In this document: positions 1 to 7,015 of the stretch, piece after piece
How positions within the stretch are numbered: the stretch's first letter is position 1
Layout of the letters: every line of letters begins with the position of its first letter
Program-made: the position numbers and the translations under genes
Source: Ilumatobacter sp.
GTDB taxonomy: Bacteria > Actinomycetota > Acidimicrobiia > Acidimicrobiales > Ilumatobacteraceae
DNA: 7,015 nucleotides
Direction of reading: 5' to 3'
Assembly (NCBI GenBank): GCA_029263275.1
Contig: JAJCXU010000495.1
Location: 1 to 7,015 of the forward strand
Notes under the pieces: model-generated
What the model saw: only the letters and a program-made list of their open reading frames with translations
Databases searched by the model: none
What the model was told of the DNA's origin: nothing

Positions 1-339
1 TGTCTCGTTGCGGAATCCGTCGGGGAACGACGGGCGCAGCGGCCGGTCGGTGAGGCGACAGGTGAGAATGGCATCCTCGGTCGGGCGCCCTTCACGACGG
101 AAGAACGAGCCCGGGATCTTGCCAGCGGCGTACGCACGCTCTTCGACGTCGACGGTCAACGGGAAGAAGTCCATGCCTTCACGCACGTTCTTCGCCGAGT
201 TGGCCGTGGTCAGAACTTGTGTTGCACCGATTGATGCCACGACGGCACCCATCGAATTGGGGGCAAACTTGCCCGTTTCCAAGGTGAGTGTCTTGTCGGT
301 TCCGGAAATCGGACCTGACACGGTAATTGCTTCAGCCAC
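1..339 (-). CDS. pnp: Polyribonucleotide nucleotidyltransferase (PNPase), N-terminal part, cut by the window edge
   Basis: PNPase degrades RNA 3' to 5' with phosphate, giving nucleoside diphosphates, and acts in the cytoplasm, often in a degradosome. Only the first 113 codons are present. They start [17 protein letters not shown] after the initiator and include the first RNase PH-like domain, with the typical stretch [20 protein letters not shown] followed by [12 protein letters not shown] and [15 protein letters not shown] place the start at GTG 339-337 because AAAGGAG (345-351) lies 5 nt upstream and the protein then begins as PNPases do. It lies downstream of rpsO in the usual rpsO-pnp order, but a strong terminator and a 300-nt leader separate the two, so it probably has its own promoter as well as any readthrough. 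Family assignment is very secure; the catalytic second half lies outside the window. Confidence 0.96.
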
Positions 340-344
340 AAGGG

Positions 345-351
345 CTCCTTT
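345..351 (-). promoter_or_regulatory. Ribosome binding site of pnp
   Basis: AAAGGAG on the minus strand, 5 nt before the GTG at 339-337. This decides the start, since no ATG is available nearby in frame. Confidence 0.8.
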
Positions 352-439
352 CGATCACGCGACACCCTGCCGCGTGGCTTCTGATCGGAGGAGGAGCCGG
401 TTCCCAGGTGTGACCCGAGATCGACGGCTTGAAATCAAA

Positions 440-463
440 GACTCCGCACGACACCTCGGAGTC
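440..463 (-). repeat. Inverted repeat (hairpin) in the pnp leader
   Basis: Perfect 7-bp arms GACTCCG (440-446) and CGGAGTC (457-463) around a 10-nt loop. It is about 100 nt upstream of the pnp start, so it is too far away to cover the Shine-Dalgarno directly. It may be an RNase III or PNPase control element, but function is unproven. Confidence 0.5.
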
Positions 464-494
464 ATCCACCGGCAACAAGCGCCAGAACTCCGTC

Positions 495-524
495 GACCGG
501 ACGATCCGGTCAGCGAACAGTGTA
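495..524 (-). promoter_or_regulatory. Candidate pnp promoter (-10 TACACT) followed by 5'-terminal hairpin
   Basis: TACACT at 519-524 fits the actinobacterial -10 pattern TANNNT, which would put the transcript start near 512. A perfect inverted repeat, GACCGGA / TCCGGTC with a 3-nt loop (495-511), would then sit at the very 5' end of the pnp mRNA. No good -35 box is visible, so the promoter call is weak; the inverted repeat itself is certain. Confidence 0.35.
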
Positions 525-556
525 CCCAAGGTCGAAGGTTTCGAGCGGATACCCCG

Positions 557-596
557 AAAACGCAAAACGGCCGCCCGCCAAAGCGAGCAGCCGTTT
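557..596 (-). terminator. Rho-independent terminator after rpsO
   Basis: On the minus strand, AAACGGCTGCTCGC (596-583) pairs with GCGGGCGGCCGTTT (578-565) in a 14-bp stem with two G-T wobbles and a 4-nt loop (579-582). The descending arm runs into TTTT-GCG-TTTT (567-557). It starts 49 nt after the rpsO stop and lies between rpsO and pnp, as attenuating terminators do in other rpsO-pnp operons. It is the only hairpin in this window with a real U-tract. Confidence 0.88.
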
Positions 597-645
597 CGAC
601 TCATTCTTCAGATCATTTGCCTCTGAGCGGCGAAGCTGGCCCGGA

Positions 646-903
646 TCAGCGACGCAGGCCGAGGTCGGCGACGATCTTGCGGTAACGCTCGACGTCGATG
701 CCGCGCACGTAGTCGAGCATGCGGCGACGCTTTCCGACGATCATGAGGAGGCCACGACGGCTGTGGTGGTCCTTCTTGTGCACCTTGAGGTGCTGGGTGA
801 GGTGGGTGATGCGCTCGGTCATGAGCGCGATCTGCACCTCGGGCGACCCCGTGTCAGAGTCGTGAATCTTGTTCTTGTCGATGGTCTCAGCCTTGTTGGG
901 CAT
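646..903 (-). CDS. rpsO: 30S ribosomal protein S15
   Basis: S15 binds the central domain of 16S rRNA and nucleates platform assembly of the 30S subunit. The product is 85 residues long (family usually 88-90) and starts [20 protein letters not shown], followed by [20 protein letters not shown], the [18 protein letters not shown] rRNA-binding segment, and the end [12 protein letters not shown]. The ATG at 903-901 is chosen over longer in-frame options because GGAAGG (913-918) lies 9 nt upstream and the longer N-terminus has no S15 similarity. It ends in TGA. It is divergent from the ABC ATPase gene across about 180 nt and is followed by a strong terminator before pnp. Confidence 0.97.
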
Positions 904-1085
904 GAAGATCTGCCTTCCGTGTTCGTTGGAGGTCGCAACCGCCCCGGGATCGGGACACTTGCATCGCGCCCACGCCAAAGCCTGAACGGACCCCGCAATG
1001 CTACGGCGGTCGATCCGGCATGCAACCCGCGACCCTGCAGTGGTTTGCCACCGAGCATCCTGGCCGCGGCAGATACCCTCGACGC
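904..1085. other. Divergent control region between rpsO and the ABC operon
   Basis: This 182-nt region holds the rpsO Shine-Dalgarno (913-918), a possible rpsO promoter (998-1025, minus) and the likely leaderless promoter of the ABC ATPase (1074-1079, plus). I see no riboswitch consensus (RFN or THI box), no small gene and no strong inverted repeat in it. Confidence 0.5.
998..1025 (-). promoter_or_regulatory. Candidate rpsO promoter
   Basis: On the minus strand TTGCAT (1020-1025) and TAGCAT (998-1003) are separated by 16 nt, giving a predicted start near 991 and a leader of about 90 nt. The -10 fits TANNNT; the -35 shares only TTG with the consensus. This is a weak prediction. Confidence 0.3.
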
Positions 1086-1088
1086 GTG
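1074..1088 (+). promoter_or_regulatory. Candidate leaderless promoter of the ABC transporter operon
   Basis: TACCCT (1074-1079) matches the actinobacterial -10 pattern TANNNT and is followed by 6 nt and the GTG at 1086. Transcription would start at or next to the first base of the start codon. There is no Shine-Dalgarno before this GTG, which agrees with a leaderless message. No clear -35 box is seen. Confidence 0.45.
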
Positions 1089-1883
1089 CCCGCCAGTCTT
1101 GCGATCTCCGACGTCTCGAAGACGTTTCCCGGAGGCGGCACCTCCCGCCGGCGCGGTTCCCTCGGCATCGAAGCACTCTCCTCGATCGACCTCGAAGTGC
1201 AACCCGGCGAGACCATCACCCTGCTCGGCCCATCGGGTTGCGGCAAGACGACGCTCCTCCGAATGATCGCTGGGCTGGAGACGCCGACCACCGGTTCGAT
1301 CTCGATCAGCGGCGACACTCCCCAATCGGCGCGCAAGCGCAAGCAGGTGGGGTTCATCCCGCAATCGCCAGCGCTACTCCCCTGGCGGTCAGTCAGAGCC
1401 AACGCTCGTCTGTTGCTCGATATCAATCGTGGTGCGTCGCCAGTCTCCCCGTCGGTGACCGTCGACCAACTCCTCGATGATGTTGGTCTGGCGGAATTCG
1501 CCGATGCCTTCCCGCACGAACTGTCTGGCGGCATGCAACAGCGCGTGGGGCTCGCCCGGGCCTTTGCGCTCGATGCTCCGCTCCTGCTGATGGACGAACC
1601 GTTTGCGGCGCTCGACGAGATCACTCGGACCGAGATGCGTCACCTGCTCGGACGGCTGACCGAGCCGCACGGCACCACCGTGGTGTTCGTGACCCATTCC
1701 ATTGCCGAAGCAGCGTTTCTGTCCGACCGGGTCCTGGTGATGTCATCACGCCCGGGACGGATCGTCGAACAGGTGGACATCGATCTCTCCCGACCACGAA
1801 ATCCGGACGTCGAAGACACCACCGAATTCTTCGAGGTCGCTGCGCACCTCCGACGCGCGTTGCACGCCGGGAGCGGCGCATGA
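1086..1883 (+). CDS. ABC transporter ATP-binding protein (TauB/SsuB/ThiZ-type importer)
   Basis: Cytoplasmic ATPase that powers a small-molecule importer. Counting from the GTG at 1086 it has 265 residues, with Walker A GPSGCGKT (48-55), Q-loop glutamine in [11 protein letters not shown] (Q93), signature LSGGMQQR (146-153), Walker B LLLMDEP (166-172), D-loop ALD and the switch histidine in FVTHSIAEA (H204). The SPALLPW stretch and the SRPGRI segment after the H-loop are typical of the nitrate/sulfonate/taurine/thiamine-precursor group. The frame is open back to 1020, but the family-like sequence begins at [12 protein letters not shown], and the GTG sits just after a TANNNT box, so I use 1086. 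Its stop overlaps the permease start in ATGA. It is the first gene of a three-gene cassette facing against the ribosomal cluster. Function as an importer ATPase is secure; substrate is unknown. Confidence 0.93.
1869..1873 (+). promoter_or_regulatory. Ribosome binding site of the permease gene
   Basis: GGGAG 6 nt before the ATG at 1880, inside the 3' end of the ATPase gene. Together with the ATGA overlap it indicates translational coupling. Confidence 0.6.
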
Positions 1884-2644
1884 ACACCGTGAGGCGCGTC
1901 AGCGCTCCGTTCGTCGGCATCGTCACCTTTCTGGTCGTGTGGGAGGCATTCGTCCGCATCTTCGACATCCGGCGGTTCATCCTCCTCGCCCCGTCCAAGA
2001 TCCTTCGCCAGCTGATCGATGCTCCCGGATTCTTCTGGGACAACACGCTCATCACCGCGCGGCACATGATGATCGGCCTCACGATCTCGGTGCTCTTGGC
2101 GATCTTGGTCGGCGCCGCGCTCACGGCATCGCGCTTCGCCGAAGAAGCCGTGCAGCCCATCTTGGTGCTGGTGCTGGTCACCCCCTGGGTTGCCTATTTC
2201 GGATCGGTCAAGGTCTGGCTCGGCCTGGGCGTGAGTCCCATCATCTTCCTGGCCGCCTTCACGGCGTTCCCGATCTTGACGTTCGGTGTCATCGGCGGGA
2301 TGAAGTCTGCGGACCCTTCGGCCCGCGAATTGCTGGCGAGCGTCGACGCCCGCCCCTGGGAAGTGCTGTGGCATCTGCGCCTTCCTGCAGCGCTGCCGTC
2401 GATCTTCACCACTGCCCGTTTCGCGGTCGGCATGTCGCTTGCGGCGACGTACTTTGCAGAGAGCCGGAGCCTGCGCACGACCGGGCTGGGCGCCATTGGC
2501 TCGCGAGCAGAGTTGCGACCGTTGACGGCCGCCGAGGTCGTCTGGACCACCGTGTTCTGCACCGCGGCACTCGGCATCACCGGGCTGATCCTGATCTCGG
2601 TCGCCGAGCGAGTACTGCTGAAGTGGCATGCCTCACAGCGGTGA
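1880..2644 (+). CDS. ABC transporter permease (BPD_transp_1 family, TauC/SsuC/ThiX-type)
   Basis: Inner-membrane channel subunit, probably a homodimer, passing substrate from the lipoprotein binding protein to the cytoplasm. The 254-residue protein shows about six hydrophobic segments (roughly 10-28, 64-83, 91-107, 118-140, 176-194 and 219-243). The cytoplasmic EAA loop is visible at about 149-174 as RELLASVDARPWEVLWHLRL then PAALPSI, with a degenerate start (RELLASVDA) but the conserved LPAALP end. This loop docks on the ATPase. The length is normal for the family. The gene overlaps the ATPase by 4 nt and is followed by 91 nt and the binding-protein gene. The ATG at 1880 has a good Shine-Dalgarno. 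Substrate cannot be read from the permease. Confidence 0.92.
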   Translation: MNTVRRVSAPFVGIVTFLVVWEAFVRIFDIRRFILLAPSKILRQLIDAPGFFWDNTLITARHMMIGLTISVLLAILVGAALTASRFAEEAVQPILVLVLVTPWVAYFGSVKVWLGLGVSPIIFLAAFTAFPILTFGVIGGMKSADPSARELLASVDARPWEVLWHLRLPAALPSIFTTARFAVGMSLAATYFAESRSLRTTGLGAIGSRAELRPLTAAEVVWTTVFCTAALGITGLILISVAERVLLKWHASQR

Positions 2645-2669
2645 CTCCCCTCGCACAGATCGACGCCGT

Positions 2670-2675
2670 TAACCT
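2670..2675 (+). promoter_or_regulatory. Possible internal -10 box before the binding-protein gene
   Basis: TAACCT fits TANNNT and would start a transcript near 2682, about 54 nt before the binding-protein ATG and 10 nt before the hairpin at 2692-2715. No -35 is visible, so this is a weak candidate for separate expression of the binding protein. Confidence 0.22.
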
Positions 2676-2691
2676 CACCGCCAACTCACCC

Positions 2692-2715
2692 GGGAGGGGT
2701 CGTTCTCGCCCTCCC
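2692..2715 (+). repeat. Inverted repeat between permease and binding-protein genes
   Basis: Perfect 7-bp arms GGGAGGG (2692-2698) and CCCTCCC (2709-2715) around a 10-nt loop, ending 11 nt before the Shine-Dalgarno GGAG (2727-2730). There is no U-tract, so it is not a standard terminator. Hairpins in this position in importer operons often protect or separately set the level of the binding-protein mRNA. Confidence 0.5.
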
Positions 2716-2735
2716 TCGAACGTTCTGGAGTCTGC

Positions 2736-3902
2736 ATGCGATCGCGTCACATCATCTCGTCCCTCGTCGTCGCCGCCACGGTGTTCGCTGCGTGTAGCAG
2801 CGATGACGCACCCGCAACCACCGGCGGATCCGTGGCCCCGTCCGCGTCCGACGCTTCAGCCACCGGTGGCGACACCGACGTCGTGGCCGGCGAAGCATTT
2901 CCCGGCGCTCGCTGTGAGGCCAACAAGGCCGCCGGCACCGTCACCTACCTCACGGGCTTCGACTTCGCCGCAGCTGCATCGATCGTCGACATTCTCGTTG
3001 CCGCCGACGCCGGCTACTACGAAGACCTCTGCTTGACGGTCGACATCAAGCCTGGCAGCTCGGTCGGCAACTACCCGCTGATCGCCAACAACAACGCCCA
3101 GTTCGCGTCGGGGGGATCATTCAGCGAAGTCGCCACCTTTGCCACTGCGAACGATGCCGAGTTCATCGTGACGGCCGTTGAGGGCCGAACGGCGATCGAT
3201 TCACTGATTGTGAAGCCCGACAGGAACATCAACTCGCTGGAAGACCTCGCCGGAACCACGATCGGCGTCAAGTTCAAGATCCCGCCGAGCGTCGAGGCGA
3301 TGCTGCTCAAGGCCGGTCTGACCATCGATGAGGACTACCAGACCGTTCCGGTCGAGGGGTTCGATCCGCTCGCACACATCGCCATCGAGCCCATTGTCGG
3401 CTTCCCCGGGTACAAGAGCAATGAGCCCGGTGCGCTCGAGCGCGCCGGAGTCGAGTTCGACCTGTTCGATCCTCTCGACTTCGATGTGCCCGGTTCGTTC
3501 GGTGCCATCTATACGAACGCTGCCTTCGTCGCCGACCATCCGACGGCGGCCGAGGACTTCATGCGTGCCACCATGCGTGGTCTCGCCGACGCCCTCGCTG
3601 ACCCGGACAGTGCTGCACAGGTCGCGATCGATCTGATCAACGCGAACGGCAATCCGATGTTCCTCCAGCCTGATGGCGAGGTCTTCCGATGGAACACCGA
3701 CGCAGCACTGATTCAGGAGACGACACCGGACGGTGTCGGCTTCGGCGTTCCCGACGGCGCTCAGCTCCAGGCCGAACTCGATGCGTACGCCGAGATCGGA
3801 ATCTTCGGCGACGCCGCAACGCCCGACGCTGCCTCGCGCCTCGGCAACGACATCATCGCCAGCATCTACGACGCCAACGCTCAGGTCATCTGGCCCGCAT
3901 AG
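2736..3902 (+). CDS. ABC transporter substrate-binding lipoprotein (NMT1/THI5-like)
   Basis: Extracytoplasmic receptor of the importer, anchored to the membrane by lipid. The 388-residue precursor has a signal peptide (MRSRHIISSLVVAATVFAAC) with a lipobox ending at C20, then a Ser/Thr/Ala/Asp-rich linker to about residue 52. The binding domain has features of the NMT1/THI5 group: DAGYYEDLCLTVDIKPG (91-107), a glycine-rich stretch AQFASGGSFSEV (121-132), LEDLAGTTIGVKF (168-180), and YKSNEPGALERAG (226-238), where the NEP triplet is typical of pyrimidine- and riboflavin-type receptors. It then has FMRATMRGLADALADPDSA (275-293). C60 and C99 are the only cysteines of the mature domain and could form a disulfide. 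The start has GGAG 5 nt upstream. The substrate is unknown; a thiamine or flavin precursor is a reasonable guess, but nitrate, sulfonate or other ligands are not excluded. Confidence 0.9.
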   Translation: MRSRHIISSLVVAATVFAACSSDDAPATTGGSVAPSASDASATGGDTDVVAGEAFPGARCEANKAAGTVTYLTGFDFAAAASIVDILVAADAGYYEDLCLTVDIKPGSSVGNYPLIANNNAQFASGGSFSEVATFATANDAEFIVTAVEGRTAIDSLIVKPDRNINSLEDLAGTTIGVKFKIPPSVEAMLLKAGLTIDEDYQTVPVEGFDPLAHIAIEPIVGFPGYKSNEPGALERAGVEFDLFDPLDFDVPGSFGAIYTNAAFVADHPTAAEDFMRATMRGLADALADPDSAAQVAIDLINANGNPMFLQPDGEVFRWNTDAALIQETTPDGVGFGVPDGAQLQAELDAYAEIGIFGDAATPDAASRLGNDIIASIYDANAQVIWPA

Positions 3903-3904
3903 CT

Positions 3905-4846
3905 TCAGCGAAGCAGGTCTGCGGCGTGCACGACGTCGAGGTCGAGTTGTTCCTTGAGCGCCTCGATTCCATCGAACTTGCGCTCGCTGCGAAGGAAGTG
4001 GCTGAACCGCACGCGGGCACGCTCGCCGTAGAGGTCGTCGTCGAAGTCGAGCAGATGCGCCTCGAGGAGCGAACTGTCAGCGTGCTCGTAGAACGTCGGA
4101 CGGCGTCCCAGGTTGATCGCGCACGGATGCGACTCGCCGGAGGGGCGTTCGTACCAGCCGGCATAGACGCCGTCTGCCGGGAGTGAAATCGTGTTCGGCA
4201 CTTCGACATTGGCGGTCGGAAATCCGATGAGACGACCACGTTGATCGCCGCTCACGACCGAGCCGCGAGCTTCGAAGTCGTGGCCAAGCATCTCGTTGGC
4301 TCGGGTGACGTCGCCGCCAGCAAGCGCTCGCCGGATGGCGGTGCTGCTCACGGGCTCACCCACACCGTCGACTCGTGCCAGCAGTTCCAGCGGCTCGACA
4401 TCAAAATCACTTTCGACTCCGAGCTTGCGCAACAGATCGACGTTGCCATCTCGATCTCGACCGAAATGGAAGTCTTCGCCGACGACGATCAACTGCGTGT
4501 TGAGACACTGCACGAACACTCGATCGACGAATGACTCTGGGCTCTCGGCGGCCTGCTCGTCGTTGAACGGCACCACGATCACGGCGTCGACGCCGGTCGC
4601 TTCGAGCAACTCCATCTTCTGATCTGGTGCGGTGAGCAGGAGCGGCGCTGACTCGGGTCGAACCACCGACGCCGGGTGTCGATCGAAGGTGACGACCGCG
4701 GACCGCGCACCGATGTCGTTCGCTCGCTGGCGAACGTGGGAAATGACCGCCTGGTGACCGAGGTGCACTCCGTCGTAGGCGCCAATCGTGATGACCGTGC
4801 GGTCGCCCGGGAACGCTGGCGACGACTGGTCTGTGATGATCTGCAC
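3905..4846 (-). CDS. ribF: Bifunctional riboflavin kinase / FAD synthetase
   Basis: Converts riboflavin to FMN with ATP and then FMN to FAD in the cytoplasm. The 313-residue product has the N-terminal FAD synthetase (nucleotidyltransferase) domain with GAYDGVHLGH (22-31; the family more often has F in place of Y), TFDRHP (53-58), GEDFHFGRDRDGN (123-135) and VSSTAIRRAL (166-175). The C-terminal riboflavin kinase domain has GRLIGFPTANV (204-214), INLGRRPTF (244-252) and LEAHLLDF with the probable catalytic glutamate at 262. Length is normal. The GTG at 4846-4844 has no Shine-Dalgarno but follows TAGCGT by 7 nt, suggesting a leaderless message. It comes after truB across 66 nt that hold a strong hairpin, and ends only 2 nt from the stop of the convergent binding-protein gene. 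Confidence 0.96.
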   Translation of the reverse strand: MQIITDQSSPAFPGDRTVITIGAYDGVHLGHQAVISHVRQRANDIGARSAVVTFDRHPASVVRPESAPLLLTAPDQKMELLEATGVDAVIVVPFNDEQAAESPESFVDRVFVQCLNTQLIVVGEDFHFGRDRDGNVDLLRKLGVESDFDVEPLELLARVDGVGEPVSSTAIRRALAGGDVTRANEMLGHDFEARGSVVSGDQRGRLIGFPTANVEVPNTISLPADGVYAGWYERPSGESHPCAINLGRRPTFYEHADSSLLEAHLLDFDDDLYGERARVRFSHFLRSERKFDGIEALKEQLDLDVVHAADLLR

Positions 4847-4859
4847 GGCGTCGACGCTA
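4846..4859 (-). promoter_or_regulatory. Candidate leaderless promoter of ribF
   Basis: TAGCGT (4854-4859, minus strand) is followed by 7 nt and the ribF GTG. The sequence after the box, CGACGC(C)GTG, is nearly the same as the one before the ABC ATPase start (CGACGCGTG). There is no Shine-Dalgarno before this GTG. The hairpin at 4861-4900 would cover the -35 region, where no consensus box is seen. Confidence 0.42.
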
Positions 4860-4860
4860 T

Positions 4861-4900
4861 CGGTGGCGGCCCACCAGGAACCATTCGCGGGCCGCCACCG
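4861..4900 (-). repeat. Strong hairpin between truB and ribF
   Basis: Perfect 12-bp arms CGGTGGCGGCCC (4861-4872) and GGGCCGCCACCG (4889-4900) around a 16-nt loop, starting 12 nt after the truB stop and ending 14 nt before the ribF start. No U-tract follows on either strand. It may act as a U-less terminator, as an mRNA 3'-end stabiliser for truB, or as a block upstream of ribF. It does not match the FMN riboswitch. Confidence 0.7.
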
Positions 4901-4912
4901 GCCCGCGTTGAC

Positions 4913-5782
4913 TCAGTTCTGGGGGACGACGACGGCCGGTTTGGCCTCGTCGCCAAACGCTTCGTACACGGCCACCAATGCACCGCCCGGATCGAACAGT
5001 GCCCATGGCCCCGCTCCCTCGAACGCCGGCAACACACGACCGTTGGCCACCAGTTCGGCGAGGTCATGAGTGATGTCGATGCGATCGAGCGTTCGCACGG
5101 CTTCTTCAACCGGAAGCAGCTCACAATCATCGGGCGCCTGTGCCTCTCCGATCGTGAACCGGCCGACCGCCGTGCGACGGAGGTTGCGGAGATGCGCACC
5201 GCCACCGAGGAGGGTGCCGAGGTCGGCGGCGAGTGTTCGGATGTAGGTGCCCGACGAACACTCCACTGCAGCCAGGAAGACGTGTGGCTCATCGGTCGGC
5301 ATCAGCTGGAACGAGTGAATGGTCACCGGTCGCGGCGGACGGTCGACCTCGATCCCCTGTCGGGCGAGTTCGTGCAGGCGCTTGCCGTCGATCTTGATCG
5401 CCGAGACCATCGGCGGGATCTGTTCGATGTCGCCGACGAAGTGTTCAGCAACGATTGCCTGAGCATCTTCCAGCGTGACACCAGCCATGTCGTGGGTGGC
5501 GGTGACCTCGCCGTCGGCGTCAAGCGTGTTCGTCTCGGTGCCGAGAACGATCTCACCCAGGTACGCCTTCTTGGTCTTCTCGACGAACCGCAGCAACTTG
5601 GTGGCCTTGCCAACAGCGACGACGAGCACACCGGTGGCGCTCGGGTCGAGCGTGCCACCGTGACCGACTTGGCGTTCGTTGAACCGTCGGCGGAGCATCC
5701 CCACGACGTCGTGGCTCGTGACCCCGGTGGGCTTGTCGACCACAGCAATACCGTGGGTGGTGGCTGGCTTCTTGCGTGCCAT
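4913..5782 (-). CDS. truB: tRNA pseudouridine(55) synthase
   Basis: Isomerises uridine 55 in the T-loop of tRNAs to pseudouridine. The product has 289 residues. It begins MARKKPATTHGIAVVDKPTG, followed by the family signature GHGGTLDPSATGVLVV (41-56), whose aspartate D46 is the catalytic nucleophile. Next come KAYLGEIVLGTETNTLDADG, IPPMVSAIKIDGKRLHELAR and SSGTYIRTLAADLG, all usual TruB motifs. The C-terminal part (AELVANGRVLPAFEGAG onward) matches the short C-terminal domain of actinobacterial TruB rather than a full PUA domain. GGAAG (5789-5793) lies 6 nt before the ATG. It follows rbfA by 18 nt and so is surely co-transcribed with it. It ends in TGA. Confidence 0.97.
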   Translation of the reverse strand: MARKKPATTHGIAVVDKPTGVTSHDVVGMLRRRFNERQVGHGGTLDPSATGVLVVAVGKATKLLRFVEKTKKAYLGEIVLGTETNTLDADGEVTATHDMAGVTLEDAQAIVAEHFVGDIEQIPPMVSAIKIDGKRLHELARQGIEVDRPPRPVTIHSFQLMPTDEPHVFLAAVECSSGTYIRTLAADLGTLLGGGAHLRNLRRTAVGRFTIGEAQAPDDCELLPVEEAVRTLDRIDITHDLAELVANGRVLPAFEGAGPWALFDPGGALVAVYEAFGDEAKPAVVVPQN

Positions 5783-5800
5783 GTCGAACTTCCGGTGGCG

Positions 5801-6202
5801 TCAGTCGGTGGCTTCGGGCGACCGGTAGCTGTCGCGCTCGCGATCAGCCCGGAGGATGGTGTCGATGCGCTCCGCCGACCGGATGACGACGTCAGGCCGG
5901 AAACTGAGGATCGGTGTCTTCTTCGCTTTGATCTGTCGAGCGATGGACGACTGGAGCCGCACTCGATGCTCATCGAGTGCTTCGACGATCTGGTCGTCTC
6001 CGTTCTCATCAGTCAGAGAGTCGAAGAAGACGATCGCCCGATTCAGTTCGGGGTCGACGTCGATCGACGTGATCGTCACGAATTCCAAACGTTCGTCATC
6101 GAGGCGCACGAGGTCCTCGGCAATGATCTCGCGCAAGGTCTCGCCAACGCGTGCGCTTCGAGGGTATTTCTGGCCGGTGTTTCGGCCGCGTCGCTGTGCC
6201 AT
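5801..6202 (-). CDS. rbfA: 30S ribosome-binding factor A
   Basis: RbfA is a KH-domain protein that binds immature 30S subunits and helps 16S rRNA 5'-end maturation. The 133-residue product shows YPRSARVGETLREIIAEDL (13-31), ITSIDVDPELNRAIVFF (44-60), and the characteristic RLQSSIARQIKAKKTP then ILSFRPDVVI. Length is normal. AAGGA (6209-6213) sits 6 nt before the ATG. In most bacteria infB directly precedes rbfA; here a selenoprotein gene and two palindromes lie between them. The gene ends in TGA, 18 nt before truB. Confidence 0.96.
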   Translation of the reverse strand: MAQRRGRNTGQKYPRSARVGETLREIIAEDLVRLDDERLEFVTITSIDVDPELNRAIVFFDSLTDENGDDQIVEALDEHRVRLQSSIARQIKAKKTPILSFRPDVVIRSAERIDTILRADRERDSYRSPEATD

Positions 6203-6222
6203 GGGGAGTCCTTGCTGTCGGC

Positions 6223-6253
6223 GTTACTGATGGTGCCCGGCACCATCACTAAC
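6223..6253 (-). repeat. 31-nt palindrome after the selenoprotein gene
   Basis: GTTA-C-TGATGGTGCC (6223-6237) mirrors GGCACCATCA-C-TAAC (6239-6253) around one central base, with a single mismatched pair (6227/6249). It begins 3 nt after the selenoprotein stop and ends 20 nt before rbfA. It shares the central core GTGCC-N-GGCAC with the palindrome at 6930-6960. No U-tract follows, so it could be a U-less terminator, a mRNA processing or stability hairpin, or a protein-binding site. Confidence 0.75.
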
Positions 6254-6256
6254 AGA

Positions 6257-6916
6257 TCAGGTGTAGTCGGGTGCCGCTCGGTTTGAGCGCTTGAGTTCGG
6301 CGACGCCGGACGTCGCCAACTTCTCGACGGCGTCCCACAGTTCAGATGCTTCCTCGCCCTTCGGCGCCTTCGAGATGACGGGACCGAAGAAACTGCCTTC
6401 ACGATCCGAGCCCGGCCGGAATGTGAGGATCGGCGTGCCGACGTCCTGACCCGTGCGACTCAACGCCAACTCGGTCTCAGCTCGCAGGTACTCGTCGTGG
6501 CTCTCGTCATCGGCGTCGCTCAAGTAGGCCGCTGAGAACCCGGCTTCGTCGAGCACTGCTTCGAGGAATGCATCGTTGTCGGCACGAGCCTCGTCGCGAC
6601 GGTTGTTCAGGTGGAGCGCCTCGCCGAGCGCGGTGTACCAGGCGCCGACAGCTTCGCCGTCTTCCTGCAGCCGAATCGCGTTGGCAATGCGGAGCCCTTT
6701 GTGGCCCAGGTAGTGGCCTGCTCGATACGCAGGCGTGTACCACTCGCCTTGCTGGTCCTCGTTGAGAATCCACAGCGAGATGAATCGCCAGTCGACCTCG
6801 TACGAGCGCTGTTGTTGCACATCCACCACCCAACGGGAGGTGATCCAGGCCCATGGTCAAACGGGATCCCAGAAGAAGTCCAGGTCCGGCTGCGTGGTCG
6901 CGTCAGGATGAGCCAT
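6257..6916 (-). CDS. Selenocysteine-containing DsbA-fold oxidoreductase (Rv2466c-like)
   Basis: Predicted cytoplasmic thioredoxin-fold redox enzyme related to the mycothiol-dependent reductase Rv2466c. The frame runs from ATG 6916-6914 to TGA 6259-6257 (219 residues) if the internal TGA at 6859-6857 is read as selenocysteine (Sec20). Around it the translation is DFFWDPV-U-PWAWITSRWV, where Rv2466c relatives have DPLCPWCWITSRW, so the TGA stands at the nucleophilic cysteine. The second cysteine is alanine, and there is no other cysteine in the protein. Later family features are VDWRFISLWILNED (32-shifted beta strand region), the helical insert, the cis-proline loop DVGTPILTF (P162), FFGPVISKAPKGEEASELWD and the C-terminal ELKRSNRAAPDY. 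A SECIS-like hairpin lies at 6824-6842. TAGGTT 6 nt before the ATG suggests a leaderless message; there is little Shine-Dalgarno. It lies between infB and rbfA, bracketed by related palindromes. A default gene call would start at GTG 6829 and lack the active site. A nonsense-mutated pseudogene is the main alternative, but conservation on both sides makes it unlikely. Confidence 0.85.
6824..6842 (-). promoter_or_regulatory. Candidate bacterial SECIS element
   Basis: On the minus strand CACC-T-CCC (6842-6835) pairs with GGG-T-GGTG (6831-6824), giving 3 bp, one T-T mismatch and 4 bp, closed by the loop GTT (6834-6832). The loop begins 22 nt after the in-frame TGA. Known bacterial SECIS hairpins lie directly after the UGA inside the coding region, carry a G at the start of a small apical loop, and in E. 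coli fdhF have an unpaired U a few pairs below the loop; all three traits are present. SelB would bind this hairpin. Confidence 0.75.
6857..6859 (-). other. In-frame TGA read as selenocysteine (Sec20)
   Basis: TGA in place of the first cysteine codon of the CPWC motif. It cannot be a general reassignment, because infB, rbfA, truB, ribF, rpsO and this gene itself all stop at TGA and tryptophan is TGG throughout. Confidence 0.85.
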
Positions 6917-6928
6917 GAAGTGAACCTA
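6916..6928 (-). promoter_or_regulatory. Candidate leaderless promoter of the selenoprotein gene
   Basis: TAGGTT (6923-6928, minus strand) is followed by 6 nt and the ATG at 6916, the same layout as before the ABC ATPase and ribF. The 31-nt palindrome begins 2 nt upstream of the box and would cover the spacer and -35 region, so it could be an operator. Confidence 0.42.
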
Positions 6929-6929
6929 T

Positions 6930-6960
6930 CGGTCAGTCTGTGCCAGGCACAGACTGACCG
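6930..6960 (-). repeat. Perfect 31-nt palindrome between infB and the selenoprotein gene
   Basis: Fifteen-base arms (6930-6944 and 6946-6960) mirror each other perfectly around one base (6945), with centre GTGCC-A-GGCAC. It begins 5 nt after the infB stop and ends 13 nt before the selenoprotein start. As RNA it gives a 14-bp stem with a 3-nt loop. No U-tract follows. It could end the infB transcript in the U-less manner described for actinobacteria, or serve as an operator for the downstream gene. Confidence 0.85.
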
Positions 6961-6965
6961 GGACG

Positions 6966-7015
6966 TCAGCTACGAGGAATTTCTTGGTCTTCGAAGGTTT
7001 CGATGATGTCGCCAG
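6966..7015 (-). CDS. infB: Translation initiation factor IF-2, C-terminal end
   Basis: Only the last 15 codons and the TGA stop are inside the window. They read GDIIETFEDQEIPRS, which fits the extreme C-terminus of IF-2 domain IV (usual form GDxIExFE followed by a short charged tail). IF-2 delivers fMet-tRNA to the 30S subunit as a GTPase. The call rests on this short stretch plus position: infB normally precedes rbfA-truB-ribF. The stop is 5 nt from the perfect palindrome. Confidence 0.8.
   Translation of the reverse strand, partial: GDIIETFEDQEIPRS

What the first reader, a model, noticed from the sequence alone, without database searches (positions are those of the whole stretch)
6857..6916. 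Hidden selenoprotein: in-frame TGA at the catalytic cysteine of an Rv2466c-like enzyme
Reading upstream from the obvious open frame (starting at GTG 6829) without stopping at TGA recovers a complete N-terminus: ATG at 6916, DFFWDPV, TGA, PWAWITSRWVVDV. The Rv2466c family has DPxCPWCWITSRW here, so the TGA falls exactly on the nucleophilic cysteine. The frame is kept on both sides with no indel, and a SECIS-like hairpin follows. Neighbouring genes use TGA as a normal stop. Automatic annotation would give a truncated 190-residue protein lacking the active site. Selenocysteine is known in some DsbA-like and FrnE-like proteins from large surveys, so it has precedent in the superfamily; I cannot tell whether this particular branch has been described.
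Basis: partly seen in the sequence, partly recalled or inferred. Interest (0 to 1): 0.95.

Follow-up and report, generated by a model that had tools for sequence, protein, structure and literature searches.

The report
Hidden selenium-dependent mycothiol-type reductase gene
This bacterial gene carries a stop codon exactly where its relatives encode their catalytic cysteine; the codon is very likely read as selenocysteine, which would make the product a selenium version of the mycothiol-linked redox enzyme Rv2466c that automatic annotation cuts short.

Summary
On the minus strand, 6916 to 6260, a 219-residue frame has a single internal TGA (6859-6857) on the nucleophilic cysteine of an Rv2466c-like (PF22234) protein. 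The nearest named relatives are Ilumatobacter MAGs. The same TGA sits on the same codon in four further genomes of the genus and in another genus; a paralogous clade has it in at least 21 more loci. A hairpin with a GUU/GGU triloop at a fixed distance after the TGA has 7-8 of 8 pairs in 26 of 27 TGA loci but in 1 of 48 Cys loci, shows compensatory changes and, in this genus, frozen codons. The assembly has selA, the start of selB (cut by a contig end) and a selD with its own TGA; tRNA-Sec is not found in this 70% complete assembly but is in the nine other TGA-carrying genomes of the first sample. So this is very likely a selenoprotein gene (about 0.93). Its protein has no cysteine, so a one-residue, mycothiol-coupled mechanism is inferred (about 0.6), not shown. 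DsbA-like selenoproteins with a DxxUP motif are already catalogued and may include this family; no held paper contains both Rv2466c and selenoprotein. Selenium incorporation itself is untested.

The parts
6260..6916 (-). Coding sequence of the predicted selenoprotein, 219 aa with one Sec (residue 20) and no Cys
   Evidence: PF22234 E 2.4e-40 with C for U
6857..6859 (-). In-frame TGA predicted to encode selenocysteine, on the nucleophilic Cys column (Cys19 of Rv2466c)
6824..6842 (-). SECIS-like hairpin CACCUCCC-GUU-GGGUGGUG, nt 15-33 after the TGA, apical triloop at 6834-6832, one U-U mismatch
6257..6829 (-). 190-aa ORF (GTG start) that standard gene calling reports, lacking the active site
   Evidence: 12 of the 120 best database hits are 187-191 aa long and begin just after this point
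6257..6259 (-). Ordinary TGA stop of the same gene
6966..7015 (-). End of the upstream gene, infB by its likeness to the end of the infB-like ORF of L122 and by position in G017; ends in TGA
5801..6202 (-). rbfA, directly downstream; order infB-gene-rbfA-truB-ribF also in Ilumatobacter L122

Best explanation
The gene is an Rv2466c-family (mycothiol-dependent reductase, DsbA/thioredoxin-fold) gene whose catalytic cysteine codon is a TGA, very likely decoded as selenocysteine by SelB at the hairpin that begins 14 nt downstream. Shown by sequence: the frame, the position of the TGA, the conservation on both sides of it, the conserved and covarying hairpin, and selA, selD and the start of selB in the genome. 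Inferred: SelB with tRNA-Sec binds the hairpin and inserts Sec; where Sec is not inserted, translation would end after 19 residues. Inferred: the single selenolate at the start of helix 1 attacks a disulfide, an S-mycothiolated protein or another oxidised substrate, and since the protein has no Cys or second Sec, the resulting mixed selenenylsulfide would be resolved by an outside thiol, most likely mycothiol (about 0.6), regenerated by mycothione reductase. The likely role is repair of thiol oxidation under oxidative stress, as reported for Rv2466c and the related NCgl2478. The confidence given is for the selenocysteine reading.
For: Family: PF22234 E 2.4e-40; solved Rv2466c chains E about 2e-32; model pLDDT 88, residue 20 just before helix 21-36, the ten best PDB chains are Rv2466c or its M. 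leprae homologue. Column: 27 TGA and 48 Cys loci, all with DPx[U/C]P. Constraint before the TGA: pN/pS 0.063 over nine codons in six TGA orthologues, so the N-terminus is translated in frame. Hairpin: at least 7 of 8 pairs in 26 of 27 TGA loci against 1 of 48 Cys loci; restricted to loci with the same peptide T[SA]RWVV, 25 of 25 against 1 of 8; 12 cells changed on both sides and a covariation score of 0.221, 0 of 500 shuffles as high for either; in five congeners 6 of 7 hairpin codons identical against 28 of 126 elsewhere, p 0.001 (three most distinct: 6 of 7 against 50 of 130, p 0.02). Machinery; the 19 other TGA genomes found in the class sample all carry selB, against 221 of 395 overall; p about 7e-6 with the own genome counted as selB-positive and without correction for kinship. 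Role: passages of PMC8280269 and PMC11841060. MshC-like ligase in the genome.
Against: No tRNA-Sec over the cut-off in this assembly (best 45.8 bits, a tRNA-Cys), and selB is cut at residue 202 with the rest not found. The hairpin taken alone is not unusually stable (z +1.0). Random synonymous codons give as many pairs in 9-11% of draws for nine of the 11 TGA loci tested and in 46% for the other two. The number of pairs with a both-side change (2) is not unusual (342 of 500 shuffles). In the paralogue clade the strict codon test is not significant (1 of 4 against 1 of 43, p 0.16), though the share of the commonest codon is higher in the hairpin (0.92 against 0.65, p 0.0008). One TGA locus, L079, has 3 of 8 pairs; one Cys locus, L080, has all 8. 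The MshC-like protein scores 405 bits, under the MshC cut-off of 485, and 341 for CysS, just over that cut-off of 340. Substrate, mycothiol use and selenium content are untested.
Confidence: 0.93

Rival explanations
1. The TGA is a real nonsense mutation; the gene is a pseudogene or makes only the 190-residue form from GTG 6829.
For: Standard gene calling yields that form; 12 of the 120 best database hits are 187-191 aa.
Against: The same TGA is kept in five genomes of the genus at 76-94% identity and in another genus; codons before the TGA are under strong purifying selection (pN/pS 0.063); the hairpin codons are frozen in the genus; a form without the first strand and the active site would lack the catalytic residue.
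Confidence: 0.04
2. Sequencing or assembly error: the true codon is TGC or TGT.
For: One base separates TGA from both Cys codons; the genome is a 70% complete bin in 672 contigs; a 90% identical Cys homologue exists (P0002).
Confidence: 0.01
3. The TGA is read through by another route: a near-cognate tRNA puts in Cys or Trp, or the genome reads TGA as sense.
For: Some bacteria read TGA otherwise (general knowledge).
Against: infB, this gene and rbfA end in TGA; the 19 other TGA genomes found in the class sample all have selB; the hairpin and selA/selD point to Sec.
Confidence: 0.02
4. Selenoprotein, but not mycothiol-coupled: the Sec enzyme works with thioredoxin, or is an enzyme of another kind in the wider DsbA/FrnE/kappa-GST group.
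For: Mycothiol use is untested and the MshC call is inconclusive; PMC8280269 reports that thioredoxin can also regenerate the relative NCgl2478 (passage); some relatives are named 2-hydroxychromene-2-carboxylate isomerase.
Against: Best family and best solved structures are Rv2466c, not those groups.
Confidence: 0.35

Closest known systems
Rv2466c / Mrx2, mycothiol-dependent reductase (PF22234; PDB 4NXI, 4ZIL, 5XUR)
   Same: Fold, DPx-[C/U]-PW motif with the nucleophile at the start of helix 1, a shared VGTP segment (taken as the cis-proline loop, recalled), length
   Different: Nucleophile codon is TGA; the resolving Cys22 is Ala; no Cys anywhere in the window's protein
DsbA-like selenoprotein form 2 (motif DxxUP, PF01323, MDP6049977.1; PMC13188914 Table 1, citing PMC5029168)
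   Same: Motif DPVUP fits DxxUP; paralogue L093 and orthologue L035 pass the PF01323 cut-off
   Different: The window's protein scores 23.2 against the PF01323 cut-off 25.6; the entry is named crotonase/enoyl-CoA hydratase family and its sequence could not be fetched; no crotonase among nine ORFs scanned beside six Sec paralogues (42 ORFs were listed there)
DsbA 3 selenoprotein of the Global Ocean Sampling survey (UxxV, 5 sequences; PMC2398784, passages)
   Same: DsbA-fold selenoprotein without a second Cys in the motif
   Different: UxxV, not UxxA; sequences not seen
Cys orthologue in the same genus (G006, L019) and database protein P0002
   Same: 73% and 90% identical, same motif otherwise but for one residue (L019 CPFA; P0002 CPWA)
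   Different: Cys in place of Sec; L019 hairpin only 5 of 8 pairs

Membership tests
Bacterial selenoprotein (SelB/SECIS dependent) | In-frame TGA aligned with a conserved redox Cys of homologues | tested here: met
   27 TGA and 48 Cys loci, same column
Bacterial selenoprotein (SelB/SECIS dependent) | Hairpin just downstream of TGA, apical loop of 3-14 nt with G among its first two bases (criteria recalled, coded) | tested here: met
   Loop GUU starts at nt 23 after the TGA; covariation
Bacterial selenoprotein (SelB/SECIS dependent) | selA, selB, selD in the genome | tested here: met
   selA 411 bits (cut-off 267.9), selD 372.7 (125); selB only its first 202 residues, 215 bits (cut-off 242.25), cut by the contig end
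Bacterial selenoprotein (SelB/SECIS dependent) | selC (tRNA-Sec) in the genome | tested here: inconclusive
   Not found in the 70% complete assembly; over the cut-off in the 9 other TGA-carrying genomes of the 60, anticodon tca in G005
Bacterial selenoprotein (SelB/SECIS dependent) | Selenium in the protein | not testable with these tools
   Needs 75Se or mass spectrometry
Rv2466c-like (PF22234) | Score over the curated cut-off | tested here: met
   139.1 bits, cut-off 27
Rv2466c-like (PF22234) | CPWC motif with resolving Cys | tested here: not met
   UPWA; 21 of the 24 Cys loci of the first search are CPxA too, so this is a trait of this branch of the family
Rv2466c-like (PF22234) | Mycothiol-dependent activity | not testable with these tools
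   MshC-like ligase present but under the MshC cut-off and just over that of CysS
DsbA-like selenoprotein form 2 (DxxUP) | DxxUP motif | tested here: met
   DPVUP
DsbA-like selenoprotein form 2 (DxxUP) | PF01323 over its cut-off | tested here: not met
   23.2 against 25.6; met by L093, L079 and L035
DsbA-like selenoprotein form 2 (DxxUP) | Homology to MDP6049977.1 | not testable with these tools

The most novel reading that the evidence does not exclude
Acidimicrobiia run a switchable selenium version of the mycothiol reductase system: Rv2466c-type enzymes have gone between Sec and Cys many times (at least 10 changes on a quick tree), leaving a relict insertion hairpin in a Cys form. The Ilumatobacter branch has stripped the enzyme to a single selenol with no cysteine at all, a monoselenol mycoredoxin and the first selenoenzyme tied to mycothiol.
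Probability: 0.45. Interest if true: 0.7.

Novelty: new member of a known kind. Interest (0 to 1): 0.52.

Why it matters
If the Sec reading is right, databases hold truncated, active-site-less versions of this enzyme (12 of the 120 best hits have the length and start expected), and NCBI's curated models did not name it (no NCBIfam match for the window's protein or two Sec paralogues). It would join selenium use with the mycothiol redox system of Actinomycetota. Close Sec/Cys pairs, as near as 90% identity, and a Cys gene that still has the hairpin (L080) would make the old question of why Sec is gained and lost directly testable in one enzyme and one genus.

Tried and rejected
Rfam scan of the window at E up to 1: nothing. 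Search for tRNA-Sec in the own assembly: the eight hits fetched are tRNA-Cys, Leu, Ser (three), Gly (two) and Ala; a ninth, weaker hit was not fetched. Rest of selB in the own assembly: not found. A free-energy comparison of unconstrained hairpins separates Sec from Cys only weakly (p 0.03), because these genomes are GC-rich and stable hairpins are common in Cys loci too; a fixed-position pair count was used instead. That position was taken from the TGA loci themselves, so its excess there is partly by choice; the peptide-matched and codon tests were added for that reason. G368 and G612, listed with one TGA each, were dropped as Sec candidates: before the start codon and at the terminal stop. 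G368 stays in the 48 Cys loci as L083. The idea that the DxxUP entry labelled crotonase is the paralogue clade was probed by scanning nine neighbouring ORFs of six such loci: no crotonase, so it stays open. The 20 Cys control loci were picked by me from the longer list of matches, not at random. Papers: Rv2466c with selenoprotein gave 0; selenoprotein with nitroreductase and DsbA 0; selenoprotein with Acidimicrobi 2, unrelated by title and abstract start; selenoprotein with mycothiol 19 and mycoredoxin with selenocysteine 5, none on this by title and abstract start; wider searches, listings only apart from the papers named. Only open-licence PMC papers are held. The tree is a quick one without bootstraps.

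Full report
What is there. On the minus strand a frame runs from ATG 6916 to a TGA stop at 6259-6257, interrupted only by TGA at 6859-6857. Read with U there it gives 219 residues. The protein belongs to PF22234, Rv2466c-like (139.1 bits, cut-off 27). The closest solved sequences are Rv2466c entries. An AlphaFold2 model from an alignment of 13 sequences (pLDDT 88, pTM 0.87) places residue 20 right before helix 21-36, and the ten best PDB chains are Rv2466c and its M. leprae homologue, TM 0.71-0.77 by query length. The gene is followed by rbfA, truB and ribF in the window. In Ilumatobacter L122 ORFs nearly the same as these follow it and an infB-like ORF precedes it (read by eye). In G017 of another genus infB (798.7 bits) precedes it and truB and ribF follow.

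Whose it is. The four nearest named records are uncultured Ilumatobacter MAGs; all four have the same TGA. The own genome is a bin of 672 contigs, 69.96% complete.

Distribution. Of 60 genomes (own plus 59 relatives) 52 have a match; 11 rows contain one TGA and all 11 fall on the catalytic Cys. One further row had a TAG in a 25-residue fragment and was not used. Orthologues of the window's gene with TGA: the own genome, G004, G005, G008 and G009 of the same genus, and G017 of another; G006 of the genus has Cys; for G001, G002, G003 and G007 of the genus only matches of 33-39% identity were found. A second clade, motif UP[WF]C, has TGA in 20 of the loci fetched for the comparison, and L079 stands apart; L150, found last, is one more of the second clade. 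In the class sample (395 genomes) 219 have a match at E 1e-10 and 21 TGA rows were listed, 20 on the Cys column; the list was cut. In a phylum sample of 396 genomes, 88 have a match and only three rows, all Acidimicrobiia, have TGA on the Cys column. L127, a Cys form, is frameshifted after ITSRW. On a quick tree of 75 proteins, the redox residue masked, Sec and Cys change at least 10 times, and well-supported branches force at least 6; direction of change is not known. Class names rest on the record titles.

Hairpin. After the TGA of the window comes CACCUCCC-GUU-GGGUGGUG, nucleotides 15-33 downstream. With the loop position fixed, 26 of 27 TGA loci form 7 or 8 of 8 pairs (mean 7.5) and 1 of 48 Cys loci does (mean 3.75). 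Part of this comes from the peptide; among loci with the same peptide T[SA]RWVV it is 25 of 25 against 1 of 8. Two pairs change on both sides: one is G-C, C-G or U-A, the other G-C, C-G or U-G. For cells changed and covariation score 0 of 500 shuffles are as high, though 342 of 500 are for the count of pairs changed; with the partner slid by 1-3 columns at most 56% of cells pair, against 93.5%. In five congeners 6 of 7 hairpin codons never vary synonymously against 28 of 126 elsewhere (p 0.001); four near Cys orthologues show 0 of 4 against 25 of 88. In the paralogue clade the strict test is not significant (1 of 4 against 1 of 43), while the share of the commonest codon is 0.92 against 0.65 (p 0.0008). 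Against: the single sequence is not unusually stable (z +1.0); per locus, random synonymous codons give as many pairs in 9-11% of draws, 46% for L079 and L090; L079 lacks the hairpin; the Cys gene L080 has it, which I read as a relict of a recent Sec-to-Cys change since its sister L077 has TGA.

Coding on both sides. Among six TGA orthologues the nine codons before the TGA have pN/pS 0.063, the nine after it 0.114 and the next 36 0.158 (pairs summed, not independent). A dead N-terminus would not show this.

Machinery. selA (411 bits, cut-off 267.9) is followed by selB, which runs off the contig after 202 residues, 84% identical to the selB of G005. selD (372.7 bits, cut-off 125) has its own in-frame TGA in GAG-U-GCK. 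tRNA-Sec is missing from the assembly but over the cut-off in 44 of the 60 genomes, including the nine other TGA carriers. selB is over its cut-off in 40 of the 60; of those nine carriers G004 is just under it at a short frame (241.9 of 242.25). In the class sample selB was found in 221 of 395 genomes and in the 19 TGA carriers besides the own genome, whose cut selB misses the threshold used; p about 7e-6 if genomes were independent and the own one counts as positive.

Mechanism. Published passages describe Rv2466c and NCgl2478 as mycothiol-dependent, with nucleophilic Cys19/21 and resolving Cys22/24, and reduction of mycothiolated disulfides by NCgl2478 through a monothiol route (PMC8280269, PMC11841060, passages only). 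The window's protein has no Cys, so only a one-residue route with an outside thiol is open; its TGA-carrying orthologue L018 has one Cys far from the motif. Mycothiol is the likely thiol, as an MshC-like ligase is present: 405 bits, under the cut-off 485, and 341 bits for CysS, just over 340; a separate, clearer CysS exists. This step is inference.

Known or new. The 2026 review PMC13188914 (section 7 parts 1-2 of 3 and reference list part 2 read) lists 119 families or subfamilies, among them DsbA-like form 1 (UxxC) and form 2 (DxxUP, MDP6049977.1, citing PMC5029168). DPVUP fits the second, and members of the paralogue clade pass PF01323, so a Sec Rv2466c-like protein may already be in that entry, unnamed. 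PMC5029168 counts 45 DsbA-like selenoproteins in 41 organisms (passages); PMC2398784 lists DsbA 1-3 as UxxC, UxxC and UxxV (passages). PMC9312934 shows a DsbA-like UxxC entry (passage), PMC12013277 had no hit for the terms asked, and PMC1794560 counts four DsbA-like selenoproteins (passages). Haft and Tolstoy 2025 was not held. Hence: a new member of a known kind, with moderate interest, and more if the mycothiol link is shown.

Noticed in passing
window 6930-6960 and 6223-6253: Two palindromes (15-nt arms, 100% and 93% complementary) with core GTGCC-N-GGCAC flank the gene; the core occurs at 52 places in the own genome against 9 for the reversed pattern, so it is a dispersed palindrome.
   Followed up: partly
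L080 (G006:C1:127267-127881): Cys paralogue that keeps all 8 pairs of the Sec-type hairpin; sister to the TGA gene L077: a likely relict SECIS.
   Followed up: yes
window 1020-3902 (+): ABC transporter genes on the opposite strand between rpsO and ribF: ATPase and permease by NCBIfam, the third gene without a match. Best names are SaoA and SaoP, of a selenoprotein-linked transporter, but far below the cut-offs (185.8 of 360; 72.1 of 295).
   Followed up: no
L079 (G039:C126): A distant Rv2466c-like gene with TGA on the Cys column (UPWCY) but without the fixed-position hairpin (3 of 8 pairs).
   Followed up: partly
L044 (G000:C173:2494-3414): selD of the same genome has an in-frame TGA (GAG-U-GCK), a second predicted selenoprotein.
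   Followed up: partly
L142:1887-3092, L143:1791-2963 (G419, G306): A gene with FrhB/FdhB domains (F420 hydrogenase/dehydrogenase beta subunit) lies just upstream of the Sec paralogue in two genomes.
   Followed up: no
L122:2871-5937: The infB-like region is split into two overlapping frames (2871-4673 and 4555-5937), perhaps a frameshift in that MAG.
   Followed up: no
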